64,000 nt of DNA from Streptosporangium becharense (GTDB taxonomy: Bacteria; Actinomycetota; Actinomycetes; Streptosporangiales; Streptosporangiaceae): the NCBI RefSeq assembly GCF_014204985.1, contig NZ_JACHMP010000001.1:4526001-4590000 (forward strand). Direction: 5' to 3'. The notes below the pieces were generated by a model. The model saw nothing but the letters and a program-made list of their open reading frames with translations, was not told the DNA's origin and made no database searches. Position numbers and translations under genes: made by a program. This document shows positions 1 through 64,000 of the stretch, one piece after another (position 1 is the stretch's first letter; each line of letters begins with the position of its first letter).

Positions 1-4
1 GCGA

Positions 5-595
5 ATGGGATTGCTCTTCTGTGAGCGTAGGGGTGCGCGTCACCTCAAGAACATAATCGAGAGACATGTTCTGAAAGTAATCGGCAATCGACATAGCGTT
101 CGCTTCGATGTCCTTCCATTTGTCGATCCGAAGGCGTGGAAGAAGTTCCTTGACTCTGCCCAGACGTATGAGATCTCTTACGTATATCGCTCTACTAGAC
201 TAGAGGATCTAGCACCTGAAAGGCGCAGTGCAGGAGATCTTCGCATGACGGTCAGTGGCGGTGTCGCCCGACGAGTGGGGAAGAGCTTCCGCTCGATTCT
301 GTCGCAGATGGCGGAGAAGCATGAAGAGGTGGAGGATGATCATAGCGGCGTAGTGATTCAGGAGTTTCCTCGCCCTGCAGAGCTGAGGCCCCGCGACGAG
401 GAACACTTTGACCATGAGCGGATCGAGATGCAGGTAGGCAACGATGGTGCTAAGCGGACAATTGTCATAGAGAGAGAACGGTTGCCTCAGTTCATATACG
501 AGCTTGAGAAGGATCTGGCCGATGACGCCTTGTGGGAGCATTTCCAGGATCACGCCGATAAGATTTTGTCGGACCTAGGGAGTACTCTTGGGTAG
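5..595 (+). CDS. Unknown protein, probably 5'-truncated by the window edge
   Basis: A 196-residue reading frame starts at the first ATG, but the codon before it (bases 2-4) is also open, so the true start probably lies outside the window. The protein is soluble and charged, rich in Glu/Asp/Arg in its C-terminal half, with no signal peptide, membrane helix or catalytic motif that I recognise. Base composition is clearly more AT-rich than the rest of the window, which suggests acquired DNA. It lies 59 bp upstream of a small membrane-protein gene on the same strand and may be co-transcribed with it. Function unknown; the frame looks real because it is long in AT-richer DNA where stops are frequent. 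Confidence 0.6.
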   Translation: MGLLFCERRGARHLKNIIERHVLKVIGNRHSVRFDVLPFVDPKAWKKFLDSAQTYEISYVYRSTRLEDLAPERRSAGDLRMTVSGGVARRVGKSFRSILSQMAEKHEEVEDDHSGVVIQEFPRPAELRPRDEEHFDHERIEMQVGNDGAKRTIVIERERLPQFIYELEKDLADDALWEHFQDHADKILSDLGSTLG

Positions 596-654
596 ACAAG
601 ATCAGGAAGCCGCCTTGGCTGCTCGATGAGCGGCCGGCTGGAGGTGTCTGCCCA

Positions 655-1200
655 GTGAGTTCCCGCATGCATCGTTACTTCGGGCGGCTCGGCATCCGTG
701 ATCTTATTAGAGATCACCTCAATACCCTATATGAGTTTGGTCCCAACAATAAGATTCATGCCAGCTGGCCAGACATCGCCTTGTTTTATGTCTTGCCGGT
801 AGGTGTTGGGATATTCTTCTGGATTAAAGATGCGCAGCTGTATGTAAGTGATGTGCTCCTGAGTGGCATCGCCGTTCTTACGGGGTTTCTATTCGGGTTA
901 CTGGTGCATGTATTTAGTGTCGGGGTAAAGGTGGCTGACGACCCTCGCTATGGATCAGGAGACAGGTTGCCAATCCTGATTGATGAGCTCCGCGCAAATG
1001 TGTCGTATTCATGTGGAGTGGGACTTCTTATTACAGTCCTTCTTATTTTTCCAGTGGCTTTCATGAAGCCTGAAGACTTAGAGGATGGGTTAAGTTCAGG
1101 GATGGCAGGATTATTTTCTACGCTATTCACTCATCTAATTTTGACGCTTTTGATGGTTGTTAAACGAGTTAGGTCCGCCTATAAAGTCATGGCCAAATAG
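655..1200 (+). CDS. Small four-helix membrane protein of unknown function
   Basis: 181 residues starting at a GTG with a GGAGG 10 bases upstream (640-644). The first 40 residues are soluble. Hydrophobic stretches near residues 42-58, 65-90, 115-135 and 149-168 predict about four membrane spans, followed by a short basic tail, so the protein should sit in the cytoplasmic membrane. I recognise no family. It shares AT-rich composition with the gene just upstream; together they look like a two-gene accessory module (soluble protein plus membrane protein). A role as membrane effector in a defence or plasmid-derived module is possible, but nothing in the sequence proves it. Confidence 0.65.
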   Translation: MSSRMHRYFGRLGIRDLIRDHLNTLYEFGPNNKIHASWPDIALFYVLPVGVGIFFWIKDAQLYVSDVLLSGIAVLTGFLFGLLVHVFSVGVKVADDPRYGSGDRLPILIDELRANVSYSCGVGLLITVLLIFPVAFMKPEDLEDGLSSGMAGLFSTLFTHLILTLLMVVKRVRSAYKVMAK

Positions 1201-1286
1201 TGGATTTGTTGAGGGTTTTTCAACACTTGATGTTCGTCCACCTGATTGCCAAGGTGTTCCCTTGGGTCTGGCGCAAACCGGTGGCC

Positions 1287-1763
1287 TCAGCCTATATATG
1301 GATTACTTGCGCCTTCGAGGAAGTGACCGATCCGCAGGCGCATTGACCGGTCCATCGACAGGGAAAACACCTCGTCCCGCGGTATCCAACGCACCTCGCG
1401 GGACTCGTCGCTCGGCGTCGGCTCACCGTCGACGGCTCGGCCAGTGAGCACGATGGAGAACTCCTGCCGGGCCTCGCCGTCGCTGGTGTAGAGGATCACG
1501 TGCTTGGGGTCGGTATACGTCCCGACGAGGCCGGTGACCTCACACTTGATCCCGGTCTCCTCCAACATCTCGCGGACCGCCGCGTCGGGCAGGGACTCGC
1601 CGAGGTCGATCGCACCGCCGGGAACGGCCCAGTTGTCATTGTCACTGCGGCGGATCATCAGGATGTCGCCTGCCTCGTTGGTGACCACAACGTTCACCGA
1701 GGGAACCAGGCTGTTGGGTCTGAGCGCGGCGGGGTCATCGTAGAAGTCGATCCGGCGGCCCAT
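1287..1763 (-). CDS. Nudix hydrolase
   Basis: 158 residues starting at ATG 1763; upstream in-frame codons belong to the shadow of the preceding gene. The Nudix box runs over residues 50-72 (GAIDLGE...REMLEETGI), with the metal-binding REXXEE core intact. Residues 20-48 give the usual beta strand before the box. Family members hydrolyse nucleoside diphosphates linked to another moiety; the substrate cannot be read from sequence. It lies 28 bp downstream of a HAD phosphatase gene on the same strand, so the two are likely co-transcribed and may act in sequence on a phosphorylated nucleotide or sugar metabolite. Confidence 0.85.
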   Translation of the reverse strand: MGRRIDFYDDPAALRPNSLVPSVNVVVTNEAGDILMIRRSDNDNWAVPGGAIDLGESLPDAAVREMLEETGIKCEVTGLVGTYTDPKHVILYTSDGEARQEFSIVLTGRAVDGEPTPSDESREVRWIPRDEVFSLSMDRSMRLRIGHFLEGASNPYIG

Positions 1764-1791
1764 GGTCAGGACTCTACTGGTGTGTCCGCGG

Positions 1792-2466
1792 CTACCGATG
1801 CTTCTTGGGAAGTCGTCCGTTGATGTCGCGCAAGATGTCCGCCGCTTGGATGACATCGCTGACCACATGGTCCGGGGAGCATTCATGGCCGACGCGCGTC
1901 CCGCGGTCGAGCCAGACCGTACGCAGGCCGGCTGCCCGTCCTCCGTCGATATCTGCGACGGGGTGGTCTCCCACCATCCAACCCCCATCAGTAAGGCTCA
2001 TCCCGCATCGCCTGGCGGCGATCTCGAACAGGCCGACGTCGGGCTTGCGAATGCCCTCGACGCCTGAGAGCGCGTAGCCGTTGACGACATCAGCCAGGCC
2101 TGTCCGCTGGAGCTTGCCGAGCTGGTTATCCGCCGTACCGTTGGTGACGATCCCCACCCGCCATCCGGACGCGCGTAGCTCGGTCAGCGCGGCCATGACC
2201 TCGGGACGGCACTCGACGAGATGGGGCATCCGTCGGCGATAGGCGATCCACAGCTCCGTTGCCGGAGCGGACAGCTTGAACCGCTCGCGCACCTTGGTGA
2301 AGAACAGCTCACGGTGGGGCAGGCCGTTGCAGTCTAGCTTGACCAGGTAGTCGACGGCCTTCCGGCTGAGTCGATGCTCTTCGGCGAACTCATGAGCCCA
2401 CAGTAGGAAGGCGGCGTCCAGGTCGATGAGTGTGTTGTCCAGGTCGAAGAGCGCCAATCGCTGCAC
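1792..2466 (-). CDS. HAD-superfamily phosphohydrolase
   Basis: 224 residues from GTG 2466, chosen because the protein then begins just before the first catalytic motif. Motif I is DLDNT (nucleophile Asp8, acid Asp10), motif II is the TNG triad near residue 108, motif III is the Lys of RKPD near residue 138, and motif IV is GDHPVADIDG near residue 163. An alpha-helical cap lies between motifs I and II, as in the YjjG/phosphoglycolate-phosphatase subgroup. Longer in-frame starts would add a low-complexity basic leader and are unlikely. It is the first gene of a probable two-gene operon with the Nudix hydrolase. Substrate unknown. Confidence 0.85.
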   Translation of the reverse strand: MQRLALFDLDNTLIDLDAAFLLWAHEFAEEHRLSRKAVDYLVKLDCNGLPHRELFFTKVRERFKLSAPATELWIAYRRRMPHLVECRPEVMAALTELRASGWRVGIVTNGTADNQLGKLQRTGLADVVNGYALSGVEGIRKPDVGLFEIAARRCGMSLTDGGWMVGDHPVADIDGGRAAGLRTVWLDRGTRVGHECSPDHVVSDVIQAADILRDINGRLPKKHR

Positions 2467-2716
2467 GGTGCCCGATCTTAGGCGGGGCCGACTTCGCCCT
2501 GCAGGCTCGTGCTCCGGCCGCCGGCCGGTGCTGTGGGATCGGTGACTGCGGCCCACTCAGAGGAGAGGTGACCTGCGGAAACGCCCCTAGATCCATCCCA
2601 CGCATATCCCACAGCCGCTGACATACGGCTGCCTACGCTGGCACACGACTGCACAGAGCTGGATGGCGATCGGAAAGACATGCCCAGGTCAAGGGCGTGA
2701 TCGCTGGTCAAGAGAG

Positions 2717-2789
2717 TGCCCCCGGCATGATTCGAACATGCGACACCCGCTTTAGGAGAGCGGTGCTCTATCCCCTGAGCTACGGAGGC
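2717..2789 (-). tRNA. tRNA-Arg (anticodon CCT)
   Basis: On the minus strand the acceptor stem GCCTCCG (from 2789) pairs with CGGGGGC (2718-2724) with one G-T pair and discriminator A at 2717. The D arm contains GCTCAGGGGATAGAGC. The anticodon stem CCGCT/AGCGG holds the loop CTCCTAA, giving anticodon CCT, which reads AGG. The T arm has the usual GTTCGAATC. No CCA is encoded. The AT-rich accessory genes at 1-1200 lie beyond its 3' end, the side where tRNA-targeting elements insert, but no duplicated 3' end is visible in this window. Confidence 0.95.
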
Positions 2790-2817
2790 AGGGACTCCTA
2801 GTAAGGGTAGCGAAAGT

Positions 2818-4389
2818 GTGGAGCGAATGCGCGCTCGGGCGGAGGACTGGGGTGGGTGCCGGGTTATCGGTTCGCTGACCTGCGGTAAAAGGGCGGCAAG
2901 TGGGCCGATGGGCTCAGGGGGGACGCGGCTACGGTCACGTTTCGTGATCAAAAGGCGACGGAAGCGCGTTCGGGGGCGGCGCGCCCTGCGGCCGGTGGTG
3001 CTGTGTGGGGCGATGCTGGCGCCTGCGCTTCTCGCCGGAGGGCTTCTGGTGGCCGAGCTCACGGGTTATGGAGCTGACGTCCGTACGGCGGCTGCCCGCC
3101 GGGCCGCGGAGGAGGCGAGGACCCGCGGAAGCGGCCGGGTTTCCGAGGGGACCGCGGCTCACGGGGGCGCTGAGGGCCCAGGTGGTGTGGGTTCCGGAAA
3201 CGGGCCGGTGGCGTGGCGGGGCTCGGGAGCCGGCTCAGGGGACGGCGGGATGGGTGGCGCCGGAGGTGGTTCCCGGACCGAGGAGGGCTCCGCTGCCGAA
3301 GGCGCCTTCGAGGCCCAGGGCGAGGGCGGCTTCGGTGCCGACGGGAGCCTCGGTGCCGGGAACCGGGGCGAGAGCGGGACGGGAGATCCGGTCCTGCCGG
3401 AGGGGCGAGGCTCCTTTCAGATGTGGGGTGATGCGGGCTATCCGGGCGAGCCGGGGACGCGTCCTGGCGCGGGGCCGGCCGGTGCGCCGGGAACACCCCC
3501 TGGAGCAGCGGGGGCGAACTTCGGAGCGTGGGCGACACGGCTCGGGACGGAGTCCGTCAGTGGGACAGGGGTGCGTCCGGGGGCATGGCCGGGCGGCGGG
3601 CCGGGAGCACGCTCTCAGTCCGCACCGGTCGGTGGGTTCGCAGCAGGGGCGGGCGGCTTCGGGAAAGGCTCGGGCGGTTCCGGTTCCGGTTCCACTTCCG
3701 GTTCCGGGTCCAGCTCCGGGTCCAGCTCCGGGTCCGGTTTCGGCTCCGGTTCCGCCTCCAACTCCGGTTCCAGGTCCGGCTCCGGGTCCGCCTCCGGTCG
3801 CGGCTCCGGTTCGGGGTCGGGCGGATTCACGGCAGGGGTGGGCGGTTCCGGTTCGGAGGCGAACGGATTCACTCCCGGGTCGGGCGGAGCGCCGGGGGCG
3901 GGGATGCCCGTGGCGGTGGTACCGGTGGTGGTCGGGCCCGCCTGGGTGAGGTCTTTCGAACCGAGGCGGGTGCCGCCGCCATTTCGGCCCGACCGGGTCT
4001 ACGAGGGGTGGATGCCCGCGGTGAGGGAGTCGGACGCGGGGCGTTCGGCGGACGGTGCGACTTCGGGGCGGGCGCCGGACGGGGAGGCGGGTGCGGAACC
4101 CCGGGAAGTGGGTGCGACGCCCCGGGAGGCGGACACGGGGTCGCGGGAGGCAGGTGCGGGGCGCCGGGAGGGAACCGGGGATCGAACGGCGACGGACGGG
4201 GAGCGTAGTCGGGGCGGCTCTTCCCGGGTGCGCGAGACGGTGCCGCGGCCGTCGGTGACCGCTCCGGTGCCCGGGCCGTGGCGGGTGCCCCGGCCTGTGC
4301 CGCAGCTGCCCAGGCGGGGGTGTCCGGGGGAGTGGCGGGAGACGTGGCTCTGGGAGGTCTGCACGGAGCACGCGCGGCAAGAAGCCTGA
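2818..4389 (+). CDS. Membrane-anchored Gly/Ser-rich low-complexity protein
   Basis: The frame spans up to 523 residues; the start is uncertain (GTG 2818, ATG 2908 or GTG 2944, the last placing a short basic N-terminus before the helix). A hydrophobic segment, roughly 20 residues after a run of RRRKR, predicts a signal anchor. The next 300 residues are almost only Gly, Ser, Ala, Pro and Arg, with a GSGS stretch coded near 3670-3810. The conserved-looking C-terminus is Pro/Arg-rich and ends in a compact Trp/Cys segment (GCPGEWRETWLWEVC), which may be the functional part. Similar disordered extracytoplasmic proteins are common in actinomycetes. Function unknown. The opposite strand also carries long open frames; I judge those as composition artefacts. 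Confidence 0.55.
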   Translation: MERMRARAEDWGGCRVIGSLTCGKRAASGPMGSGGTRLRSRFVIKRRRKRVRGRRALRPVVLCGAMLAPALLAGGLLVAELTGYGADVRTAAARRAAEEARTRGSGRVSEGTAAHGGAEGPGGVGSGNGPVAWRGSGAGSGDGGMGGAGGGSRTEEGSAAEGAFEAQGEGGFGADGSLGAGNRGESGTGDPVLPEGRGSFQMWGDAGYPGEPGTRPGAGPAGAPGTPPGAAGANFGAWATRLGTESVSGTGVRPGAWPGGGPGARSQSAPVGGFAAGAGGFGKGSGGSGSGSTSGSGSSSGSSSGSGFGSGSASNSGSRSGSGSASGRGSGSGSGGFTAGVGGSGSEANGFTPGSGGAPGAGMPVAVVPVVVGPAWVRSFEPRRVPPPFRPDRVYEGWMPAVRESDAGRSADGATSGRAPDGEAGAEPREVGATPREADTGSREAGAGRREGTGDRTATDGERSRGGSSRVRETVPRPSVTAPVPGPWRVPRPVPQLPRRGCPGEWRETWLWEVCTEHARQEA

Positions 4390-4514
4390 GTTGTCCAGCC
4401 CCAAAAGGGGTGTTCGGTACATAACGGCTATGGGGACTCTGGCCCGGACACTCAGCTGGCTGTAGTAGCGTGCGTCCCTGACCCAGGTCACGAGTTCGCA
4501 AACGGAGGGTCGAA

Positions 4515-5594
4515 GTGCCACCTCGTCGATCAGCGGGTCTGATCGCCGTCGTCGTGACGATGACTTCCCTGTTGCCGGTCCCCGCTGCGGCACAGCGGGT
4601 TGCGGTAAAGGAACGGAGCGTCGTCGCCGCCGATCCGGTGAATCTCACCGAGCTGCGGCGTGAGGCGGAGAAGGCGGCCAAAGAACTGGAGGAGGCGACG
4701 AAGGCGCTGGAGCAGCGCAGAGCCCAGATCAGGACCTCGGAGCGGGAACTGTCCGCCAAGCTCCGCGAGTTGCAGACGGCGGAACGGGCCTTCGCCCAGC
4801 TACGGCAGCCGCTGGCCGACCTGGTCGGGCAGCTCTACCAGCAGCCCCTGGGTACCGATGTGGCCGCCTTCCTCTCCGGTGACTCCAGCGAGGACACCCT
4901 GCGAGCCATGTCCGGTATCACCCAGCTCGTCTCCGAGCGGCAGCAGGTTCTCGACGAGGCCACGCGCCTGCAGCGGGAGCGTGAGCGACTGGCAGGTGAG
5001 GCGCAGGAGCTGCGGGCGGCCAACCTCCTGGCCGAGGCACAGATGTCGGCCGAGATCGACACGCTCCGGGAACGTTCGCAGAAGATCGTCAAGTCGCTGA
5101 CGCAGGCGCTGGTGAAGCTGGGCGTCAAAATCGACAAGAAGGGGAACCCGGCGGGCGGCTGTGACCCGACCAGGGCGTCGTCGTCGAACGAGTTCCCCAA
5201 CGGGCTCATCCCCCAGGCGTACCTCTGCCCGCTCCAGCAGCCGGGCAACGAGCTCAGGGGCGACGCCGCGCTCGCGTTCATCAGCCTCAACGAGGCGTAC
5301 AAGCGGCGCTTCGGCAAGGCTATGTGCGTGACCGACAGCTACCGGAACCTGGCCGAGCAGCAGTCGGTCTACTACCGCCGTCCCGGCTTCGCCGCCGTCC
5401 CGGGCCGCAGCAACCACGGCTGGGGCCTCGCGGTCGACCTCTGTGGAGGCGTGGAGCGCTTCCGGTCGCCGGAGTTCAACTGGCTGGAGGCCAACAGCAA
5501 GAAGTACGGCTGGTTCCACCCCAAGTGGGCATATGTCAGCCCCTTCGAGCCGTGGCACTGGGAGTACGACCCCAAGCTCGGGTCACTGCTGTAG
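4515..5594 (+). CDS. Secreted VanY-type D,D-carboxypeptidase with coiled-coil N-terminus
   Basis: 359 residues from GTG 4515 with GGAGGG at 4504-4509. Residues 1-25 form a signal peptide ending PAAAQ. Residues 45-200 are a long charged coiled coil, as in PcsB/RipA-like cell-wall proteins. The C-terminal 130 residues are a peptidase M15 domain with the zinc motif SNHGWGLAVD (His301, Asp308) and EPWHWEY (His348). The expected role is trimming D-alanyl-D-alanine from peptidoglycan stem peptides outside the membrane; the coiled coil probably places or regulates the enzyme at the divisome or wall. No obvious operon partner; the downstream DNA is low-complexity repeat. Confidence 0.88.
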   Translation: MPPRRSAGLIAVVVTMTSLLPVPAAAQRVAVKERSVVAADPVNLTELRREAEKAAKELEEATKALEQRRAQIRTSERELSAKLRELQTAERAFAQLRQPLADLVGQLYQQPLGTDVAAFLSGDSSEDTLRAMSGITQLVSERQQVLDEATRLQRERERLAGEAQELRAANLLAEAQMSAEIDTLRERSQKIVKSLTQALVKLGVKIDKKGNPAGGCDPTRASSSNEFPNGLIPQAYLCPLQQPGNELRGDAALAFISLNEAYKRRFGKAMCVTDSYRNLAEQQSVYYRRPGFAAVPGRSNHGWGLAVDLCGGVERFRSPEFNWLEANSKKYGWFHPKWAYVSPFEPWHWEYDPKLGSLL

Positions 5595-5939
5595 AGATGC
5601 CGGGGCACCCTGGGACGGCGGGGCGAGGTCGCACCGGGGTGTCGAGAGACCGAGGCGCCGATACCAAGGCACACCTGATAGCAGGACGACGAGACGCCGG
5701 CGCCGAGGGACACCGGGACATCGAGCCGCCCCACCGGGATATGCCGCCCCACCAGGATGTACCGAACACCGGGACGCTGCCGCCGGGACGCACCGGGGGA
5801 CCGGACGCGGTGACCGGCGGGCACCCGGGCACCGCACTCGGGCACCCGCATCCGGACGCCTGGACGTCTGGATGCCTGGACGCCTGAACGTCTGGATGCC
5901 TGAACGTCTCGCTGCCTGGGTGTCGGTTGATCTGATCGG
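5595..5939. repeat. Gene-free low-complexity region with an 8-bp tandem repeat
   Basis: No credible gene lies here. Loose repeats of a CACCGGGA-like word fill 5700-5800. Between 5854 and 5917 an 8-bp unit of the form GGACGCCT occurs about eight times head to tail, with variants GGACGTCT, GGATGCCT and GAACGTCT. The tract lies between two convergent genes (the carboxypeptidase and the SAF-domain protein). Confidence 0.75.
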
Positions 5940-6545
5940 CTATCGTCTCCGGGGTCCGATCGTGATGGAGAGCCGTCCGCCGGCCTGGGCCGATGCCAGC
6001 TCCGTCGCCTGAGCCGAGGTCATGGCCAGTACGACGAGCGCACCCCGTTCGGATTCGCCCTCCGGCGTCGCCAGGACGGTGACGTCCTGGGCCACGATCC
6101 GGGCAGGGACGGAACCGTCCCACGTGGTCGGGGCGGCGAGTACGTCCACGATGTCGCCCGGTGAGATCAGGCGTGCGGTCTCGGGGTCGGCGACGCGCAC
6201 CGGTGCGGCCACCGTTCCCGGGTTGTGGGCGGCCAGCAGGCTCGGGCCCAGTAGGCGGACGTCCGTCAGGGGTTCGCCGCGACGCATCGGGCCGACGAGG
6301 ATCCTCCCGGTAACCTGCGCTCCGGGCTTCAGGGCACCGTCGGGGACCGTGCCGGGCCGCAGGTCGACGGGTGCCAGGTCGGCGGCGTCGAGCACACCGC
6401 CGGGGAGGTCTCGTGCGGCGGCCAGGACGGTCACCGATGCGGTGTCGGGGCTCAGCGCCAGCAGGGCACACCCGGCCGCCAGGGCGGCGAAGGCGGCGGC
6501 GATGAGGCGGTGACGGCGGCTGAGAAGGCGGCGTAGGGCACGCAT
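5940..6545 (-). CDS. SAF-domain protein, CpaB/RcpC-like
   Basis: 201 residues from ATG 6545. An arginine-rich N-terminus is followed by one hydrophobic helix (residues 13-32), so the protein is membrane-anchored and mostly extracytoplasmic. Residues 38-100 match an SAF fold (AARDLPGGVLDAADL...GRILVGPMRRGEPLT), the module of the Flp-pilus protein CpaB/RcpC. The rest resembles the RcpC C-terminal half. No tad/flp pilus gene is visible nearby, so a pilus role cannot be assumed; solitary CpaB-like proteins are frequent in actinomycetes. Confidence 0.75.
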   Translation of the reverse strand: MRALRRLLSRRHRLIAAAFAALAAGCALLALSPDTASVTVLAAARDLPGGVLDAADLAPVDLRPGTVPDGALKPGAQVTGRILVGPMRRGEPLTDVRLLGPSLLAAHNPGTVAAPVRVADPETARLISPGDIVDVLAAPTTWDGSVPARIVAQDVTVLATPEGESERGALVVLAMTSAQATELASAQAGGRLSITIGPRRR

Positions 6546-7063
6546 GGCTGACTCCAGAAGGTGGAGGCCGGGCGGCGCAGTGCCCGTGACGGAACCTCGC
6601 CGGACGGCGGGGCGGAGAAGGGGCCGTCGGCCCGGGAACCGCAGGACGGCCTCAAGCCGAAGACCACGGGGTCGCGTCCCGGGTCGAGACCGCGTCCCAG
6701 GGCGAGGGCGGCGTCACTGGTCGAGGCCCACGAGGTCGGCTCCGGCCTGAGGACCGCGTCCCGGATCGAGGCCCACGAGGTCGGTCCCGGCCCGAGGACT
6801 GCGTCACAGATCGAGGCACACGGGGCGGCCCCGGCCTGAGGACCGAGCCCCGGGGCACGGGGGCGGCCCTGGGGCGAGAACCGTGAAGGCGGCCCCAGCT
6901 CCGGGGAAGGGCCGGAGAGCAGGGGCCGGGATCGAACCTGAGGGAACCGGTCCGGGAGGGCGGGGGCCGATCTGGAGGCCACGAAGGCCGGGCCCGGCCC
7001 GGACGGGTTCTCCGGCCGGACGCCTACCCGGGCAGTCGGCCCCCTACTCAGGCAGCCGGTCGC
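6546..7063. repeat. Gene-free region with three 45-bp tandem repeats
   Basis: A 45-bp unit beginning TCGAGGCCCACGAGGTCGG is repeated exactly in register at 6721-6765, 6766-6810 and 6811-6855, with increasing divergence in the last copy. The period is a multiple of three, which leaves open frames in several phases, but none shows a start with ribosome site or a known domain. The region lies between the SAF gene and the 3' end of mtnP. Confidence 0.7.
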
Positions 7064-7873
7064 CTACTCGGGCAGATCGAAGGGGATCTTGAGACCGTCC
7101 AGAGTTCCCGGGCAGGGGCAGGTGCGTTCGTCGGGGAGGGCGGTGACGACGTCGGCGACGAGTGAGCGCATGCGGGTGACGTTGGTCGCGAAGAAGGCGA
7201 GGACCTCCTCGTGGGTGACGCCCTCGCCGGCCTCGACCCCCGCGTCGTGGTCGGTGACCAGGGAGAGCGAGGTGTAGCACATGGCCAACTCCCGGGCGAG
7301 GACGGATTCCGGGAAGCCGGTCATGCCGACGATCGTCCACCCGTTGGCGCTGAACCAGCGGGACTCGGCGCGGCTGGAGAAGCGCGGGCCTTCGATCACC
7401 ACCAGGGTGCCGCCGTCGACCAGGGGCCAGCCGCCGGAGCGGGCGGTTGCGACGGCGGTTGCGCGTCCGATGGGGCAGTAGGGGTCGGCGAAGGAGACGT
7501 GCACGACGCCGTCGGAGTCGTAGAAGGTCTGGGTGCGGCCGGAGGTGCGGTCGATGATCTGGTCGGGGACGACCAGGGCGCCGGGGCCGATCTCCGGACG
7601 CAGGGACCCGACCGCGCTCGGCGCCAGGACCTGGCGGACCCCGAGGGAGCGCAGCGCCCACAGGTTGGCCCGGTAGGGGATGCGGTGGGGCGGGAAGCGA
7701 TGGTCGCGACCGTGCCTGGGCACGAAGGCGACCGGACGCGACCCGATGCGGCCGACGGTGATGACGTCGCTGGGCGGGCCGTAGGGCGTGGTGACCTCGA
7801 CCTCCGTGGCGTCGTCGAGCAGGGAGTAGAGCCCCGATCCGCCGATGACTCCGATGTCCGCGCGAGTGACCAT
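7064..7873 (-). CDS. mtnP: S-methyl-5'-thioadenosine phosphorylase
   Basis: 269 residues from ATG 7873. It cleaves methylthioadenosine with phosphate into adenine and methylthioribose-1-phosphate in methionine salvage. The sequence shows IGVIGGSGLYSLLDD at the N-terminus, the phosphate-binding PRHGRDHRFPPHRIPYRAN segment near residues 53-70, FADPYCP, the GPRFSSRAESRW substrate motif, GMTGFPE and the late DHDAG motif typical of MTAP family members. Length is normal. An alternative start 22 codons upstream would run into the promoter region. It is divergent from a decayed MFS gene, with a palindrome at 7943-7966 between them. Confidence 0.9.
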   Translation of the reverse strand: MVTRADIGVIGGSGLYSLLDDATEVEVTTPYGPPSDVITVGRIGSRPVAFVPRHGRDHRFPPHRIPYRANLWALRSLGVRQVLAPSAVGSLRPEIGPGALVVPDQIIDRTSGRTQTFYDSDGVVHVSFADPYCPIGRATAVATARSGGWPLVDGGTLVVIEGPRFSSRAESRWFSANGWTIVGMTGFPESVLARELAMCYTSLSLVTDHDAGVEAGEGVTHEEVLAFFATNVTRMRSLVADVVTALPDERTCPCPGTLDGLKIPFDLPE

Positions 7874-7942
7874 GGCGCCGACACTAGCGCCACGGACGGC
7901 CCCGGAGGAGACCGAGGCGTGGCCTGTGGATAACCGCATCCC

Positions 7943-7966
7943 TAAAGTGATGGTTCGACCACTTTA
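7943..7966. promoter_or_regulatory. Inverted repeat between mtnP and the MFS pseudogene
   Basis: Perfect 7-bp arms TAAAGTG and CACTTTA separated by 10 bp. It lies about 70 bp upstream of mtnP and just upstream of the remains of an MFS gene whose 3' end codes for a MarR-like tail, so it could be the operator of that lost regulator-transporter system. The role is inferred from position and symmetry only. Confidence 0.5.
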
Positions 7967-8039
7967 AGTAAGGTATGGGGGTGTGGAGATCGGGGTCGCG
8001 ATGGCTGTCGGGCAGTCCCGAGGGTTCGGCGGCGGGCGG

Positions 8040-9075
8040 GAAGTCTGCACCTCGTCATCGGCGCGCTCATGCTCTCCATGCCGCTCGGCGCACTGGACCA
8101 GACGATCGTCTCCACGGCACCGCCGACGATCGCCGGTGACCTGGGCGGGCTGGAGCGGCTCTCCTGGGGGTGACCGCCTACATGCCGGCCTCGACGACCC
8201 TGACCCCACTGTGGGGCGAACCGGGCGACCGGTACGGCCGGAAAGGGCTCTTGCAGGTCGCGATCGTCATCTTCCTGTAGGTCGGTCGTCCAGGGGTGTC
8301 ACCCACCCCGTCGGGGTTCCACCTGCTGCCGATGATGGCGGGCATGCTGACGACCTCGATCGCGAGCGCACTGGTCATCGCGCGCACCGGGAGGTGCGAG
8401 GCGTTCCCCGTCGTGAGCGGCGCGGTCGCCACGCTCGGGTTGTACCTGCTGTCGTGCGTCCGCCCGGACGTCTCCACGGTGGAGCTGGGCGTCTACCTGA
8501 TCATGCTGGGCGTCGGCATCGGGCCGGTGACGCAGGTGCTGGTGATTGCGGCGCAGAACGCCGTGGACTTCGCCGACCTGGGCGTGGCCACCTCAGGGGT
8601 GACCTTCTTCCGGTCCGTCGGGGGCTCGTTCCGGGTCACCGTGGCCGGGTCGACCTTCACCTCACGCCTCATCGGCGACCTGGAACGGGTGGCGCGGACG
8701 GTCGGCCTGCCGCCGGGCTCCGTCTGGCTCGTCGCCCGGCTCGGCGCACGCGGGCTGCGGACCGGGGCCGCGCTCGCCGAGCGGGCGGGCGTGACGGTCG
8801 CCGAGGGCCGGCCGTACGCGGACGCGCTCGCCGAACGCGGGCTGCCGCGACGCTCGGAGGACGGCCGAACCCTGTGCCTCACCCCGGAGGGGGACCCTGT
8901 GCCTCACCCCGGAGGGGGAGCAGGCGGCGGACCGGCTGGTCGCCGAGGCGCGCGACGGGCTCGCGCTGCTGGTCGACGACTGGGCCCCGACCGGCGTCCA
9001 GAGCTCCATGAGCTGCTGGACAGGCTGCCCCGCCAGATGCTCGGCCCGGCGGCCGACCGCCCGCCGGGCGGCTGA
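8040..9075 (+). pseudogene. Decayed DHA2-type MFS exporter with MarR-like C-terminal part
   Basis: Pieces of one gene appear in different frames. The first transmembrane segment with GALDQTIVSTA (DHA2 drug:H+ antiporter signature) is coded near 8050-8170 and then hits a stop. The loop with GDRYGRK follows in another frame (8170-8277). A third block (8296-8868) carries late helices (LGVGIGPVTQVLVIAAQNAV). Most of the central helices are missing. The tail (8800-9075) resembles a MarR wing (RTLCLTPEG...EQAADRLVAEARDGL), broken by a 25-bp tandem duplication at 8869-8918 and another shift near 8995. No functional product is expected. Confidence 0.8.
8869..8918 (+). repeat. 25-bp tandem duplication disrupting the pseudogene
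   Basis: The 25-bp word starting ACCCTGTGCCTCACCCCGGA is present twice without any mismatch (8869-8893, 8894-8918). Removing one copy restores the reading frame of the MarR-like tail for about 30 codons, so this is a recent slippage or unequal-exchange event. Confidence 0.9.
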
Positions 9076-9105
9076 CCCGCCGGGCGGCTCGGGGGGCGTG
9101 GCGGC

Positions 9106-9429
9106 TCAGGAGGCCGCGGCGGCGGTGCTCGCGGCCTTCGCCGGTGTGGAGTCGGACGACGTGGAGCTCGACGAGCCGGAGGAGTCGGACGAGCCGTTGG
9201 AGGAGCTCGACGATCCGTTGCTCGTGGTGGAGCTCACCGTGCTGGACGACGACGACCGGCTGTCGGTCCGGTAGAAACCGGAGCCCTTGAAGACGATGCC
9301 GACCGCGGAGAACACCTTGCGCAGGGCACCCGCGCAGCTCGGGCACTCGGTGAGCGCGTCGTCGGAGAACTTCTGGACGATTTCGAACTGGTTGCCACAG
9401 GCGTTGCAGGCGTACTGGTAGGTGGGCAC
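9106..9429 (-). CDS. FmdB-family zinc-ribbon protein
   Basis: 107 residues from GTG 9429 with a GAGGAGGAG ribosome site. The N-terminal 50 residues form the FmdB/CxxC_CxxC zinc ribbon: MPTYQYACNAC (Cys8, Cys11) and ECPSC (Cys29, Cys32), followed by FKGSGFYRTD. The remaining half is almost pure Ser, Thr and Ala and is probably disordered. The family is widespread beside mscL or 5-formyl-THF cyclo-ligase genes in actinobacteria; its role is unknown, with regulation of amide metabolism suggested only from the founding member. Confidence 0.9.
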   Translation of the reverse strand: MPTYQYACNACGNQFEIVQKFSDDALTECPSCAGALRKVFSAVGIVFKGSGFYRTDSRSSSSSTVSSTTSNGSSSSSNGSSDSSGSSSSTSSDSTPAKAASTAAAAS

Positions 9430-9789
9430 GCGCTCCTCCTCGTATGGTCCGCGCCGATTGGCACTCTAATGGCGCGACTGCTAATGGTACGCAGCCGACA
9501 AGCTTAAACGCGAGTCGGAGTGCTCGCATTCCGGAACGCGGACCCGCCTGATCCGTCCCGATACCCTCCGAGCAGGCGTTTCCGTGTCGTCCGGGCATCC
9601 TGTGGGCGGATTCCCCGTGCTGCTCCGGGCCCTCCGGTCGGGCTGTCCGGTCGGGCTTCCCGTGCTGTCCGAGCCTTCCGGTCCGCTACGGCCCGGTCCA
9701 CCGGGTCCGAGGCCGGGAACGCGAAGCCGGGGCCCGAGGCCGGGAACGCGAAGCCGGAGACCCGAGGCCGGGGATCCCGGGTCAGGAGC
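9430..9789. repeat. Intergenic region with a 27-28 bp direct repeat
   Basis: A unit beginning GAGGCCGGGAACGCGAAGCC is repeated at 9709-9735 and 9736-9763, with a partial third copy to about 9775. It sits immediately 3' of the antiporter gene (minus strand). I see no gene in the rest of the gap; the AT-richer stretch 9470-9510 is probably the promoter of the FmdB gene. Confidence 0.65.
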
Positions 9790-11295
9790 TCAGGAACCGC
9801 GCTCGCCGAACCAGCCGGCGAGTTTGCCCCTGCGGCTGATCGCGCGCATCCGCCGCTCGACCGTCTCCCGGCAGGCGGCGGTGGTGACGACGAGGAGCTG
9901 GTCGTCGACCCTGATCCTCGTCGAGTCCGACGGCACGAACGAGCGTCCCTCCCGGACGATCAGCGTCACCTGGGCGTCCGCCGGCAGCCGCAGCTCGAAG
10001 ATCTCCACACCGTGCAGCTTCGACGTCGGGGGCACCTTCACCTGGAGCAGGTCGGCGTTGAGCTCCTCCAACGGGGCCGACTCCACCTCCAGGTCGCGGG
10101 CCTCCCCGGGGGTGGTGAGCCCCAGGACCCTGGCCACGAACGGCAGTGTCGGCCCCTGCACCAAGGTGTAGACGACGACGATGACGAAGACCTCGTTGAA
10201 CATGAACTTGGCCGTGGCGTCGTCGACCGAGGTGGCGGCCCAGGGGATGGTGGCGAGCACGATGGGCACCGCGCCGCGCAGGCCGGCCCACGACAGGAAC
10301 GCCTGCTCCCGCCAGCCGAGCCGGTCGATCCCGGTCAGCCGCACCAGCAGTGAGGAGACCACGATCGACAGCGGGCGGGCCACGACGACCAGGATCAGCC
10401 CGGCGAGCAGCCCGGGGATCGTCGCCGCCGGGATCTCCGACGGGCTGGCGAGCAGGCCGAGCATGACGAACAGCCCGATCTGGGCCAGCCAGGCGACGCC
10501 CTCGGCGAACCCGCGGGAGGCCGCGCGGTGCGGCATGCGCGAGTTGCCCATGACCAGGGCCGCCAGGTAGACCGCCAGGAATCCGCTGGCGTGCAGCAGC
10601 ATCGCCCCCGCGTACGCGACGAACGCGAGCGCGAGCACCGCGATCGGGTACAGGCCGGAGACGGGCAGCGCGATGCGGCGCAGCGCGTAGACGCCGAGCG
10701 GGCCGACCGCCAGGCCCACGCCCGCGCCGACCACCAGTTCGAAGACCACCCGGAACAGTGCGTCGCCCAGGTCGGGCGAGGCGCTGGAGCTCAGCAGCGC
10801 CACGGCGATGACCGTGGGTGCGTCGTTGAAACCGGACTCGGCCTCCAGGACCCCCGCCAGGCGCGAGGGCAGGGGCAGCCGTCTCAGGACGGAGAAGACG
10901 GCGGCGGCGTCGGTGGAGGCGAGGATCGCTCCCAGCAGCAGCGCGCTCCGCCAGTCCATGCCGAGCAGCATGTGCACCGGGACCGCGACGGCCACGATGC
11001 TCACCCCGACACCGATGGTGGCGAGCACCAGCGCGGTGGGGATCGCCTTCCTGACGTTTCCCCAGGCCGTGGTCAGACCGCCTTCGGCGAGGATGATCGC
11101 CAACGCGATCAGGCCCATCCGCTGGGCGATCTCGGGGTCCTCGAACTGCAGCCCGAACCCGGACTCCCCCAGGAGCAGCCCGAAACCCAGGAAGATCAAC
11201 AGGCTGGGCAGCCCGCTCCAGTGGGCGACGCGCACCGCGACGACGGCGGCGATGACGATTCCGGCACCGAGAAGCAGCCAGACGTTCAATCCCAT
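9790..11295 (-). CDS. CPA1 K+/H+ (or Na+/H+) antiporter with C-terminal TrkA-C domain, CvrA/NhaP2 type
   Basis: 501 residues from ATG 11295, preceded by AGAGGGGG. Twelve or so hydrophobic segments span residues 3-380. Key motifs are the discontinuous-helix segment ASTDAAAVFSVL (ion-binding Asp near residue 147) and ESGFNDAPTVIAVALL, both typical of NhaP-type CPA1 exchangers. Residues 400-485 form a TrkA-C/RCK_C regulatory domain (VEIFELRLPADAQVTLIVREG). This arrangement matches the potassium/proton antiporter CvrA, which exports K+ for osmotic and pH balance. Ion specificity is inferred from the family. An out-of-frame long ORF over the same bases is a shadow. Confidence 0.88.
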   Translation of the reverse strand: MGLNVWLLLGAGIVIAAVVAVRVAHWSGLPSLLIFLGFGLLLGESGFGLQFEDPEIAQRMGLIALAIILAEGGLTTAWGNVRKAIPTALVLATIGVGVSIVAVAVPVHMLLGMDWRSALLLGAILASTDAAAVFSVLRRLPLPSRLAGVLEAESGFNDAPTVIAVALLSSSASPDLGDALFRVVFELVVGAGVGLAVGPLGVYALRRIALPVSGLYPIAVLALAFVAYAGAMLLHASGFLAVYLAALVMGNSRMPHRAASRGFAEGVAWLAQIGLFVMLGLLASPSEIPAATIPGLLAGLILVVVARPLSIVVSSLLVRLTGIDRLGWREQAFLSWAGLRGAVPIVLATIPWAATSVDDATAKFMFNEVFVIVVVYTLVQGPTLPFVARVLGLTTPGEARDLEVESAPLEELNADLLQVKVPPTSKLHGVEIFELRLPADAQVTLIVREGRSFVPSDSTRIRVDDQLLVVTTAACRETVERRMRAISRRGKLAGWFGERGS

Positions 11296-11596
11296 CTGGC
11301 CCCCTCTCCCACTCCGGGGACCATTGTGTCGCATTCGGAAAGGTCGTCATGCACGGCCGGACGTGTGAGCCGTCGCATCCGGCGGCGCCCGCCGGGCAAG
11401 GCGTGTCCCCCACCGGGCGGCGGCGCCGTATATCCGGGCGGCGGCGCCGTACGCCGCCGGCCGGGACGACGGTTGCCGGGGCGCCGGTCGCCGGGGTGGC
11501 GATTGCCAGGCCGGTCAGGTACGACGACGACCGTCAGGCCCGCCCGGCGGCTGTCGGGCCGATCAGGTACCGCGGCGGTTGCCGGACCGGCGGCTG
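11296..11596. repeat. GC-rich gap with short imperfect repeats
   Basis: No gene seen. The segment holds imperfect repeats around CCGGGCGGCGGCGCCGTA (two copies near 11415-11450) and repeated GTCAGGCCGG/GCGGCTGTC words near 11510-11600. It separates the divergent 3' end of the folate gene and the promoter of the antiporter. Confidence 0.5.
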
Positions 11597-12181
11597 TCAG
11601 GCCGGTCCGGCGGTACCCGTCCTGAAGATGCCCTCGGGCGTCGCCGCGTAGCGGACCGGCAGGTCGTGCGGCTCGGCGGGGACGCCGTCCAGCAGTTCGC
11701 CCTCGTGGAGCAGCGCCACCGTCGGCACGTTCGGGCCGACCCGCGCCAGTGCCCGGTCGTAGGAGCCGCCGCCGCGTCCGAGCCGTACGCCGGTGGACCG
11801 GTCGACCGCGAGGGCGGGCACGATCACCAGCGCCGCGGTCCGGACGGCGTCGACGCCGCGCCGGGTGTCGATCGGCTCCATGATCCCGAAGCGGCCGGGG
11901 GCGAGGGTGTCCGGCCCGTCGTACACCGCCCAGTCGAGATCGTTGTCGTCGCGGAGCACCGGGAGGATCACGGTGGCGCCGTGCTTCCACAGGGCGAGGA
12001 CGAGACCGTGGGTCGCCGGTTCGGCGCCGGTCGACCAGTAGCACGCGACCAGGCCCGCCATCTGCACCCATGGCTGGTCGAGCAGGGATTCCCTGATCTG
12101 CGTGGAGGCGGCGTGCCTTGCTCCGTCGGGGATCGCGGCACGTGCCGCCTGTATCGAGGCACGCAGCTTCAGCTTGTCCAC
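11597..12181 (-). CDS. 5-formyltetrahydrofolate cyclo-ligase
   Basis: 194 residues from GTG 12181, chosen because GGAGGGATCC directly precedes it and the protein then starts at the family's usual KLKLRASIQAARAAI. The enzyme uses ATP to convert 5-formyl-THF to 5,10-methenyl-THF. Visible motifs are the ATP/folate-binding block MEPID near residue 100, VIVPALAVDRSTGVRLGRGGGSYDRALAR (glycine-rich loop) and the C-terminal EPHDLPVRYAATPEG. A farther ATG at 12208 would overlap the divergent galU start codon. Next to galU, as in many actinobacteria. Confidence 0.9.
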   Translation of the reverse strand: MDKLKLRASIQAARAAIPDGARHAASTQIRESLLDQPWVQMAGLVACYWSTGAEPATHGLVLALWKHGATVILPVLRDDNDLDWAVYDGPDTLAPGRFGIMEPIDTRRGVDAVRTAALVIVPALAVDRSTGVRLGRGGGSYDRALARVGPNVPTVALLHEGELLDGVPAEPHDLPVRYAATPEGIFRTGTAGPA

Positions 12182-12206
12182 GGATCCCTCCACTATGGTT
12201 TCGGTC

Positions 12207-13106
12207 ATGGCCGACTTCGAAGCTGTGACGAAAGCTGTTGTTCCCGCCGCGGGTTTGGGCACCCGTTTTCTTCCGGCGACCAAGGCGACGCCGAAAGAGA
12301 TGCTGCCCATCGTCGACAAGCCCGCGATCCAGTATGTCGTCGAAGAGGCGGTCTCCGCCGGACTGCTCGACGTTCTCATGGTCACCGGAAAGAACAAGCG
12401 CTCCATCGAGGACCACTTCGACCGGGCGATCGAGCTTGAGGACGCACTTGAGGCCAAGGGTGACGACGAGCGCCTCTCCCAGGTGCGCGAGCCGGCCGAC
12501 CTGGCGACCCTGCACTACGTACGCCAGGGTGAGCCGCGCGGGCTGGGCCACGCCGTGCTCTGCGCCAAGCAGCACGTGGGGGATCACCCGTTCGCCTGCC
12601 TGCTCGGCGACGACCTCATCGACTACCGAGACGAGCTGCTCAAGCGCATGATCGAGGTGCGCGGCACGTACGGCGGCAGCGTCATCGCGCTGATGGAGGT
12701 CCCCAAGGAACAGGCGTCCCTGTACGGGTGCGCCGCCATCGAGCCCACCTCCGAGGACGACGTGGTCCGGGTGACCGACCTGGTGGAGAAGCCCCCGGCG
12801 GACGAGGCGCCGTCCAACTGGGCGATCATCGGTCGTTACGTGATCGACCCGGCCGTGTTCGAGGTCCTGGAGAACACCCCGCCGGGCCGGGGCAACGAGA
12901 TCCAGCTCACCGACGCCCTGCGCACCCTCGCCGGACGCGGCAACGACCAGGGCGGCCCGGTGCACGGCGTGCTGTTCCGTGGACGCCGGTACGACACCGG
13001 CAACAAGCTCGACTACCTGCGCACGGTGGTGCAGTTCGCCGCCGACCGCCCCGACCTGGCACCGGAGTTCCTGCCGTGGCTCAAGGAGTTCCTGGCCGCG
13101 CGATGA
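12207..13106 (+). CDS. galU: UTP--glucose-1-phosphate uridylyltransferase
   Basis: 299 residues from ATG 12207. It makes UDP-glucose from UTP and glucose-1-phosphate for glycans and trehalose. The nucleotide-binding signature GLGTRFLPATKATPKEMLP is at residues 16-34, followed by DKPAIQYVVEEAV and the VTGKNKRSIEDHFD block; LGDDLID, VEKPPADEAPSNWAIIGRYV and the C-terminal DTGNKLDYL complete the family pattern. No convincing ribosome site precedes the ATG, so a leaderless or weakly led transcript is possible. First gene of a tight run: its stop overlaps the moeA start (ATGA). Confidence 0.95.
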   Translation: MADFEAVTKAVVPAAGLGTRFLPATKATPKEMLPIVDKPAIQYVVEEAVSAGLLDVLMVTGKNKRSIEDHFDRAIELEDALEAKGDDERLSQVREPADLATLHYVRQGEPRGLGHAVLCAKQHVGDHPFACLLGDDLIDYRDELLKRMIEVRGTYGGSVIALMEVPKEQASLYGCAAIEPTSEDDVVRVTDLVEKPPADEAPSNWAIIGRYVIDPAVFEVLENTPPGRGNEIQLTDALRTLAGRGNDQGGPVHGVLFRGRRYDTGNKLDYLRTVVQFAADRPDLAPEFLPWLKEFLAAR

Positions 13107-14299
13107 ACTCCCTGAGATCGGTGGACGACCACCTCGCCGGCATTCTGAACACCGTCCGGACGCTCGCCCCGCTGGAGGTCGAGCTGGAGCAGGCGCTGGG
13201 CACGACACTGGCCGAGGAGGTCACCTCCCCGGTCGCCCTGCCGCCGTTCGACAACTCCGCCATGGACGGCTACGCCGTACGGGCCGAGGACGTCGCCGCC
13301 GTCCCGGTGACCCTGCCGGTGATCGACGACGTCCCGGCCGGAGACGACCGGCTCCAGGCCATCGGGCCCGGCATGGTCATGCGGATCATGACCGGGGCCC
13401 CGCTGCCCGCCGGGGCCGACGCGGTCATCCCGGTCGAGTGGACCGACGCGGGCACCGCGCAGGTCGTCGTCGGACGCTCGGCGGCGCCGGGCCACGCCAT
13501 CCGCAGGGCCGGGGAGGACGTGCGCGCCGGTGACGTCGTGCTGCCCGCGGGAACCCCGATCGGGCCCGCGCAGCTCGGGGTGCTCGCCGGGGTCGGCCGC
13601 CGCCGCGTGCTCGTACGTCCCCGGCCGCGGGTCGTGATCATATCCACCGGTGCCGAGCTGGTGGAGCCGGGCATGCCCCTGGGGCCCGGCCAGATCTGGG
13701 AGTCCAACAGCTACGCGCTGCTCGCCGCCGTCCGCGAGGCCGGGGGAGAGGGCTACCGGGCGGGGATCGTGTCCGACGACGCGGCAGGCTTCCTCGACCA
13801 GCTCGACGCGCAGCTCGTCCGGGCGGACCTCGTGATCACCAGCGGCGGTGTCTCGATGGGCGCCTACGAGCCGGTCAAGGAGGCGCTCGGCCCGCTCGGC
13901 ACGGTTCGTTTCGACCGCGTCGCGATGCAGCCGGGCATGCCGCAGGGCTTCGGCGTGGTGGGCGAGGACCACATTCCGCTCTTCGCGCTGCCGGGCAACC
14001 CGGTGTCGTCGTTCGTGTCGTTCATGCTCTTCGTCCGGCCGGCGCTGCGGAAGATGCGCGGGCTGCCCGCGGGGCCCACGCCGACGGTGCGCGCCGTCAC
14101 CGCGGCCCCGCTGCGCTCCCCCCAGGGCAAGCGCTCCTTCCTGCGCGGCGTGCTGGCCCCCGACGGCACCGTCGAGCCGGTCCGCAGGCAGGGCTCCCAC
14201 CAGCTGGCCGCCCTCGCCTCGGCCAACGCTCTGATCGTGGTCCCGGAGGACGTCACCGAACTTCCCGAGGGTGCGAACGTGGAGGTCATCCCGCTGTGA
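13103..14299 (+). CDS. moeA: Molybdopterin molybdenumtransferase (gephyrin-like, Glp/MoeA)
   Basis: 398 residues from ATG 13103, overlapping the galU stop by four bases. MoeA inserts molybdate into adenylated molybdopterin. The sequence shows the N-terminal substrate segment LPPFDNSAMDGYAVRAED (residues 46-63), TGAPLPAGADAVIPVE, the central MPT-binding domain with STGAELV and TSGGVSMGAYEPVK, and GNPVSSFVSFMLFVRPAL in the C-terminal part. Its stop overlaps the moaC start (GTGA), so translation of galU, moeA and moaC is probably coupled. Confidence 0.93.
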   Translation: MNSLRSVDDHLAGILNTVRTLAPLEVELEQALGTTLAEEVTSPVALPPFDNSAMDGYAVRAEDVAAVPVTLPVIDDVPAGDDRLQAIGPGMVMRIMTGAPLPAGADAVIPVEWTDAGTAQVVVGRSAAPGHAIRRAGEDVRAGDVVLPAGTPIGPAQLGVLAGVGRRRVLVRPRPRVVIISTGAELVEPGMPLGPGQIWESNSYALLAAVREAGGEGYRAGIVSDDAAGFLDQLDAQLVRADLVITSGGVSMGAYEPVKEALGPLGTVRFDRVAMQPGMPQGFGVVGEDHIPLFALPGNPVSSFVSFMLFVRPALRKMRGLPAGPTPTVRAVTAAPLRSPQGKRSFLRGVLAPDGTVEPVRRQGSHQLAALASANALIVVPEDVTELPEGANVEVIPL

Positions 14300-14949
14300 G
14301 CAAGACACCCGAGACCGGCGCGGGCACGACCCCGCACGGCACCGCGTCCGGTGGCACGCACGGCACCACGCCGGGGGCCGCCGCATCCGGCACCTCGCCT
14401 GGTGGTCCGCACGATGTCGTGTCCGGCGGCGCGTACGACACCTCGTCCGGTGGCACGCACGGCACCTCGCCCGTCGGTGCGCCGGGGTTCACCCATATCG
14501 ACGAGACGGGCGCGGCCCGCATGGTCGACGTCTCGGAGAAGGGTGTCTCGCTCCGTACGGCGACCGCCACCGGCAAGGTGCTGCTGTCCAGGGAGGCCGT
14601 GGCGCTGCTGCGGTCGGGGGAGGTCCCCAAGGGCGACGCGATCGGCACCGCGCGGATCGCCGGGATCATGGGTGCCAAACGGACCCCTGACCTGATCCCC
14701 CTCTGCCACCCGATCGCGCTGCACGGGGTCAAGGTGGAGCTGGACGTGTTCGACGACGGCGTGGAGATCACCGCCCGCGTCAAGACCGCCGACCGGACCG
14801 GGGTCGAGATGGAGGCGCTGACCTCGGTCTCGGTCGCCGCGCTCGCGTTGATCGACATGGTCAAGGCGGTCGACCCGGCAGCTGTGATCACCGACGTCCG
14901 GGTGGAGGAGAAGACCGGCGGCAAGACGGGGATCTGGACCCGCCCGTAG
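14296..14949 (+). CDS. moaC: Cyclic pyranopterin monophosphate synthase with long Gly/Thr-rich N-terminal extension
   Basis: 217 residues from GTG 14296. MoaC converts the MoaA product to cPMP, the first stable molybdopterin intermediate. The catalytic domain begins near residue 63 (FTHIDETGAARMVDVSEKG) and contains KGDAIGTARIAGIMGAKRT, the active-site LCHPIALHGV and VEMEALTSVSVAALALIDMVKA. The domain is full length at about 155 residues. The preceding 60 residues are low-complexity repeats of Gly, Thr, Ser and His (THGT, SGGT words) not found in typical MoaC. A start nearer residue 60 is possible, but the GTGA overlap with moeA favours the long form. Confidence 0.92.
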   Translation: MSKTPETGAGTTPHGTASGGTHGTTPGAAASGTSPGGPHDVVSGGAYDTSSGGTHGTSPVGAPGFTHIDETGAARMVDVSEKGVSLRTATATGKVLLSREAVALLRSGEVPKGDAIGTARIAGIMGAKRTPDLIPLCHPIALHGVKVELDVFDDGVEITARVKTADRTGVEMEALTSVSVAALALIDMVKAVDPAAVITDVRVEEKTGGKTGIWTRP

Positions 14950-15168
14950 CGGCTCCCGGGACCGGACGTCCCGGAGCTGATCGGCGTACGGCCGGCCGCC
15001 GGGGGATCGGCGGAACCGGGCGGGTGGCTCGGTGCGGCCCGCCGGGTGGCTCGACGTGTGGTCGGGCGGGCGGGGGGGATCGGCGTGCGGCCGACCGCCG
15101 GGTGAATCGGCGTGTGGTCGGCCGGGTGGCTCGGCGGGGCCGGTGGTTGGAGCTGGCAGGATGGCCGC
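14950..15168. repeat. Short gap with imperfect repeats upstream of mog
   Basis: Words GCCGGGTGGCTCGGC and GGATCGGCGTGCGGCC recur three to four times between 14985 and 15145. No gene is visible. The mog ribosome site (GGCAGGATGG) lies at the end of the gap. Confidence 0.5.
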
Positions 15169-15642
15169 ATGAGAGCTCTGGTGATCACCGCGTCCACCCG
15201 GGCCGCGGCGGGGATATACGACGACAGGTCGGGCAGGCTTCTGGCGGAGCTCCTCGCGGCGGCCGGGTGTGACGTGGACGGCCCGCGGGTGGTCCCCGAC
15301 GGGGAGCCGGTCGAGGCGGCGTTGCGGTCCGGGGTGACCGAGGGGTACGACGTGATCGTCACCACCGGCGGCACAGGGCTCACCCCGGCCGACCTCACCC
15401 CCGAGATGACCCGGCGGGTGATCGACAGGGAGGTTCCCGGCATCGCCGAGGCCATCCGTCACGTGAACCGCGACAAGGTGCCCACCTCGATCCTGTCGCG
15501 GGGGATCGCCGGTCAGGCGGGCGGTACGCTGATCGTCAACCTGCCCGGGTCCTCCGGCGGGGTCCGTGACGGCATGGCGGTCCTGGCGCCGGTCCTCGGG
15601 CACGCCGTCGACCAGATCCGGGGCGGAGACCACCCCCGCTGA
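15169..15642 (+). CDS. mog: Molybdopterin adenylyltransferase, MogA/MoaB family
   Basis: 157 residues from ATG 15169. The family adenylates molybdopterin before MoeA inserts the metal. Diagnostic motifs are VITASTRAAAGIYDDRSG near the N-terminus, the MPT-binding TTGGTGLTPADLTPEMTRRV (residues 65-84) and NLPGSSGGVRDGMAVL close to the C-terminus. Together with moeA and moaC it forms a molybdenum-cofactor block, although a 219-bp repeat-rich gap separates it from moaC. Upstream in-frame codons are rejected because they lie in the repeats. Confidence 0.93.
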   Translation: MRALVITASTRAAAGIYDDRSGRLLAELLAAAGCDVDGPRVVPDGEPVEAALRSGVTEGYDVIVTTGGTGLTPADLTPEMTRRVIDREVPGIAEAIRHVNRDKVPTSILSRGIAGQAGGTLIVNLPGSSGGVRDGMAVLAPVLGHAVDQIRGGDHPR

Positions 15643-15697
15643 CCTGGGGCGACGGCTTCCGTGGCACACCGAGCCTTCTTCGGGAGATGATGGGGTC

Positions 15698-16342
15698 GTG
15701 GATCGACTTCGTGGCTGGCCGGTGACCCTCGCGGAAGGCCCGGTAGGACTTCGGCCGCTGCGGCTGCGCGACGTGCGCGTCTGGCGAGACTCGCGGCTGC
15801 GCAACGCCAACTGGCTCCGCCCCTGGGAGCCCAGCAACCCGGAGACCCCGCTGTTCAAGACCGGCCTCGGTCCCTACATCTCGATGGCCGGCACGCTCCG
15901 CAGGGAGGCCAGGCAGGGCCTCGCACTGCCGTGGGTCGTCACCTACGAGGGGGCCTTCGCCGGGCAGCTCACCGTGGGAGCCATCGTCTGGGGCTCCGCC
16001 AGGTCCGCCCAGATCGGTTACTGGGTGGACGGCGCCCTGGCCGGCCGGGGCATCATCCCCACCGCGGTGGCGATGGCGGTCGACCACTGCTTCTTCACCA
16101 CCGGGCTGCACCGGGTCGAGGCGAACATCCGGCCGGAGAACCACGCGAGCCGGCGGGTGGTCGAGAAGCTCGGCTTCAGGGAGGAAGGGATCAGGCGCAG
16201 GCATCTGCACATCGACGGAGCCTGGCGTGACCACATCTGTTACGCGCTCACGGTCGAGGACGCCCCCCGGGGCCTGCTCGCGCGGTGGCGACGTGCTCGT
16301 GAGGCGGCCGCCCATGGCGGAACTCCCCACGAAGAGGTTTGA
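15698..16342 (+). CDS. rimJ: GNAT N-acetyltransferase, RimJ-like
   Basis: 214 residues from GTG 15698 with GGGAG upstream. The GNAT fold is visible: LAEGPVGLRPLRLRDVRVW (first strand), a long helix region, VGAIVWGSARSAQIGYWVDGALAGRGIIPTAVAM (acetyl-CoA loop, variant of Q/R-x-x-G-x-G/A near residue 115) and HRVEANIRPENHASRRVVEKLGFREEG, typical of the RimJ/RimL group that acetylates N-terminal amino groups of ribosomal proteins. Substrate is inferred from family. Conserved neighbour of mog and sepX in actinomycetes. Confidence 0.85.
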   Translation: MDRLRGWPVTLAEGPVGLRPLRLRDVRVWRDSRLRNANWLRPWEPSNPETPLFKTGLGPYISMAGTLRREARQGLALPWVVTYEGAFAGQLTVGAIVWGSARSAQIGYWVDGALAGRGIIPTAVAMAVDHCFFTTGLHRVEANIRPENHASRRVVEKLGFREEGIRRRHLHIDGAWRDHICYALTVEDAPRGLLARWRRAREAAAHGGTPHEEV

Positions 16343-16466
16343 AGATCTGGCGACACACCGCATCGAATACTCGTCAAATAGTGACACGCGGTCTTACGGT
16401 GCGTGACGTGAGCAGATCGAGGACGCCGGGAGACCACGTGCGTCTTCATGCTGCCCGGAGGCCGTT

Positions 16467-17162
16467 GTGAGCAGCGGCAGCGTTCTCCTCTACCTGGCCA
16501 TCGTGGTCATGTGGTTGTGCGTTCTCGTACCCATGTGGCTGCGCCGCGACCGGAACGTCTTCGTCGAGGTCCACGAGAACACCGAACCGTATGCCAACGA
16601 CGAGCAGTCGCCCGACGACGAGTCGACCCAGATCCTGCCCGACCCGCTGAGCGGTGCCGGATCCCCCGCCGACGCCTCGCCGTCTCCGGGTTCGGGCCCG
16701 GCGGGCACCTCGGCACCGGGGGCCGGGGACGGCACGGAGGCGCCGTCCCCGTCCGCGCGCGCCGAGGCGGCGAGGTCGGCGGCTCAACGCCGCCGGATCG
16801 AACGCCGCCGTCGCCGGGCGAGGCAGGTGGCCAAGCGCAGGCGCCTGACGTTCTGGTGCGTGTTGCTGCTGCTCGCCTCCGTGGTGACGGCCGCCGTCCA
16901 GGTGATCCCCTGGTGGGGCGTGACGCCCTCCGTGGTTCTCCTGGGGGTGTATCTGTGCATCCTGCGGGTCACGGTACGGGTGGACGCCGAGCAGCGCAGG
17001 GCCGCCGCCAAGGCCCGCGCGGAACGCGCCAGGCGCGCACGCCGCCGCGCCGCCCTGCTGGAGGCGCGACGCCAGGAGGCGGAGGTCATCGACCTGGCCG
17101 CCCACCGCGACGAACTCTTCGACCAGTACGCCGAAAGCCCGCCCCGCGCCGTCGGCGACTGA
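16467..17162 (+). CDS. sepX: Divisome membrane protein SepX (GlpR-like)
   Basis: 231 residues from GTG 16467 with GGAGG about nine bases upstream. An N-terminal helix (residues 4-23, LLYLAIVVMWLCVLVPMWL) is followed by RRDRNVFVEVHE and an acidic, Ser/Pro-rich linker. A strongly basic stretch (RRRIERRRRRARQVAKRRR) precedes two close helices (about 129-147 and 152-168), then a basic coiled coil and the conserved tail EVIDLAAHRDELFDQYAE. This is the actinobacterial SepX/GlpR pattern: a protein that stabilises Z-rings and interacts with FtsZ/DynB at division septa in Streptomyces. Confidence 0.85.
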   Translation: MSSGSVLLYLAIVVMWLCVLVPMWLRRDRNVFVEVHENTEPYANDEQSPDDESTQILPDPLSGAGSPADASPSPGSGPAGTSAPGAGDGTEAPSPSARAEAARSAAQRRRIERRRRRARQVAKRRRLTFWCVLLLLASVVTAAVQVIPWWGVTPSVVLLGVYLCILRVTVRVDAEQRRAAAKARAERARRARRRAALLEARRQEAEVIDLAAHRDELFDQYAESPPRAVGD

Positions 17163-17218
17163 CGGTGCGCCGAGTGGCGCGAGTGCTCCCGGAAGTTTGC
17201 TAATGTAGTCCACGTCTT

Positions 17219-17295
17219 GGGGATGTAGCGCAGTCCGGTAGCGCACTTCGTTCGCATCGAAGGGGTCAGGGGTTCGAATCCCCTCATCTCCACCA
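17219..17295 (+). tRNA. tRNA-Ala (anticodon CGC), CCA encoded
   Basis: Acceptor stem GGGGATG pairs with CATCTCC (17285-17291) and contains the alanine identity pair G3-T70. Anticodon stem CTTCG/CGAAG holds loop TTCGCAT, giving anticodon CGC for GCG codons. The T arm is AGGGG-TTCGAAT-CCCCT, the discriminator is A17292 and CCA follows at 17293-17295. Its 3' half is copied at 18577-18618, marking it as an integration target. Confidence 0.96.
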
Positions 17296-17300
17296 GCTCG

Positions 17301-17337
17301 AAAGGCCCGGTTCCAGAACATGGAGCCGGGCCTTTTT
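17301..17337 (+). terminator. Rho-independent terminator after tRNA-Ala
   Basis: A 10-bp perfect stem (AAAGGCCCGG pairs with CCGGGCCTTT) encloses a 15-base loop and runs into a T tract ending at 17337. It follows the tRNA by six bases. Confidence 0.9.
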
Positions 17338-17350
17338 GCTATGTCACCGG

Positions 17351-18316
17351 TCAGGTCCACCAGTCCCGCTCGGGCAACCTGAGCCACATGTCAGGCCGGT
17401 CGGTGATCGATCGGGCGTCGGTCGGCCGCAGGGTCGCACCGGCGAAGCAGTAGGCCACGGCTTGGTAGTGGTAGAGGTAAGTGGCGAGGATCTCCTCGGC
17501 GGGCTCGCCGGCGGAGACGCTGCCGCCGCCGGGGTGCGTGTCCCATTCCTCGATGACGCCGTTGCGGGCGACGGCTCCCTGATTGCCGCTCTTGGGGTTG
17601 GCATACATCCCGTGGCAGACGGTGCCGGTCGACAGGCGCTTCATGACGCCGGGGGTGGATGCGTTGTATGCCCACGGCTGGAAGACGACGCATCCGCCGG
17701 GCATGTCCGTGACGCCGATGACGGCCAGGCTGTCGTCCTCATCTTCCCAGGGATCCTCCATGAGCTCTTCGACGTCGGCGTCATCGGCCGGTACGGCCTC
17801 CAGGCGCCGTACCGCCTCGGCCGCGGTGATGCCGGCCACGCAGGCGAGGCTGAAGCCGTCGCAGTCGAGGCGCCCCAGTGCGGTGATCAGGCGCCTGGCC
17901 TCCGCCACGGCGGCGGTCTCGGTGGCGGACAGGCCGGTCTTGCCGTCCGGGAGGGAGAACAAGTCGGGGGCGGGGGTGGCCAGGCTGAGCCGTCCGGGGG
18001 ACCAGCCGTTCATCATCGGCCGCCACGGGTCCGCTCCGGCGGCGACGAGGGCGCGGGCGTTGCCGGGGCGGTTGGCGAAGATTGCTTGCCAGAGGGCGGC
18101 ACGGCCCTCGTGTTCCGCGTCGACGTCGGCGACGCGCCGGGCCAGCTCCGCGACCACCTCGGGCGAGCCGCACTCGGCCGAGGTGTGCAATGGCGGTCCG
18201 TAGAAGTATCCGCCCGAGTCGGGATCCGCCCTCGCGTCGAGCCGGGCGCGGATCAGGCCGAGGTTTGTCCAGTCGTTCCAGCCGACGGACCATCCGGCTC
18301 CGTTGTCGACGGCCAT
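17351..18316 (-). CDS. Ankyrin-like repeat protein with C-terminal DUF6461-like domain
   Basis: 321 residues from ATG 18316 with a GAGGAG ribosome site. Residues 20-110 read like degenerate ankyrin repeats (GPPLHTSAECGSPEVVAELARR, then GRAALWQAIFANRPGNARALVAAGADPW). The second half (about 185-321) contains GFSLACVAGITAAEAVRRL, an acidic stretch and VFQPWAYNASTPGVMKRLSTGT..., resembling actinobacterial DUF6461 proteins. Both assignments are by eye. The gene occupies nearly the whole segment between tRNA-Ala and the second partial copy of its 3' half, so it looks like cargo of an integrated element that lost its integrase. Function unknown. Confidence 0.7.
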   Translation of the reverse strand: MAVDNGAGWSVGWNDWTNLGLIRARLDARADPDSGGYFYGPPLHTSAECGSPEVVAELARRVADVDAEHEGRAALWQAIFANRPGNARALVAAGADPWRPMMNGWSPGRLSLATPAPDLFSLPDGKTGLSATETAAVAEARRLITALGRLDCDGFSLACVAGITAAEAVRRLEAVPADDADVEELMEDPWEDEDDSLAVIGVTDMPGGCVVFQPWAYNASTPGVMKRLSTGTVCHGMYANPKSGNQGAVARNGVIEEWDTHPGGGSVSAGEPAEEILATYLYHYQAVAYCFAGATLRPTDARSITDRPDMWLRLPERDWWT

Positions 18317-18576
18317 GACACTCCTCGGGGGATGTACGGGATACACGTGCGCCGATCATGGCGTACGAGGCCGACAGATTCGGGCCGTGGCCCCAGTCGG
18401 TCCACGAGGGGACGGCGTTCTCCGGCTGTCATGGTCATACCGGACGTCGGGCGGCTGAGCGGAGTCAGCGAACCCGTCGGCACGGGAGCGAATTCGAGAT
18501 CATCAGGCATCACCGTCACGGCACCCGACCGCACCGGATGACATTCGGTGATCAGGCCCGGCACGCCCCACCGGGG

Positions 18577-18618
18577 TTCGCATCGAAGGGACCAGGGTTC
18601 GAATCCCCTCATCTCCAC
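18577..18618 (+). other. Partial duplicate of the tRNA-Ala 3' half (probable att site)
   Basis: Forty-two bases match tRNA-Ala bases 17251-17293: the anticodon loop and following stem (TTCGCATCGAAGGG), a slightly changed variable loop with one base missing, and a perfect T arm and acceptor end (GTTCGAATCCCCTCATCTCC plus AC). The 5' half of the tRNA is absent, so no second tRNA is made. This is the signature left when a site-specific element integrates into a tRNA 3' end. The bounded segment is about 1.3 kb. Confidence 0.85.
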
Positions 18619-18626
18619 TCAGGTGG

Positions 18627-18660
18627 AAGGCTGTCTCTGGTTCGCAGAGGTGGCCTTTTT
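18627..18660 (+). terminator. Terminator-like hairpin after the partial tRNA copy
   Basis: AAGGC and CTCTG arms pair with CAGAG and GCCTT around a GTTCG loop (with a small internal bulge), followed by five T. It occupies the position relative to the tRNA remnant that the true terminator has after tRNA-Ala. Confidence 0.7.
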
Positions 18661-18786
18661 CGATGACCGGTGTGTGGCACTGGCGGAGGAACTCCTCTAG
18701 GTACATGATCGAATGGGGCGAGAGGTAGAGATCATGTGCGGCTGAAGGCCGTTTTCTCTAGGCTGTCCCGGAGGGAGGTGACAACG

Positions 18787-19509
18787 ATGGGGACACATAC
18801 AGGCAGCGCAGAAGGCTTGATCGGCGACTTCCGCTATGTCACCCCCCTGTATACCAAGGGTCAGGCCGCCGATCTGATCGGTGTACCTCGTCAGTCCTTC
18901 CGTAACTGGGCCGTGGGGTATGCGTACAAGCGGATGGACGGGGTGATCGTCGCGGCTGAGCCCTTGGTGACCACGGCGGGTTCGCACGGTCCGACCGTTC
19001 CCTTCGTCGGCTTCGCTGAGGCTTACATGCTTGCCGCGTTCCGCAGTGCGAAGGTTCCCATGCAGCGGATCCGGCCTGCCGTCCGCTGGCTGGAGGAGCA
19101 CATCGGGCTCGGCCAGGCGCTGGCCAGTGAGCGGCTGATGACCGATGGTGCTGAGGTGCTGTGGGACTTCAAGGAGTACACGGACGATCCCGCTGAGCGG
19201 GAGGCGATCGATGGACTGGTCGTCGTGCGTAGTGGTCAACAGGTCTTTCGTCCGGTCGTCCGGGACTACCTCCAGCGAGTCACTTATCAGGATGGATGGA
19301 TGAGGATGATCCATCTGCCGGGATATGAGCGTGTGGAGGTGACCGTCGATCCGTGGATCAACGGTGGTCAGCCGACCGTTGCTCGTCGCGGGATACGTGT
19401 GGCCGACGTGCTCAGCCGGGCGAGAGCCGGTGAGGACTGGCGTGATATCGCTGACGACTACGACCTCCAACTGAACGAAGTTGAGGCGCTCCTCTCGCAG
19501 GCGGCGTAG
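18787..19509 (+). CDS. VapB45-like antitoxin with N-terminal HTH and C-terminal DUF433 domain
   Basis: 240 residues from ATG 18787, preceded by a strong GGGAGGTGAC. The N-terminus (LYTKGQAADLIGVPRQSFRNWAVGY, residues 24-48) is a helix-turn-helix of the VapB45 type. The C-terminus (RVEVTVDPWINGGQPTVARRGIRVADVLSRARAGEDWRDIADDYDLQLNEVEALL) is a DUF433 domain. Length and layout agree with M. tuberculosis VapB45 (Rv2018). The following gene, 12 bp away, codes for the matching PIN-like partner, so this is the antitoxin/autoregulator of a toxin-antitoxin pair. It lies just beyond the tRNA-derived att remnant, consistent with mobile origin. Confidence 0.82.
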   Translation: MGTHTGSAEGLIGDFRYVTPLYTKGQAADLIGVPRQSFRNWAVGYAYKRMDGVIVAAEPLVTTAGSHGPTVPFVGFAEAYMLAAFRSAKVPMQRIRPAVRWLEEHIGLGQALASERLMTDGAEVLWDFKEYTDDPAEREAIDGLVVVRSGQQVFRPVVRDYLQRVTYQDGWMRMIHLPGYERVEVTVDPWINGGQPTVARRGIRVADVLSRARAGEDWRDIADDYDLQLNEVEALLSQAA

Positions 19510-19521
19510 GGAAGAGGGCCG

Positions 19522-19839
19522 GTGGCGGGCGAGGCGCGGGAGTCCGGACTTACTTTCTTCCTTGACCGAGGACTGGGCTCGAAGATCGTTCCCAATGCTC
19601 TGCGCGAGGCTGGTTGGCTTCTGGAAACGATGGACGAGCGTTACGGCAAGGACGACTCCCAGCGGATCGAAGACGTCCAGTGGATCGAGGAGGCGACCAT
19701 CCGCGGTGACATCTTGTTGTGCAAAGACCTGGCGATCACCCGGAACCCCGTTGAGGCACGGGTCATCTTTATGAGTGGTGCTCGCATATTTGCGATTGCC
19801 AACGCCAGTGTGGTCGGAAGGGACATGGCCGACATCTAA
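19522..19839 (+). CDS. VapC45-like PIN-fold toxin, C-terminally short
   Basis: 105 residues from GTG 19522 with GAAGAGG upstream. The order LTFFLDRGLGSKIVPNALREAGW (first acidic residue of a PIN fold), DVQWIEEATIRGDILLCKDLAI (second acidic cluster) and the strand ARVIFMSGARIFAIANASVVGRDMA matches the VapC45/DUF5615-like group of ribonuclease toxins. The M. tuberculosis partner is about 138 residues; here a TAA ends the protein some 30 residues early, just before a fragment of an unrelated gene in the same frame. The toxin may be inactive or weak. Confidence 0.72.
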   Translation: MAGEARESGLTFFLDRGLGSKIVPNALREAGWLLETMDERYGKDDSQRIEDVQWIEEATIRGDILLCKDLAITRNPVEARVIFMSGARIFAIANASVVGRDMADI

Positions 19840-19854
19840 ACCGCTCCGGTTTCG

Positions 19855-20268
19855 ATGGAGACTCTTGCCGTGACCGAGGAGGAGCCGGGCCGGTTCGGCT
19901 TCGACGTCTCGGAGTTGGGCCTGCACGCGGCGGAGGCGTGGCTGGCGCTCGGTCGCACGGACCGGGCTGTCACACGCGCCGAGGCGTCCGTTGCGGCCTG
20001 CGTGCCGCACACCCCGGGGTGGGCAGCGGCAACGCTTGCCCTTGCCCAGGCTGAGACGCTGGGCCAGCCGGGGGATGCCGCGGCGCGGGCACTGGATGTG
20101 CTGGAGCGGATCCCCGCGGAACGGTTGCGCTCAACGTCACGGGACCGGTTGCGGGGCTTGGTGACGGCGCTGGGGGACGTGGACGCCGTGGCGGTGCGGG
20201 ATCTTCGGGAGCGAGTGAGGGTGTTGCCGCCGCCGGTCGACGTGCACGGTCGCGGCGCCATCGCGTGA
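19855..20268 (+). pseudogene. C-terminal fragment of an XRE/TPR-type regulator
   Basis: An open frame of 137 residues has TPR-like helical pairs (LHAAEAWLALGRTDRAVTRAEASVA, then GWAAATLALAQAETLGQPGDAAARALDVLERIP) and a terminal RLRGLVTALG..AVRDLRERV segment, like the last third of large actinobacterial helix-turn-helix/TPR regulators. The DNA-binding part is missing. It begins right after the stop of the shortened toxin, in the same frame, so the two are probably the sides of a deletion or insertion junction. Confidence 0.6.
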
Positions 20269-20277
20269 GACGCTGAC

Positions 20278-20314
20278 GCCCCGCTCGTCCTCCCCGGTGG
20301 AGGGCAGGCGGGGC
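20278..20314. terminator. Possible bidirectional hairpin terminator
   Basis: Arms GCCCCGC (20278-20284) and GCGGGGC (20308-20314) pair perfectly between the 3' ends of the TPR fragment and the secreted-protein gene. No T tract follows, as is common in very GC-rich genomes. Confidence 0.45.
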
Positions 20315-20334
20315 ATCGTCCGTCGTGTCTGGGA

Positions 20335-20799
20335 TCAGTACTGGTAGTTCACCGTGACGGTGTCCTGGACTCCGACGCCGGTTGCCGGATAGGTGCCTCC
20401 GGACAGCGTGTGCCTGACGGTGACGGTGCCTTTCGGGTCCAAGCCGTTGAAAGCCGACACCGAAAACGTCGTGTTACCGGTGATGGAGACCGGAGTCGTG
20501 CACAGGTAGTCGGTGGCGGTGTACAGCTTCTGGTAGCAGATCGTGATCGTCTCGGTCGTCCTGCCGTTGGTGTAGGGGGCGACCTGTACGGTCGTGCTCG
20601 TGATCTGCCCGTTGTTCGGCAGCGAGGTCACCGGCTTGTTGAAGAGCATGGTGGCGTAGCCGCCGTCGAAGTAGATCGTGTAGTGCGTCTTGCTCACGGT
20701 CCACGACCCGGTGGCCGCCGAAGCGGGCAGGGCGACGGCGGCCGGGGCGATGAGCGCGCAACCGAGCAGAGCGGCGGACACGAGGAAGCGTCTGAACAC
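20335..20799 (-). CDS. Small secreted protein of unknown function
   Basis: 154 residues from GTG 20799 with GGGAGG six bases upstream; this start gives a clean signal peptide (RRFLVSAALLGCALIAPAAVALPASAA, cut near residue 28). The mature part is about 125 residues, rich in Thr, Ser, Tyr and Val with alternating hydrophobic residues (TVSKTHYTIYFDGGYATMLF...GTVTVRHTLSGGTYPA), suggesting an all-beta fold. Two Cys (CYQKLYTATDYLC) could form a disulfide. No known domain recognised; similar small secreted beta proteins are common in Streptosporangiales. Confidence 0.75.
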   Translation of the reverse strand: MFRRFLVSAALLGCALIAPAAVALPASAATGSWTVSKTHYTIYFDGGYATMLFNKPVTSLPNNGQITSTTVQVAPYTNGRTTETITICYQKLYTATDYLCTTPVSITGNTTFSVSAFNGLDPKGTVTVRHTLSGGTYPATGVGVQDTVTVNYQY

Positions 20800-21041
20800 G
20801 AGCCCTCCCAAAGGGCGTAGGTGTAGGACGCTGATGGGACGGCTGCCGATGGGGACGGGTTGGCGAGATGTCCTCATCCGGACGCATATCTCCCGTTTTG
20901 CCTGGCGAGGGGATGGCCTGCCCCGGCCCGGCTCGACGGCCAGGGGCAGGATTGTGGGCCCTTCGGGACACGCATGCCGGTCAGCAGGTGTCGGCGTGTT
21001 CCTCGTCGACCACGGTGAGCGTGGTCAGTTCCGCGATGGCT

Positions 21042-21290
21042 TCACCTCTGGTCTGCGACCTCCTGGGTGACGCACAGGTCTACGTTACGGCCGTCAGGGT
21101 CGACGAGGATATGCCGGCCAGGCGCCAGCGGCGGCGTGACAGCGTTGACAGGAGCGGTGAGACCGAGCCGCAGACTCCCGGTGGCAGGGCGGTGGCTGGT
21201 CGCGGGGTAGAGCTCGATGACGACGCCACCATCGAGGGTGGCGGCGTAGTGCTCAGGGCCGGCGCCGCGTTCAGGTCGAGACGGGCCCAC
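21042..21290 (-). pseudogene. Remnant of a glyoxalase/VOC protein
   Basis: An 82-residue frame contains the second half of a small VOC domain: ERGAGPEHYAATLDGGVVIELYPAT, then TGSLRLGLTAP and HILVDPDGRNVDLC. The first strand-helix half of the domain is missing upstream and the linker between the two pieces is shorter than usual. With no ribosome site before the apparent GTG/ATG codons it is most likely a relic. It could still be a short intact gene, but I do not favour that. Confidence 0.45.
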
Positions 21291-21596
21291 GCCCGCTCGT
21301 CAGCCGTTATTCGGTTGCTCATGCACTCCTGCCGGTGGTCGAGGTGGTCGGCGTACGGCAGAGCGAGCAGGCGCAGTGTGCGGCACTGGGCGAACTCGGG
21401 CCGGCCAAGGTTCCCGCGGTCGGCGCGCCACAACGTCCGGGGCGCCGCACATCACGGACTGGTGGGCCGCCGTCCGTGCCGCCTGCGAGCACGGCACGCC
21501 CGGCGGGGCCGGCCAGTGTGCGCTGTGCCGCGAGCGGGAATCTCCCGGCTCGCCGCCCGCCGCTGAAGATCTCATCCCGGACATGCGGCTTTCATT

Positions 21597-21635
21597 GGAT
21601 AGCTCTACTATCCTATATTGGGTAGTGAGACTATC
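21597..21635 (+). promoter_or_regulatory. Two tandem inverted repeats before the DoxX gene
   Basis: Box 1 is GGATAG-N5-CTATCC (21597-21613, perfect) and box 2 is GGTAG-N5-CTATC (21621-21635, one mismatch). Their centres lie 23 bp apart, about two helical turns, and a TATATT hexamer (21614-21619) sits between them like a -10 box. The layout suggests a repressor that binds both sides of the doxX promoter; the regulator is not identified here. Confidence 0.65.
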
Positions 21636-21653
21636 TAAAGGAAGGTGAGCTCC

Positions 21654-22169
21654 GTGACTGTGATCGTCCTCGTGGTGGCCACGCTGTGCTTCCGCCTGTC
21701 GGGTGCGGTGCTCGGTCCGGCCCGCTTCGCCACCTGGCGGGTGAGCACCGCGTACGGCTTGGCCGTCATGCTCGTGATGACGGCCAGTGCCCACTTCGTC
21801 CCACCAGATGTGACGTTCATGCCGAACCACGCCGACATGGTGGCCATGGTCCCGCCGTTCGTCCCGTTCCCTGCCCTCGTGGTCTACCTGACCGGCGTCC
21901 TGGAACTGGCCGGGGCGGTGGGCCTCGTGCTCCCGGACACTCGGCGGGCAGCCGGGATCTGTCTGGCGCTGCTGTTCGTGCTCATGCTTCCGGCCAACAT
22001 CCACGCCGCGCTGGCCGGAGTGACCCTCGGGGGAGAGGCGGCGACGCCGCTGTGGCAGCGCATCCCCGAGCAGGTCCTCTACATCGGCGTGGCGCTCTGG
22101 GCAGCGGGCGTCATAGGAGGACGTTCAGGCCGTACGACCTCCGCCGGCAGCGCGTTTCCCGTGCCTTGA
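21654..22169 (+). CDS. DoxX-family membrane protein
   Basis: 171 residues from GTG 21654; GGAAGG at 21640-21645 fits this start better than the GTG at 21645. Four hydrophobic spans are visible (residues 1-19, 35-54, 72-93, 104-122). The DoxX pattern is present: FRLSGAVLGPARFATW, then HFVPPDVTFMPNHADMVAMVPPFVPFPALVVYLTGVLELAGAVGL and LLFVLMLPANIHAAL. Family members are quinone- or thiosulfate-linked or redox-stress membrane subunits; the actual role here is unknown. Stands alone behind a double palindromic operator. Confidence 0.82.
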   Translation: MTVIVLVVATLCFRLSGAVLGPARFATWRVSTAYGLAVMLVMTASAHFVPPDVTFMPNHADMVAMVPPFVPFPALVVYLTGVLELAGAVGLVLPDTRRAAGICLALLFVLMLPANIHAALAGVTLGGEAATPLWQRIPEQVLYIGVALWAAGVIGGRSGRTTSAGSAFPVP

Positions 22170-22270
22170 AAGGAGTCGTCCGGCGGGATGGACACTCTCG
22201 CCGGGCAGGGGTTCAACTTCGGGGTGGCCGGGCCCGGGATCACGGCATCGCACGTGACATCGCTCGCCGG

Positions 22271-22368
22271 GCGGTGCGCGCGGCGGGGATGCGGCCGCGG
22301 GTGGCGAAGCAGGTGACCAGACCGGTCAGGAATCGAGAAGCGCCGGTCACGGAGTCACACCTAGCCTG
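22271..22368 (+). pseudogene. 3' remnant of an araC-type gene (duplicate of 23380-23480)
   Basis: This stretch nearly repeats the last about 100 bases of the complete araC gene ending at 23481: VAKQVTRPVRNREAPVTESHLA here against VAKQVTRPIRNRKAPVAEPHLV there, both ending TGATGGCCATGG. Only the tail is left; the DNA-binding part is gone. It shows that an araC-VOC unit was once duplicated. Confidence 0.75.
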
Positions 22369-22785
22369 ATGGCCATGGACCTCACCATTCACACGACCTT
22401 CCTCCCGCACGACGACCCGGACGCCTCCCTGGCCTTCTACCGCGACGTCCTCGGCTTCGAGATCCGCAACGACGTCGGAACCGGCAAGATGCGCTGGATC
22501 ACGGTCGGCCCCGCCGGCCAGCCCGGCACCTCCATCCTCCTGGCGCCACCGGCCGCCGACCCCGGCCTCACCGACGACGAGCGCCGCACCATCGCCGAGA
22601 TGATGGCCAAGGGCACCTACGGCTGGATCGTGCTGGCCACCCCCGACCTCGACGGCACCTTCGAGAAGCTGCAGGCCGGTGACGCCGAGGTCGTCCAGGA
22701 GCCGATCGAGCAGCCGTACGGCGTCCGTGACTGCGCCTTCCGCGATCCCGCGGGCAACCTGATCCGCATCCAGGAACTTCGCTGA
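22369..22785 (+). CDS. VOC-superfamily (glyoxalase-like) protein
   Basis: 138 residues from ATG 22369 (a second ATG at 22375 is also possible). The beta-alpha-beta-beta-beta modules are clear: HDDPDASLAFYRDVLGFEIRNDVG in the first half, and YGWIVLATPDLDGTFEKLQAGDAEVVQEPIEQPYGVRDCAFRDPAGNLIRIQ in the second, with the terminal metal-site Glu as part of the family pattern. Members include glyoxalases, dioxygenases and antibiotic-binding proteins; substrate unknown. It starts within the TGATGG of the araC remnant, so it was probably translationally coupled to that lost regulator. Confidence 0.88.
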   Translation: MAMDLTIHTTFLPHDDPDASLAFYRDVLGFEIRNDVGTGKMRWITVGPAGQPGTSILLAPPAADPGLTDDERRTIAEMMAKGTYGWIVLATPDLDGTFEKLQAGDAEVVQEPIEQPYGVRDCAFRDPAGNLIRIQELR

Positions 22786-22936
22786 GCCGTCGGGTCGTCG
22801 ATCCGGACTTGATGGCCGGTGTCGCGATCCCCGGCGAAGAACACGGCGGCCGGCGCTTCCGAACCGGTCAGGCGGCTGCTCGACCGGCTCGTCGGCTCCG
22901 GCAAGCCGGTCGTCGCCGGCGGGCACCTCGCCGCCT

Positions 22937-22990
22937 CCCTCGGCAGGCGACCCGGGTGCTCGTCCCTCGGCAGGCGACCCGGGTGCTCGC
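22937..22990 (+). repeat. 27-bp tandem duplication upstream of araC
   Basis: The unit CCCTCGGCAGGCGACCCGGG plus TGCTCGT occurs at 22937-22963 and again from 22964. It lies between the VOC gene and the araC start and lengthens a spurious frame upstream of the real start. Confidence 0.8.
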
Positions 22991-23016
22991 GGACATCGAT
23001 GAAAAGGAGTCCCCTC

Positions 23017-23481
23017 ATGTGTCACCCCTCGTGGGCACGCGCACGCATCGCGGCGCAGCGCTTGAATGACCTCGCGCGGCTGCGCCGTGTCCGTGACCGG
23101 ATCGACCGGGAGTACGCGCAGCCGCTGGACGTCGAGGCGCTCGCCCGCGGCGCGCACATGTCGGCCGGGCACCTCAGCCGCCGGTTCCGGCTGGCCTACG
23201 GCGAGTCGCCGTACGCCTATCTGATGACGCGGCGCATCGAGCGCGCGATGGCGCTGCTGCGCCGCGGCGACCTCAGCGTCACCGAGGTCTGCTTCGCGGT
23301 CGGCTGCTCGTCGCTGGGCACCTTCAGCACCCGCTTCACCGAGCTGGTCGGCATGTCGCCCAGCGCCTACCGGCGCCGGGCGGCGCGCGCGGCGGCGGGG
23401 ATGCCGTCGTGCGTGGCGAAACAGGTGACCAGACCGATCAGGAATCGAAAGGCGCCGGTCGCCGAGCCGCACCTGGTGTGA
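23017..23481 (+). CDS. AraC-family transcriptional regulator
   Basis: 154 residues from ATG 23017, chosen for AAGGAG eight bases upstream; a longer frame exists but runs through a tandem repeat. The protein is little more than an AraC/XylS DNA-binding domain: RIDREYAQPLDVEALARGAHMSAGHLSRRFRLAYGESPYAYLMTRRIERAMALL (first HTH, linker) and LSVTEVCFAVGCSSLGTFSTRFTELVGMSPSAYRRR (second HTH and signature). No separate ligand domain. It probably controls the neighbouring VOC gene; a 3' duplicate precedes that gene. Confidence 0.88.
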   Translation: MCHPSWARARIAAQRLNDLARLRRVRDRIDREYAQPLDVEALARGAHMSAGHLSRRFRLAYGESPYAYLMTRRIERAMALLRRGDLSVTEVCFAVGCSSLGTFSTRFTELVGMSPSAYRRRAARAAAGMPSCVAKQVTRPIRNRKAPVAEPHLV

Positions 23482-23604
23482 TGGCCATGGCATCCGTACC
23501 CGGACCGAGTGCACCGGTGAAGCCCCCGCCCCGGTGGACCGGCCGATGATCGACGGAGCCCGTCCCCGGAAGGAAGGGCTTCCCACGAAATGACTGGAGG
23601 AAGC

Positions 23605-24060
23605 ATGACGGACGCGCCGCCGCGTGGACGTGAGGAGAGGCTGCGGGACACTCGCGCGAGACTGGAGAGCGACGTCGATCTCTGGGTCGCCACGTCGGGC
23701 TCCCCGGGCGGTGTCCACCTCATCCCGCTCTCGTACCTCTGGGACGGGACCGCGTTCCTCATCTCGACGCCGCGCGCCTCGGTCACCGGCCGCAACCTGC
23801 TGGCGGACGGCCGGGTGCGGCTCAGCCTCGGGCCGACCCGCGACGTCGTCATCGTCGACGGCACCGCCGAGCCGGTGGACCTCGCCGGCCTCGCCCCTGG
23901 GACGGGCGACGCGTTCGCGGCCAAGACCGGTTTCGACCCGCGCGAGCTCGACGAGCCCTACCAGTACTTCCTGGTCCGGCCCCGGCGCATCCAGGCCTGG
24001 CGTGAGGCGAACGAGCTGCGGGGACGCGACCTCATGCGCGACGGCCGCTGGCTCGGCTGA
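23605..24060 (+). CDS. Pyridoxamine-5'-phosphate-oxidase-like / F420-binding split-barrel protein
   Basis: 151 residues from ATG 23605 with GGAGG at 23595-23599. The split-beta-barrel pattern is visible: DLWVATSGSPGGVHLIPLSYLWDGTAFLISTPRASVTGRNLLADGRVRLSLGPTRDVVIVDGTAEP. The C-terminal PYQYFLVRPRRIQAWREANELRGRDLMRDGRWL is typical of actinobacterial F420/FMN-dependent reductase-like members. The likely role is a flavin- or deazaflavin-dependent reduction or cofactor sequestration; substrate unknown. Confidence 0.8.
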   Translation: MTDAPPRGREERLRDTRARLESDVDLWVATSGSPGGVHLIPLSYLWDGTAFLISTPRASVTGRNLLADGRVRLSLGPTRDVVIVDGTAEPVDLAGLAPGTGDAFAAKTGFDPRELDEPYQYFLVRPRRIQAWREANELRGRDLMRDGRWLG

Positions 24061-24175
24061 CCGCCGCGCGGGAACACACCCGCTCCACCCGGCGAGCGGT
24101 TCGGCGAAGGACGTGGACTACCGGCGGGGACTCAGCACACTGGACTCCGCACACCGGAAGCGGCCTTTCACATCG

Positions 24176-24206
24176 CCGGGGTGTCACCCCGGCCGGCCGC
24201 GGCCGG
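24176..24206. terminator. Hairpin between convergent genes
   Basis: CCGGGGTG-T-CACCCCGG (24176-24192) is a perfect palindrome, followed at once by CCGGCCGCGGCCGG, a second self-complementary word. It lies between the 3' ends of the split-barrel gene and the DUF418 gene and could stop transcription from both sides. Confidence 0.5.
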
Positions 24207-25409
24207 TCAGGTCGCGGGGCTCGACGTATGGGTGAGTCCTCGGCGCCGGTAGGTGAGGCGCCGTAGCGCGGCCTCAGCCGGTCCCCTTCGCCCGCCGGGC
24301 GCCGACAGCGCGGCGAGTATCACGGTGGCCAGCCAGGTCAGCACGGCGATGCCGGACGCCGCGGCGTCGCCGACACGCGTGCCGAGCCCTCCGGTGTACG
24401 GCGCGAACACCGCCACGAAGATCACCGACTGGAGGAGATAGCAGGTCAGCGACCACTGACCGCACGCGGTGAGGGCCCTGACGATAGGGCCGGGACAACC
24501 GCGCGGTATCCGGCCGGCGACGAGCCCGATGATCGCCGCGTACGAGAGCCCACCGGCGATGCCGGTCACGCTGTGCAGCGCGTACGCCGACACGGCGACG
24601 ATGTCCGACGGCATCCAGATCCGGGTGTCGATCAGCGTCAACGGCGTCCCGCCGGCGACGGCCAGCCCGGTGCCCATGACGGCGACCCGGAAAAGCAGGT
24701 CCCGGTGTGACACCGGGTCCTCCAGCACGTGACGCCGGGCCGCCCAGATCCCGAACAGGAAAGCCGGCACCACGCCGGCGGCGAAGTAGGTGGGCGTCAT
24801 CCCGGACCATCCGATGAGCCGCATCACGGTGGCCTCGACCGGGTCCGCCATGGCGGCGGGTGTGTCGCCCTTCGGCGCGGAGAGGGTGAGCAGCCCGAAG
24901 CCGGCCAGCACCACGACGTGCAGCACCAGCCCGACGACGGCGGCCCGCAACACGGCCCTGTCCTCGCGCCGGATGAACCCGACGAGCACGAGCCCGACCA
25001 GCCCGTACGCTCCGAGGATGTCACCGAAGAACAGCAGCAGCGCGTGGCAGAACCCGAACGCGAGCAACCACAGGCTCCGGCGGCGCAGCACCTTGCGCAC
25101 CTGCGGCCAGCTCCCGCCCGTGGCGAGCTGCCGGTTGGCGAGCTGCACCAGGCCGTAGCCGAACAGGGCGGCGAACATGGGCAGCGCCCGTCCGTCCACC
25201 AGCAGGATCTGCACACCGGCGACCAGCCGGTCCAGGACGCCGCCGTCGCGAGCGTAGCCGCGGAAGCCCGCCTCGTGGCCCGACAGATACATGTGCGCGT
25301 GCGCCAGGGCGATGAGCAGCAGCATCAGCCCGCGCGCGAGATCGGGTGCGAGCGCGCGCCGGGCGATGGGAGTGGCCCCGTGAACGGGAGCCGGTGGGGC
25401 GATGGGCAT
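24207..25409 (-). CDS. DUF418 family membrane protein
   Basis: 400 residues from ATG 25409 with GAGGGG upstream. About eight to ten hydrophobic segments are present. Family landmarks are the N-terminal LAPDLARGLMLLLIALAHAHMYL, the segment ALPMFAALFGYGL, the cytoplasmic RRRSLWLLAFGFCHALLLFFGDILGAYGLVGLVL, and the C-terminal DUF418 block with ALTACGQWSLTCYLLQS. Function of the family is unknown; a role in membrane transport or acyl transfer has been suggested only by analogy. Divergent from a TetR gene with a shared palindromic operator, so it is the probable regulated target. Confidence 0.85.
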   Translation of the reverse strand: MPIAPPAPVHGATPIARRALAPDLARGLMLLLIALAHAHMYLSGHEAGFRGYARDGGVLDRLVAGVQILLVDGRALPMFAALFGYGLVQLANRQLATGGSWPQVRKVLRRRSLWLLAFGFCHALLLFFGDILGAYGLVGLVLVGFIRREDRAVLRAAVVGLVLHVVVLAGFGLLTLSAPKGDTPAAMADPVEATVMRLIGWSGMTPTYFAAGVVPAFLFGIWAARRHVLEDPVSHRDLLFRVAVMGTGLAVAGGTPLTLIDTRIWMPSDIVAVSAYALHSVTGIAGGLSYAAIIGLVAGRIPRGCPGPIVRALTACGQWSLTCYLLQSVIFVAVFAPYTGGLGTRVGDAAASGIAVLTWLATVILAALSAPGGRRGPAEAALRRLTYRRRGLTHTSSPAT

Positions 25410-25438
25410 GACTGTCCCCTCAGTTTTAGATACAGGAA

Positions 25439-25476
25439 TGTAGCTAATCCTCAAGGTAAGCTACACCCGTGTAGCT
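25439..25476. promoter_or_regulatory. TetR operator between tetR and the DUF418 gene
   Basis: AGCTACAC-CC-GTGTAGCT is a perfect 18-bp palindrome (25459-25476) in the 83-bp gap between the divergent genes. An extra half site TGTAGCT lies at 25439-25445. Size and symmetry fit a TetR dimer site and its place fits control of both promoters. Confidence 0.75.
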
Positions 25477-25492
25477 GAGCAAGGGGGTGGTG

Positions 25493-26095
25493 ATGGGCGA
25501 CCACAACGCCCGGACACGCCGGCGCGGTGAAGAGCTGATCAGGGCGATCCACGACGCCGTACTGGAAGAGGTGGTGGAGGTCGGCGTGGGGCGGCTGACC
25601 ATGGACGGCATCGGCCGGCGCGCGGCGACACCCCGCACCACCCTGTACCGCCGCTGGTCGGACCCGATCGAGGTGCTCCTCGACGCGCTCTACCACCAGC
25701 ACCCGGTCGAGGAGCCGACCCCGGGGGCCGACGACCTGCGCGGCGACCTCATCCGCGCGCTCCGCCTCATGGCCGAGTGGGCCTTCAGCCCGGCGGGCCG
25801 CGCTGTCGCGGCCATCCTCACCGACCCGAAGAGTGCCGCCCTGATGTCCGAGGCGCTGTTCGAGCGGGTCTTCGCCGACCGGGGCGGCACGTTCACCCGC
25901 ACCGTGCTGCGGCACTACGCCGACCGGGGCCGCTTCCCGGCCGAACTGCTCACCCCGGTCGTGGCCGACATCGGCGAGGCCCTCGTCACCAAGCGTCTGA
26001 TCGATACCGGAGTACCGCCCACCGACGAGGAACTCGCGGCGATCGTCGATCAGGCGATCCTGCCCGCGATCGGGCTCGGCCCGCGAGCGCCATGA
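25493..26095 (+). CDS. TetR-family transcriptional regulator
   Basis: 200 residues from ATG 25493 (GTG codons at 25487 and 25490 are nearer to AAGGGGG and less likely). The N-terminal HTH reads VVEVGVGRLTMDGIGRRAATPRTTLYRRWSDPIEVLLDAL; the C-terminal domain is helical with the TetR_C pattern RFPAELLTPVVADIGEALVTKRLIDTGVPPTDEELAAIVDQAILPAIG. It should repress itself and the divergent DUF418 membrane gene through the 18-bp palindrome in between; the ligand is unknown. Confidence 0.9.
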   Translation: MGDHNARTRRRGEELIRAIHDAVLEEVVEVGVGRLTMDGIGRRAATPRTTLYRRWSDPIEVLLDALYHQHPVEEPTPGADDLRGDLIRALRLMAEWAFSPAGRAVAAILTDPKSAALMSEALFERVFADRGGTFTRTVLRHYADRGRFPAELLTPVVADIGEALVTKRLIDTGVPPTDEELAAIVDQAILPAIGLGPRAP

Positions 26096-26503
26096 GCACG
26101 ACCTCAGGCAACGCAGGCGGATCCCTCCCGGGGGTGGCAGGAAACCTCGTCGGCACCCCGCGGGACCCGGGGCGGGCGGCAGGGAACCTCGTCGGCACCC
26201 CGCGGGGGCGGGCGGCCAGGAACCTCGTCGGCACCCCGCGGGACGTCAACCGCTTCCCGGGCACGCCGCCGGGCGGCAGGCCGCTCAAGCCGGCCCGCTT
26301 GAGCGGATGAAGTAGACGAAGCAGACAGCCGAGACGCCCGGTTCCCGGCCCGACGGTCGTGCAGGCCCGGCCCGACGGTCGTGCGGGCCTGGCCGGACGG
26401 TCGTGCAGGCCCGGCCGGACGGTCGTGCGGGCCTGGGCCGACGGTCGTACGGGCCTGGCCGGACGAGGCTTCCGCTCGTCGCCTCCTGCGAGGTGTCAGG
26501 CCG
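26096..26503. repeat. Gene-free region with two families of short direct repeats
   Basis: Family A: a 22-bp core (AACCTCGTCGGCACCCCGCG plus GG) at 26143-26164, 26185-26206 and 26221-26242. Family B: a strict 22-bp tandem repeat containing CGACGGTCG and GGCC words, with unit starts at 26352, 26374, 26396, 26418, 26440 and 26462, so five full units and a partial sixth. Both lie between the 3' ends of convergent tetR and XRE genes. No gene is credible here. Confidence 0.85.
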
Positions 26504-27088
26504 TCATGCGCGGGGCTTCGCGCGGACGTGCATACGTTCCCCCTGTCTCCCGAAGAGACTGAGGATCTCGACGGGCCGCCCATCCGCGCTGCTGAACCAG
26601 TGGGGCAGACGGGTGTCGAACTCGGCGGCCTCGCCGGGGCCGAGGACCAGATCGTGCTCGGCGAGGACGAGCCGTAGCCGGCCGTCCAGCACGTACAGCC
26701 ACTCGTAGCCCTCGTGCGTGCGGTGGTCCGGCTCGGCACCCCGGTCGGAGATGATCATCTTGTACGCCTGCAGAGGGCCCGGGGCCCGGGTCAGGGGGAC
26801 GAACGTACCGCCGCTCGCCATGGGGCGGGGCTTCAGCCGGATCCGAGGATCCCCGACCTCGGGGGCGCCGACCAGGTCGTCCAGGGGCACGCGGTACGCA
26901 CCGGCGAGCGGTAGCAGCAGTTCCAGGCTGGGGCGGCGCTGTCCGGATTCCAGCCGGGAAAGGGTGCTCTTGGAGATGCCGGTCATCTCGGAGAGCGCGG
27001 CCAGGGTGAGGCCGCGTCTGGCTCGTAGCCGTCTGAGCCGGGGGGCGACCTCGTCGAGGACCGCTTGGTAGGGCGGAGTTCTGTCCAC
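26504..27088 (-). CDS. XRE-family regulator with C-terminal cupin domain
   Basis: 194 residues from GTG 27088. N-terminal helix-turn-helix: LRRLRARRGLTLAALSEMTGISKSTLSRLESGQRRPSLELLLPLAGAY. The C-terminal half is a cupin_2 barrel (HRTHEGYEWLYVLDGRLRLVLAEHDLVLGPGEAAEFDTRLPHWFSS), containing the histidines and Glu expected for ligand or metal sensing. The frame continues far upstream only because the opposite strand carries codon repeats. It is divergent from a His-rich methyltransferase gene, 77 bp away, with two inverted repeats between them, so it probably regulates that gene and perhaps the MFS exporter after it. Confidence 0.88.
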   Translation of the reverse strand: MDRTPPYQAVLDEVAPRLRRLRARRGLTLAALSEMTGISKSTLSRLESGQRRPSLELLLPLAGAYRVPLDDLVGAPEVGDPRIRLKPRPMASGGTFVPLTRAPGPLQAYKMIISDRGAEPDHRTHEGYEWLYVLDGRLRLVLAEHDLVLGPGEAAEFDTRLPHWFSSADGRPVEILSLFGRQGERMHVRAKPRA

Positions 27089-27104
27089 GCGGGCATTCCA
27101 CCCC

Positions 27105-27135
27105 GATTTCCCGGAATCGGCAACAGAAATTGCCG
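27105..27135. promoter_or_regulatory. Inverted repeats between XRE-cupin and methyltransferase genes
   Basis: CGGCAA-N6-TTGCCG (27118-27135, perfect 6-bp arms) and the adjacent GATT-N6-AATC (27105-27118). They lie in the short divergent promoter region, a natural binding place for the XRE regulator. No test of function is possible from sequence. Confidence 0.55.
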
Positions 27136-27165
27136 TCTCTGCCCGGCGAGTGCACGCTCTTCGGC

Positions 27166-28221
27166 ATGAACTCACACCACGACTCCGCACGCGGACACGG
27201 ACACGGAACCGGACACGGAAACGAAACCGGACACGGAAACGAAACCGGCCACGGTCACGGAACCGGCCACGGAAACGCATCCGGACACGGTCACGGTCAC
27301 GGACATGGGCATGGGCATGGGCATGGGCACGACAGCACCGACGTCGACTGGGAGGCCATGGCCGCCCAGCTGGAGGACAGCGGCGAACTGCAGCTTCCGG
27401 TCCTCCGCCGGACGGCGGCCCGCCTGAGGGAACTGCTCGGCCCGGAGAAGCCGGGGAAGGAGGTTCGGCGCATCCTCGACATCGGCAGCGGGCCGGGCGT
27501 GATGACCTGTGTGCTCGCCGAGACCTTCGTGGATGCCGAGGTGGTCGCCGTGGACGGCACACCGGGCCTGCTGGACCGCACCCTGGCCCGCGCCGAGCGG
27601 CTCGGCCTCGGTGGCAGGGTGGCCGTCCGGCACGCGAATCTGCCAGAGGACCTGGACGGTGGTGACTGGCACGGGGAAGGCGGACTCGGCCCGGCGGACC
27701 TGATCTGGAGCAGCAAGACCGTGCACCACCTCGGCGATCAGCAGGAGGCGCTGAACGATCTCGCCGGCTTGCTGAGGCCCGGGGGGCTGCTCGCCGTGGC
27801 GGAGGGCGGCCTGCCGATGCGCTTCCTCCCGCGTGACATCGGCGTCGGCAGACCGGGCCTGCAGGCACGGCTCGACGCAGCCCAGGAGCACTGGTTCGAG
27901 ATCATGCGAGCCGAACTGCCCGGCAGCGTCACCGTGGTCGAGGACTGGCCCGCGATGCTCGGTCGTGCCGGGCTCACCGGCGTCGGCAGCTTCACCCCCC
28001 TCCTCGACCTGCCCGCACCCCTGGGCGAGACGGCCCGCGCCTTCCTGCACGCCCATCTGACCCGGCTGCGGGGGGCGGCGAGCGAGCTCCTGGACGCGGA
28101 GGACCTCGAAACGCTCGATGTGCTGCTCGATCCCGGGGCGCCGGAGGGCATCCTGCGGCGGCCCGACGCCTTCCTCCTCTCCGCCACCACGGTCTTCACG
28201 GGCGTGCGCCGGGCTCGGTGA
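27166..28221 (+). CDS. Class I SAM-dependent methyltransferase with His-rich N-terminal tract
   Basis: 351 residues from ATG 27166. Residues 4-55 contain 17 His, almost all as Gly-His pairs with TGHGNE-like words, coded by short nucleotide repeats. The methyltransferase core follows: RRILDIGSGPGVMTCVLAETF (motif I), VVAVDGTPGLLDRTLARAERLGL (motif II region), then DLIWSSKTVHHLGDQQEALNDLAGLLRPGGLLAVAEGG. The His tract could bind Ni, Zn or Co, as in metal chaperones, but may simply be slippage-prone. Substrate unknown. Divergent XRE-cupin regulator upstream, MFS exporter 142 bp downstream: together plausibly a resistance or metabolite-modification-and-export set. Confidence 0.85.
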   Translation: MNSHHDSARGHGHGTGHGNETGHGNETGHGHGTGHGNASGHGHGHGHGHGHGHGHDSTDVDWEAMAAQLEDSGELQLPVLRRTAARLRELLGPEKPGKEVRRILDIGSGPGVMTCVLAETFVDAEVVAVDGTPGLLDRTLARAERLGLGGRVAVRHANLPEDLDGGDWHGEGGLGPADLIWSSKTVHHLGDQQEALNDLAGLLRPGGLLAVAEGGLPMRFLPRDIGVGRPGLQARLDAAQEHWFEIMRAELPGSVTVVEDWPAMLGRAGLTGVGSFTPLLDLPAPLGETARAFLHAHLTRLRGAASELLDAEDLETLDVLLDPGAPEGILRRPDAFLLSATTVFTGVRRAR

Positions 28222-28363
28222 CCATGCCGTCCATGAGGGCCGACGGCGTGCGGGCCGGAACCGGCCTGCCCGCCGTCACCCGACGCCCCTGCCCGCCGTC
28301 ACCCGCCGACAGGGCTCCGGGAGGAACCGGAGCGCCTTCGGGAGCCACCAGAGAACGGAATTC

Positions 28364-29884
28364 ATGGTGAAGCCAGTCAGCGCAGAGCGGGAGAAGCCGG
28401 TCAGCGCAGAGCGGGAGAAGCCGGTCAGCGCAGAGCGGGACGAGGCGGCAGCCGGAAACACGAGGCGGACGCCGTCGGTTCGGTGGGCGCTCGCCGGCCT
28501 TTCGCTGTCCATGTTGCTGTCCTCGCTCGGCACCAGCATCGCCAATGTCGGCCTGCCGACGTTGGCACAGACGTTCACCGCCTCTTTCCAGGAAGTCCAG
28601 TGGATCGTCCTCGCCTATCTCCTCGCCATCACCACTCTGATCGTCAGCGTCGGACGGCTCGGTGACATCATCGGCCGCCGGCGGTTGCTACTGGCCGGAA
28701 TCCTCCTGTTCACAGTGGCCTCGGCCCTGTGCGGCGTCGCGCCGACCCTCTGGACGCTGATCGCCGCCCGGACGGCGCAAGGGCTCGGAGCGGCCGTCAT
28801 GATGGCCCTCACCATGGCGTTCGTCGGTGAGACGGTTTCGAAGGCGAAGACCGGCAGGGCGATGGGGCTGCTCGGGACGATGTCCGCGATCGGCACCGCT
28901 CTCGGTCCGTCGTTGGGCGGTGTTCTGATCTCCGGGCTCGGTTGGCGGACGATCTTCCTCGTCAACGTACCGCTGGGTGTCCTGACTTTTCTTCTCGCGC
29001 ATCGCTTCCTGCCCGTCGACCGGCGGGAGCCGAAGGCAGACCGGGCCCGGTTCGACCATGTGGGCACGCTGCTGCTTGCTCTGACGCTCGCGGCTTACAC
29101 GCTCGCCATGACGGTCGGGCGTGGCGCTTTCGGTCCGCTCAACGTGGCTCTGCTGTCGGCTGCCGTCTTCGGAGCCGGCCTCTTCGCGCGCGTCGAGGTG
29201 AGAACGGCATCACCGTTGATCCGGCCGGCGATGTTCCGCGATCCGGTGCTGAGCGCGGGCCTCGCCATGAGCGCGCTCGTCTCGACGGTGATGATGGCGA
29301 CGCTGGTGGTCGGGCCGTTCTATCTCTCTCGTGCGCTCGGGCTCGATGAGGCTCTCGTCGGCCTCGTCCTGTCGGTCGGCCCGCTTGTCGCCGCGCTGGC
29401 CGGCGTGCCGGCCGGTCGCATCGCGGACCGTTTCGGCGCACACCGTGTGACCCTTGTCGGGCTCACCGGAGTGGCGGCCGGTTCTCTCATCCTGTCCATG
29501 ACGCCGGTGACGTTCGGCATCTCCGGCTACATCGCCCCCATCGTGGTCGTCACCACCGGTTACGCACTGTTTCAGACGGCCAACAACACCGCCGTCATGG
29601 CGGATGTCCGACCGGACCGCCGGGGTGTCACGTCCGGCATGCTCAACCTGTCGCGCAATCTCGGGCTCGTCACCGGTGCGTCCGTCATGGGTGCCGTGTT
29701 CGCGCTCGCATCGGCGACGGCCGATGTCACGACGGCGCGTCCGGAGGCCGTCGCCGTCGGCATGCGGATCACGTTCGCCGTCGCGGCGATGCTGATCGTC
29801 GTCGCGTTCGGCGTCGCGGTCGTGAGCCGTGCTCTCGCGAAGCGCTCGGGATCGTCACCTCGGCGGGAGGATCTGCCGGGGTGA
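28364..29884 (+). CDS. DHA2-type MFS drug exporter
   Basis: 506 residues from ATG 28364 (ACGGAA upstream is a weak ribosome site). Residues 3-26 are three copies of KPVSAERE, encoded by 24-bp repeats at 28370-28441. Then about 14 transmembrane segments: LSMLLSSLGTSIANVGLPTLA (helix 1), VGRLGDIIGRRRLLLAGI (motif A), AARTAQGLGAAVMMALTMAFVGE, GLLGTMSAIGTALGPSLGGVLI (motif C) and GWRTIFLVNVPLG, all typical of EmrB/QacA exporters. It expels drugs or metabolites with proton import. Base use is slightly lower in GC than the neighbours. Likely partner of the methyltransferase upstream. Confidence 0.9.
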   Translation: MVKPVSAEREKPVSAEREKPVSAERDEAAAGNTRRTPSVRWALAGLSLSMLLSSLGTSIANVGLPTLAQTFTASFQEVQWIVLAYLLAITTLIVSVGRLGDIIGRRRLLLAGILLFTVASALCGVAPTLWTLIAARTAQGLGAAVMMALTMAFVGETVSKAKTGRAMGLLGTMSAIGTALGPSLGGVLISGLGWRTIFLVNVPLGVLTFLLAHRFLPVDRREPKADRARFDHVGTLLLALTLAAYTLAMTVGRGAFGPLNVALLSAAVFGAGLFARVEVRTASPLIRPAMFRDPVLSAGLAMSALVSTVMMATLVVGPFYLSRALGLDEALVGLVLSVGPLVAALAGVPAGRIADRFGAHRVTLVGLTGVAAGSLILSMTPVTFGISGYIAPIVVVTTGYALFQTANNTAVMADVRPDRRGVTSGMLNLSRNLGLVTGASVMGAVFALASATADVTTARPEAVAVGMRITFAVAAMLIVVAFGVAVVSRALAKRSGSSPRREDLPG

Positions 29885-30162
29885 CGGTCTCCGAGGGAGA
29901 CAGGATCACGACCTCGCGTGGCCGCTTTCGGGCGACCTCAGAAAGACCGGGGCCGTTTCCGGCGACCCCGCGAGACCGAGGCCGCTCCCGGCTCTCCTTC
30001 ACGCTCGACGGTGCTCCGCGCGAACGTCTGCGGTAAGCCGATCATCCGGGCACTTCAAGCGCCGCACCGGTGTCGGTGCCAGGACCGGGGCCGGGGCGGC
30101 CACTGCCGCACCTCAGCGGGGGACGGCCTCGTCCCGCTGCCGGGAACAGGTGGGGGACACGC
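29885..30162. other. Gap with no recognisable gene
   Basis: A 278-bp gap between convergent genes. It contains loose repeats of a GACCTC/GACCGGGGCCG word near 29915-29990 and no open frame with a ribosome site or known motif. Confidence 0.5.
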
Positions 30163-30675
30163 CTAATCGGTGCTCCCAGCCGCGGGGAACGGGTTCAGCG
30201 TGTCGAAGTAGACGCTGTCCGACACCGGGTCGAGGAAGAACCCGCCGGGATACACGTCACCCGTGATCTCACGGTCGAAAGCCTCACTCGACACCCACTT
30301 GGCGCCGTCCGGCAGGAAGCCGGCCAGCGAGTCCGGAACCTGGTCCGGAGCCTGGGGGCGGAACCCCGTCTTCCGCTCCTTCACGAGGGCGGCGCTCCGG
30401 CCCTCTTCGAGCCGGGCGAGCCCCACCACCCGGATGTCCGAAGGGCCGGGAGGTGACAGGCGCGAGTCGGACCCCAGCCGCACCGCCGACCAGTGCGCGT
30501 CGGAGAGCGTGCCGAGAACCGGGAAGCGGCGTTCCAGCGGGGCGGTGTCCGTGCGGACCGGGGCTTCCTCCGGAGCCTTCTTCTGGCGCGACGAGGACGA
30601 CTCCGCAGGTGTGCACGCGGTGAGAAGGGCGAGTACGCCGAGTGTGAGCACTTCCCGACGGTCAAAACCGATCAT
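30163..30675 (-). CDS. Putative lipoprotein of unknown function
   Basis: 170 residues from ATG 30675 with a strong AAGGAG site. A basic N-terminus (FDRREVL) is followed by a hydrophobic core and the lipobox LLTAC (Cys21), so the mature protein should be lipid-anchored on the outer face of the membrane. The linker is Ser/Lys/Pro-rich; the remaining 120 residues are soluble with no cysteine and no family I know (ends GGFFLDPVSDSVYFDTLNPF). The RR near the start might allow Tat export. No clear operon partner. Confidence 0.75.
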   Translation of the reverse strand: MIGFDRREVLTLGVLALLTACTPAESSSSRQKKAPEEAPVRTDTAPLERRFPVLGTLSDAHWSAVRLGSDSRLSPPGPSDIRVVGLARLEEGRSAALVKERKTGFRPQAPDQVPDSLAGFLPDGAKWVSSEAFDREITGDVYPGGFFLDPVSDSVYFDTLNPFPAAGSTD

Positions 30676-30999
30676 GTCGTCTCCTTGAACGCGGCCTCCG
30701 TCCGGAAGGCGGGTCACAGTGTTGACGACCGGAACCGGCCGGAGGTTCGCCGCCCGGTGGGGGAGACGGCGGCCTCACCCGTTCACCGTTTCCGCGCCGG
30801 CCGCCTGAGTCTGAACGCGCCGGCCACCCGGGAGTGCCGGTCGTCTGAGCGTGGCGGCCCCCAGGATCATCGGCCAACCAGGGGTACCGGCCCTCAGGGA
30901 TACCGGCCCTCGGGATCATCGGCCACCCGGGATCATCGGCCACCCGGGAGCACCGGCTATCCGGGATCACCGGCCACTCGGACGTGCCGGTCGCCCGGG
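30676..30999. repeat. Gene-free region with a 17-bp tandem repeat array
   Basis: From about 30865 to 31004 a 17-bp unit, consensus GATCATCGGCCACCCGG, is repeated roughly eight times. Two adjacent copies (near 30914-30947) are identical; others vary (GATACCGGCCCTCGG, GAGCACCGGCTATCCGG). The array ends at the stop codon of the DUF4180 gene. The first half of the gap (30676-30860) is the upstream region of the lipoprotein gene and shows no gene. Confidence 0.8.
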
Positions 31000-31383
31000 T
31001 CACCGGCGGGCAACGGCGGCCTCCTCCAGCCGGTGCTGGAAGTCGTCGATGTCGGGGGTGAACCAGACCTGCGTACCCCGGTTGGCCTCGCGGACGAAGT
31101 CCCGCAGGGCGGAGCTGGCGGCGGTGTGCCGGGATATGTCACCGAGGACGGCGATGCCCATCCGGTAGTTGACGAACTTCTGGACGATCTCGCCGGCGAC
31201 GCGGGTGCGCAGCCGGAAGAAGTCGTCGTCGAACCGGCCGGCCGGGACGACGACCCAGTCGGCGCCGAGGTACGAGGCCTCACCGATGATGTCCAGGGCG
31301 TCGCGCTCGCCGCGTAGTGTCGCGCCTTCCGAAGCGCACACGAAGACCGTCGTGCCGTACATGTGCCGGAGGGTGTCAGACAT
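31000..31383 (-). CDS. DUF4180 domain protein
   Basis: 127 residues from ATG 31383. The DUF4180 pattern is clear: GADWVVVPAGRFDDDFFRLRTRVAGEIVQKFVNYRMGIAVLGDISRHTAASSALRDFVREANRGTQVWFTPDIDDFQHRL, ending in a short helix. The family is small and of unknown function. It overlaps the end of the alpha/beta-hydrolase gene by eight bases and so is the third gene of an HTH-hydrolase-DUF4180 operon. Confidence 0.88.
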   Translation of the reverse strand: MSDTLRHMYGTTVFVCASEGATLRGERDALDIIGEASYLGADWVVVPAGRFDDDFFRLRTRVAGEIVQKFVNYRMGIAVLGDISRHTAASSALRDFVREANRGTQVWFTPDIDDFQHRLEEAAVARR

Positions 31384-32251
31384 GGGGGCGTGCTCCTTCC
31401 GGAGCGCGGAGGAAGTCGAGGATCGGCATGGTCTGCCCTTCCAGGAGGTGGCCGGCGTCGGGCAGGAGGTTGACCGTCGCGTGCGGCACGGCCTGCTCCA
31501 GTCGCCTGCGGGTGTCGTGGGAGTCGAGGACGGTGTCGAGGCCGCCGACGATCACCAGCATGGGCATGGTCAGCCGCCGCAGGGCGTCGTCGTCGAACAC
31601 CGGGATCTTCTCCCGGCGGGGGCGGAAGTGCTTGTTGATGAGCATCATGTACTCGCCGAAGGCCTGAGCCTCCGGCGTCGTCGCGGGGGCGGTGGGGCCC
31701 AGTATCACCCCCAGTGCCTTCCGCCTGCCCCATTTCCCGAACGACAGCAGCAGCAGCGCCAGGAGCAGCCAGCCCGTCTTCTGCCTGCCGATGCCGCCGG
31801 GGCACAACAGCGCGAGGCGGTCGACCCGCTCGGGATTCCGGGTCGCGTAGTCCGTCGCCAGCCAGCCGCCGAGCGAGACGCCCACGATCGAGACGCGCCG
31901 GACGCCCAGCCCCTGCAGTACGTCGTCCAGCCAGAGCGCGTAGGCGTCGGACGCCAGCGGTGGCCGGGACGGCGCACTCAGGCCCGGCTCGCCGATCATG
32001 TCGACGGCGTACACCCGGAAGTCGCGTGACCAGGCGGCCACGTCGGCCATCCACATCGACGTGTTGGCCATCGAACCGTGCAGGAGCATCAGGGGCGGCG
32101 CGTCCTTCGGGCCGCAGGCCACGACGAAGGTCTCGCCCTGACGGGTCGGGACGCGCAGGTGCTCGCTGGGCACCGGCCAGCGCTCCAGATACTCGCGGTA
32201 GCGCTGCTCGACGGTGCGGGCACCCTCGGGGGAGACGTAGATGCCGTTCAC
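31376..32251 (-). CDS. Alpha/beta hydrolase
   Basis: 291 residues from ATG 32251. The fold is clear: oxyanion segment LMLLHGSMANTSMW, nucleophile elbow GVSLGG (Ser126), acidic residue in VGGLDTVLDSHD and the catalytic His in DAGHLLEG. A hydrophobic helical cap (LLLALLLLSFGKWGRRKALG) sits near residue 165. Substrate unknown; esterases, lactonases and haloperoxidase-like enzymes share this pattern. Its start overlaps the stop of the HTH gene (ATGA) and its end overlaps the DUF4180 gene, so the three are translationally coupled. Confidence 0.9.
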   Translation of the reverse strand: MNGIYVSPEGARTVEQRYREYLERWPVPSEHLRVPTRQGETFVVACGPKDAPPLMLLHGSMANTSMWMADVAAWSRDFRVYAVDMIGEPGLSAPSRPPLASDAYALWLDDVLQGLGVRRVSIVGVSLGGWLATDYATRNPERVDRLALLCPGGIGRQKTGWLLLALLLLSFGKWGRRKALGVILGPTAPATTPEAQAFGEYMMLINKHFRPRREKIPVFDDDALRRLTMPMLVIVGGLDTVLDSHDTRRRLEQAVPHATVNLLPDAGHLLEGQTMPILDFLRAPEGARPHV

Positions 32252-32685
32252 GGGTTCTCCTTCACCAGCGTATTAATGATCTTGAAAAGTTCCGCGCCGT
32301 CATCCAGGCCCCCGATGATGATGATCTTCAGGCTGGCTCGTTCCTCGTCGTAGATCGTCTCGACGCGCAGGCGCTCGCCGCCGGGGGTGCGGCCGGAGAC
32401 GGCGGCCATGAGCGTGTTGCTCAGGCTGCTCATCGCCCCGGGGCTGATCGCGTCGATCTGCACGACGCTGGACGCCTCGATGTGACGCCGGCGCCTGGCC
32501 GTCTCGGTGGCGGGCGGTGCCACCGGGTGGCCGGTGAACGCCTCCAGGTCCTCGCGGGTGATCCGGTACTGCTTGCCGATGCGGACCGCCCTCAGCCGCC
32601 CGTCGCGCACGTAGTTGCGCACCGTCTTGACGTGAAGGTTCAGCAGGTTCGCCACCTGCTCGACCGTGTACGGCTGTTGGGACAC
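32248..32685 (-). CDS. Excisionase-type HTH regulator with C-terminal sensor-like domain
   Basis: 145 residues from ATG 32685. Residues 5-52 form a MerR/excisionase-like winged helix (YTVEQVANLLNLHVKTVRNYVRDGRLRAVRIGKQYRITREDLEAF). The C-terminal 70 residues contain ASSVVQIDAISPGAMSSLSNTLMAAVSG...RVETIYDEERASLKIIIIGGLDDGAELFKIINTL, an alpha/beta domain I do not know, perhaps for ligand binding or dimerisation. It is the first gene of the operon with the hydrolase and DUF4180 genes and lies behind a 33-bp palindrome, which it probably binds. Confidence 0.85.
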   Translation of the reverse strand: MSQQPYTVEQVANLLNLHVKTVRNYVRDGRLRAVRIGKQYRITREDLEAFTGHPVAPPATETARRRRHIEASSVVQIDAISPGAMSSLSNTLMAAVSGRTPGGERLRVETIYDEERASLKIIIIGGLDDGAELFKIINTLVKENP

Positions 32686-32722
32686 CGCGATCCTTCCCCG
32701 AACGGATTCCGCTTGCTTGCCG

Positions 32723-32761
32723 AATATACCCTATCGCTCCCTCAATTGAGGAGCGATAGGG
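32723..32761 (-). promoter_or_regulatory. 33-bp palindromic operator and -10-like box before the HTH operon
   Basis: Outer arms CCCTATCGCT (32729-32738) and AGCGATAGGG (32752-32761) pair perfectly around the inner palindrome CCTCAATTGAGG (32740-32751), with one unpaired C at 32739. On the minus strand a TATATT hexamer (32723-32728) follows at once, suitable as a -10 box 38 bases from the start codon. No T tract follows, so a terminator for the upstream araC gene is less likely than an operator. Confidence 0.75.
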
Positions 32762-32784
32762 AATTTTAGGGAATGTGATGCCTG

Positions 32785-33738
32785 TCAGTCGGCGATCGTC
32801 CTCCGGGAGCGGGCACCGCGGTGCTCGTGCGGGCTGACACCGCGGACGCGCTTGAAGGCGGTGCTCAGGGCGAAGGAGCTGCCGTAACCGGTCTGGCGTG
32901 CCACCGCGCCGACGGTGGCGTCGGTCTCGCGCAGCAGGTCGGCGGCCAGCGCCAGCCGCCAGCCGGTCAGGTAGGTCATGGGCGGCTCGCCCACCAGCTC
33001 GGTGAAGCGGCGGGCCAGCGCCGCCCGGGAGACGCCGGTCTCGGCGGCCAGCGTGGCGACCGTCCAGGGGTGCGCCGGGTTGTTGTGGAGCATGCGCAGG
33101 GCTCGGCCCACCACGGGGTCGCCGTGTGCCCGGTACCACGCCGGCGGCCGCGCCTCCGGCCGGGAGAACCAGGCGCGCAGGGCGGCGATGAGCAGCAGGT
33201 CGAGCATCCGGTCGAGAACCGCCTCCTGTCCCGGCTCGTCCCTGCCGATCTCGCCGGCGAGCAGCGGGATGAGCGGGCTGTCCCAGCTCCCGGCCGGGAG
33301 CGTCAGCAGGGTGGGGAGCGCGCGCAGCAGCCGCTCGCTGATCTCTCCGCGCATCTGGTAGGTGCCGGTCAACAGCGTCGTGGCGCCGTCCGGGCTGTTG
33401 CCCCAGGTGCGAACGCCCAGGTCCATGGCCTGGGCCAGCGGTTCGCCGTCCGGGGTCGTGCAGCGCTGGCCAGGGTGGATCACCACCTGCGGCGGGGTGG
33501 CCGGATCGTCGGCGACCGTGTAGGCGCCGGGGCCCCGGATGATCGCGACATCCCCCGGGGCGAGCCGCACGGTGTCGCCGTCATCAGGGACGATCCACGC
33601 TCCGCCCCGAAGCATGGCCACCAGGGTGAGCGGCGCCCGGTCCTGGATCCGCAGAGACCAGGGCGGGTCCATGACCGAGCGGAGCAGGAAGGCTCCCCGG
33701 GCTCTCGGTCCATCGAGAAGGCTTGCGAGTACGTCCAT
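32785..33738 (-). CDS. AraC-family regulator with N-terminal cupin domain
   Basis: 317 residues from ATG 33738; longer starts enter the promoter region. The N-terminal half is an AraC_binding_2/cupin_6 domain (DVLASLLDGPRARGAFLLRSVMDPPWSLRIQDRAPLTLVAMLRGGAWIV...APGDVAIIRGP). The C-terminal domain has both HTHs: HNNPAHPWTVATLAAETGVSRAALARRFTELVGEPPMTYLTGWRLALAADLL and VGAVARQTGYGSSFALSTAFKRVRGVSPHEHR. This type often controls small oxidoreductase genes; here the divergent DUF1772 gene, 97 bp away, is the likely target. Confidence 0.92.
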   Translation of the reverse strand: MDVLASLLDGPRARGAFLLRSVMDPPWSLRIQDRAPLTLVAMLRGGAWIVPDDGDTVRLAPGDVAIIRGPGAYTVADDPATPPQVVIHPGQRCTTPDGEPLAQAMDLGVRTWGNSPDGATTLLTGTYQMRGEISERLLRALPTLLTLPAGSWDSPLIPLLAGEIGRDEPGQEAVLDRMLDLLLIAALRAWFSRPEARPPAWYRAHGDPVVGRALRMLHNNPAHPWTVATLAAETGVSRAALARRFTELVGEPPMTYLTGWRLALAADLLRETDATVGAVARQTGYGSSFALSTAFKRVRGVSPHEHRGARSRRTIAD

Positions 33739-33835
33739 GCGCCTCAACGTAGACGCTGAAACATGGAAAAGCGCCTCTGGGCTATGGAGAGTCTCACTGG
33801 GGGCCGATTCACTGGTCGGTGGGAGAAAGGAAACG

Positions 33836-34318
33836 ATGGTGGAACTGCTCCGGGTCGCCGCCCTGTTCGCCGCCACGATCACCACGGGGCTCGTGGCGGG
33901 TCTCTTCTACGCGTACGCGTGTTCCGTCATGCCCGGTCTGAGCCGCACCGACGACCGCACCTTCGTCGGGACGATGCAGTCGATCAACGTGGCCATCCTC
34001 AACGGCTGGTTCGCCGTCTGCTTCCTGGGTGCGCCGGTGACGACGGGCGTGGCGGCGGGGCTCCACCTCCACCGGGAGGGGCGGGCGGCGCTGCCCTGGA
34101 TCGCCGCCGCGTTCGTGCTGTACGCCGCGACGATCGCCGTCACCGCCGCGGTCAGCGTGCCGATGAACAACGTGCTCGACGCGGCGGGGGAGCCCGGCCG
34201 CATCGCGGACCTCCCGGCTGTGCGGCGGGATTTCGAGGCCGGGTGGGTGCGGTGGAACCTCGTCCGCGCGGTGACCTCGGCCGCCGCGTTCGCCTGCCTG
34301 GTCCGGGCCCTGCTGTGA
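33836..34318 (+). CDS. DUF1772 (anthrone-oxygenase-like) membrane protein
   Basis: 160 residues from ATG 33836 with AAAGGA upstream. Four hydrophobic spans (residues 5-28, 50-72, 84-105, 140-158) and the family motifs FYAYACSVMPGL, SINVAILNGWFAVCFLGAP and VPMNNVLDAAGE...RRDFEAGWVRWNLVRAVTSAAAF identify DUF1772. Fungal relatives oxidise anthrones, but bacterial members are mostly of unknown function. Its divergent AraC neighbour probably regulates it. Confidence 0.88.
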   Translation: MVELLRVAALFAATITTGLVAGLFYAYACSVMPGLSRTDDRTFVGTMQSINVAILNGWFAVCFLGAPVTTGVAAGLHLHREGRAALPWIAAAFVLYAATIAVTAAVSVPMNNVLDAAGEPGRIADLPAVRRDFEAGWVRWNLVRAVTSAAAFACLVRALL

Positions 34319-34370
34319 GAACCCGTGCGAACCGCTCCCGGCGCTCAGGGAGGCACGGAGCGCCGGAGGG

Positions 34371-35711
34371 TCAGGCCCGTTCCTGGCGGGGCAGGACGAC
34401 CTCGCGCACGATCAGCAGGATCGCCGCGACCAGCGGGATGCCCAGCAGCGCACCCACCACGCCGAGCAGTGCCCCGCCGAGCAGGGCACCCAGGATGGTG
34501 GCGAGCGGAGGGACGTCGACGGAGCTCTTCATCACGGCCGGGGCGATCCAGTAGTTCTCGATCTGCTGGTAGACCGTGAAGAAGACGACGCAGACGATGC
34601 CCACGGTGGGAGAGACGAAGAAGCCGACCAGGGAGGCGACGGCCGCGCCGATGAAGGCGCCGACCAGCGGGATGAGGTCGGTCAGCGCCACGATCAGCGA
34701 GAGGGCGAGGGCGTAGGGGACCTCCATGATGCTCAGGAAGAAGAAGGTCGTCACTCCGGCGATCAGAGAGATGATCAGGTTGCCGGCGACGTACCCGCCG
34801 ATGCTTTCGATGATCTTGTCGCCGAGCAGGCCGGCGCGCTTCCTGCGCGACCGGGGGAAGAGGAGGTAGGCCATCTTCTTGAGCGAGCTGAGCGAGCCCA
34901 GGAAGTAGAGCGTCAGGACCAGCACGGTCAGCGCGTTGAAGACGGCCCCGATGAGGACCGTGCCGAGGCCGAGCACGCCGCCGAACATCTGGGTGCCGAA
35001 GGTGCCGCTCGTCACGTACTGCTGGAGCTTGTCCAGGATCTGGAAACGCTGGTCCAGGTCGCGGACCAGCGGGTTGTGCTGCAACTCCGCCACGTACTGC
35101 GGGAGCTGGTCGACGAACTGGGTGAACTGGGCGGTCAGCGGGGGCACCACGGCCAGGCCGAAGGCGACGAAGACCGAGATGACGCCCAGGAAGACGATGA
35201 CGATCGCCACCGTGCGGGGGACGTTACGCCGTTGCAGCGCTTCGACGGCCGGGTTCAGGCCGATCGCCAGGAACAGCGAGACGACGATGAGGATCAGCAT
35301 CGAGCCCGCGCTCGCCACGGCCTGCACCAGGAGCCAGGCGGTGAGCACTCCCAGTGCGGCGGTGAAGCCGAACACGAACGGGTTGTTGCTCATCGAGCGT
35401 CCGGGGCGTCCGAACGCCGCCTCGGCGTTGATCGCGGCCGGTCGCGCCGGACTGCTCCCGGCCGGGGCCGGCTCCACGGCACCGCTCCCGCTCGTGGCTG
35501 GTCGCGGGGTGTCACCGGCGGGCCGGGGCGGTTCTGCGGCGCCGCTCCCCGGCGGGGGCGGTTTCATCGGCCCGCTTCCGGCCGGGGCCGGTTTCACCAG
35601 GCCGCCGGCGGCCGGGACCGGTTCCCCGGTGCTGCTTCCGGCCGTCGCCGGCCCGCCGCCGGCGGGCGGGGGCGTCGCCGGCGCGTGGTCGGTGGAAGGG
35701 TGCTCGGACAC
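34371..35711 (-). CDS. AI-2E family transporter (PerM-like permease)
   Basis: 446 residues from GTG 35711; the GGAG site is unusually close, so a somewhat later start is possible. The first 100 residues are Pro/Gly/Ala/Ser-rich and cytoplasmic with repeated PAPAGSGP words. The permease domain has paired N-terminal helices (FTAALGVLTAWLLVQAVASAGSMLILIVVSLFLAIGLNPAVEALQRR), a long extracytoplasmic helix (PPLTAQFTQFVDQLPQYVAELQ) and the conserved C-terminal VALTDLIPLVGAFIGAAVASLVGFF...YQQIENYWIAPAVMKSSVDVPPLATILGALLGG. The family includes autoinducer exporters and Na+/H+-linked permeases; the substrate here is unknown. Confidence 0.85.
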   Translation of the reverse strand: MSEHPSTDHAPATPPPAGGGPATAGSSTGEPVPAAGGLVKPAPAGSGPMKPPPPGSGAAEPPRPAGDTPRPATSGSGAVEPAPAGSSPARPAAINAEAAFGRPGRSMSNNPFVFGFTAALGVLTAWLLVQAVASAGSMLILIVVSLFLAIGLNPAVEALQRRNVPRTVAIVIVFLGVISVFVAFGLAVVPPLTAQFTQFVDQLPQYVAELQHNPLVRDLDQRFQILDKLQQYVTSGTFGTQMFGGVLGLGTVLIGAVFNALTVLVLTLYFLGSLSSLKKMAYLLFPRSRRKRAGLLGDKIIESIGGYVAGNLIISLIAGVTTFFFLSIMEVPYALALSLIVALTDLIPLVGAFIGAAVASLVGFFVSPTVGIVCVVFFTVYQQIENYWIAPAVMKSSVDVPPLATILGALLGGALLGVVGALLGIPLVAAILLIVREVVLPRQERA

Positions 35712-35813
35712 CTCCGCTCACTGCCCGGTACGGAGGGAAGTAGTCGGCCGAGCACGGGAGAGCGGCAGGTGAGCCAGGTCACTTGCCGCGGCCGGCCCGC
35801 GGGGCCCATGAGG

Positions 35814-37028
35814 TCAGGTCGGGTTGACGTACTGGCGGGGACGCAGGGCGTGGCTGCGCAGGGCGGCCAGCACGGCGGAGCGGCCGGCGGGGGTGAGCCG
35901 TCCGCCGGCGCGGAGGCCGAAGGCGTCCAGGCGCCGGCCGAGTTCGGCGAGGGAGGCGTCGATCTCGAAGGTCTGCCACTCGGCACAGTCGATCACCGCG
36001 GTGATGCGGTCGCGGTCGGCGGCGGCGCCGTCGGCCAGCAGCATGAGCGCCACCTCCCTGGCGGAGGCCCGCAAGCCGCTCTCGCCCGGCGCGGGGGCGA
36101 GCAGTGCGGTGGACATGGCCTCCCAGAGCAGGTCGGGATCGCCCAGCAGGCGCTGCCCGGCCGGGGTGGTCACCAGGCGGCGTCCGGCCCGGCGCAGCGC
36201 GTCCATCTGCCCCTCGGCCACCTCGCGGACGGCGGTGAGCTCCTCAGCGCTCCAGGGGCTCTCGGCGAGCACGGAACGGGCGAAGTTGTGCCGCTGGGTG
36301 AGCGGGACGCCGCCGGTCCGGCAGCCGGCCTCCAGCAGCCAGCGCAGCACCTCCAGGTGCGTCCCCCCGGGGGCGGGGACGGGGGCGTGCAGGCGTACCT
36401 CGAAGGGCTGGGCCAGCTCACGCCAGGGAGTGCCCCGGCCGAGCACCCAGCGGTTGAGCCGCTCGCCCTGGACCCGCTGCAACCAGTTGTCACCGCCGAG
36501 CTCGGCGCGGGGCTCGGTCAGCCACCGGCGGGTGAGGTCCTGCCTCGCGGGTGAGCGGGGGGTCAGCTCCCCGGAGACGATGGCCAGCTCCAACGCCGCG
36601 GAGCAGGCGCCGTGCGCACCCAGCTCCTCGGGGCCCATGATCGAGCTCCACCGCAGTTCGGGGACGTCGGGCGGGAGCACCCCGGTGGTGTCCAGAGCGC
36701 TCTGGTAGGCGGCCATCCCGGCGTCCTCGCCGTGGCGGGCGTAGGCGCGCAGGATGTGCGAGGTCGTGGACGAGGAGCATCGGGCGGCGTAACGGTGCAG
36801 ACCGCCCAGCATGAGCAGGCGGCCCAGGGCCCGGGCGATCGCGGGGCGGTCACCGGAGATCTTGGTGGGCAGGGTGTACCAGAGGAACTCGCACACGGTC
36901 AGCTCGGTGATCGTCTCCAGTGGCTCGCCTCCGGTCAGCCAGTCGACCGCGGTTCGCGCGTGCTCGGCGGCGACGGGCTCGGAGCGCTCCAACTCGGAGA
37001 GGAGTGCGGCCACGTCCGGTGCAGGCAT
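35814..37028 (-). CDS. Unknown soluble protein
   Basis: 404 residues from ATG 37028; an in-frame ATG 21 codons farther upstream would add a basic leader. The protein is mostly alpha-helical by composition (many Leu, Ala, Arg, Glu) with no signal peptide, membrane span, Cys cluster or nucleotide-binding motif. Segments such as GDRPAIARALGRLLMLGGLHRYAA and PWSAEELTAVREVAEGQMDALRRAGRRL suggest helical repeats. I do not recognise the family; similar lineage-specific proteins exist in actinomycetes. Stands alone between the permease and pmt genes, transcribed in the same direction as both. Confidence 0.7.
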   Translation of the reverse strand: MPAPDVAALLSELERSEPVAAEHARTAVDWLTGGEPLETITELTVCEFLWYTLPTKISGDRPAIARALGRLLMLGGLHRYAARCSSSTTSHILRAYARHGEDAGMAAYQSALDTTGVLPPDVPELRWSSIMGPEELGAHGACSAALELAIVSGELTPRSPARQDLTRRWLTEPRAELGGDNWLQRVQGERLNRWVLGRGTPWRELAQPFEVRLHAPVPAPGGTHLEVLRWLLEAGCRTGGVPLTQRHNFARSVLAESPWSAEELTAVREVAEGQMDALRRAGRRLVTTPAGQRLLGDPDLLWEAMSTALLAPAPGESGLRASAREVALMLLADGAAADRDRITAVIDCAEWQTFEIDASLAELGRRLDAFGLRAGGRLTPAGRSAVLAALRSHALRPRQYVNPT

Positions 37029-37139
37029 GCTTCGCAGTCTGCCGTATGCGGGCCTGCCCTGACGATGAACGTGACGTAGTGGATCGCGCACGGTGCCTAC
37101 CCTAGAAAATGTCCTGTAAGTGGCCCATATGGTCGGCCG

Positions 37140-38798
37140 TTAGATCCAGCCCTTTTTGAAGAGCATCCTGGCGTTCCATTCGGCGTAGGTGAGGACCTCT
37201 CCGGTCAGCACCGGGTGCAGCCACCAGAAGTTGACCAGCGCCAGCAGCGTGAAGGCGCCCACGACCCCGGCACCGATCATCCGCCGGGTCTGCGGGGCAT
37301 TCGCCGATCCGATGATGAGTCCGGCGGTGAGGGTGATGGCCAGGATCATGAACGGGACCATGGGGATGGCGTAGAACAGGAACATCGTCCGGTTGTCGGT
37401 GATCGCGTAGTAGAACCAGGGCAGCCAGCCCGCGGCGTAGGCGAGCAGGACGGCTCCGGCCCGCCAGTCGCGGGTGGCGACGTACCAGGCGATCATGGCG
37501 ATGAGCGCGGCCAGGGCCCCGTACCAGATGACCGGGGTGCCGACGCCGAGCACCGCCTGCGAGCAGGTCGCGGCGCCGCAGCCGGTGGGGCTTTCGTAGA
37601 AGAAGGCGACGGGGCGTAGCAGCAGCGGCCACGTCCAGGGGTCGGATTGGTAGCTGTGCGGGGTGGACAGGTCGGTGTGGAAGCTGAGGACCTGGAAGTG
37701 GTAGCTCAGCCAGGAGCGGATGGAGTCGAAGACGAAGTAGTAGGGGCCCTGGGAGGTGGCCTGTGCCCAGTTGCGGCCCCAGCCCAGGGGGGAGGCGAAC
37801 CAGCCGGCCCAGGAGGCGGTGTAGACGGTCGCGGGCAGCAGGCTCAGGGTGGCCAGGGCGGCGGGCAGGTCGTGGTTGGCGGTGCCCAGGTAGGGGCGGC
37901 GCAGGCCGAGTGCGCGGCGGGCGCCGGCGTCCCAGGCCAGGGAGAGCACGGCGAAGGCGAGCAGGTAGAAGATCCCGGACCATTTGACCGCGCAGGCGGC
38001 GCCGAGGCACAGGCCGGCGGCGATCCGCCAGGGGCGGGCGCCCAGGGTGGGGCCCAGGTCGGTCAGGGGGGAGGTTGCGTAGTGGTGGGCCAGGCGGGCG
38101 CGGGTGTGGTCGCGGTCGGCGACCAGGCAGGCGAAGGCGGCCAGGACCCAGAACATCAGGAAGATGTCGAGCAGTGCGGTGCGGGAGAGGACGTAGTGCA
38201 GGCCGTCCAGGGACAGCAGCAGGCCGGCCAGGCAGCCGAGCAGGGTGGAGCGGGTCATCCGGCGGGCGACTCGGGCCAGGATGAGGATGGACAGGGTGCC
38301 GGCCAGGGCGGCGGTGAACCGCCACCCGAAGGGGGTCATCTGGAACAGGTGCTCCCCGGCGGCGATCATCCACTTGCCCAACGGCGGATGGACCACGTAC
38401 GACGCGCAACCCCCGGGGTCGGTGGGAGCGCACTGCTGCCAGATGTCGGTGCTGCCCCGCATCAGAAGCTTGTCGGCGTCCTTGACGACGGTGCGCTCGG
38501 TGCCGAAGGTGAGCAGTGAGAAGGCGTCCTTGGCGTAGTAGGTCTCGTCGAACATGACCGCGTGCGGCCGGCCGAGGTTGACAAAGCGCAGGACGCCCCC
38601 GAAGACCGCGACCAGCAGCGGGCCCAGCCACCCCCACAGGACGCTGCCCGGCATCGGCGGCACCAGCCGGTCGCGGACGGTGTCACCCGGTCCGCCGCCC
38701 GGCTCGGGCCCCGGCTGCTTGAACGCCTCGTTGGTGTAATCGGTCACGGCCACCCGGACATCGTACGGGCCCCTCATGCCGGGGACCCTAGGAAACAT
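37140..38798 (-). CDS. pmt: Polyprenyl-phosphate-mannose protein O-mannosyltransferase, copy 1
   Basis: 552 residues from ATG 38798; ATG 38777 or a GTG a few codons later are alternatives. It is a GT39/PMT membrane enzyme transferring mannose from a polyprenyl phosphate to Ser/Thr of exported proteins. Signs are the first loop motif FDETYYAKDAFSLL with the catalytic DE pair, HPPLGKWMIAAGEHLF, about ten membrane spans and the C-terminal PMT_4TMC block (GWLPWFYYAITDNRTMFLFYAIPM). Divergent from rsmI, as in mycobacteria (Rv1002c/Rv1003). A second, inverted copy lies on the other side of rsmI and shares long identical DNA segments with it. Confidence 0.93.
   Translation of the reverse strand: MFPRVPGMRGPYDVRVAVTDYTNEAFKQPGPEPGGGPGDTVRDRLVPPMPGSVLWGWLGPLLVAVFGGVLRFVNLGRPHAVMFDETYYAKDAFSLLTFGTERTVVKDADKLLMRGSTDIWQQCAPTDPGGCASYVVHPPLGKWMIAAGEHLFQMTPFGWRFTAALAGTLSILILARVARRMTRSTLLGCLAGLLLSLDGLHYVLSRTALLDIFLMFWVLAAFACLVADRDHTRARLAHHYATSPLTDLGPTLGARPWRIAAGLCLGAACAVKWSGIFYLLAFAVLSLAWDAGARRALGLRRPYLGTANHDLPAALATLSLLPATVYTASWAGWFASPLGWGRNWAQATSQGPYYFVFDSIRSWLSYHFQVLSFHTDLSTPHSYQSDPWTWPLLLRPVAFFYESPTGCGAATCSQAVLGVGTPVIWYGALAALIAMIAWYVATRDWRAGAVLLAYAAGWLPWFYYAITDNRTMFLFYAIPMVPFMILAITLTAGLIIGSANAPQTRRMIGAGVVGAFTLLALVNFWWLHPVLTGEVLTYAEWNARMLFKKGWI
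37673..38391 (-). repeat. Left arm of 719-bp inverted repeat (within pmt copy 1)
   Basis: By eye this arm is base-for-base the reverse complement of 40051-40769: position p here matches 78442 minus p, with no indel over the checked segments. Proteins on both strands (including shadow frames at 37763-37987 and 38075-38284) are identical to those in the other arm, which confirms nucleotide identity beyond the coding frame. Confidence 0.9.
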
Positions 38799-38881
38799 CT
38801 CCTACATGACTGATTGCGAACTTCCTCCCATGATGGGGCTCCGTCGGTGGGGCTCCGTTCCGGATGCGGGAGGATGGAACG

Positions 38882-39718
38882 GTGACGGACAACGGCAGGC
38901 TTGTGCTGGCGGGGGCTCCGATCGGGCGGGTGGACGACGCCTCCCCCCGGCTGCGCCAAGCCCTGGAGAGCGCCGACGTGATCGCGGCGGAGGACACCCG
39001 GAGGCTGCGCCGCCTGGCCGGTGAGCTGGGTGCGGAGATCGGCGGACGGGTCGTCTCCTACTACGACGGCAACGAGGCGGGCAGGGCGGCGGAACTCCTC
39101 CAGGTGCTCCGGGAGGGCGGCACCGTCCTCGTCGTCACCGACGCCGGGATGCCCGGCGTCTCCGACCCCGGCTACCGGCTGACCAGCCTGGCGGTCGAGG
39201 CGGGGATCACGGTCACCTCGCTGCCGGGGCCGTCCGCGGTGACCACCGCGCTGGCGGTGTCCGGCCTGCCCAGTGACCGCTTCTGCTTCGAGGGCTTCCC
39301 GCCGCGCAAGCCCGGCGAGCGCGGCCGCAGGCTGGCCGCCCTCGCCGCGGAGGAGCGGACGATGGTCTTCTTCGAGGCGCCGCACCGGCTCCAGGCCGCG
39401 CTGGCGGCGATGGCCGAGGCGTTCGGCGCCGACCGCAGGGCCGCGGTCTGCCGGGAGCTCACCAAGACCTACGAGGAGGTGCGCCGGGGCGGCCTCGGGG
39501 AGCTGGCCGAGTGGGCGGCCGGAGGGGTCAAGGGAGAGATCACCGTCGTGGTCGCCGGGCGTGCCCACGAGGACCGGCCCCCGGCGATCGAGGATCTGGT
39601 GGCCGAGGTCGCGCGGCGCGAGGAGACCGGAGTCCCCCGCAAGCAGGCCATCGTGGACGTCGCGAAGTCGGCGGGAATTCCCAAACGGGATCTCTACGAC
39701 GCGGTCCATCGGAGCTGA
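38882..39718 (+). CDS. rsmI: 16S rRNA (cytidine1402-2'-O)-methyltransferase
   Basis: 278 residues from GTG 38882, with GGGAGG about seven bases upstream. RsmI uses SAM to methylate the ribose of C1402 in the ribosomal decoding centre. Visible motifs are LVLAGAPIGRVDDASPRLRQALESADVIAAEDTRRLRRL, VVSYYDGNE, VLVVTDAGMPGVSDPGYRL and VTSLPGPSAVTTALAVSGLPSDRFCFEGFPPRK, then RELTKTYEEVRRGGLGEL and a C-terminal HARE-like helical tail. Length is normal. It is divergent from pmt copy 1 and only 21 bp upstream of pmt copy 2, so it lies as the spacer of the inverted duplication. Confidence 0.94.
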   Translation: MTDNGRLVLAGAPIGRVDDASPRLRQALESADVIAAEDTRRLRRLAGELGAEIGGRVVSYYDGNEAGRAAELLQVLREGGTVLVVTDAGMPGVSDPGYRLTSLAVEAGITVTSLPGPSAVTTALAVSGLPSDRFCFEGFPPRKPGERGRRLAALAAEERTMVFFEAPHRLQAALAAMAEAFGADRRAAVCRELTKTYEEVRRGGLGELAEWAAGGVKGEITVVVAGRAHEDRPPAIEDLVAEVARREETGVPRKQAIVDVAKSAGIPKRDLYDAVHRS

Positions 39719-39739
39719 TTTATCAGCATACTTTCCTGA

Positions 39740-41302
39740 ATGGGATCAACTCGGGATCGCCTCGTGCCGCCGATGCCGGGCAGCGTCCTGTGGGGGTGGC
39801 TGGGCCCGCTGCTGGTCGCGGTCTTCGGGGGCGTCCTGCGCTTTGTCAACCTCGGCCGGCCGCACGCGGTCGTCTTCGATGAGACCTACTACGCCAAGGA
39901 CGCCTTCTCGCTGCTCACCTTCGGCGTGGAGCGGGACGCGCTGGGGGACGTGAAGGACCCGATCGCCGACCGGATGCTCGTCGCCGGGAACACCGACATC
40001 TTCGTCACGTGCACCCCCGCCGAGGCCGACCCCTGCCCGCTCTACGTCGCCCATCCGCCGTTGGGCAAGTGGATGATCGCCGCCGGGGAGCACCTGTTCC
40101 AGATGACCCCCTTCGGGTGGCGGTTCACCGCCGCCCTGGCCGGCACCCTGTCCATCCTCATCCTGGCCCGAGTCGCCCGCCGGATGACCCGCTCCACCCT
40201 GCTCGGCTGCCTGGCCGGCCTGCTGCTGTCCCTGGACGGCCTGCACTACGTCCTCTCCCGCACCGCACTGCTCGACATCTTCCTGATGTTCTGGGTCCTG
40301 GCCGCCTTCGCCTGCCTGGTCGCCGACCGCGACCACACCCGCGCCCGCCTGGCCCACCACTACGCAACCTCCCCCCTGACCGACCTGGGCCCCACCCTGG
40401 GCGCCCGCCCCTGGCGGATCGCCGCCGGCCTGTGCCTCGGCGCCGCCTGCGCGGTCAAATGGTCCGGGATCTTCTACCTGCTCGCCTTCGCCGTGCTCTC
40501 CCTGGCCTGGGACGCCGGCGCCCGCCGCGCACTCGGCCTGCGCCGCCCCTACCTGGGCACCGCCAACCACGACCTGCCCGCCGCCCTGGCCACCCTGAGC
40601 CTGCTGCCCGCGACCGTCTACACCGCCTCCTGGGCCGGCTGGTTCGCCTCCCCCCTGGGCTGGGGCCGCAACTGGGCACAGGCCACCTCCCAGGGCCCCT
40701 ACTACTTCGTCTTCGACTCCATCCGCTCCTGGCTGAGCTACCACTTCCAGGTCCTCAGCTTCCACACCGGGCTGAGCGAGAGACACGACTACCAGTCGGA
40801 ACCGTGGACGTGGCCACTGCTGCTGCGACCGGTGGCGTTCTTCTACGAGGGGGAGGGCAAGGGGTGCGGGGCCGGGACGTGCTCGCAGGCGGTGCTCGGC
40901 GTCGGCACCCCGGTCATCTGGTACGGGGCCCTGGCCGCGCTCATCGCCATGATCGCCTGGTACGTCGCCACCCGCGACTGGCGGGCCGGAGCCGTCCTGC
41001 TCGCCTACGCCGCGGGCTGGCTGCCCTGGTTCTACTACGCGATCACCGACAACCGGACGATGTTCCTGTTCTACGCCATCCCCATGGTCCCGTTCATGAT
41101 CCTGGCCATCACCCTCACCGCCGGACTCGTCATCGGACCGGCGAATGCCCCGCCCAACCGCAGGGCGGTCGGAGCGGCCGTCGTGGGCGCCTTCACCCTG
41201 CTGGCGCTGGTCAACTTCTGGTGGCTGCACCCGGTACTGTCGGGCGAGCTCATTCCGCACGCGCAGTGGTGGGCGCGGATGCTCCTGCGGAACTGGGTCT
41301 GA
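39740..41302 (+). CDS. Polyprenyl-phosphate-mannose protein O-mannosyltransferase, copy 2 (inverted duplicate)
   Basis: 520 residues from ATG 39740. Without the first 30 residues of copy 1, it starts at RDRLVPPMPGSVLWGWLGPLL and then follows copy 1 almost residue for residue: catalytic FDETYYAKDAFSLL, identical core from HPPLGKWMIAAGEH to YHFQVLSFHT, identical PMT_4TMC block. Three short windows differ: the first extracytoplasmic loop after the DE motif (residues 55-95), the loop near residues 345-385, and the last 25 residues. No ribosome site precedes the ATG; translation may rely on the rsmI stop 21 bp upstream. The 3' end overlaps the end of the convergent glycosyltransferase gene by 53 bp. 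Confidence 0.9.
   Translation: MGSTRDRLVPPMPGSVLWGWLGPLLVAVFGGVLRFVNLGRPHAVVFDETYYAKDAFSLLTFGVERDALGDVKDPIADRMLVAGNTDIFVTCTPAEADPCPLYVAHPPLGKWMIAAGEHLFQMTPFGWRFTAALAGTLSILILARVARRMTRSTLLGCLAGLLLSLDGLHYVLSRTALLDIFLMFWVLAAFACLVADRDHTRARLAHHYATSPLTDLGPTLGARPWRIAAGLCLGAACAVKWSGIFYLLAFAVLSLAWDAGARRALGLRRPYLGTANHDLPAALATLSLLPATVYTASWAGWFASPLGWGRNWAQATSQGPYYFVFDSIRSWLSYHFQVLSFHTGLSERHDYQSEPWTWPLLLRPVAFFYEGEGKGCGAGTCSQAVLGVGTPVIWYGALAALIAMIAWYVATRDWRAGAVLLAYAAGWLPWFYYAITDNRTMFLFYAIPMVPFMILAITLTAGLVIGPANAPPNRRAVGAAVVGAFTLLALVNFWWLHPVLSGELIPHAQWWARMLLRNWV
40051..40769 (+). repeat. Right arm of 719-bp inverted repeat (within pmt copy 2)
   Basis: Reverse complement of 37673-38391 without a difference that I could find. 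Further, shorter identical blocks of the two pmt genes flank it: the 5' block near 39765-39870 and the 3' block near 40900-41125. Confidence 0.9.
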
Positions 41303-42821
41303 CGGCCCGGCGGGAGAACAGGCGGGTGACGACCCCCCGGCCGGGGAGCCCGCGCCGCAGCGAGATCGCCGCGGCCATGCAGGCCAGCGGCACCGCCGGG
41401 AGCAGGTACCGGTAGTCGAACTCGGCCGTCGCGGCCGGGGCCAGGATGAGGCCGAAGGCCGCCAGCCACGGCAGCAGCACCGGGCCGCCGAGCAGACGCC
41501 AGCGCGCCACCACCCCGGCCAGGCCGACCAGCAGCAGGACGCCCAGCACGATGCCGGGCAGCCGGACGACGCGCTGGTAACCCTGCATGAACCCGGCCCA
41601 CGGATCGTGGACCTCGGTGCCGACCACGCTCAGCTTGCCGCGGATCTGCGCGGTCCGCAGACCCGGGTCGTACTTCTGCGCGTCGGTGTCGGCGTTGCCC
41701 CGGTAGGAGGCCCAGCCCGGCAGGATCTTGTCCTCCGGCAGGAACTCGTACTGCCGGTAGGTGTTGGCGTCGGGGAAACGCGGTCGGCCCCAGTGGAAGG
41801 CGCGGAAGAAGTCGCCGGCCACGATGGCCAGGTAGTCGAGCGGCTGCGAGACGATCGCCCGCTGGGCGAACTGGCCGGCGGTCTTGTTCATCGCCGGGGT
41901 GAACGTGCTGCCCACGCCGAAGGCGTGGAAGCGCTGGCCGTTCTGTGCCCACCACAGATACTTCTGGCCGGAGAAGTGGCGCTCGCTCGGCGGAGCGCTG
42001 ATGCACAGCAGCGCCAGCTCCAGCTCCTTACGGGGGTCGATCCCCATCTTCTTGCAGTCGGCGAACAGCGAGGTGCGCATGTAGAGGATCGCGCCGTCGC
42101 TGTTGGTCATCGCGAAGTTGCCGTGCGCGGAGGAGAACCAGGCCATGTAGCCGACCACCGGGACGGCGCACGCGGTCACCATCGCCGTGATCGGTTTCCA
42201 GCCGGTCCGCTTGACCAGCAGGTAGACCACCACCAGCGCCAGGATCGGCAGCCCGATCGACCGGGTGAGCGCGGTCAGCGCGAGCAGCAGGCCGATCACC
42301 GCGCCGAGCCGCCAGGACACCCGCCGGTGCCACAGCACCAGCGTGACCACGCCCACCACCAGCAGGATGAACATCGTGTCGGACATGATCAGGTGTTCGA
42401 GCTGGATCTGGTAGGCGTCGAACAGCACCGGCGCGGCGGCCAGCGTCGCCCCCCAGCCGGGCAGCCCGAACCTGCGCCGCAGCAGGGCGTAGACCAGCAC
42501 GGCGATGCCCAGGCCCATCAGGTGCTGGACGAAGGTCACCGCGGCGAAGCTGTGCAGCGGCCGCAGCAGCAGCAACAGGAAGGAGTAACCGTTCGGACGC
42601 AGTGCGCTCGGCCGTTCCGGGTTGACCGCGCCGGAGACGTACTCGTAGGAGTCGTTGAACCACAGGGCCGGGCCGTACCCGAGCATGGTGATCACGCGCA
42701 GCAGGAACCCCAGCGCGAGGGCGGCCGCGAACAGGCGATGCCTGTGCAGGAACGCCCGCAGGCGTGAGGCCCAGTCGGCTGTCGGAGCGTCCAGGCGAGG
42801 GCGTTCGGCGACGGTCACCAT
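41250..42821 (-). CDS. Membrane glycosyltransferase, ArnT/PMT_2-like (GT-C)
   Basis: 523 residues from GTG/ATG near 42821. Ten or more hydrophobic spans. The first extracytoplasmic loop has the GT-C pattern PALWFNDSYEYVSGAVNPERPSALRPNGYSFLL (acidic DSYEY in place of the DE of PMT), later LIMSDTMFILLVVGVV, LTALTRSIGLPILALVVVYLL and a large C-terminal extracytoplasmic domain, then two final helices ending EFDYRYLLPAVPLACMAAAISL. It presumably transfers a sugar from a polyprenyl phosphate to a surface glycan or protein. Tail-to-tail overlap of 53 bp with pmt copy 2; divergent from the GT2 donor synthase, so the group is probably functionally linked. Confidence 0.82.
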   Translation of the reverse strand: MVTVAERPRLDAPTADWASRLRAFLHRHRLFAAALALGFLLRVITMLGYGPALWFNDSYEYVSGAVNPERPSALRPNGYSFLLLLLRPLHSFAAVTFVQHLMGLGIAVLVYALLRRRFGLPGWGATLAAAPVLFDAYQIQLEHLIMSDTMFILLVVGVVTLVLWHRRVSWRLGAVIGLLLALTALTRSIGLPILALVVVYLLVKRTGWKPITAMVTACAVPVVGYMAWFSSAHGNFAMTNSDGAILYMRTSLFADCKKMGIDPRKELELALLCISAPPSERHFSGQKYLWWAQNGQRFHAFGVGSTFTPAMNKTAGQFAQRAIVSQPLDYLAIVAGDFFRAFHWGRPRFPDANTYRQYEFLPEDKILPGWASYRGNADTDAQKYDPGLRTAQIRGKLSVVGTEVHDPWAGFMQGYQRVVRLPGIVLGVLLLVGLAGVVARWRLLGGPVLLPWLAAFGLILAPAATAEFDYRYLLPAVPLACMAAAISLRRGLPGRGVVTRLFSRRAVRPSSAGASAPTTARAE

Positions 42822-42922
42822 GCATTACAGGATGCCAGCCGTTTGGCCGAGTTGACCCGGACAGGAGGGCGGGGAGGGCATGATGGTTGGATTGGCCCCC
42901 GCCGTGACTGAAGGGTTGAGAC

Positions 42923-44212
42923 GTGGAACTGACCGTGGTCATGCCTTGTTTGAACGAGGCTGAAACCGTGGAGACCTGCGTGCGCAAGGCGCTGGCCTGC
43001 ATGCGGGAGCACGGCATCGACGGAGAGGTCCTGATCGCCGACAACGGCAGCACGGACGGCTCGCAGCAGCTCGCACGCGAGGCCGGAGCCCGGGTGGTGC
43101 ACGTCGACGCCAAGGGATACGGCAACGCGCTGATGGGCGGCATCCGCGCGGCCCGCGGCCGATACGTGATCATGGGCGACGCCGACGACTCCTACGACTT
43201 CACGGCGTTGCTGCCCTTCGTGGAGCAGTTGCGCGACGGCGCCGACCTGGTGATGGGCAACCGGTTCAAGGGCGGGATCGCACCCGGTGCCATGCCCCCG
43301 CTCCACCGTTACCTGGGCAACCCGGTGCTCTCCTTCATCGGCCGCCTGTTCTTCCCCAGCGCGATCGGCGACTTCCACTGCGGCCTGCGCGGCTTCCGGC
43401 GCGACTCGATCCTCAAGCTCGGCCTGCAGACCGGCGGCATGGAGTTCGCCAGTGAGATGGTCGTCCGCTCCACCCTGTCCGGGCTGGACGTCCGGGAGGT
43501 GCCCACCACCCTGTCGCCCGACGGCCGCTCCCGCCCGCCGCACCTGCGCTCCTGGCGCGACGGCTGGCGCCACCTGCGCTTCCTGCTGCTCTACAGCCCC
43601 CGCTGGCTGTTCTTCATCCCCGGCCTGATCCTGATGACCGTCGGCCTGATCGCCGGCACGGCGCTGACCTTCGGCCCGGTCTACATCGGCAACCTCGCCT
43701 TCGACGTCGACACCCTCGTCGGCGCCTCGGCCGCGATGGTGATCGGCTTCCAGGCGTCGCTGTTCGCCCTGTTCACCAAGGTGTACGCCGCCGAGGAGGG
43801 CTTCCTGCCCGAAGACCGGCGGGTGCGCAAGCTCGTCGACATCGTGACCCTGGAGAAGGGGCTCGTCGCCGGCGGCGTGCTGGCCCTGGCGGGTCTGGCC
43901 GGCCTGGTCGCCTCGCTGGTCCACTGGCAGACGCGCAGCTTCGGCCCGCTGATCCCGTCGGAGTCGCTGCGCATCGTGGTGCCCTCGGCCACCGCGCTGA
44001 TCATGAGCTTCCAGACGATCTTCGCGGCGCTGTTCATCAGTATCCTCGGCATCCGTCGCAGCAAGGAGACGCCCATCGACGTGGCCGCCTCCGCCGCGGA
44101 GGAGGCCGCCGAGGCGGTCAGCCGTGACAGCGCGGCCGGCACCATGACCGACACCATGACCGGCGGTGTGACCGACAGCGGCACCGGGAACCTCGAGGGC
44201 ACCAAGGCGTAG
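42923..44212 (+). CDS. GT2 glycosyltransferase, polyprenyl-phosphate sugar synthase type
   Basis: 429 residues from GTG 42923. The N-terminal 220 residues are a GT-A domain: [64 protein letters not shown] (DXD-like acidic site) and DLVMGNRF. The C-terminal half has four membrane spans (residues 230-250, 265-285, 313-335, 360-385), as in DPMS/GtrB-like enzymes. It likely makes polyprenyl-phosphate glucose or mannose, the donor that the nearby GT-C enzymes need. The tail after residue 395 is Ala/Glu/Thr-rich and disordered. Confidence 0.87.
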
Positions 44213-44265
44213 CGGGAGCCGGGAGCGCACCAAGGGCCGAGCCCGCGTCCTTTAGGCTGGGGGCC

Positions 44266-46044
44266 ATGTCCCAGCACATCTTGACCGCGGTCGCCTGGCC
44301 CTACGCCAACGGCCCCCGCCACATCGGGCACGTCTCCGGGTTCGGCGTGCCGTCCGACGTCTTCAGCCGTTACCAGCGGATGGCGGGCAACAAGGTCCTG
44401 ATGGTGAGCGGGACCGACGAGCACGGCACCCCCATCCAGGTGCAGGCCGACAAGGAGGGCGTGACCGCCCGCGAGCTCGCCGACCGCTACAACAGGGTGA
44501 TCGTCGAAGACCTCCAGGCGCTGGGGCTCTCCTACGACCTGTTCACCCGCACCACGACGGCCAACCACTACGCGGTGGCGCAGGAGATCTTCAAGGGGCT
44601 CCACGCCAACGGCTACATCTTCCCCAAGACCACGATGGGCGCCATCTCGCCCTCCACCGGCCGCACCCTGCCGGACCGCTACATCGAGGGCACCTGCCCG
44701 ATCTGCGGCTACGACGGCGCACGGGGCGACCAGTGCGACAACTGCGGCAACCAGCTCGACCCGATCCAGCTGATCAACCCGGTCAGCAGGATCAACGGTG
44801 AGACCCCGATCTTCGTGGAGACCGAGCACTTCATGCTCGACCTGCCCGCCTTCGCCGAGGTGCTGGGCTCCTGGCTCCAGTCCAAGCAGGGCGACTGGCG
44901 GCCCAACGTGCTGAAGTTCTCCCTCAACCTCCTGGGAGACCTGCAGCCCCGCGCGATCAGCCGTGACCTCGACTGGGGCGTGCCGATTCCGCTGGAAGGC
45001 TGGAACGACCAGGCCAACAAGCGGCTCTACGTCTGGTTCGACGCCGTCATCGGCTACCTGAGCGCCTCCATCGAGTGGGCCCGCCGCTCCGGCGACCCCG
45101 ACGCCTGGCGCCAGTGGTGGCAGAACCCCGAGGCGCGCGGTTACTACTTCATGGGCAAGGACAACATCGTCTTCCACGCGGAGATCTGGCCGGCGATGCT
45201 GCTCGGCTACAACGGTCAGGGCTCCCGGGGCGGCTCACCGGGCTCGCTCGGCGCGCTCAACCTGCCCTCCGAGGTCGTCTCCAGCGAGTTCCTGACCATG
45301 GAGGGACGCAAGTTCTCCTCCTCCCGTCAGGTCGTCATCTACGTGCGCGACTTCCTGGCGCGCTACGACGCCGACGCGCTGCGCTACTACATCGCGGTGG
45401 CCGGTCCGGAGAACCAGGACACCGACTTCACCTGGTCGGAGTTCGTCAACCGCAACAACGGTGAGCTGGTGGCGGCCTGGGGCAACCTGGTCAACCGGTC
45501 GATCTCGATGGCGGCCAAGAACTTCGGGGTCATCCCCGAGGCGGGCGACCTCACCGACGCCGACCGCGCACTGCTGGCGCGGAGCAGGGCCGCCTTCCCC
45601 AAGGTCGGTGCCGAGCTCGCGCGCTCCCGGTTCAAGAACGCCGCCACCGAGGCGTTCGACGTCGTCCGTGAGGCCAACCGGTACCTGGCCGAGCAGGAGC
45701 CGTGGAAGATCAAGGACGACCCCGAGCGGGTCAAGTCCATCCTGCACGTCGCCCTGCAGGTCGTCGACGACGTCAAGACGCTACTCACGCCGTTCCTGCC
45801 GACCTCCTCCAACAAGATCTACGCGATGCTCGGCGGCACCGGCGTCTGGTCGGGGATGCCCGAGGTCCGGGAGGTCGACGAGGAGAACCGGACCTACCCG
45901 ATCATCACCGGCTCCTACGAGGGCGCCGCCCGCTGGGAGCACTCGCCGCTCAAGGCGGGTCTCCCGCTGGCTCCGCCGGCCCGGTTGTTCGCCAAGCTCG
46001 ACCCGAAGGTCGTCGACGAGGAGCTCGCCCGTCTGGAGGGGTGA
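44266..46044 (+). CDS. metG: Methionyl-tRNA synthetase
   Basis: 592 residues from ATG 44266. Class I synthetase charging tRNA-Met. HIGH motif variant HIGH at [22 protein letters not shown] (residues 12-33), the zinc knuckle [18 protein letters not shown] (residues 145-162), [45 protein letters not shown] and the KMSKS counterpart EGRKFSSSR near residue 350, followed by the helical anticodon-binding domain ([28 protein letters not shown]). Length agrees with the short E. coli-like core without the C-terminal dimerisation domain. Followed by tatD, as in other actinobacteria. Confidence 0.97.
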
Positions 46045-46195
46045 GCCACCGGGTGGTGAACGGCCCGGCGGGTGAGCCACCGGGTGGTGAACGGCCTGGA
46101 GGGGGAGCCGGCAGGAGGGGTGAGCAGCCCGGCGGGGTGAGCCGCCGGAGAGGTGAGCCGTCTGGAGGGGACGAGCCCGGGGGCGGGACCTCGGT
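46041..46195 (+). repeat. Repeat-rich metG-tatD spacer
   Basis: A 31-bp unit (GTGAGCCACCGGGTGGTGAA and CGGCCCGGCGG) occurs at 46041-46071 and again from 46072, partly overlapping the metG stop; shorter GGTGAGCCG/GGTGAGCAG words follow every 20-25 bases to about 46165. The words contain GGTG-AGCC that read as repeated stop-start (TGAG...GTGA) strings, but no gene fits. Confidence 0.65.
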
Positions 46196-46207
46196 AGGTT
46201 GGAGGAC

Positions 46208-47065
46208 GTGAGCACGACGACTCCCGCCGCCCCCGAGCCCCTCCCCGCAGAGGTGTTCGACAGCCACTGTCACCTGGACATCATGGTGGGCAACCGCCAG
46301 GCGTCCTCGGGTGATCCGGTCGCACAGGCCGCCCAGGCGGCCCGGGCGAGCGTCGAGGGGATCCTCGACGACGCCCGGGCCGTCGGCGTGACCCGGCTCG
46401 TCACGATCGGCTACGACCTGCCGTCCTCGCGGTGGAACGCCGAGACGGCCGCGCTCCACGCCGACGTCTACGCGGGGGTGGCCATCCACCCCAACGAGGC
46501 GCACGCCTCGACGCCGGAGACGCTCGCCGAGATCGAGGCGCTCGCCCGCCTGCCGCACGTCAGGGCGGTGGGGGAGACCGGCCTCGACTACTACCGCGAC
46601 TGGGCGTCCAAGGACGACCAGCACGCGAGCTTCCGGGCGCACATCGAGATCGCCAAGCGGACCGGCAAGGCCCTGGTCATCCACGACCGCGACGCCCACG
46701 ACGACGTGTTGCGCGTGCTGGCCGGGGAGGGCGCCCCGGACGTCGTCGTCTTCCACAGCTTCTCCGGTGACGCCGAACTGGCCAAAAAGTGCGCCGAAGC
46801 CGGATATTTCATGTCTTTTTCCGGCCCGGTCACCTACAAGAACGCCGGATACCTCCGCGAGGCCGCGCGGATCGCGCCAGTGGAGCTGATCCTCGTCGAG
46901 ACCGACGCACCCTACCTGCCTCCGGCGCCGCACCGGGGCAAGCCCAACGCGCCTTACCTCATCCCGCTGACGCTGCATTGCCTCGCCGACGTCAAGGAGA
47001 CGGACCTGGCCGGCCTCGCCGCGGCCGTCAGCGCCAACGGGGAGACCGTCTTCGGCGCCTGGTGA
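46208..47065 (+). CDS. tatD: TatD-family deoxyribonuclease
   Basis: 285 residues from GTG 46208; a TTG three codons earlier is the alternative since GGAGG (46201-46205) lies very close to the GTG. The metal-dependent TIM barrel shows FDSHCHLDIM near residue 17, GVAIHPNEAH, the metal-bridging Glu in VRAVGETGLDYYRDW, LVIHDRDAHDDVL, VFHSFSGDAELAKKC and LVETDAPYLPPAPHRG. TatD enzymes act on DNA 3' ends in repair or turnover. It follows metG; in mycobacteria rpfB comes next, but here two genes on the other strand intervene. Confidence 0.93.
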   Translation: MSTTTPAAPEPLPAEVFDSHCHLDIMVGNRQASSGDPVAQAAQAARASVEGILDDARAVGVTRLVTIGYDLPSSRWNAETAALHADVYAGVAIHPNEAHASTPETLAEIEALARLPHVRAVGETGLDYYRDWASKDDQHASFRAHIEIAKRTGKALVIHDRDAHDDVLRVLAGEGAPDVVVFHSFSGDAELAKKCAEAGYFMSFSGPVTYKNAGYLREAARIAPVELILVETDAPYLPPAPHRGKPNAPYLIPLTLHCLADVKETDLAGLAAAVSANGETVFGAW

Positions 47066-47074
47066 CGCTCCGCG

Positions 47075-47113
47075 GCGCCTCGCGCGACCCGGTGACCGGG
47101 TCGCGCGAGGCGC
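47075..47113. terminator. Near-perfect 39-bp palindrome between convergent genes
   Basis: The 19-base arm GCGCCTCGCGCGACCCGGT (47075-47093) is exactly complementary to 47095-47113, with a single central G. It begins 10 bases after the tatD stop and precedes the stop of the FG-GAP gene on the other strand. It should form a very stable hairpin on either transcript; no T tract follows. Confidence 0.75.
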
Positions 47114-47192
47114 ACCACGCCCGCACGCCCATCCCGGGACGCCCCGGTCTCCATTCGGCCGGGACGCCCCCGGTCTCAGCCGATCGAGGCTC

Positions 47193-48710
47193 TCAGCCGA
47201 CCGAGGCGCCGAAGTCGGTCACGGTGCCGCCAGTGGGCGTGGGCACCCCGCCGGCGCCCGGGGAGAGCGTGGTGCCCTCGGTGTCGTTGCGGCCCAGCAC
47301 GGTCACCGCGCCCGAGCCGTCGCGGTCGGGTGCCCCGACGAGCAGGCGGTTGCCGCCGAACCCCACCGACCAGCCGAACAGGTCGCCAGCCCGGCCCGGA
47401 GCGATCAGCCGGGCCCGGCCGGGGTCGGCCAGGGGCACCAGGTGCACGCCGCCCCGCCGGTCCGGGCCGTCCAGGGGAACGCCGACGGCGAGCCTGGCGC
47501 CGCCCTCGGCGGTGAGCGCCAGCGAGAGGCCGTACCCCTCGCCGGTCGCGCCTCCGCCGCCCTGGTGGAACGTGGCCGTGGCGGTGAGCTCCTCGGTTCC
47601 GGTCGCCCGGAAGAGCCGGACGAGGCCGGAGTCCTTCACCCCGCCGCCGTCGCCGAGAGGCGCGCTCACCGCGAGGTAGCCGATGCCGCCGTCCTCGGCG
47701 TAGGCCATCGCGTAACCGAACCGGTCGCCGGCCTGGGCCGCGACGACCCGGCGGAGGTCCCACTTCCTGCTCGTGTACGCGTCGCGGGGTGCGCGCACAT
47801 CGAAGATCACCGCGATCGACCCCGAGTCGGCGTTGCCGCCGCCGTCCTGGCGTCCCGCCCCGTCGTCGTTCTCGTACGGCGCCCCGACCGCCAGGTCCGG
47901 CTCGCCCGCGACGCCGCCCATCCGGCCGACCGCCAGCGACCAGCCGAACATGTCACCGGCCTCGCCGTTGCCGGGGACTCCCTCCGTCTCCTGGGTGACA
48001 CGCCGGCCGGGGCCGGGCGAGCCGGTGTCGAACAGGTAGACGGCGCCGGAGTCACCCGTGCCGTCGGCGTCCTCGTGCGGCGCGCCGACCGCCACCAGGG
48101 CTCCGCCGGAGGCCAGGGACCATCCGAAGTGGGCGCCGGCCTCGGGCTGGGGGGCCACCAGCCGGACCGTTCTGGGCCGCGGTCCCCCGTACACCACGTA
48201 GACCGCCCCCGCGTCCTCGCGGCCCGCCACATCGGTGTACGGGGCGCCGACGAGCAGGTCGGCACAACCGTCGGCGTCGACCTTCGCCATGCGCACCGAC
48301 CAGCCGAACCCGTCGCCCGCCCGCACCCCGTCGGCGGTCACGGCCCTGCCGCTGTCCCCCCGGCCGAGCAGCACGTACGCGGCGCCCGCGCCGGCCAGAC
48401 CTCCGGAGGAGGCGAACGGGTCACCGGCCGCGAAGTCGTCCGCGCCGTCGCCGTCGAAGTCGGCGGTGCCCGCGCCGGCGCAGTCGGCGGCATGCCCGGC
48501 ACCGGCTTCCGTCCACGCCGCCGCGCTGATCGCGGTCCGGACCTCGCCGCCGGGCGCCGTCCGCGCCGTGATCCCGGTTTCCGCTCTGCCGGGTGCCGTG
48601 ATCCCGGTTTCCGCTCCGCCGGGCGTCGTGCCCGTGCCGGTTCCGCCGGGCGCCGTGCCCGCCGGAAGCCCTATCGCGACCGCGACCAGCAGCGGGAGCA
48701 GGAACCTCAT
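47193..48710 (-). CDS. Secreted FG-GAP (integrin-alpha-like beta-propeller) repeat protein
   Basis: 505 residues from ATG 48710. A short hydrophobic leader (LLPLLVAVAIGLPAGTA) serves as signal peptide; residues 20-55 are a Gly/Thr-rich linker with GAETGITAPGRAETGITA repeats. About seven FG-GAP units follow, seen as DGFGWSVRMAKVDADGCADLLVGAPYTD, AHFGWSLASGGALVAVGAPHED, DMFGWSLAVG...DLAVGAPYEN, DRFGYAMAYAEDG...LAVSAPLGD and LFGWSVGFGGNRLLVGAPDRD. The first unit has the calcium loop DFDGDGADD. It should form an extracytoplasmic beta-propeller for adhesion or ligand binding. Its start overlaps the stop of the kinase gene (ATGA), so both are coupled. Confidence 0.88.
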   Translation of the reverse strand: MRFLLPLLVAVAIGLPAGTAPGGTGTGTTPGGAETGITAPGRAETGITARTAPGGEVRTAISAAAWTEAGAGHAADCAGAGTADFDGDGADDFAAGDPFASSGGLAGAGAAYVLLGRGDSGRAVTADGVRAGDGFGWSVRMAKVDADGCADLLVGAPYTDVAGREDAGAVYVVYGGPRPRTVRLVAPQPEAGAHFGWSLASGGALVAVGAPHEDADGTGDSGAVYLFDTGSPGPGRRVTQETEGVPGNGEAGDMFGWSLAVGRMGGVAGEPDLAVGAPYENDDGAGRQDGGGNADSGSIAVIFDVRAPRDAYTSRKWDLRRVVAAQAGDRFGYAMAYAEDGGIGYLAVSAPLGDGGGVKDSGLVRLFRATGTEELTATATFHQGGGGATGEGYGLSLALTAEGGARLAVGVPLDGPDRRGGVHLVPLADPGRARLIAPGRAGDLFGWSVGFGGNRLLVGAPDRDGSGAVTVLGRNDTEGTTLSPGAGGVPTPTGGTVTDFGASVG

Positions 48711-50470
48711 GACAACTTCACCTCGATCCGCTGCCCGCCCTCGACCACGGTGCCGGTCAGCGCGGCGGGCCCGCGGCCCGGGGGTATGTCGTAGACCAGG
48801 ACGCCGTCGACCTTGGCCCCTGGGGGCAGGGCGACCGGCGGGCCCGTGGAGACCCGTGCCGGGGCGTGCGTGCCGCCGCGGTCGTCCACCAGGCTGAGCG
48901 GGGTGCGGCTGAGCGGCACCTGCTCACCACCGGTGTTGACCAGGGTCCAGGGGATCACGCAGAAGCGGCCCCGTTCCGGGGCGGCCCCCCGGTAGTCGGC
49001 CAGCCCGCAGACCGGAGCACTCGGAATGATCATCTGGGGGCCCGCGGCGAAGGGGCCGACCATGATCCTGCGGCCCACGTCGCCGACGCCGGTACCGCCG
49101 GTCCGCGTCTCCTGCCCGCCGCCGGTGGAGACCAGCACGACGGCCGTGACGGCGAGCGCGGCGAGCACGGCCAACGCGGCGAGCAGCGGGCGCCTGCGCG
49201 TCGCCGTCCGCGCGCCGTCAACCGCACCCTCCGCCGGGCCGTCCACCGGCCCGTCCATCGCACCCTCCGCCGGGCCGGGCTCGGCCGGGGCCGGGGAGCC
49301 GGACGGAGGCAGGGTCGGCGTCCGGTCCGGCGGGTGGTGCGGTCCGGGGGGTGCCGGGACGGCGAACGGGCGGGACGGCGACGTCGCGGCCTCCGAGGCG
49401 GGCTCGTGGAGCGGGGCCCGAACGGGTTCCGGAGGTGCGCCGGTGAGCCGTCCCACCTGCGCGTTCAGCACGCTGAGGGTCTGGGTGGAGTCGGGCTCCA
49501 CGTTGGCCGGCGGCTGCCACGACTCGTTCAGCAGCCCGGTGGCGGCCAGTGCGGGCGGCTCCGCCCGCACCGGGGCCGCGGTGGTGATCCCGCCGCCGAC
49601 CAGGGCGATCAGCAGGTCCTGCGCGCTGGGCCGCTGGAGCGGGTCCATCGCGGTGGCGCGGCGGACCAGGTCGTTGAGCGGGGCGGGCAGCGCCCCCAGG
49701 TCGGGCGGCCTGGTGAGCACCCGGGTGGCCATGGTCATCATGTCGCCGCGTCCGTAGGGGTGGCGGCCGTTGCCGGCGTACGCGACCAGGCAGCCCCAGG
49801 CGAAGATGTCCGCCGCCGGGGTGACGCCCAGCCCGCGGACCTGCTCGGGGGCCCACCAGCCGGGGGTGCCCATCACCTCGCCGGAGCGGGTGAAGCTGTG
49901 CGTGGCGTCGAGAGCGCGGGCGATGCCGAAGTCGATCACGCGGGGCCCGGACATGGACAGGATCACGTTGGCGGGCTTGAGATCGCGGTGGACCAGCCCC
50001 GCCACGTGGATCGCGGCCAGCGCCGCGGCCACCCCGAGGGCCACCCCGTGCAGGGTGCCGGGCTCCAGGGCACCGTGCTCGGCGATCTGCCGTGACAGCG
50101 GCGTGCCGGGGATGTACTCGGTGACCATGTACGGCCGGCCGTCGTCGTCGCCGTTGTCGAGCACCTGGGCGGTGCAGAACGAGGCCACCCGCCGGGCGTT
50201 CGCCACCTCCGCGTGGAACCGCGCGGCGAACCCCTCCTCGATCGCGAACTCGGCCTTGACCACCTTGAGGGCCACCGGCCGGCCGGTCGGCGCCAGCGCG
50301 AGGTAGACGGTTCCCATCCCGCCCTCGCCGAGGCGTCCGAGCAGGCGGTAGTCGCCCACCTGCTCGGGGTCGGTGGGCCGGAGCCGCTCGGCGCCGGGCT
50401 GGTTCACGACCTCTTCACCGGGAAGGTCCCCTCTCTCACTGGCGATCCCCCGTACGGCAACGTTATCCAC
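48707..50470 (-). CDS. PknB-like membrane Ser/Thr protein kinase
   Basis: 587 residues from GTG 50470, selected for GGAGGG seven bases upstream; an ATG at 50539 lacks a ribosome site. The kinase domain (about residues 38-300) has the glycine loop LGRLGEGGMGTVYLA, catalytic Lys in PVALKVVKAEF, HRDLKPANV, DFGIARALD and the activation segment GEVMGTPGWWAPEQVRG. A Pro-rich linker (about 360-430) leads to a single membrane span (RPLLAALAVLAALAVTAVVLVS) and an extracytoplasmic sensor of about 120 residues with DUF4352-like beta character (VIPWTLVNTGGEQVPLSRTPLSLVDDRGGTHAPA). First gene of a two-gene operon with the FG-GAP protein, which may act as its outside partner. Confidence 0.92.
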   Translation of the reverse strand: MDNVAVRGIASERGDLPGEEVVNQPGAERLRPTDPEQVGDYRLLGRLGEGGMGTVYLALAPTGRPVALKVVKAEFAIEEGFAARFHAEVANARRVASFCTAQVLDNGDDDGRPYMVTEYIPGTPLSRQIAEHGALEPGTLHGVALGVAAALAAIHVAGLVHRDLKPANVILSMSGPRVIDFGIARALDATHSFTRSGEVMGTPGWWAPEQVRGLGVTPAADIFAWGCLVAYAGNGRHPYGRGDMMTMATRVLTRPPDLGALPAPLNDLVRRATAMDPLQRPSAQDLLIALVGGGITTAAPVRAEPPALAATGLLNESWQPPANVEPDSTQTLSVLNAQVGRLTGAPPEPVRAPLHEPASEAATSPSRPFAVPAPPGPHHPPDRTPTLPPSGSPAPAEPGPAEGAMDGPVDGPAEGAVDGARTATRRRPLLAALAVLAALAVTAVVLVSTGGGQETRTGGTGVGDVGRRIMVGPFAAGPQMIIPSAPVCGLADYRGAAPERGRFCVIPWTLVNTGGEQVPLSRTPLSLVDDRGGTHAPARVSTGPPVALPPGAKVDGVLVYDIPPGRGPAALTGTVVEGGQRIEVKLS

Positions 50471-50634
50471 AACGGAACCCTCCGTCTTCTCCGCGTGCCC
50501 GCGCACGGCCCCCGATGCGGGAGACTTGTCGGATGGCATCGGAGCGCACCATTGGGTGAAAGTGGTAGACGAGTCAGCACCGGACACGGTCGACCGGCGT
50601 GGGCCGGGTCGAGCCGTCGCGCGAGGAATCAAGC

Positions 50635-51495
50635 ATGAGCCTTCTCGGCCCCGCTGAAATACGTATTCTGGCGGACAAGCTCAATATCCGGCCCACGAAG
50701 AAGCTGGGCCAGAACTTCGTGATCGACGGGGGCACGGTCCGCAGGATCGTGCGCGTGGCCGGTCTGAGCCCCGACGACGTGGTGATCGAGGTGGGCCCCG
50801 GGCTTGGGTCGCTCACCCTCGCGCTGCTCCCCGAGGTCCGCGGGGTGGTCGCGGTGGAGATCGATCCCGTCCTGGCGGAGCAGTTGCCGCGCACCGTCGC
50901 CGAGCACGCCCCGGAGGCCGCCGGCCGGCTGACCGTGGTGCACGCCGACGCCCTGCGGCTCCTTCCCGAGGACCTGCCGGAGGAGAAACCGACCGCGCTG
51001 GTGGCCAACCTGCCGTACAACGTGTCCGTCCCGGTGGTGCTGCACCTGCTCCAGGCGCTGCCGTCGCTGCGCAACGTGCTGGTCATGGTCCAGGCGGAGG
51101 TCGCCGACCGGCTGGCGGCCGTTCCCGGCTCCAAGGTCTACGGGGTGCCCTCGGTGAAGGCCGCCTGGTACGCGGACGTCCGCCGGGCGGGTTCGGTCGG
51201 CCGCTCGGTCTTCTGGCCGGTCCCCAACGTCGACTCCGGGCTGGTCTCGATGGTTCGCCGGGATCCTCCGGCCACCCGGGCGACCCGGGAGGAGGTCTTC
51301 GCCGTGGTGGACGCCGCCTTCGCCCAGCGCCGCAAGACCCTGCGCGCCGCCCTGGCCTCCTGGGCCGGTTCGGCCGCCGAGGCCGAGCGGGTGCTGCGCG
51401 CCGCGGGGGTCGACCCGTCGGCACGCGGTGAGCAGCTCACCGTGGAGGACTTCACCCGGATCGCGGAGCATCGAGCCGCTGAAAACCCTGCATAG
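50635..51495 (+). CDS. rsmA: 16S rRNA (adenine1518/1519-N6)-dimethyltransferase
   Basis: 286 residues from ATG 50635 with GAGGAA seven bases upstream. RsmA (KsgA) dimethylates two adjacent adenines in helix 45. Motifs: [21 protein letters not shown] at the N-terminus, SAM-binding [34 protein letters not shown] and the catalytic [15 protein letters not shown], followed by the C-terminal helical domain ([19 protein letters not shown]). Length normal. Precedes ispE, as in most actinobacteria. Confidence 0.96.
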
Positions 51496-51530
51496 GTGGA
51501 GCATCGGGTCGCTGAAAGCCCTGCATAGTG
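51465..51530 (+). repeat. 33-bp tandem duplication at the rsmA 3' end
   Basis: The last 31 bases of rsmA including its stop (51465-51497) are repeated at 51498-51530 with a few changes (GGAGCATCGAGCCGCTGAAA against GGAGCATCGGGTCGCTGAAA, both continuing CCCTGCATAG). The second copy is non-coding. Confidence 0.85.
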
Positions 51531-51624
51531 GGATTTGTCAGTGCGTTTACATGGGCGGGAAGGGGTGCCCGTTACGATCTGACGTCGTGACCGATGAGCG
51601 AGCGCCCAAGCCCAAGAGGGACAA

Positions 51625-52545
51625 ATGAACCGTGTGACCGTCCGTGTGCCCGCGAAGGTCAACCTGCAGCTTGCTGTGGGGCCGCTGCGTGATGACGGCT
51701 ACCACGACCTGGTGAACGTCTTCCACGCCGTCTCGATCTTCGACGAGGTGACCGCCACCGCCGAGACGGGGATGAGCGTCAGGGTGGAGGGCGACTCTGC
51801 GGACCAGGTGCCGGAGGACGGTGACAACCTCGCCATCCGGGCCGCGCTCGCCCTGGCCCGCCACGCGGGGCGTTCCTACGGGGTGAGCCTGGTCATCCAC
51901 AAGGCGATCCCGGTGGCGGGCGGCATGGCCGGCGGCAGCGCCGACGCGGCCGCCGCGCTGGTGGCCTGTAACGAGCTGTGGGGGCTCGGCCTGCCGCAGG
52001 AGGATCTGCTGGAGATCGCCGCCGACATCGGCAGCGACGTCCCCTTCGCGCTGCTCGGTGGCACGGCCGTCGGCACCGGCAGGGGCGAGCGGCTGACCTC
52101 GCTGGAGGTCTCGGGCACGTTCCACTGGGTGTTCGCGCTCGCCGACGGCGGGTTGTCCACGGCCTCGGTCTACGCCGAGTGCGACCGCCTGCGCGAGGCG
52201 ACCGGTGAACGGGCCGCGTGGCCCAGGGCCAGCGAGGCCCTGCTGGCCGCGCTCCGCGCCGGCGACGCCAAGGCCCTCGGTGCCGAGCTGGCCAACGACC
52301 TGCAGCCCGCCGCCGTGATGCTCCGCCGCTCGCTGGCCCGGACCCTGGACGCCGGGCGTGAGCACGGCGCACTCGGTTCGCTCGTCTCCGGTTCCGGGCC
52401 CACCTGCGCGTTCCTCGCCGAGTCCGAGTCGCACGCGGGCGAGCTGGCCGCCGCCCTGCGCGGCGCCGGGGTCGCGCGCGAGGTCATCACCGCCCATGGT
52501 CCCGTCCCCGGCCCGACGGTCGTCCAGCGCGCCGACCGGACCTGA
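51625..52545 (+). CDS. ispE: 4-diphosphocytidyl-2-C-methyl-D-erythritol kinase
   Basis: 306 residues from ATG 51625 with AGAGGG upstream. IspE is the ATP-dependent GHMP kinase of the MEP isoprenoid pathway. Motifs: VTVRVPAKVNLQLAVGPLRDDGYHDLVNVFHAVSIFDEV (residues 4-42), the phosphate loop IPVAGGMAGGSADAAAALVACN (residues 93-114), SDVPFALLGGTAVGTGRGE and the C-terminal GSLVSGSGPTCAFL. A TACGAT hexamer near 51574 may be its -10 box, giving it a promoter separate from rsmA. Confidence 0.96.
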   Translation: MNRVTVRVPAKVNLQLAVGPLRDDGYHDLVNVFHAVSIFDEVTATAETGMSVRVEGDSADQVPEDGDNLAIRAALALARHAGRSYGVSLVIHKAIPVAGGMAGGSADAAAALVACNELWGLGLPQEDLLEIAADIGSDVPFALLGGTAVGTGRGERLTSLEVSGTFHWVFALADGGLSTASVYAECDRLREATGERAAWPRASEALLAALRAGDAKALGAELANDLQPAAVMLRRSLARTLDAGREHGALGSLVSGSGPTCAFLAESESHAGELAAALRGAGVAREVITAHGPVPGPTVVQRADRT

Positions 52546-52563
52546 CCCCGGGCCCTCACCCGT

Positions 52564-52590
52564 CGGCCGGGCCCGACCCGGGCCCGGCCG
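52564..52590 (+). terminator. Hairpin after ispE
   Basis: CGGCCGGGCCCG (52564-52575) pairs perfectly with CGGGCCCGGCCG (52579-52590) across a three-base loop, 18 bases after the ispE stop. Two copies of CCCCCTGAGCCTGG follow at about 52605-52645. No T tract. Confidence 0.7.
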
Positions 52591-52740
52591 CCGATCGGGC
52601 CCGCCCCCTGAGCCTGGTCCCGGGTTCGCCCCCTGAGCCTGGCCCTGAGCCCGGCCGGCCGGGCAGACCCCACCCCGGGCCCGGCCGGCGGTCCCCGGCC
52701 GGAGGCCGGACGAGCCGGGAGCGGATACCCTTGTGAAGCG

Positions 52741-54555
52741 ATGAATCTGGTCAATCTTGAGTCGGTCTCCCACTCCTACGGTCCCAAGCCTCTGCTCAGC
52801 GACGTCTCCCTCGGCATCGAGGCGGGCGACCGCATCGGCGTGGTCGGCCGCAACGGCGGCGGCAAGACCACCCTCATCTCGGTGATAGCCGGCGACCTCA
52901 AGCCCGACAGCGGCCGGGTCACGCACAACCGGGGGCTCCAGGTCGCCACGCTCTCGCAGGGCGACGACCTCGACCCGGAGAGCGCGGTGCGCGACCTCGT
53001 CCTGGGGGGCAGGCAGGAGCACGAGTGGGCGGGCGACGCGGGCATCCGTGAGATCCTCGCCAACCTGCTCGGCGACGTCGACCTGAACGCCCCCGCCGGA
53101 AGCCTGTCGGGTGGTGAGCGACGCCGTACGGCCCTGGCCAGGCTGCTCATCGGCGAGCACGACCTGATCATCCTGGACGAGCCCACCAACCACCTCGACA
53201 TCGAGGCCATCGACTGGCTGGCCGGTCACCTGTCGGGACGCCGTAGCGCGCTGCTGGTCGTCACGCACGACCGGTGGTTCCTCGACGCGGTCTCCACCAG
53301 GACCTGGGAGGTCGTCGACGGCTCCGTCGAGCGCTATGAGGGCGGCTACGCCGCGTACGTGCTGGCCAAGGCCGAGCGTGCCCGGGTGGCCGCGGCCGCC
53401 GAGGCCCGCCGGCAGAACCTGATGCGCAAGGAGATCGCCTGGCTGCGCCGCGGCCCGCCCGCGCGCACCTCCAAGCCCAAGTTCCGCATCGAGGCGGCGC
53501 AGGAGCTGATCGCCGACGAGCCCCCCGCCCGGGAGAGCGTCGAGCTGGTCAAGTTCGCCGCCGCCCGGCTGGGCCGGACGGTCTACGACCTCGAGGACGT
53601 CACCCTGCACGCCGGAGGGCCGGGCCGAGGCCCGCAGGTCCTCGACCGGGCCACCTGGCAGTTCGGTCCCGGCGACCGGATCGGCCTGATCGGGGTGAAC
53701 GGGTCGGGCAAGTCCTCGCTGCTCCGCCTGCTCGCGGGCACTGTCCAGCCCGACTCGGGCAGGGTCGTGCGCGGCCGGACGGTCCGTCTGGCGCACCTGT
53801 CGCAGGAGCTCGGCGAGCTCGACCCCGCACGCCGGGTGCTGGAGAGCGTCGAGGAGGTGCGCAAGTACGTCCAGGTCGGGAAGAAGGAGTGGACCGCCTC
53901 CCAGCTGCTGGAGCGCCTCGGCTTCAAGGGTGAGGCCCAGTGGAAGGTCGTCGGCGACCTGTCCGGCGGCGAGCGGCGCCGTCTGCAGCTCCTGCGTCTC
54001 CTCATGGACGACCCCAACGTGCTGCTGCTCGACGAGCCGACCAACGATCTCGACATCGAGACGCTCAACGAGCTGGAGGACCTGCTCGACGGCTGGCCCG
54101 GCACGCTCATCCTGGTCAGCCACGACCGCTACTTCCTGGAGCGGGTCGCCGACCGGGTCGTGGCCCTGCTGGGCGACGGCAGGCTGTCGATGCTCCCCGG
54201 CGGGGTGGACGAGTATCTCGCCCGCCGTTCCTCCGGCAGAGCGCTGTCGGCGAGGGCGGCGTCCGGCTCGGCGCCGGTGCCTGACGAGAGCGCGGCCCCG
54301 GCCGCCGGAGACGGCGCCGTCGCGTCCGGTCTGTCGACGAAGGAGGAGCGGGAGCTCCGCAAGGAGCTCTCCCGGCTGGAGCGCCAGCTCGACCGGCTGA
54401 GCGGCCGTGAGGCCAAGCTGCACGCCGCCATGGCCGACGCCGCCTCCGACTACGGCCGTCTGGCCTCCCTCGACGCGGAGCTGAAGGAGATCCTCGCGGA
54501 GAAGGACACGATCGAGTCCGAGTGGCTGGAGCTGGCCGACCGCCTCGGCGGCTGA
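52741..54555 (+). CDS. ABC-F family ATPase
   Basis: 604 residues from ATG 52741. Two ABC domains without membrane spans: first Walker A GRNGGGKTTLISVI (residue 37 on), signature LSGGERRRTALARLL, Walker B LIILDEPTNHLDIEAIDWL; second Walker A GVNGSGKSSLLRLL, signature LSGGERRRLQLLRLL, Walker B LLLDEPTNDLDIETLNELEDLL. The interdomain linker (about 215-290) is charged, and the C-terminus (about 530-604) is a coiled coil as in Uup. ABC-F proteins bind ribosomes and act in translation control or antibiotic protection; this conserved copy behind ispE is more likely a housekeeping Uup-like factor. Confidence 0.92.
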   Translation: MNLVNLESVSHSYGPKPLLSDVSLGIEAGDRIGVVGRNGGGKTTLISVIAGDLKPDSGRVTHNRGLQVATLSQGDDLDPESAVRDLVLGGRQEHEWAGDAGIREILANLLGDVDLNAPAGSLSGGERRRTALARLLIGEHDLIILDEPTNHLDIEAIDWLAGHLSGRRSALLVVTHDRWFLDAVSTRTWEVVDGSVERYEGGYAAYVLAKAERARVAAAAEARRQNLMRKEIAWLRRGPPARTSKPKFRIEAAQELIADEPPARESVELVKFAAARLGRTVYDLEDVTLHAGGPGRGPQVLDRATWQFGPGDRIGLIGVNGSGKSSLLRLLAGTVQPDSGRVVRGRTVRLAHLSQELGELDPARRVLESVEEVRKYVQVGKKEWTASQLLERLGFKGEAQWKVVGDLSGGERRRLQLLRLLMDDPNVLLLDEPTNDLDIETLNELEDLLDGWPGTLILVSHDRYFLERVADRVVALLGDGRLSMLPGGVDEYLARRSSGRALSARAASGSAPVPDESAAPAAGDGAVASGLSTKEERELRKELSRLERQLDRLSGREAKLHAAMADAASDYGRLASLDAELKEILAEKDTIESEWLELADRLGG

Positions 54556-54586
54556 GCCGGTCGCCGGGCTCACCGGAAGATCATGG

Positions 54587-54616
54587 CCCGCGGGTGGTTT
54601 GGTCCGTGCCCGCGGG
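54587..54616. terminator. Hairpin between ABC-F and marR genes
   Basis: The self-complementary word CCCGCGGG occurs at 54587-54594 and 54609-54616, so the two copies pair with a 14-base loop containing TGGTTTGGT. It lies just between the convergent stop codons (54555 and 54626). Confidence 0.5.
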
Positions 54617-54625
54617 GCAGAGAGG

Positions 54626-55177
54626 TCAGTGCGCTCCGGGGTCCGTGGCGTCGAAAGGGACGAGTAGCGTGCGCAGCAGGTCCGAAAGGACCTGCTGTTC
54701 GCGTTTTCCGAGGCCGGCCAGCAGGTCGCGCTCGCGGCGCAGCAGGTCGGCGAAGGCGCCGTCCACGCGGGTCCGTCCCGCGTCGGTCAGCGAGACCAGG
54801 ACCCCGCGCCGGTCCTCCGGGTCGGGACGGCGCCTGACCAGACCGGCCGCGGCGAGGCGGTCGATCCGGTTGGTCATCGTCCCGGACGTCACGAGCGTCG
54901 CGCGCAGCAGCGCACCCGGGCTCATCTCGTACGGCTCGCCGGCCCGGCGCAGAGCGGTGAGCACGTCGAACTCCCAGGTCTCCAGGTCGTGCTCGGCGAA
55001 GGCGGCGCGGCGGGCGCGGTCGAGGTGACGCGCGAGCCGGGAGACCCGGCTGAGCACCTGGAGCGGCTCCACGTCGAGGTCGGGCCGTTCCTGGCGCCAG
55101 GCGGCGACCAGGCGGTCGACCTCGTCCTGCGAGCCGGGGGGACGCCCGGAGTCGTGGTCCGGGTGGTGCGGGGTCAT
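54626..55177 (-). CDS. MarR-family transcriptional regulator
   Basis: 183 residues from ATG 55177. Winged-helix core: LSRVSRLARHLDRARRAAFAEHDLETWEFDVLTALRRAGEPYEMSPGALLRATLVTSGTMTNRIDRLAAAGLVRRRPDPEDRRGVLVSLTDAGRTRVDGAF, with the wing RRPDPEDRRGV intact. The N-terminal 30 residues are a polar extension. It is divergent from a Tam-like methyltransferase gene; two copies of a TCTTGA-N2-TCAAGA palindrome lie between them, so it is the likely repressor of both. Confidence 0.92.
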   Translation of the reverse strand: MTPHHPDHDSGRPPGSQDEVDRLVAAWRQERPDLDVEPLQVLSRVSRLARHLDRARRAAFAEHDLETWEFDVLTALRRAGEPYEMSPGALLRATLVTSGTMTNRIDRLAAAGLVRRRPDPEDRRGVLVSLTDAGRTRVDGAFADLLRRERDLLAGLGKREQQVLSDLLRTLLVPFDATDPGAH

Positions 55178-55193
55178 GACGCGAGTGTATCTG

Positions 55194-55242
55194 TCTTGAC
55201 ATCGAGATATCTTGCCGGGTATCACATGTCTTGATGTCAAGA
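55194..55242. promoter_or_regulatory. Two MarR-type operator boxes
   Basis: Box A TCTTGA-CA-TCGAGA (55194-55207, one mismatch) and box B TCTTGA-TG-TCAAGA (55229-55242, perfect). The boxes are 35 bp apart centre to centre; A lies in the marR promoter region, and B ends three bases before the methyltransferase start codon, where a bound repressor would block a leaderless or short-leader transcript. Confidence 0.8.
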
Positions 55243-55245
55243 GAT

Positions 55246-55998
55246 ATGTGGGATCCGCAGAGTTACAGACGCCACGCCGACGAGCGCTCGCGGCCGTTCT
55301 TCGACCTCGTCGCCAGGATAGCCGCGGAGCGGCCCGGCTACGTGGTCGACGCCGGATGCGGCACCGGCGAGCTCACCGGGTGGCTCGCCCGGCGCTGGCC
55401 CGGGGCCCACGTCCACGGCTTCGACTCCTCGCCCGCGATGATCGCCGAGGCCCCGGCCGGCGACCGGCTGACCTTCTCCGTCGACGACGTCACTCGGTGG
55501 CGGCCCGACCGGCCGGTGGACGTGATCGTCTGCAACGCCGTCCTGCACTGGGTGCCCGGACACCGGGAGGTGCTGGCGCGCTGGACGGAGGCGCTCGCCC
55601 CCGGCGGCTGGCTCGCCTTCCAGGTCCCGGGCAACTTCGACGCCCCCAGCCACGCCCTGGTCCGCGAGCTGTGCCTGGGCCCGTGGCGTGACCGGCTGGG
55701 CGACCTGGTGCGGCCCGCCCCGGTCGACGACCCGGGCGGCTACCTCGACCTGCTCACCGGGCTCGGCTGCCGCGTCGACGCCTGGGAGACCACCTATCTG
55801 CACGTGCTCACCGGTGATGACGCGGTGCTGTCGTGGATCAGCGGCACCACCCTGCGTCCCATGCTCGACCGGCTGGACCCCGGCGAGGCGGCCGAGTTCC
55901 TCGCCGACTGCGCCGCTCTGCTGCGGGAGGCGTATCCCCGTAGGCCGTACGGCACGGTCTTCCCCTTCCGCCGGATCTTCGTCGTCGCCCGCCGCTGA
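55246..55998 (+). CDS. Trans-aconitate 2-methyltransferase-like enzyme
   Basis: 250 residues from ATG 55246, where the protein begins with the family's MWDPQSYRRHADERSRPF; earlier TTG/ATG codons lie inside the operator. SAM-binding motif YVVDAGCGTGELTGWLARRWPGA, motif II VHGFDSSPAMIAEA, then VDVIVCNAVLHWVPGHREVLARW and LAPGGWLAFQVPGNFDAPSH. The terminal PRRPYGTVFPFRRIFVVARR agrees with Tam, which methylates trans-aconitate to detoxify it; other small acids are possible. MarR-controlled by position. Confidence 0.87.
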   Translation: MWDPQSYRRHADERSRPFFDLVARIAAERPGYVVDAGCGTGELTGWLARRWPGAHVHGFDSSPAMIAEAPAGDRLTFSVDDVTRWRPDRPVDVIVCNAVLHWVPGHREVLARWTEALAPGGWLAFQVPGNFDAPSHALVRELCLGPWRDRLGDLVRPAPVDDPGGYLDLLTGLGCRVDAWETTYLHVLTGDDAVLSWISGTTLRPMLDRLDPGEAAEFLADCAALLREAYPRRPYGTVFPFRRIFVVARR

Positions 55999-56110
55999 CC
56001 GTGGGTGCCGCCGGTTCCACGCACCGCGCCAGGTTTCCTGGACGGCTGGCAGAGCAGTGATGAAGACTGCGAGGAAGCGGTGGATACTCAGGCAAACCAG
56101 GGGATGACCT

Positions 56111-57589
56111 GTGGCGATGGAGATAGAAGACAAGTTCGACGTACCGGCGGACTACGAGCTGCCCAAGCTGACCGGTCTGCCGGGGGTCACGGAGGCCGTC
56201 GGGCCGAAGAGCCACCAGTTGGTCGCTCTCTACTTCGACACCCCGGATCTGCGGCTCGCCGCGCGCGGGATCACCCTGCGGCGGCGTAGGGGCGGCACCG
56301 ACCCGGGCTGGCACCTCAAACTCCCCAAGGCCAGGGGCGTCCGCCAGGAGATCACCCATCCGCTGACCCGGAGTACCAAGATCGTCCCAGTCGAGCTGGC
56401 GGATCTCGTCCTCGCCTACACCAGGGGCGCCCCGCTGGTGCCCGTCGCCGAGCTGGACACCCGCCGCTCGGTCACCACGCTGGTCAACGGCGCGGGCGTG
56501 CGGCTGGTCGAGGTCGCCGACGACCGGGTCAAGGGCACGGTGTTCGGCGACGCTTCGCACGTCGAGCGCTGGCGCGAGGTGGAGGCGGAGCTGCTGAACG
56601 GGGACGAGAAGCTGCTGGGCAAGGTCGGCAAGCGGCTCGGCAAGGCCGGGGCCGCTCCCGCCGCCTCGGCCAGCAAGCTCGCGCGCCTGCTGGAGGCAGC
56701 CGGATCGGTCTCCGCGCCGCGGCGGGCGGAGACCGGGCCGGGGTCGGCCGGCGAGGTCGTCGTCGGCTACCTCACCTCCCAGGTCCAGGCGCTGCTCTCC
56801 CAGGATCCCCGGGTCCGGCGGTCGGAGGAGGAGGCCGTGCACCAGATGCGGGTCGCCGCCCGGCGGCTGCGCAGCGCGCTGAAGTCGTTCAAGACGGTCG
56901 TCGAGAGCACCGGGAGCCTCCAGGAGGAGCTCAAGTGGCTCGGTGAGGTCCTGGGCGAGGCCCGCGACCTGGAGGTCATCAGGGAGCGGTTCGCCCACCG
57001 GCTCGACACCCTGGACGACCCGCTCGTCGTGGGCCCGGTCAGGAGCCGCCTCAGCTCCGACCTGCTGGACCGCGAGCACGAGGCCTACGACCGGATCAGG
57101 GAGGCGCTCGGCGGTGAGCGCTACTTCGCCCTGCTCGACGCCTTGGACGACCTGGTCGCCACCCCCGTGCTCACCAAGGCGGCCGGGAAGCCCGCCGGCA
57201 CCCTGGACTCCGTCGCGGCCAAGACCTGGCGGCGGGTCACCAGGGCGTACGAGGCGGCCCAGGCCATCGACGACCTCGCCGAGCGCGAGATCGCCATGCA
57301 CGAGGTGCGCAAGGCGGCCAAGCGGGCCCGTTACACCGCCGAGGCTCTCGGTAACAAGAAGCTGGCCAAGCGGGCCGAGGACGTGCAGGAGGTGCTCGGC
57401 ACCCACCAGGACGGCGTGGTCGCCCAGGAGCGGTTGGCCGCCGAGGCCGCCGCCGCCCGGCTGGCGGGGGAGGACACCTTCACCTGCGGCGTGCTGACCG
57501 GCCTGGAACGGGCCGCCGCCCAGCACGCCCACGACGAGTTCCCCCGGATCTGGGACGAGACCGTCGCCGCGGTCGCCGACCTGCTCTGA
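56111..57589 (+). CDS. CYTH-CHAD domain protein
   Basis: 492 residues from GTG 56111. The N-terminal CYTH domain (residues 3-195) has MEIEDKFDVP (the ExExK-type metal-substrate signature), LYFDTPDLRLAARGITLRRRRGG and HLKLPKA, and belongs to the triphosphate-tunnel fold. The C-terminal CHAD domain (about 215-492) is rich in conserved His and Arg/Lys: HQMRVAARRLRSALKSF, WLGEVLGEARDLEV and HEVRKAAKRARYTAEAL. CHAD domains bind polyphosphate; the CYTH half may hydrolyse tri- or polyphosphate. A mutT1-like gene and ppk follow on the other strand, which fits a polyphosphate role. Confidence 0.92.
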   Translation: MAMEIEDKFDVPADYELPKLTGLPGVTEAVGPKSHQLVALYFDTPDLRLAARGITLRRRRGGTDPGWHLKLPKARGVRQEITHPLTRSTKIVPVELADLVLAYTRGAPLVPVAELDTRRSVTTLVNGAGVRLVEVADDRVKGTVFGDASHVERWREVEAELLNGDEKLLGKVGKRLGKAGAAPAASASKLARLLEAAGSVSAPRRAETGPGSAGEVVVGYLTSQVQALLSQDPRVRRSEEEAVHQMRVAARRLRSALKSFKTVVESTGSLQEELKWLGEVLGEARDLEVIRERFAHRLDTLDDPLVVGPVRSRLSSDLLDREHEAYDRIREALGGERYFALLDALDDLVATPVLTKAAGKPAGTLDSVAAKTWRRVTRAYEAAQAIDDLAEREIAMHEVRKAAKRARYTAEALGNKKLAKRAEDVQEVLGTHQDGVVAQERLAAEAAAARLAGEDTFTCGVLTGLERAAAQHAHDEFPRIWDETVAAVADLL

Positions 57590-57595
57590 TCTCGC

Positions 57596-57623
57596 GGCCC
57601 GCCGTCCCCTCCGGCGGCGGGCC
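57596..57623. terminator. Hairpin between convergent genes
   Basis: GGCCCGCCG (57596-57604) pairs exactly with CGGCGGGCC (57615-57623) over a 10-base loop, seven bases after the CYTH-CHAD stop and before the mutT1 stop on the other strand. Confidence 0.65.
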
Positions 57624-57646
57624 GGTCCTCCGTCAGGTGAGGTGCG

Positions 57647-58525
57647 TCAGGTGAGGTGGCGCTCCACGCCGACGACGCGACCGTCGCGGTGGTGCATCAC
57701 CATGAAGGCGCCCTTGCCCAGGTGCGTGTCGCCCGGCCGGTCGTCGATCCTGGAGATCAGGTCGGGCAGCACCTTGCCGTGGCTGCAGAGCACCGTGGAA
57801 CGGTCCGAGGCCAGCGCCTCGGAGACCAGGCGCAGGCAGGCCCGCGGGTCGTAGCGCGTCTCCGACAGCGGGGGTTCCAGGCGGACGCCGAGCCCGGCCC
57901 GCCCGGCGTACGGCTCCAGCGTCTGCACGCACCGCCTGCTGGGGGAGCTGACCAGCTCGGCGGGGCGGAAGGCGTCCAGCACGTCCGCCAGGACGCCGGC
58001 CTGCCGGCGGCCGGTCTCGTCGAGCGGCCGCTCGTCGTCGGGGCCGTCCCACTCGTGCCGGTCGCCGGCCAGTCCGTGCCGGACGAGGACGAGCGGGGTG
58101 GTGGCCGGCGGCGCCTCGTCGAACGCGCTGAGCAGCCCGCGGTCCGCCTCGTACGTCAGCCGCCGCCTCGCCTCCGCCACCGGCAGCCAGGCGACCCGGT
58201 CGACCTCGTTCCCGTCGGCCAGGTGTTCGTCCGCGACCATCCGGGCCAGCCAGTAGTCGACGCGCTTGGGCCGCCCGCCCTTCGTGTAGCGGCTCGTCGG
58301 CAGGGGGCGGCCGAGTTCCACGGTCACCCCCGTCTCCTCGGCCACCTCGCGCAGCGCGGCGGCGACGACGTGCTCGCCGGGCTTCAGCTTCCCCTTCGGG
58401 AACGACCAGTCGTCGTACTTGGGCCGGTGGACGAGGACGACCTCCGGCGCGGTCTCCGGACCGCGCCACACCACGGCCCCTGCCGCCCGGATCAGGCCGG
58501 CGGGGAAGGCGTCCGGCTCAGTCAT
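57647..58525 (-). CDS. MutT1-like Nudix hydrolase fused to a histidine-phosphatase domain
   Basis: 292 residues from ATG 58525. The N-terminal Nudix domain has [36 protein letters not shown] (box residues about 44-67). The C-terminal half (from about 140) has the phosphatase signature [46 protein letters not shown] and [11 protein letters not shown] (second catalytic His). This two-domain layout is that of mycobacterial MutT1 (Rv2985), which degrades 8-oxo-dGTP and diadenosine polyphosphates. As in M. tuberculosis it lies directly beside ppk; the genes overlap by eight bases. Confidence 0.92.
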
Positions 58526-60581
58526 CGATGGTCCTCCACCGCCGCGTGCCGATCAGGTGGGTCTGCAGGTCGTCACCGGTGTGCCGGGTCCAGGTCCCGT
58601 CCGAGTTGAGCCACCAGGTGGTGGTGTCGTCGGACATCGCCCGGTCGAGCAGGTCGCTCAGGTAGACGCGGTGCTGCTGGCTGGAGACCTTGACCAGCGC
58701 CTCCACCCTGCGATCCAGGTTACGGCGCATCAGGTCGCCGCTGCCGAACCAGACCTCCGGGCGGCGGCCGTACCCGAACTCGTAGATCCGGGAGTGCTCC
58801 AGGAACCGGCCCAGCACGCTCCTGACCCGGATGTTCTCCGAGAGCCCGGGGATGCCGGGACGCAGCGTGCAGACGCCACGTACCCACAGGTCCACCTGGA
58901 CGCCCGCCCGCGAGGCCCGATAGAGGGCGTCGATGATCGGCTCGTCGACCAGGGAGTTCGTCTTCATCCTGATCCTGGCCGGGCGGCCCGCCTCCTGATG
59001 GGCGATCTCCCGCTCGATCCTGGCCAGCAGCCCGCCGCGCAGAGAGTGCGGGGCGACCAGCAGCCGGCGGTAGGCGGAGTGGTTGGAGTAGCCGGTCAGG
59101 TGAATGAACAGGTCGGTGACGTCCTCGCCGACCAGCCGGTCGGCGGTGAGCAGACCCAGGTCCTCGTACAGCCTGGCGGTCTTGGGGTTGTAGTTGCCCG
59201 TGCCGATGTGGCAGTAGCTGCGCAGCTCGCCCGAGGGCTCCTGGCGTACGACCAGTGCCAGCTTGCAGTGGGTCTTCAGCCCGACCACGCCGTAGACCAC
59301 GTGGCAGCCGGCCCGTTCCAGTTTGCGGGCCCAGCTGATGTTGGCGTGCTCGTCGAACCTGGCCTTGATCTCCACCACCACGACGACCTGCTTGCCCGCC
59401 TCGGCGGCGTCGATCAGCGCGTCCACGATCGGCGAGTCGCCGCTGGTCCGGTAGAGGGTCTGCTTGATGGCCAGCACGTGCGGGTCGGCGGCGGCCTGCT
59501 CGATGAACCGCTGCACGCTGGTGGCGAAGGAGTCGTACGGGTGGTGCAGCAGCACGTCCCGCTCGCGCAGCACCGCGAAGATGTCGTCCTCCACGTGGAC
59601 GACCTCGGCGGGCACGAACGGGCGGAAGCTCAGCTCGCCCCGGTCGAGGTCGGCGATGGCGTGCAGGCCGGTCAGGTCCAGCGGGCCGGGGAGCCGGTAG
59701 ATCTCGTGGTCGGCCACGCCCAGCTCGTCGACGAGCAGGTCGAGCACCTCGGGCGTGATGGTGTCCTCGACCTCCAGCCGGACCGGCGGCCCGAAGCGGC
59801 GCTTGAGCAGCTCGCGTTCCAGGGCCTGCATGAGGTTCTCGGTGACGTCCTCGTCGACCTCCAGGTCCTCGTTGCGGGTCACCCGGAAGACGTGGTGCTC
59901 GACGATCTCCATGCCCTTGAACAGCTGCCCGAGGTGGGCGGCGATCACGTCCTCCAGGGGGACGAACCGGTTGGCCGAGGCGGCGACGAAGCGGGGGAGC
60001 TGGCTGGGCACCTTCACCCGGGCGAAGACCGTGTTGCCCGTCGACGGGTTCCGCACGGTGACGGCGAGGTTGAGGGAGAGGCCGGAGATGTAGGGGAAGG
60101 GGTGGGCGGGATCGACGGCCAGCGGCGTCAGCACCGGCCGGACCCGTTCGCGGAACAGCTTGCGCATCTCGGTGCGCTCGTCGCGGCCGAGGTCGTCCCA
60201 GCGGACGATCTCGATGCCCTCCGCGGCCAGCTGCGGGCAGATCCGCCCCTGGAAGCAGGCCGAGTGCCGCTGGGCCAGCTCGTTGGCGATGGAGGCGATC
60301 CTGGCCAGCTCCTCGCGGGGCTTGAGCCCGCTCTTGGTGCGCAGCAGCAGGCCGGTGGCCATCCGCCGCTTCAGACCGGCCACCCGCACCCGGAAGAACT
60401 CGTCCAGGTTGCTGGCGAAGATCGCCAGGAATCGCACCCGTTCCAGCAGGGGGAGGGCGGGGTCCTCCGCCAGCTCCAGCACCCGTTGGTTGAACTGGAG
60501 CCAGCTCTCCTCGCGGTTGAGGAAGCGTTCTTGGGGGAGGGGGAGACCATCGGGAGCGAAACCGGCGACTTCAGCGGACAT
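58518..60581 (-). CDS. ppk: Polyphosphate kinase 1
   Basis: 687 residues from ATG 60581. PPK1 polymerises ATP gamma-phosphates into polyphosphate. The four-domain layout is complete: N-terminal [21 protein letters not shown], head domain ([18 protein letters not shown]), first phospholipase-D-like catalytic domain with [17 protein letters not shown] and the autophosphorylated His of [16 protein letters not shown], and the second with [26 protein letters not shown] and [11 protein letters not shown]. No ribosome site precedes the ATG, and three 11-bp PHO-box-like repeats lie 18-50 bases upstream, suggesting phosphate control and perhaps a leaderless transcript. Confidence 0.97.
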
Positions 60582-60598
60582 ATGACCAGAATGCCCGC

Positions 60599-60631
60599 TT
60601 TGATTGAACGGAACGTTAACTTCGGCTCAAC
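60599..60631 (-). promoter_or_regulatory. PHO-box-like triple direct repeat upstream of ppk
   Basis: On the minus strand three consecutive 11-bp units start with GTT: GTTGAGCCGAA (60631-60621), GTTAACGTTCC (60620-60610) and GTTCAATCAAA (60609-60599). Streptomyces PhoP sites are built of 11-bp direct-repeat units beginning GTTCA-like, and ppk is a known PhoP target there. The last unit ends 17 bases before the ppk start codon. Confidence 0.7.
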
Positions 60632-60643
60632 GGGCGCTGTTGC

Positions 60644-61696
60644 TTACTGCGTCGCTTCAAGATTTTGCCTGCCTGAGGCGGTGAGCTTGGCCTGTCTGGC
60701 CGCCTCGCGCTCGGCGGCCCTGGCCTCCCGGAGCCGGATCCTCTCCTGCTCCTTGAGCTCGCGCTGCCGTTGCTTCTCCAGCTCTCGGGCGAGTTTGTCG
60801 GCCTCGCGCTGCTCGCGCTCACGGGCCCTCTGCTGCTCCTTGAGCTCGCGTTCGCGAGCCTTCTCTAACTCCTTGAGCTCGCGCTGCCGCTGTTTCTCCA
60901 GCTCTCGGGCGAGTTTGTCGGCCTCGCGCTGCTCGCGCTCACGGGCCTTCTCCTGCTCCTTGAGCTCGCGCTCACGCGTCTTCTCCAGCTCCCGGAGCTC
61001 CTTGTCGGTCGGCCGGGGAGGCGCGGGCCGCAGCTCGGCCGGACGCGCGGACACGGCGGACCGGCGGTGCTCCAGGCCGCGCAGGGAGGACGACAGCCGG
61101 GGCCGGGGATCGAGACCCGTCAGGCCGTTCCAGGCGAGGTTGACCAGGTGCGCGGCAACCTCCTCGCGCGGGGGTCTGCGCACGTCCAGCCACCACTGGC
61201 CGGTCAGGGCGACCATGCCGACCAGCATCTGCGCGTACATCGGAGCCAGTTTCGGGTCGTAGTCGCGCTCGGCGAACTCGGCGACCATGACGTCCTCGAC
61301 CTGGCTCGCTATGTCGTTGATCAGGCTGGCGAACGTGCCGGTGCCCGAGGCGGCGTGCGAGTCGCGGACGAGGATCCGGAAACCCTCGCTGTTCTCCTCC
61401 ACGTACGCCAGCAGGGCCAGGGCGGCGCGTTCCAGCTTGATCAACGCGTGTGACGCCGACAGCGCCTCGGTGACCATGCTCAGGAGCTTCTGCATCTCAC
61501 GGTCGACGACGACCGCGTAGACGCCCTCCTTGCCACCGAAGTGCTCGTAGACCACGGGTTTCGAGACGTTGGCGGTCGCCGCTATCTCTTCGACCGACGT
61601 GCCGTCGAACCCTTTCTCCGCGAACAGGGTCCGGCTGATCTGGATCAGCTGCTCGCGGCGTTCCTTGCCTGACATTCGTCGCCGGGGTTCGCTCAC
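60644..61696 (-). CDS. TetR-family regulator with long coiled-coil C-terminus
   Basis: 350 residues from GTG 61696 (ATG 61675 is the alternative). N-terminal HTH: REQLIQISRTLFAEKGFDGTSVEEIAATANVSKPVVYEHFGGKEGVYAVVVDREMQKLL; a normal TetR ligand domain runs to about residue 200. After a Pro/Arg linker comes a 120-residue Glu/Arg/Lys/Gln-rich helix with two copies of a 40-residue unit (EKARERELKEQ...READKLARELEKQRQREL), encoded by a 120-bp tandem repeat at 60753-60992. TetR proteins normally end at about 200 residues; the coiled coil may mediate oligomerisation. The desaturase gene, 222 bp upstream and on the same strand, is a possible target. Confidence 0.87.
   Translation of the reverse strand: MSEPRRRMSGKERREQLIQISRTLFAEKGFDGTSVEEIAATANVSKPVVYEHFGGKEGVYAVVVDREMQKLLSMVTEALSASHALIKLERAALALLAYVEENSEGFRILVRDSHAASGTGTFASLINDIASQVEDVMVAEFAERDYDPKLAPMYAQMLVGMVALTGQWWLDVRRPPREEVAAHLVNLAWNGLTGLDPRPRLSSSLRGLEHRRSAVSARPAELRPAPPRPTDKELRELEKTRERELKEQEKAREREQREADKLARELEKQRQRELKELEKARERELKEQQRAREREQREADKLARELEKQRQRELKEQERIRLREARAAEREAARQAKLTASGRQNLEATQ
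60753..60992 (-). repeat. Two 120-bp tandem copies coding the coiled coil
   Basis: TTGAGCTCGCGCTGCCG begins at 60753 and again at 60873; the 120 bases between recur with few substitutions, in frame (40 codons) inside the TetR gene. Confidence 0.85.
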
Positions 61697-61917
61697 AGTC
61701 TTAATGATGGCGCCCCCGGATCGGGGGGAAGGACCCGCACCCGTGGTCGGCCGAATCGTCACAGCCGTTCCGGCCGTCGTCGCGTGCTCGGTGGGCATCG
61801 TCGTACCGCCGGTTTCTGTGGGGGATGTCGGAGCGTGCCACGCCGTCGCGGCGCGGCGGCACGGGGCCGCGGGGGTCGCGGGCCGCCCTCGGGCGGCCCG
61901 TCCCGAGCCGGTGCCGG

Positions 61918-62859
61918 TCAGGCGGAGATGCGCTTGGCGGCCAGCCGTTCGGGAGTGGGCCAGCGGACGTCGTAGGCCCAGCCAGCCTTCTCGAACATGC
62001 GGATCACGCCGGCGCTGAGGTCGATCTGCCCCTTCAGCGCGCCGTGGCGGGCACAGGTGGGGTCGGAGTGGTGCAGGTTGTGCCAGGACTCGCCGAAGGA
62101 CGGGATGGCCAGCCACCACACGTTGCGCGACTTGTCCCGCGACTCGAAGACCTCCTCGCCGAAGACGTGGCAGATGGAGTTGATCGACCACGTCACGTGG
62201 TGCAGCAGGCCGATCCGGACCAGGGTGCCCCAGAAGAAGCCGGTCGCCGCACCCCACCACGACCAGGTCAGCAGGCCGCCCAGGACCGCCGGCAGGATCA
62301 GCGAGGTGATCGCCAGCACCGGGAAGAACTTGTGCAGCTTGATGATGTCCGGATCCTTGACCAGGTCGGGGGCGTACTTCTCACGGTTGGCCCGGTCGGC
62401 CTCGAACAGCCAGCCCATGTGTGCCCAGAGCAGGCCCTTGCTCACCGCCACGAAGCCGGTGCCGAAACGCCACGGCGAGTGCGGGTCGCCCTCCTTGTCG
62501 GAGAACTTGTGGTGCTTGCGGTGGGTGGCCACCCAGTCGAGCACCGACATCTCCAGCGACAGGCTGCCGGCGATGCCGAGGGCGATCTTCAACGGGCGCT
62601 TGGCCTTGAACGAGCCGTGCGTGAAGTGGCGGTGCAGGCCGACGGTGACACCCAGCCCGGTGATCACATAGAGGACGACCGTGATCGCGATGTCGGACCA
62701 GCTCAGCCCCCATCCCCACGCGAACGGGACGGCCGCGGCCAGTGCGATCAGCGGCAGGGCCACGACCACCATGAACGTGATGATCTCGGGGCGGGTCTTC
62801 GGCTCCGGATCCACATCGGGTTTGGGACCCGGGCCGGATCGTTCTGCGATAACGGTCAT
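61918..62859 (-). CDS. Membrane acyl-CoA (delta-9-type) fatty acid desaturase
   Basis: 313 residues from ATG 62859. The three di-iron histidine boxes are intact: HRHFTH (near 76), HRKHH (near 113) and HNLHH (near 262). Two pairs of membrane helices (about 28-70 and 165-205) surround them. It introduces a cis double bond into acyl-CoA with O2 and an electron donor, adjusting membrane fluidity. Regulated probably by the TetR downstream or by a regulator binding the two TACG-N4-CGTA boxes before the gene. Length is normal for actinobacterial DesA3/stearoyl-CoA desaturase-like enzymes. Confidence 0.93.
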   Translation of the reverse strand: MTVIAERSGPGPKPDVDPEPKTRPEIITFMVVVALPLIALAAAVPFAWGWGLSWSDIAITVVLYVITGLGVTVGLHRHFTHGSFKAKRPLKIALGIAGSLSLEMSVLDWVATHRKHHKFSDKEGDPHSPWRFGTGFVAVSKGLLWAHMGWLFEADRANREKYAPDLVKDPDIIKLHKFFPVLAITSLILPAVLGGLLTWSWWGAATGFFWGTLVRIGLLHHVTWSINSICHVFGEEVFESRDKSRNVWWLAIPSFGESWHNLHHSDPTCARHGALKGQIDLSAGVIRMFEKAGWAYDVRWPTPERLAAKRISA

Positions 62860-62905
62860 GCGCTACCTCGCGAGCGTAGAAAGGGAGACGGACACTCTGT
62901 GCGGC

Positions 62906-62932
62906 TACGCCACCGTAACCTACGCCATCGTA
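62906..62932 (-). promoter_or_regulatory. Two TACG-N4-CGTA boxes before the desaturase
   Basis: TACG-CCAC-CGTA (62906-62917) and TACG-CCAT-CGTA (62921-62932) are inverted repeats spaced exactly 15 bp, 47-73 bases before the start codon. The repeat is both direct and palindromic, as expected for cooperative binding of a TetR/FadR-type lipid regulator. Confidence 0.7.
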
Positions 62933-63188
62933 AGTAAGGAATCCCCGCACTCCGAACAGGCAGAAGATGACTCCCGGCCACGGGTTCCCGGGTGGCTTCA
63001 CGTCCTCCTCCTTGCTCTGCCCCCTGCTCGTGCGCTAAACGAGAGGACGAGCCTTCCTGCGCCGGGCCGCGGGCACACTTGATCGCCCGGGGAGGTGGGT
63101 GGCACCCTGAATCGAGGCGCGTTCGGCATCGGGGGCTCGGTATCGTAGGGATCCCGGGCGTGTGGAACTGATGTGATCGCGCGGTCGG

Positions 63189-63260
63189 TCCGGCATTGGG
63201 TAATTGGCAGCCCGCAAGATTTTGGTTCTTGTTGTCCAGGTTCGAGTCCTGGTGCCGGAG
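63189..63260 (+). tRNA. tRNA-Gln (anticodon TTG)
   Basis: Acceptor stem TCCGGCA pairs with TGCCGGA (63253-63259), discriminator G63260. The D arm is GGGTAATTGGCAGCCC. Anticodon stem CAAGA/TCTTG holds loop TTTTGGT, giving anticodon TTG (reads CAA/CAG). T arm CCAGG-TTCGAGT-CCTGG. No CCA encoded. Precedes glmU, a common actinobacterial neighbour pair. Confidence 0.96.
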
Positions 63261-63427
63261 CTATCCCTTATATGCATCTTTCTTGGCTCGGCTAGTCGGC
63301 TGGGTGGGTTCCCGGACGGGAAGGTATCCTCACGTTGTCGAGGCGATGACGGTGCGGTGCCCCAGCGGTAGCCGTTCGTCGTCGCTGTTCGCCATGTCTC
63401 AGCCGCGACGCCGAGGGAGCCTCGTCC

Positions 63428-64000
63428 GTGAGTGTGCCGCGCCCGGCCGCCGTCATCGTCCTCGCCGCAGGCGAGGGCACCCGGATGAAGTCGAGAACAC
63501 CGAAGATCCTGCATGAGTTGTGCGGCCGTGCCCTGGTCGACCACATGCTCACCGCCGCCCGCGGGCTCGAACCCGAGCGGCTCGTCGTCGTCATCGGTCA
63601 CGAGAGGGAGCGGGTCGGCGCCCATCTGGCCGTGACCAGCCCCGACGCGCAGACCGTCATCCAGACCGAGCGCAGGGGCACCGGCCACGCCGTCCGCACC
63701 GTCCTGGACGTGTTCGGCGCCATCGGTGGCACCGTCCTGGTGACCTACGGCGACACGCCGCTGCTGCGCACCGAGACCCTCGCCGGGCTGCTCCGCCGGC
63801 ACGACGACGACGGCAACGCCGTCACCGTCCTGACCGCGGAGGTGCCCGACCCCTACGGTTACGGCCGGATCGTCCGCGACGACACGGGGGCGGTCCTGAA
63901 GATCGTCGAGGAGAAGGACGCCACGCCCGAGCAGCGGGCCATCAGGGAGATGAACTCCGGCGTCTACGCCTTCGACGGGCTCCTGCTGGCCGACGCCGTC
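63428..64000 (+). CDS. glmU: Bifunctional GlmU (UDP-GlcNAc pyrophosphorylase/acetyltransferase), 5' part
   Basis: 191 codons from GTG 63428 (GAGGGAG upstream) run open to the window end. Full-length enzymes have about 450-490 residues, so only the uridylyltransferase domain is seen. Motifs: AAVIVLAAGEGTRMKSRTPKILHELCGRALVDHML (nucleotide loop at residues 10-19), QTERRGTGHAV, VTYGDTPLLRTETL (metal site) and the RIVRDDTGAVLKIVEEKDATPEQRAIREMNSGVYAF segment. It makes UDP-N-acetylglucosamine for peptidoglycan; the acetyltransferase left-handed helix lies outside. Confidence 0.96.
   Translation, partial: MSVPRPAAVIVLAAGEGTRMKSRTPKILHELCGRALVDHMLTAARGLEPERLVVVIGHERERVGAHLAVTSPDAQTVIQTERRGTGHAVRTVLDVFGAIGGTVLVTYGDTPLLRTETLAGLLRRHDDDGNAVTVLTAEVPDPYGYGRIVRDDTGAVLKIVEEKDATPEQRAIREMNSGVYAFDGLLLADAV

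Follow-up and report, generated by a model that had tools for sequence, protein, structure and literature searches.

The window analysed here is a 64-kb stretch of Streptosporangium becharense DNA, and the locus of interest lies on its minus strand. As listed in Table 1, a gene for a small helix-turn-helix (HTH) regulator is followed by genes for an α/β hydrolase and a DUF4180 protein. The first two genes overlap by 4 bp and the last two by 8 bp. Such an overlapping HTH-hydrolase-DUF4180 run, preceded by a 33-bp palindrome, had been proposed in an earlier note on this DNA, and both the overlaps and the family matches described below bear it out. The palindrome, CCCTATCGCTCCCTCAATTGAGGAGCGATAGGG, is likewise present, and is located between the operon and the stop codon of an araC-type gene (32785). 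That neighboring region (32785-34318) contains a Cupin_6/AraC-type regulator gene on the minus strand, divergent from a plus-strand gene for an anthrone-oxygenase-like small membrane protein (33836-34318); the two likely constitute a separate regulator-target pair. Elsewhere in the window, a methyltransferase-like ORF (27130-28221) carries a long N-terminal His-Gly-rich repeat (HGHG/GNETGH), which is unusual for its family and perhaps binds metal.

Table 1 Features of the locus in the window, with positions counted from its first nucleotide.
Feature	Position	Strand	Description	Basis
HTH regulator gene	32248-32685	minus	GTG start, 145 aa; HTH_17 winged HTH at residues ~4-53, then C-terminal domain	
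Regulator C-terminal domain	32257..32475	minus	residues 71-143, β-α-β-β-α, without Pfam match	
α/β hydrolase gene	31376-32251	minus	relative of Bacillus carboxylesterase NP/YbfK	
DUF4180 gene	31000-31383	minus	STAS-like predicted fold	
Palindrome	32729-32761		33 bp; perfect outer arms of 11 bp	
Inner palindrome	32740-32751		12 bp	
Putative operator array	32723..32777	minus	five 13-bp boxes on a 10-bp lattice; three in the TTCCCTA direction, then two inverted	PWM scan and core coordinates
Box 1 core TTCCCTA	32767..32773	minus	perfect; outside the palindrome	PWM scan and core coordinates
Box 2 core TTCCCTA	32757..32763	minus	perfect	PWM scan and core coordinates
Box 3 core CTCCTCA	32747..32753	minus	degenerate	PWM scan and core coordinates
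Box 4 core CTCCCTC	32737..32743	plus	inverted, degenerate	PWM scan and core coordinates
Box 5 core TACCCTA	32727..32733	plus	inverted	PWM scan and core coordinates
TAGGGT, possible -10 element	32728..32733	minus	inside box 5	analogy with TAnnnT peaks of homologues

The hydrolase aligns with Bacillus carboxylesterase NP/YbfK (PDB entries 4ccw, 2r11, and 4ccy) over residues 10-272, nearly its whole length, with a score of 141.7 bits, and it is a predicted esterase. Ser 126, Asp 239, and His 268 are invariant in 22 aligned members and would form the catalytic triad. The DUF4180 protein scores 132.8 bits against PF13788 (cut-off 25), and all 33 of the 33 aligned members match the family. Its structural model (pLDDT 97.0) has a predicted STAS-like fold. 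STAS chains such as RsbS lead both lists of fold matches, with middling scores (Z 8.4 and an rmsd of 3.4 over 110 residues for 4xs5; a Foldseek E-value of 0.02 at best), whereas a sequence search gave no match to a STAS family. An RsbS-like phospho-switch was considered and dropped, there being no invariant serine or threonine in the matching loop of the alignment. In the single literature collection searched, DUF4180 appears in one paper, as a passing mention.

The regulator was described in the earlier note as an excisionase-type HTH protein with an unknown C-terminal domain, and this description stands. The protein scores 61.2 bits against HTH_17 (PF12728, cut-off 27) and 57.4 bits against TIGR01764, the excisionase-family DNA-binding domain (cut-off 28.8). 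It falls short of the NCBIfam BldC model (21.5 bits, cut-off 77), and membership in the MerR family (PF00376) was rejected at 24.8 bits, below the curated cut-off of 28.2. In the predicted structure (mean pLDDT 88.8, pTM 0.54) a winged HTH is connected by a less certain linker to a small β-α-β-β-α domain, the part for which the earlier note had suggested a structure prediction. The winged HTH matches BldC and Pukovnik Xis (4j2n), the latter being the best match both by sequence and by Foldseek. With a Z-score of 7.7 and an rmsd of 1.5 over 50 residues against BldC (6amk_B), the N-terminal part has a MerR-like winged HTH fold. A role as a mobile-element excisionase is not favored, as no match was found in a phage collection. 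The C-terminal domain resembles ferredoxin-like, Pcc1, and KH chains (Z 7 to 10), a fold too common for a named relative to be assigned. Seven examples of the domain gave no Pfam match at E-values up to 5 beyond chance-level hits, and a B12-binding domain was found by Pfam neither in the regulator nor in the seven C-terminal parts.

With respect to the palindrome, the earlier note had given 10-bp outer arms around a 12-bp inner palindrome. The inner element, CCTCAATTGAGG, is as described, but the outer arms are perfect over 11 bp. The centers of the two are offset by half a base. The palindrome is one of five inverted repeats in the window whose arms are 11 bp or longer and whose loops do not exceed 15; each of 20 first-order shuffles gave zero to two. 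The longest in the window lies elsewhere, at 47075-47113, with 19-bp perfect arms and a 1-base loop. Closer inspection of the region in front of the HTH gene reveals five 7-bp cores with the consensus TTCCCTA, spaced 10 bp apart. In the best reading, the palindrome consists of boxes 2-5 of this five-box array, and it looks palindromic as a result of the regular lattice combined with the switch in box direction. Neither box 1 nor the 10-bp lattice figured in the earlier note.

HTH homologues were gathered from 150 genomes of the source organism's family (56 with a match at an E-value of 1e-15) and by scanning named genomes (78 loci, reduced to 77 upon removal of L110, which lacks a full HTH). 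Removal of near-identical upstream regions reduced 106 to 87 for an exact-word count and to 84 for the weight matrix (PWM) and core tests; four loci (L002, L003, L092, and L110) were left out of the former, and the same four together with L111 from the weight matrix scan. The sequences are related, and thus the counts that follow are not independent events. Exact TTCCCTA, on either strand, is present in 54 of the 87 regions against 2.0 expected. A weight matrix that was started from a typed seed finds a mean of 3.3 boxes per region versus 0.43 in shuffles. Since a 13-bp matrix might favor its own period, the test was rerun with the 7-bp core alone, allowing at most one mismatch. The mean number of cores was then 1.99 in the 84 regions, as compared to 0.32 in shuffles and 0.07 upstream of 491 other ORFs of the same loci. 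At least two cores are found in 54 of the 84 HTH upstream regions and in 2 of the 491 others. The distance between neighboring cores deviates from a multiple of ten by no more than 1 bp in 86 of 88 pairs, and boxes in the TTCCCTA direction precede inverted ones ("+ then -" 36 times, "- then +" once).

A held-out set was drawn from 345 Actinomycetes genomes, 34 of which contain the HTH (Micromonospora query, E-value 1e-15). Thirty new loci were obtained; removal of nine that were too near earlier ones left 21 regions sharing less than 15% of their 12-mers with those used before. All 21 contain at least two boxes, as do 5% of shuffles, and 24 of 27 same-strand neighbors are 9-10 bp apart. When cores are counted, a stricter measure, 11 of the 21 have at least two. 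A clear inverted repeat, on the other hand, was listed for only 23 of 107 upstream regions, in some of them at other places, and thus the conserved element is the box array rather than the palindrome. A plain two-fold operator was ruled out for the palindrome on the same grounds: the boxes, but not the palindrome, are retained in most relatives. The proposal in the earlier note that an upstream element controls the operon is thus sustained in the link of that element to the HTH gene, and replaced, as to the palindrome itself, by a phased array.

The earlier note had also remarked on a -10-like box, and the minus-strand hexamer TAGGGT is indeed there (32733-32728), although a promoter scan gave no sigma-70 match in the palindrome region of the window. 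In homologues, TAnnnT peaks at -14 (15 of 84) and -12 (23 of 84) from the start codon, against a mean of 2.5 per position. These positions often have no ribosome-binding site in front of them, which suggests that the messages of these homologues are leaderless and that the last box serves as the -10 element. TAnnnT is read by 37 of 116 boxes in the inverted orientation and by ∼7% of the 147 others. Note that the HTH gene of the window has a longer leader than the homologues with the TAnnnT peaks. A possible -10 element that overlaps the last box points to repression, and we consider it likely that the BldC/Xis-like winged HTH protein, with its C-terminal domain, represses its own operon through two converging runs of boxes.

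The HTH protein, bound to the array, could instead be an activator, or an architectural protein that shapes the promoter. The relatives of BldC have pleiotropic roles (as outlined in the excerpted parts of PMC5859096 and PMC11963761), and the array often extends upstream of the possible -10 element by over 40 bp. Nevertheless, it is the box in the gene-proximal direction that itself reads TAnnnT in 37 of 84 loci, and the -14 and -12 peaks fall in the last box, where bound protein would block the polymerase. We regard activation or promoter shaping as unlikely.

Four observations tie the array to the HTH gene. Six HTH loci without either partner (L034, L073, L082, L087, L094, and L106) each hold two to four boxes; the seventh, L035, had been removed by dereplication before the boxes were listed. 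Of 30 DUF4180 loci from the family, a phased chain of at least two boxes is present at some place within the locus in 21 of 23 with the HTH versus 2 of 7 without it. For DUF4180 genes unlinked to an HTH gene, such a chain is found in 3 of the 6 genomes with an HTH gene at another place and in none of the 11 without one (one-sided Fisher P 0.03), these being small numbers; G138 was excluded from the set, as its HTH and DUF4180 genes are 3.3 kb apart. One of the three chains, in L139, is doubtful, lying ∼640 bp from the DUF4180 gene, and upon its exclusion the comparison becomes 2 of 6 versus 0 of 11 (P 0.11). The other two, in L136 (1310-1480) and L189 (1300-1420), are directly in front of the DUF4180 gene, hinting that it may be controlled in trans.

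A single copy of the direct pair TTCCCTANNNTTCCCTA is present in the organism's own 7.8-Mb genome, even when one mismatch is allowed. In the 150 family genomes there are nine exact occurrences, seven of them at an HTH locus, compared to two for the reversed control pattern. Specificity is poor for the inverted pattern TTCCCTAN{3,23}TAGGGAA taken alone, with 17 places in 15 of the 150 genomes, 6 of which are at an HTH locus, and 10 places for the reversed control; it has no exact match in the organism's own genome. Box pairs away from HTH homologues were noted at G020:C591:11830-11846, G020:C240:5520-8235, and G076:C1:1350006-1350022. Taken as patterns in the DNA, the partnerless loci, the two sets of DUF4180 loci, and the direct pair link the array to the HTH gene.

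Outside the Actinomycetota, the array also accompanies the HTH gene onto plasmids; distant relatives have little of it. It is clear on a Klebsiella plasmid (L142) and a Bosea plasmid (L143), with chain scores reached by 0 of 1000 shuffles, and weak in Microvirga (L145, 36 of 1000) and on the Klebsiella plasmid pOXA926 (L146, 37 of 1000). A chain-score scan found no box upstream of the Paraclostridium gene (L144), and in Pseudomonadales (L109) the array is not above chance, being matched by 241 of 1000 shuffles; that locus was in the training set. In principle the array, for all that it stands in front of the operon, could serve another regulator, one encoded by the host. Binding of the HTH protein to it is a prediction from sequence, the nine direct pairs in the family include two that are not at an HTH gene (in G020, a genome without the HTH, and in G076), and the inverted pattern is common elsewhere. 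Speaking against such a regulator, the array moves with the HTH gene between genera and onto plasmids, it is kept at HTH genes that have lost both partners, and none was found at the 11 DUF4180 loci whose genomes lack the HTH. Control by such a regulator is accordingly improbable.

The HTH gene and its partners form a conserved association, as can be seen from their distribution. Among the 150 family genomes, the HTH is found in 56, DUF4180 in 53, and both in 42, where independence would give ∼20. In 36 of these 42 the two genes are on the same strand within 3.4 kb, and in 35 of the 36 within 1.1 kb. The HTH gene adjoins a hydrolase gene, a DUF4180 gene, or both in 70 of the 77 named loci (both partners in 13, hydrolase only in 24, DUF4180 only in 33, and neither in 7). 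Gene chains from a crude ORF walk were used for overlaps only. The DUF4180 gene is divergent from the HTH gene in eight loci (seven in Kribbella and one in Streptomyces), and there the two share an intergenic region. Protein distances are correlated between the HTH and the hydrolase (r 0.78, n 42) and between the HTH and DUF4180 (r 0.67, n 44), each with 0 of 2000 permutations and each without an unrelated gene pair as control.

Beyond the Actinomycetota, a Klebsiella plasmid and a Paraclostridium plasmid each carry the annotated trio, and HTH and hydrolase genes occur together on a Bosea plasmid and on another Klebsiella plasmid. The order is HTH-DUF4180-hydrolase, not HTH-hydrolase-DUF4180, on the Paraclostridium plasmid (L144, 4001-5654) and at L109 (4001-5343), and thus the association of the HTH with its partners survives rearrangement. 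On the Klebsiella plasmid pOXA926_130002 (L146, 2498-4426), the HTH-hydrolase pair is ∼0.7 kb from a class D β-lactamase gene; no link is implied. Class draws outside the Actinomycetota returned matches in the centre genomes alone (1 of 274 and 1 of 289), so the module is rare there. Co-occurrence of the three families, the check put forward in the earlier note, is thus strong in the family genomes, in the named loci, and on plasmids. The same note had taken the unit to be undescribed, and literature searches of a single collection yielded no description of it.

That the palindrome terminates transcription of the upstream araC-type gene, an alternative raised in the earlier note, or attenuates it, is rejected as very improbable: it does lie between the araC stop codon and the HTH start, and the region forms a stable RNA hairpin, its folding on either strand exceeding that of dinucleotide-shuffled sequence (z -4.35 and -4.60), but no terminator-like site was found at it, most relatives have the boxes without a hairpin, and the AraC protein, in contrast to the boxes, is upstream of the HTH at this locus only (at L035 it is downstream).

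Several known systems offer partial precedents for autorepression from such an array; the comparisons are drawn from excerpts of the cited reports. BldC of Streptomyces, a 68-residue protein with a MerR-like winged HTH and no added domain, binds 9-bp direct repeats head-to-tail and cooperatively (PMC5859096). The winged HTH fold is common to BldC and the window regulator. BldC-type 9-bp direct repeats, however, are not what is found here: the boxes recur every 10 bp with a change of direction, such that two runs converge, the protein has an added domain of ∼75 residues, and its gene heads a conserved module. The excisionases Pukovnik Xis (4j2n) and, as excerpted, RdfS (PMC11963761) have an HTH_17-type winged HTH and are able to oligomerize on DNA. 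They act in recombination, in contrast to the window regulator with its esterase and DUF4180 partners and its additional C-terminal domain.

CarH and CarA are MerR-type proteins that, in the parts of PMC9304148 consulted, act on tandem 11-bp promoter repeats. For CarA, inverted repeats were proposed first and direct repeats were favored later. CarH senses through a B12-binding domain, and none was found in the window regulator by the Pfam search. ArdK/KorA, according to the excerpt of PMC9723621, exemplify a single regulator able to recognize direct as well as inverted repeats; they do so as single dimers, not as an array, and the searches made here gave no relation to the window regulator. 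A converging 10-bp array read by a protein with such a C-terminal domain was not found in print in the single literature collection searched.

The sequence itself shows the array with its phasing and polarity, its tie to the HTH gene, and the association of the genes; the autorepression that we consider likely goes beyond this and is pictured as follows. The three genes would form a conserved, translationally coupled module controlled by its own regulator, which would bind a ladder of 10-bp boxes running towards a central axis from both sides. Copies of the regulator, one for each helical turn, would share a single face of the DNA. Each run is probably a head-to-tail series, and the two runs are probably joined across the axis through the C-terminal domain, with the linker allowing the gaps of one or more helical turns that are observed. 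Bound regulator would cover the -10 region and repress the operon. A signal would then release it, permitting the synthesis of the esterase and the STAS-like DUF4180 protein, and that signal may be processed by the module itself. A sensing role, as put forward for the unit in the earlier note, is likewise an inference.

A bolder version of this picture is put forward tentatively, and we hold it to be possible rather than probable. The regulator would represent a new family of autoregulators in which two opposite head-to-tail runs meet at a dyad on a 10-bp lattice, such that a single protein would unite the BldC mode of assembly on direct repeats with the classical dyad symmetry. In this scheme, the point where the runs meet would be closed by the C-terminal domain, the co-encoded STAS-like DUF4180 protein would be an anti-repressor or a partner switch, and the signal would be produced or removed by the esterase.

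A single footprint could test both the phasing at base level and the order of the boxes, and thus the prediction is a sharp one. Were it correct, a hypothetical trio seen in numerous actinomycetes, and on certain plasmids from other phyla, would become a defined module with a predicted operator, and a testable function would be at hand both for DUF4180 and for the unannotated C-terminal domain. The known range of BldC-like proteins, for which only direct repeats are described in the excerpted report (PMC5859096), would also widen to include one whose head-to-tail assembly must switch polarity at its center.
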